Shown: positions 1-7,202 of the stretch, piece after piece
How the letters are laid out: every line of letters begins with the position of its first letter
Numbering within the stretch: position 1 is the first letter of the stretch
Origin: Ignavibacteria bacterium
Lineage (GTDB): Bacteria; Bacteroidota; Ignavibacteria; UBA10030; SZUA-254
DNA length: 7,202 nucleotides
NCBI GenBank assembly: GCA_005877655.1
Contig: VBOC01000055.1
Span: 1 to 7,202, forward strand
Direction: 5' to 3'
Notes under the pieces: model-generated
What the model was told of the DNA's origin: nothing
Databases searched by the model: none
The model's input: only the letters and a program-made list of their open reading frames with translations
Translations under genes and position numbers: made by a program

Positions 1-118
1 CCGTCACGCGAACTTTGTCATTTTCAAGGATGACCTTACTCTCCTGGGCGTGAAGCTTCAGGATCGGTATGCCTACCGTAAGGATCAATAAAGCATAAAT
101 ACCGAGTGATCGAATCAT
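1..118 (-). CDS. Exported protein, N-terminal fragment (possible cupin)
   Basis: Only the first 39 codons lie in the window; the gene continues past the left edge. The ATG at 116-118 has a good Shine-Dalgarno (AAGGGG, seven bases upstream). The N-terminus is MIRSLGIYALLILTVGIPI, followed by LKLHAQES. This is a short basic start, a hydrophobic stretch of about 15 residues and a likely signal peptidase site after HAQ, so the product is probably exported. The first mature residues, KVILENDKVRVT, resemble the opening strand of small secreted cupin-fold proteins, which often begin with an 'ENDxVRV' motif. That similarity is from memory of the family and rests on about a dozen residues. The gene starts 73 bases after the stop of the glycine-zipper gene on the same strand and could share its transcript. 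Confidence 0.6.
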   Translation of the reverse strand, partial: MIRSLGIYALLILTVGIPILKLHAQESKVILENDKVRVT

Positions 119-191
119 GTGGTATCCCCTTTCAACTCTGCTTATCTAGAAAAGAGCTCTTCGTATCGACTCGCCTCGGAGCGGGAACAAA

Positions 192-365
192 TCATCCCCC
201 GTGATTCGGCTTTTTTGCACCTCGATTCTGCGCATCGATACCGACACCCAGCGCCAACCCAACAGCAATGCCAACGGCGGTCCATGTGGGGATATCCTGA
301 GCCACAGCACCGACAGCCGCTCCAATTCCTGCGCCGATGGCAAGTGCGTATCCTACTTTGAACAT
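192..365 (-). CDS. Small glycine-zipper membrane protein (57 aa)
   Basis: The start is the ATG at 363-365, because AAAGGAG lies seven bases upstream. An in-frame ATG 33 bases earlier has no such site. The 57-residue product is almost entirely two hydrophobic glycine-zipper segments. Residues 5-22 carry G11, G15 and G19 (GxxxGxxxG), and residues 31-43 carry G32, G36 and G40. A short DIPTW turn joins them, and a polar basic tail follows (DAQNRGAKKPNHGG). This predicts a two-helix membrane hairpin that packs closely or oligomerises. Short proteins of this type are common and mostly uncharacterised; some resemble toxin-like or envelope-stress peptides, but nothing here decides a role. It has its own sigma70-type promoter (453-481) and a leader of about 80 bases with a palindrome, so it is probably transcribed independently of the upstream gene. 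Confidence 0.75.
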   Translation of the reverse strand: MFKVGYALAIGAGIGAAVGAVAQDIPTWTAVGIAVGLALGVGIDAQNRGAKKPNHGG

Positions 366-407
366 GCCGCAGCTCCTTTCGTGAATGATGGAATGCATTG
401 AATTGTT

Positions 408-420
408 GTTCGATTCGAAC
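408..420. promoter_or_regulatory. 13-base palindrome in the leader of the glycine-zipper gene
   Basis: GTTCGATTCGAAC is a perfect 6+1+6 inverted repeat. It lies about 26-38 bases downstream of the predicted start site and about 43 bases before the start codon. The position suits an operator that blocks elongation or initiation. The one-base centre makes it a better DNA-binding dyad than an RNA hairpin. Regulation is inferred; a single copy is not proof. Confidence 0.3.
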
Positions 421-452
421 TGCCGAGTGAAGGGCTCCCAGAAGATTGAGAG

Positions 453-481
453 ATGATAGGAAAACTTGATGGGAAAGTCAA
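453..481 (-). promoter_or_regulatory. Sigma70-type promoter for the glycine-zipper gene
   Basis: On the minus strand, TTGACT (476-481) and TATCAT (453-458) are separated by exactly 17 bases. Each hexamer has one mismatch to the TTGACA/TATAAT consensus. It points at the glycine-zipper gene, with the start site predicted near 446 and a leader of about 80 bases. The match was made by eye. It is the best promoter seen in the window. The classic -35/-10 form differs from the -33/-7 promoters known from Bacteroides-type bacteria. Confidence 0.6.
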
Positions 482-617
482 CTATCCGGCTGCAGGGGGA
501 TTTTAACTCGTAAAGCGCAGAAAGAGCGGAAAGAGCGGGAAGATCGCTTACGCTAATCGATAACGCGGGCGCTACTGTTGAGGCATCCCTGCGTAGGTGG
601 GCCCAGAAATCTTTCGT

Positions 618-1556
618 TCAACGAGCCCCGGCTGTACTTCGAGTATTTCCAAAGTCGCGCGGCTTACTCTCTGTTTGTACGGCCTTCTTAGCCGCATTTG
701 AGGGAGCCGGCGGACTAATCGGCGAAGGCGGAGTAATTGGACGGGCAGGAGGGGGTACAAGAATTGGACCACAACAGGTGGGTGGAGGGTAAGGATCGGA
801 AATGGGTGTTGGTATTGGCTGCGAGGCCCACGTAGACTGATCAGAGCCCGCGGATACCACAGGCCTGATGGTCTCAAATACCTGATCTTGAAACACAATA
901 TCGGCTACGGAATTGTCGTCGTCGCGATTACGAATCTGCGATTCAGAAGTTGAGCTGTCGTCGAATGCAAGTACCAGCATTTCTCCTTCCACCCGATACA
1001 CGCCCTTAATCTCGCTCATGCTCGCACGACGATCTCGATGATCCTGAGTGGATGAATACTCGCCGGTATCGCCGGCGGCAGGATAATCAAACACAAATGA
1101 ATGGTCGCCGTCGAACAAAAGGCTCTCCCGGGGGAGCGAGGCATTAGTTGTGGTATAATATGTCCCATGAACCAATTTCTCGGCCTCTCCCGCATCGCTT
1201 TTTCGGTAGGTTCGCGTCGAGCCGTCTGGCAGCGTTAATGTAAGATCGGTTCCATCAAAGTTGTACGGGTAATCCGTCGATCCATTCCCATCCTGAACAC
1301 GAATCGCTTCCGGAATTAACGAATAGTCCGCCGGTTCACGGTCCAGGATCATTTTGTGATCTGATTCGAATACCAATGTCCATTTGTCGCGGTAAGTTCG
1401 ATATTCCCACACTCCTCGAAGCTGGGATAGGGTCCTGTCCGTCAAGAATGAGTCCTGCGCAGACGCTTTGGGGGCCGCGACAGCGACGAGCAGCAGGAGG
1501 GATAGCGAGAACTTCATGAGGCTGCGTCGTACGAAACTCTTTATCTGAACATTCAT
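618..1556 (-). CDS. Secreted protein with two repeated beta-rich modules and a proline-rich tail
   Basis: I do not recognise a named family. The ATG at 1554-1556 is preferred because AGGA sits eight bases upstream. An in-frame ATG at 1565 abuts the same AGG with no spacing. A signal peptide follows a basic lead (MKFSLSLLLLVAVAAPKASAQ, cleavage likely after ASAQ). The mature part begins with a module of about 75 residues (LRGVWEYRTYRDKWTLVFES..., ending DLTLTLPDGSTRTYRK), with alternating strand-like segments of the lipocalin-like kind. A second, related module follows (VHGTYYTTTNAS..., LLFDGDHSFVFDY, IKGVYRVEGEMLVLAF). After that comes a tail of about 80 residues, rich in proline (PYPPPTCCGPILVPPPARP) and ending basic and polar. 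The layout suggests a periplasmic or surface ligand-binding protein with a flexible tether, but the ligand is unknown. The paired cysteines in PPTCCGP are the only cysteines in the mature protein. Confidence 0.75.
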   Translation of the reverse strand: MNVQIKSFVRRSLMKFSLSLLLLVAVAAPKASAQDSFLTDRTLSQLRGVWEYRTYRDKWTLVFESDHKMILDREPADYSLIPEAIRVQDGNGSTDYPYNFDGTDLTLTLPDGSTRTYRKSDAGEAEKLVHGTYYTTTNASLPRESLLFDGDHSFVFDYPAAGDTGEYSSTQDHRDRRASMSEIKGVYRVEGEMLVLAFDDSSTSESQIRNRDDDNSVADIVFQDQVFETIRPVVSAGSDQSTWASQPIPTPISDPYPPPTCCGPILVPPPARPITPPSPISPPAPSNAAKKAVQTESKPRDFGNTRSTAGAR

Positions 1557-1831
1557 GATTGTCATCCTGCGGGTTTGACACGCAATAACAATGCCACATC
1601 CGGGTCTTGGATGAGTTTGAAGAAGGTGCCAAATCAGTCTCTATCGAGGGATTCAACCGGGACGATCCCGGCGATCCATCATGGTAAGTCTCTCTAAACC
1701 AACAGATTGTCTCAAAATGAACGCGCTCGGAGAGATGGACATCTTGTGCACGCGACGATCTGCGGTCACTACTCCTCAAGGATGTTCTCAGAACTCTCCG
1801 GCTAGTATGTCAGTTTGATGGGAGGATTGAT
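1557..1831. other. Intergenic region between the CotH-like gene and the repeat-module gene
   Basis: I see no coding signal on either strand; the ORF that crosses it is in a frame overlapping the next gene and has no family features. Two small inverted repeats are present: CCGGGACGATCCCGG (1657-1671, six-base arms, three-base loop) and GTTCTCAGAAC (1784-1794). Neither is followed by a T-run, so neither makes a convincing intrinsic terminator. I found no good -35/-10 pair for the gene starting at 1556. Confidence 0.45.
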
Positions 1832-3352
1832 TTATTGGGGCAGGAAGAGCCCAAAATACGTTCCCTCGGCGCATTGCTTCTCGGTGATCGATTCGACCGT
1901 CACAAGATTCGCGAAGGGATTGATGTGAGAGGCGACAGGAATCCAACCGCCAGTTCCATGCCAGAAGCAGCGAAGCGAGCGCTCGTCCTTGACTGCTTTT
2001 CCGACCTCGCGATCCATCGAAGATGCGTCGTGATACATCCACTCTAGTTTTCCCGTGAATTTTGCGGCGGCGGGGATGGGCGTGATGCGGAGCCATCGTC
2101 TTTCGATGCGGACACTGTCGAGCCCGCGGATGTGGGAAAGCCAGAGCGTAGCGATCTGGCTTCCGTCGAGTCCGACAAAATGATAGGCCACCCCCGACTT
2201 CGTTGTTTTCACTGTGACGTTATTATTGATCCCGCTCGGGGGATTGATATACGTGGCGAGAAGAAAATTCCTGCGGGCGGTGACATAGTATCTCACGGTC
2301 TGAACGTTGTCGAGAAAGTCCTGGTATGTCCCCCATTTCTGCGAATCGGCCGCCACGTCGGTGTGGATGAGGGCGACGAGGCTGTCGATGCGCGCATCCA
2401 TCCGTTCCTCCGTGAATACCGTACGGAGAATCGTATCAACCCGCCGGCGCAGCGCTTCTCGAAGCGCCGGGTTTTTCCACAGGCGGTCCCGGAGGACGTT
2501 TGACGGTCCCGCAAGCGGGGGAAAACGATAATCAAAACCGTCATTCAATAACGATCCGGGATATGGGACTGCCATGTCGCCGGTGAGCCCCATCGATTCA
2601 TCATAGTCCCAGGGAATGATAACCCACTGCTGTGATCGGCGGGACGGGTCGTGGTACAAATAGTAGTTCTTCGTGTAGGAATCCCCGCTCGAAAGTATGA
2701 TGTTGCCCGCAAACCAGTTATAGACACTGTTGATGTCGAACAGCCTCCCGAGCATGACGGCAAACAAGGAATCGGGCGTTTTGTTGAGCGAGTCCAGCAT
2801 CGACAGGAGATCCGGGTAGTCGTCCTCTTCTCCGATTTCTTTTGGGTAGTAGAGCTTCAGCAATTCCTTCGGTTGAACGGTCAAATCGGCGAGCGAGTAA
2901 AATCCGCCGGCATTATAGAGTGAGGCGGAGGTTTTTCCGTGCAGCGCGAGGAAGTTCTTGTCGACCCTGTCGACTACCGCGTAGAGCCCCTGGTATGCAC
3001 CATTGATGGTGAGCCGGGCATAGGACGCCCGCGGTGCCAGCATGCCGAGATCGGCGAAGAAATCCCAGGAAAGTTTTTCGCGCAGAAACGACTTATCAGT
3101 GTACATCGAGTGGAGGTTCAGTTGATGAACCCCGTTGAAGTGATGCTTTGCGGGAAACTTGATGCGGTAGGATTTCTTTGGAAAGTAACGGTTGGATCGC
3201 CCCTTGAAACGGATCTGAACATCCTTCCACACTTTTCCCGCGTGCTCAAAAGTTGCGGGTAGAACCTCGTTGCTGAATGCAATCTTGAACTCTGGAATCT
3301 GGGCCGAAGCGGTTGCGTGCGCGAGGACGATCGATAGAAGGAGCTTCTTCAA
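1832..3352 (-). CDS. Secreted CotH-family kinase-like protein
   Basis: The start is a TTG giving MKKLLLSIVLAHATASAQ, a clean signal peptide with cleavage after SAQ. The ribosome site is poor (AAAAGG about 15 bases upstream), so the start rests mainly on the signal peptide. The CotH domain spans roughly residues 25-370. It shows IRFKGRS (47-53), KKSYRIKF (59-66), the LTINGAYQGLYAVVDRVDKNFL segment, KNYYLYHD, and IIPWDYDESMG with the D249-Y-D251 pair. In characterised CotH proteins these regions form an atypical protein kinase that binds ATP and phosphorylates Ser residues of spore-coat proteins; many Gram-negative homologues are exported and have unknown targets. Residues 370-506 form a beta-rich C-terminal region I do not recognise. 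The gene begins 51 bases after the HD-domain stop, so co-transcription is likely. Confident on family, not on substrate. Confidence 0.88.
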   Translation of the reverse strand: MKKLLLSIVLAHATASAQIPEFKIAFSNEVLPATFEHAGKVWKDVQIRFKGRSNRYFPKKSYRIKFPAKHHFNGVHQLNLHSMYTDKSFLREKLSWDFFADLGMLAPRASYARLTINGAYQGLYAVVDRVDKNFLALHGKTSASLYNAGGFYSLADLTVQPKELLKLYYPKEIGEEDDYPDLLSMLDSLNKTPDSLFAVMLGRLFDINSVYNWFAGNIILSSGDSYTKNYYLYHDPSRRSQQWVIIPWDYDESMGLTGDMAVPYPGSLLNDGFDYRFPPLAGPSNVLRDRLWKNPALREALRRRVDTILRTVFTEERMDARIDSLVALIHTDVAADSQKWGTYQDFLDNVQTVRYYVTARRNFLLATYINPPSGINNNVTVKTTKSGVAYHFVGLDGSQIATLWLSHIRGLDSVRIERRWLRITPIPAAAKFTGKLEWMYHDASSMDREVGKAVKDERSLRCFWHGTGGWIPVASHINPFANLVTVESITEKQCAEGTYFGLFLPQ

Positions 3353-3400
3353 GGTAGCCGGTGCGGACCTTTTAAAGAATCGGGAAATTGGCAGGCCGGT

Positions 3401-3436
3401 TGCTCAACCTGATCGGTGCTGCTCAAGCTGATCGGT
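3401..3436. repeat. 19-base tandem duplication at the HD-domain stop
   Basis: TGCTCAACCTGATCGGT (3401-3417) and TGCTCAAGCTGATCGGT (3420-3436) differ at one base and lie 19 bases apart. On the coding strand the first copy reads TDQLEQ. Because 19 is not a multiple of three, the second copy is read in another frame and gives HRSG and then the TGA stop. The present C-terminus was thus created by the duplication. Confidence 0.85.
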
Positions 3437-3889
3437 CATGGCCCTTTGCCGAGCTCTCGCCCGCTTCTCGAGTCCGTTGCGCACGACGATCACGGTTCTC
3501 TGGAATGCATGCTCGAAAAGGTCGGCCTTACGCAAAGCGGCAGCGCGCTCGGCAATCGCCTTCGAAACAACGTGCAGATCGAAGTAGACTACACCTTTCT
3601 CCTCGTAGCACCGAATATCGTGAACAACCCTTTTGCCCGACTCGTCGAGAGCATCGGCAATGCGCAGCAGAGCGGCCAGCCGCTTCACCAGGATCTGATC
3701 AGCCTCGTTCAGCCCGTTCAGATGCTGAAATTTCAATTTTATATACGGCTGACGGTGAAGGTACGCGGTATTTGCGACGATCTCTTTGTCATGTTCGGGG
3801 ATTGAGTCAAAGTGATGCTCCATGATGGCCTTAAATGTGAACTCTTCATGCCGGGATTCCGATAAGGCATGTCCGATGTCATGGAGCAT
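3404..3889 (-). CDS. Ppx/GppA-type HD domain (C-terminal part of a split protein)
   Basis: The ATG-initiated ORF gives 161 residues and opens directly in the MLHDIGH motif. It continues with HHF, IVANTAYLHRQ, and VKRLAALLRIADALDES. The order matches the HD domain at the C-terminus of exopolyphosphatase/guanosine pentaphosphatase (Ppx/GppA) proteins, where LHDIGH and LLRIADxLDxS are typical. Open coding continues upstream of the ATG to at least 4003 (HDFDHPRKVAELAVSLFDQT). This is the family's first helix, so starting at the ATG would cut the domain. No ATG, GTG or TTG lies in frame there, and upstream of 4003 the frame becomes meaningless while the neighbouring frame encodes kinase sequence. 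I infer that this was fused to the kinase-like domains and is now separated by a one-base frame change. The metal-binding His-Asp is intact. The last residues come from a 19-base tandem duplication (3401-3436). Confidence 0.75.
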   Translation of the reverse strand: MLHDIGHALSESRHEEFTFKAIMEHHFDSIPEHDKEIVANTAYLHRQPYIKLKFQHLNGLNEADQILVKRLAALLRIADALDESGKRVVHDIRCYEEKGVVYFDLHVVSKAIAERAAALRKADLFEHAFQRTVIVVRNGLEKRARARQRAMTDQLEQHRSG

Positions 3890-4884
3890 CGCCGAATAGA
3901 GCAGCAGCCTCCGTTCGCGCTTCCCGAAGCCGTGGAGACCTGCCGTCTGGTCGAAAAGGGAAACCGCGAGCTCTGCGACTTTTCTCGGGTGGTCGAAGTC
4001 GTGATCGTTTCTCCTTGTTGGAGCGCCGGGAGAATCATTGGCCGGAGATCTGCAAGAATATGCTGATGTGGTTCTTTTCCTGTTTCCGTTACCGGTATCC
4101 TTTGCCAGCCATCTCTCCCGGCCAATGCACGATAGACCGCTGCGATCCCGGCGTCAGCCGAGCTGTCATTTGTGGCCGTCCTCGTTGCATTATTGGGAGA
4201 CTTTATAGAACGCGGCGGTGATCTTTTCGCAATAACGCGGGCGAGCGCATCATCGAGGAAGAACGTCAGATCCGGCTTGATATGAAAAACGTGGAACATC
4301 GTCTTGAACCACCCTGGCTCGAAGCCGTTTGTGACTCCTTCGGCATACAGGCTCGAGAGGTATCCGTCCATGATCACTAGAGCACCCGACTCTAGTGCGG
4401 GAATGATCAGTTGCTCGTAGTACAATGCTATCTCCGACGCGGCCAGGAAAACCTTCGCCGGCAAAGAGAGTGATGTTTTTCTGAGCGCCTTGCGGGTGAG
4501 TTTGATTCCGATCCACGAATTGCCCAAAGACGCCAATCGCACATCGTATCCCTCTGTCAAGAGCTCATTATAGATGAGGTTTGTCTGCATGGTCGAGGCG
4601 ATTTTGTCCGATCCTTCGATGACAACGAGTCGGCCCGGAAAGGAATGCTTTACAAGCGCCGTGAACGGATCAGGCTCCGATTTCCCCTCTGACCTATCCG
4701 ATTTCCCCTCTGACCTATCCGATTTCGCCTTTGACGCCTCCGATGAACGATTGAATTCTGCGCCACGCGTGAATCCAGTCCTGTGGCCGTTCCCGTTTCT
4801 CCATTCTTTCAGATGCTCTTCGACGATCGAAGATACGTAGTCATGAACCTGAGCGATCGGGGCTGAGGCGTCGATTTTGATCAA
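3739..4884 (-). CDS. Second thymidylate-kinase-like domain, inactive P-loop (middle part of a split protein)
   Basis: Coordinates follow the open frame from a TTG; that start has no ribosome site and is actually a Leu codon inside the end of the preceding kinase domain. Residues 1-28 (IKIDASAPIAQVHDYVSSIVEEHLKEW) complete that domain. Residues 29-80 are a polar linker with SDRSEGK repeats. Residues 84-293 form a second nucleoside-monophosphate-kinase fold (GRLVVIEGSDKIASTMQ, LVIMDGY, DLTFFLDD). The P-loop is decayed: against GxxGxGKT it reads G91-SDKIAST, with the catalytic Lys replaced by Ser97, and the DRY motif is DGY (173-175). It is probably a pseudokinase. A Ser/Asn-rich insert (RSPPRSIKSPNNATRT) sits where the lid would be. 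Residues from about 294 onward, including the ORF's whole C-terminus, are out-of-frame readings of the HD domain and should be ignored. Confidence 0.65.
   Translation of the reverse strand: MIKIDASAPIAQVHDYVSSIVEEHLKEWRNGNGHRTGFTRGAEFNRSSEASKAKSDRSEGKSDRSEGKSEPDPFTALVKHSFPGRLVVIEGSDKIASTMQTNLIYNELLTEGYDVRLASLGNSWIGIKLTRKALRKTSLSLPAKVFLAASEIALYYEQLIIPALESGALVIMDGYLSSLYAEGVTNGFEPGWFKTMFHVFHIKPDLTFFLDDALARVIAKRSPPRSIKSPNNATRTATNDSSADAGIAAVYRALAGRDGWQRIPVTETGKEPHQHILADLRPMILPALQQGETITTSTTREKSQSSRFPFSTRRQVSTASGSANGGCCSIRRCSMTSDMPYRNPGMKSSHLRPSWSITLTQSPNMTKRSSQIPRTFTVSRI
4676..4738. repeat. Three tandem 21-base repeats coding for a linker
   Basis: Two identical 21-base units (4676-4696 and 4697-4717) and a third diverged unit (4718-4738) encode the heptad GKSDRSE in the polar linker between the two kinase-like domains. 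The unit length is a multiple of three, so copy-number change keeps the frame. The repeated residues are highly charged and predict a disordered tether. Confidence 0.9.
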
Positions 4885-4935
4885 TCCGAAGTCAGCCTGA
4901 ATCCTGTCATATTCGGCGGAGACCCTTGACTGGAA

Positions 4936-5532
4936 TTACCTGAAGGAGTGCCGCGCGTTTTCCTGCCGGATGACGTCCATCCCCGATTCGTAGTAGCCGG
5001 GGGGATTGCCGCCGTTGCGGTCGACGATTCGCCCGAGTGTTTCTTCAACCGAAGCGGTGCAGTAAAATGCCAGATCGGGCGTTGGAGCAAGAGCATACAG
5101 GCTTTCCACCCACCGTCTATCCACATTGCGCGAGAGATCGCGCGCAAGCGCAGTATAGGCGTATCGATCGGCGATCACGATTGCGCCCTCCTGGAGCGCC
5201 GGCATGATGATATTCTCCAGCCGGTACATGAAGTCCGCCGCGTGCAGCGTGCTATAGAGGTAGGGGGTGAGAAGTTTTGCTTTTTTCGCTCGCTTAATCG
5301 CCTTGGAAATGAGGCGGGAGGAATTCCAGGTTGTGATGACGACGGGAAAGGCCTTCTTCCTCAAGTCCCGCGCGAGCAGTTCAATCTGAGTCGTCTTTCC
5401 GGCACCGTCCAGCCCCTCGAAAACGATAAGCCGGCCCGGGGCGTTTTTGCCGAAGGTCCCTTCGCGAGTTGCCGGGTTAGGCGATCCGTCGAGTATCAGA
5501 GAATCATGCCAGAAGTTGAGGCTACTTTCCAC
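4936..5532 (-). CDS. Thymidylate-kinase-like P-loop domain, cut short by an in-frame TAA
   Basis: The GTG start at 5530-5532 is the first possible one after an in-frame TGA; no clear ribosome site is visible. About 33 extra N-terminal residues precede GRLIVFEGLDGAGKTTQ, with an intact P-loop at 40-47 (K46, T47). DRY is at 122-124 and SGMDVIRQENARHSFR ends the ORF. The region after the P-loop reads TTWNSS, not the TREPGGT of true dTMP kinases, so the substrate may not be dTMP. As I recall it, this matches a subfamily of 'thymidylate kinase' genes that often occur as pairs. The stop at 4936-4938 falls within SFR-(stop)-FQSRVSAEYDRIQADFG, where the family has a residue such as Lys and then continues. 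The same frame goes on for the missing last 60 or so residues, so one base (AAA or GAA to TAA) could explain it. Confidence 0.75.
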   Translation of the reverse strand: MESSLNFWHDSLILDGSPNPATREGTFGKNAPGRLIVFEGLDGAGKTTQIELLARDLRKKAFPVVITTWNSSRLISKAIKRAKKAKLLTPYLYSTLHAADFMYRLENIIMPALQEGAIVIADRYAYTALARDLSRNVDRRWVESLYALAPTPDLAFYCTASVEETLGRIVDRNGGNPPGYYESGMDVIRQENARHSFR

Positions 5533-5867
5533 GGGTAATGTAATAAATCTACGAAAGAGATGGCAGATGCGGTGTGATAATCGTCAGACCGAATCATTCG
5601 AAACTGCTCAAAATGAGGGTATCGCGGAACGGTCGGGGATTCGGAGAGAAGATCCGGTCACTGCAGGCCGGGGAAATTCCCCGGTCGAGATTGCTGCGTC
5701 ACTTGCGGGCGAGATTCGGGACGGTGCCGGCTTTCAGGGTCGGTGCCGGCCGGCGAATTCGACCGGCGATCGGCAGATGATGTGTGACTAGCGGTACGCG
5801 GGATGTCAGAGGATGCGGGCAGCTATCTAGCCGAGAATCCTGCCTGTCTGACTGACTGACTGCCTGA
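5533..5867. other. 335-base spacer without a gene
   Basis: No reading frame here has family features or a coding look. It holds CCGGGGAAATTCCCCGG (5668-5684, a perfect 8+1+8 palindrome), a direct repeat of CGGTGCCGGC (5722-5731 and 5741-5750) and a CTGA microsatellite at its left-hand end beside the M61 stop. I see no intrinsic terminator with a T-run and no clear -35/-10 pair for the kinase-like gene starting at 5532, although its promoter most likely lies here. Confidence 0.55.
5668..5684. promoter_or_regulatory. 17-base palindrome in the spacer before the kinase-like gene
   Basis: CCGGGGAAATTCCCCGG is a perfect inverted repeat with an AT-rich centre, about 135 bases upstream of the GTG at 5532. 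It could be an operator-type dyad, or a six-base GC hairpin with a five-base loop. No T-run follows on either strand, so it is not a standard terminator. The role is unknown. Confidence 0.35.
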
Positions 5868-5869
5868 CT
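5842..5869. repeat. Imperfect CTGA/CAGT tetranucleotide repeat
   Basis: Seven four-base units of the CTGA type, with three perfect units in the centre (CTGACTGACTGA) and diverged flanks (GCCTGT, GCCTGA). The tract overlaps the TAG stop of the M61 gene (5868-5870) and runs on beyond it. Tracts of this kind can change length by slippage. Confidence 0.8.
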
Positions 5870-7202
5870 ACCGGGACCCTGTGCCTGTGTCGAGCGGGGC
5901 TCCGAGCCAACCTTTATAAATATCGCGCTGGAGCGTTGTGGGTTCCGAATTCTTGACGATGAGGTACGCCGGCACGGGGGCGTGCGCGACTTTCAGCTTG
6001 CATTCGCGAAGATGATCGCGTTGAAATAAGGTGAGCGTTACAACCTCGCCCTCTGCGAGCCGGCTGATTCGCTCGGCCAAATCAGAGGAGCGAACGCGAT
6101 ACCCATTTAGGGCCAGAATTTCATCACCCAGGTCAATGCCGGCTTCGTAGGCGGGAGAGCCCGGAATAACCTGAGCGACCCTCGTCCGATCGCCGGCGTC
6201 GGTGGTCGCAATGCCGATCCAGGGCTTCGCGAGGCTATCCTTCTTGGCCAGCTTTAGTCCGGCATACCCGAGGTACTCCTCCCACGGCAGGGGTGCCGTT
6301 CCGAAGACGTATTCATTGAAAAAGTGCTGGAGACTGTTTCCGGCGAATTCTTCCGCGACACCTTGAAAATCGGCAAGTGTGTATCCGCCTCCGGACAGCG
6401 GGAAGCGCTTATACATCGACCGCATGACGTCGTCGAGAGAATGCTTGTTGGCAGAACGATGTCTGATGTCGAGGTCGAGCAGCGCGCTGATGTTCGCTCC
6501 CTTCCCATAGTAGTCGGATTCCAGGTTGAACGACTGCTCCCTTTCCCGCCAGAATTTTATCCAGGCGTCAAAGCTGGACTCAACCAAAGGCTGAACGCGG
6601 TTCCCGGGCCGTTGGCGGTCGCTCTGGATCGACGCAGCCGCACCTTCCAGGTACTTCTCGGGCGTCGTGAAACCCGCGCGAACGAGCATGAGATTGTCAT
6701 AGTAGGAAGTCGTTCCCTCGGCAATCCATAGTTCACGGCAATAGTTTTCCCTCGTGTAGTCATACGGAACGAGGCCTTTCGGCCTGAGCTGTTTGACGTT
6801 CCATGTGTGGAAGTATTCGTGCGCCACCAGGTTCAGGAAGCCTTTATAGGAATCGGGATTCTTAAAAATAAAGGGCGAGGTCCCAAGGATAGTCGAATTG
6901 ATGTGCTCTGTCCCGCCTCCCGATCGCGGCGTGCAATGAACGAGAAACACGTAGCGCTTATACGGATACTCTCCCCAGAAATTCCGCTCGGTAGTTATGA
7001 TCTTGCTCATGTCCCGGATCAGCGTATCGGCGTTCCAGTCTCCGGCGCCGGAGATGCTGAGCACATGCGGAATTCCGTCCACATGGAAGGTGAAATCCTT
7101 CTGCGTCCCGATCTCTATCGGACAGTCGACAAAGTAATCGTAATCCGGGGCCGGGAAGTTTCGCCCGTTGCCTTCCAGTCCCGTCGTCACATGCCAGTTC
7201 TT
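5868..7202 (-). CDS. M61 glycyl-aminopeptidase-like metalloprotease with PDZ domain (5' truncated)
   Basis: The frame is open to the right edge (KNWHVTTGLEG...), so the N-terminal beta-domain and any signal peptide are outside the window; the GTG at 7190 is internal. Numbering from the first visible codon, GGGTEH is at 95-100 and the zinc motif HEYFH at 128-132, followed by WNVKQLRPKGL. The third ligand is E162 in WIAEGTTSYYDNLML. This is the M61 signature; characterised members release N-terminal Gly or Ala from peptides. A C-terminal PDZ domain follows at about 320-425 (IGIATTDAGD, VAQVIPGSPAYEAGIDLGDEIL), with the usual carboxylate-binding fold, and then a short tail. All catalytic residues are present, so the enzyme looks active, probably periplasmic or outer-membrane associated by family habit. 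The stop codon lies in the tetranucleotide repeat. Confidence 0.93.
   Translation of the reverse strand, partial: KNWHVTTGLEGNGRNFPAPDYDYFVDCPIEIGTQKDFTFHVDGIPHVLSISGAGDWNADTLIRDMSKIITTERNFWGEYPYKRYVFLVHCTPRSGGGTEHINSTILGTSPFIFKNPDSYKGFLNLVAHEYFHTWNVKQLRPKGLVPYDYTRENYCRELWIAEGTTSYYDNLMLVRAGFTTPEKYLEGAAASIQSDRQRPGNRVQPLVESSFDAWIKFWREREQSFNLESDYYGKGANISALLDLDIRHRSANKHSLDDVMRSMYKRFPLSGGGYTLADFQGVAEEFAGNSLQHFFNEYVFGTAPLPWEEYLGYAGLKLAKKDSLAKPWIGIATTDAGDRTRVAQVIPGSPAYEAGIDLGDEILALNGYRVRSSDLAERISRLAEGEVVTLTLFQRDHLRECKLKVAHAPVPAYLIVKNSEPTTLQRDIYKGWLGAPLDTGTGSR

Follow-up and report, generated by a model that had tools for sequence, protein, structure and literature searches.

A locus on the minus strand of the window (the whole stretch of DNA analysed, 7,202 nucleotides), running from position 5532 to 3404, encodes two thymidylate-kinase-like domains, TMK1 and TMK2, followed by a Ppx/GppA-type HD domain, and is cut by one TAA stop codon and one frame change. 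The initial annotation had proposed these coordinates, both interruptions and the three domains, and translation, Pfam searches and homologue alignment confirmed all of them. Uninterrupted homologues of this protein exist, and as far as open-licence full texts show, the fusion of a live kinase, a dead kinase and an HD domain is an undescribed variant. The features of the window are as follows.

5868..7202, minus strand: upstream neighbour, M61 peptidase with a PDZ domain; runs into a scaffold gap
4936..5532, minus strand: TMK1 with an intact P-loop; GTG start, ends at the in-frame TAA (PF02223, 7.6e-23; TIGR00041)
5392..5415, minus strand: Walker A motif of TMK1, GLDGAGKT; intact in 31/31 fused homologues covering the site
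4936..4938, minus strand: in-frame stop codon TAA, inside the terminal portion of TMK1 (translation, homologue alignment)
4009..4935, minus strand: end of TMK1, linker and degenerate TMK2, in the same frame as TMK1 (PF02223, 3.2e-10)
4591..4614, minus strand: Walker A position of TMK2, reading GSDKIAST, without Gly-Lys-Ser/Thr; lost in 32/32 fused homologues
4009..4012, minus strand: junction at which the homology shifts frame (about 4012-4009); about 14 residues of the nearest homologue, P0025, are missing in the window
3404..4009, minus strand: Ppx/GppA-type HD domain with the H, HD, H, H, D residues; stop at 3404
1832..3352, minus strand: downstream neighbour, CotH-kinase-type protein

At about 4675-4730, the linker between TMK1 and TMK2, which exceeds that of P0025 in length, contains an in-frame repeat made of two copies of SDRSEGK. 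In the scaffold, a run of N lies directly past window position 7202, and the M61 peptidase gene enters this gap (contig C3, L130).

The fused protein is uninterrupted in homologues

Using the fused protein of an Ignavibacteria MAG (L002) as the query against 5.8 billion proteins, we scored the 7,993 candidates that had the most words in common with it. Among these, 93 matched at E values up to 1e-10, and P0002-P0033 constitute the fused family. With P0030, which is without TMK1, left out, at least 31 uninterrupted proteins of 661-706 aa carry all three domains in the same order. The union of an intact P-loop kinase, a partner with a dead P-loop and a Ppx-type HD domain, which the initial annotation had read across the interruptions, is therefore found in single intact proteins, and the search for full-length homologues that it had recommended shows that the parts are not always separate genes. 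These 31 proteins also rule out the fusion as a mere product of reading past errors. A scan of reference genomes recovered uninterrupted versions of 701 aa (L001) and 699 aa (L002) in two Ignavibacteria MAGs, together with a 646-aa version in a third (L003) that is cut by the contig end. Besides the window's own genome, the fusion was present in 3 of 120 related genomes. Where members of the fused family bear a name, they are labelled dTMP kinase.

Other partial combinations of the domains (P0034-P0037 and P0170), several with garbled stretches, were left out of the analysis. An 802-aa TMK2-Ppx frame in G088 was considered as a fusion intermediate and rejected, as rereading showed stops between the two genes. 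A query with TMK2 by itself recovered TMK2 alone. No description of the fusion or of a tmk1-tmk2-ppx operon was found in the open-licence full-text literature, and the earlier remark that no characterised protein has this layout holds for the texts searched.

Comparison with the intact homologues indicates that the split is not ancestral and that the interruption is confined to this assembly or strain. The description of the locus as a broken reading unit is thus accurate for the window but does not extend to the family. We considered whether the window carries a pseudogene in decay, as the stop codon and the frame change, with its approximately 14 missing residues relative to P0025, might suggest. 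Against this, the window pieces, each aligned apart, keep 72/72 of the residues invariant among the 31 homologues (36/36, 10/10 and 26/26), including those behind the stop. Identity to P0025 is also even on either side of the frame change, at 83% in the stretch spanning TMK1 and TMK2 and 84% in the HD domain. Furthermore, the ordinary tmk of the same assembly (contig C134:4261-4775, L131) is split over two frames, with profile positions 53-68 unmatched, a break that would be surprising in an essential gene and that points to assembly faults. Decay of the gene therefore appears somewhat unlikely. Speaking against an error reading, open reading frames in 107,504 sampled bases are only slightly shorter than those of relatives (median 307 versus 309-373 aa; coverage 0.87 versus 0.92-0.96). 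The break in the window is either an assembly fault or a recent event.

TMK1 is of the archaeal ST1543 type

TMK1 scored above the cut-offs of both PF02223 (81.6 bits, cut-off 27) and TIGR00041 (88.6 bits, cut-off 83.25). As it passes the latter, the NCBI dTMP-kinase model, by a small margin, simple dTMP kinase activity is conceivable. Its nearest solved relative is the archaeal protein ST1543 (PDB 2PLR, 4NZY, 4RZX and 5H70), deposited as a dTMP kinase. TMK1 carries the WNSS and DRYxYTxxARD motifs of the ST1543 type and has the same fold, the fold comparison of the whole predicted model having covered residues 2-214 alone. ST1543 is a single domain without TMK2 and HD, whereas the fused protein has both.

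Ordinary bacterial Tmk shares PF02223 and the P-loop with TMK1 but differs in its motifs. The sequence SxxAYQG after the DR motif marks an ordinary thymidylate kinase; TMK1 lacks it. In TMK1 of both the fused proteins and the unfused operons described below, REPGGT is replaced by (E)WNSS, and AYQG by ARD or a near variant. The operon comparison comprised 21 sequences, with G088 (TMK1 truncated at a contig end) and G568 (ambiguous frames) dropped. AYQG was present in 15/15 ordinary tmk genes, and because REPGG was the string used to select these ordinary genes, AYQG is the sole independent count. A separate ordinary tmk gene was found in 15/15 genomes checked, and ordinary Tmk forms a clade apart from TMK1 in the tree. 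In the same tree, fused TMK1 was not nested with the TMK1 of near relatives. Given the separate tmk genes and the replaced motifs, we rejected a role of TMK1 as the housekeeping thymidylate kinase. By motif and fold, TMK1 is of the archaeal ST1543 type and not of the ordinary thymidylate-kinase type; the original label of thymidylate-kinase-like holds at the level of PF02223.

Neither TMK1 nor TMK2 matched the PPK2 family PF03976, in the window or in the L001, L002 and L003 proteins, and the NCBIfam PPK2 model gave an E value of 0.024 with 14.3 bits against a cut-off of 301.8. A third, weakly matching thymidylate-kinase-like gene of about 220-280 aa is present in the window's own genome (C74:6457-6969) and in most relatives.

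TMK2 is a degenerate partner and the HD domain is of the Ppx type

TMK2 matched PF02223 with 40.4 bits, above the cut-off of 27, and TIGR00041 with 37.7 bits, below 83.25; its fold was assigned from Pfam together with structure prediction. In the operon form, the Walker A lysine of TMK2 is replaced by arginine in 21 of 22 sequences, G120 being the exception, with G568 again dropped for its unclear frames. That unfused TMK2 is already without this lysine suggests either that the inactive partner predates the fusion or that it arose twice. In the tree, 21 of the 22 operon TMK2 sequences grouped together (100/100), as did all 13 sampled fused TMK2 sequences (100/100). The tree contained no resolved join of these two groups; fused TMK2 sits on a very long branch, and long-branch joins were flagged.

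The HD piece of the window, read from its ATG (161 aa), matched PF21447 (Ppx-GppA_III) at 3.7e-5 with 24.0 bits, below the curated cut-off of 27.3. The intact homologues all scored over the cut-off (L001, 2.4e-15; L002, 2.2e-12; L003, 2.8e-14). Pfam, a PDB sequence search and the fold agree in identifying the HD domain as Ppx domain III, which bears out the Ppx/GppA match proposed initially. The metal ligands of HD phosphohydrolases are H, HD, H, H and D, and all are kept in 31/31 fused proteins and in the window piece. The Asp of the HD pair is likewise kept in 31/31 fused proteins but replaced by Glu in 10 of 19 neighbouring Ppx proteins. The fused protein thus has domain III in common with the Ppx/GppA family and differs in missing the catalytic half, PF02541, which was absent from the L001, L002 and L003 proteins and from the domains precomputed for P0002-P0033. 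A Methanomassiliicoccus protein (P0085) also fuses polyphosphate-related parts, in this case a Ppx-type HD domain, a metallophosphatase and CHAD.

Unfused pairs lie beside polyphosphate genes

tmk1 and tmk2 occur as separate adjacent genes in 11 of 120 related genomes (own included), and G001, of the same genus as the window, has this unfused form. Within the phylum to which the Planctomycetota MAG L004 belongs, matches were found in 12 of 392 genomes, each with two side by side. When the window's phylum was sampled broadly, only 4 of 395 genomes matched at 1e-30, own included, so the family is rare there. The presence of unfused tmk1-tmk2 in two phyla indicates that the live/dead kinase pair is old.

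A ppx gene or its HD half adjoins 19 of 23 pairs (10/11, and 9/12 on the Planctomycetota side; in G562, the HD half of Ppx alone was read). No Ppx was found in G045 up to the contig end, and none in the stretch read in G488, G518 and G633. SixA-like genes accompany the pair in 8/11 genomes and in 3/12 on the Planctomycetota side; six of these proteins were checked by Pfam, and further counts were obtained with a profile derived from these six. CHAD was identified by Pfam near the pair in 5 of 11 operon genomes, and PPK2 lies beside the pair group in G058, G067 and G120, the last with two PPK2 genes. On the Planctomycetota side, CHAD and PPK2 were sought with single-sequence profiles. These neighbourhoods lend support to the polyphosphate link that had been guessed from the HD domain alone. 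In G003 (L117), tmk1-tmk2-ppx is preceded by a response regulator and followed by a Pst-like set comprising a phosphate-binding-type protein, a permease and an ABC ATPase, likely a phosphate-response setting. The operons have the same three kinds of parts as the fused protein, including a TMK2 that has mostly lost its lysine, but as separate genes, with a full Ppx instead of a bare HD domain and a less degenerate TMK2.

The fused genes themselves have other neighbours. In the window, L001, L002 and L003, these are CotH, M61, DUF4956 and a porin, with no Ppx, CHAD or PPK gene directly beside the fused gene. A CotH-type gene lies downstream in 4/4 of these loci; in L003 it is three genes further downstream, with DUF4956 and Porin_O_P genes in between. 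VTC is a partner of CotH/DUF4956-type genes, and as an explanation of these neighbours it was ruled out by its absence from 21/21 genomes surveyed. Nothing pertinent to a link between CotH, DUF4956 and polyphosphate appeared among the literature matches listed.

In the same 21 genomes, PPK1 was found in 2, PPK2 in 4, VTC in 0 and CHAD in 8. Of the 11 operon genomes, 10 lack PPK1 and 6 lack PPK1, PPK2 and VTC together; PPK2 is present in 4. On the Planctomycetota side, PPK1 was present in 2/12 genomes and missing in 10/12. Two of three near-complete fused genomes are without PPK1, PPK2, VTC and CHAD. PPK1 and PPK2 are also absent from six relatives with neither operon nor fusion, and the absence of these kinases is therefore not specific. 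The fused genomes G005, G009 and G011 contain one short Ppx each, and the operon genomes G001 and G003 two Ppx each, the operon copy with HD. The window genome, which is 79% complete, yielded no Ppx.

Possible functions of the fused protein

We tentatively propose that in the fused protein a nucleotide kinase is paired with an inactive partner and linked to an HD phosphohydrolase, the whole acting in polyphosphate metabolism, a reading that we hold to be plausible if short of probable. The same parts adjoin polyphosphate genes in other bacteria, which makes a polyphosphate role of the fused protein likely as judged from gene order. TMK1 would bind ATP and phosphorylate a nucleoside monophosphate, or exchange phosphate with polyphosphate like the related PPK2 enzymes. 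TMK2 may stand in for the usual TMK dimer's second subunit, controlling or completing TMK1. This pairing would resemble that of class II PPK2, in which, according to excerpts of PMC8776046, one chain contains two P-loop kinase domains, one inactive and one active, PPK2 and TMK sharing ancestry. The two differ in that the inactive domain comes first in class II PPK2 and the active one first in the fused protein, which has no PF03976 match and alone carries an HD domain. Detached from the exopolyphosphatase catalytic half, the HD domain might bind or cleave a phosphate-rich ligand, and one chain could thereby couple the making and the removal of a nucleotide or polyphosphate product.

Alternatively, the protein could serve nucleotide salvage as an ST1543-type (d)NMP kinase of broad specificity, in which TMK2 and HD would contribute stability or allosteric control and polyphosphate would not be handled directly. 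The deposition of ST1543 as a dTMP kinase and the TMK1 score just over the NCBI dTMP-kinase cut-off fit this reading, and the S. tokodaii enzyme reportedly binds both purine and pyrimidine nucleotides. We consider it unlikely in view of the separate ordinary tmk genes, the replacement of REPGGT and AYQG by (E)WNSS and ARD, and the polyphosphate-enzyme genes adjoining the unfused pair.

TMK1-TMK2 might instead be a third polyphosphate kinase, making polyphosphate or spending it on nucleotides where PPK1 and PPK2 are absent, a reading favoured by the frequent absence of PPK1 from operon genomes of both phyla, and of PPK1, PPK2 and VTC together from six. Crenarchaeota offer a parallel: they hold polyphosphate with no PPK known there, according to excerpts of PMC6864096 and PMC7831078, and, according to a figure legend in PMC10892726, a 'dTMP kinase', which may or may not be of the ST1543 type, is part of their region with CHAD and PPX. 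However, neither domain has a sequence match to PPK2, and the coexistence of PPK2 with the pair in operon genomes, including G120, where the pair has two PPK2 genes as neighbours, argues that the pair is not simply a PPK replacement. This reading is accordingly doubtful. Equally improbable is its extension, a third polyphosphate kinase common to PPK1/PPK2-less bacteria and Sulfolobales, in which the fused HD domain would let one chain make and trim its product.

The label 'dTMP kinase' conceals a conserved live/dead kinase pair that is tied by gene order and fusion to exopolyphosphatase parts. The pair may represent a candidate polyphosphate enzyme step for organisms without PPK1 and PPK2, such as the Sulfolobales, which hold polyphosphate and have no known kinase for it according to the excerpts of PMC6864096 and PMC7831078.
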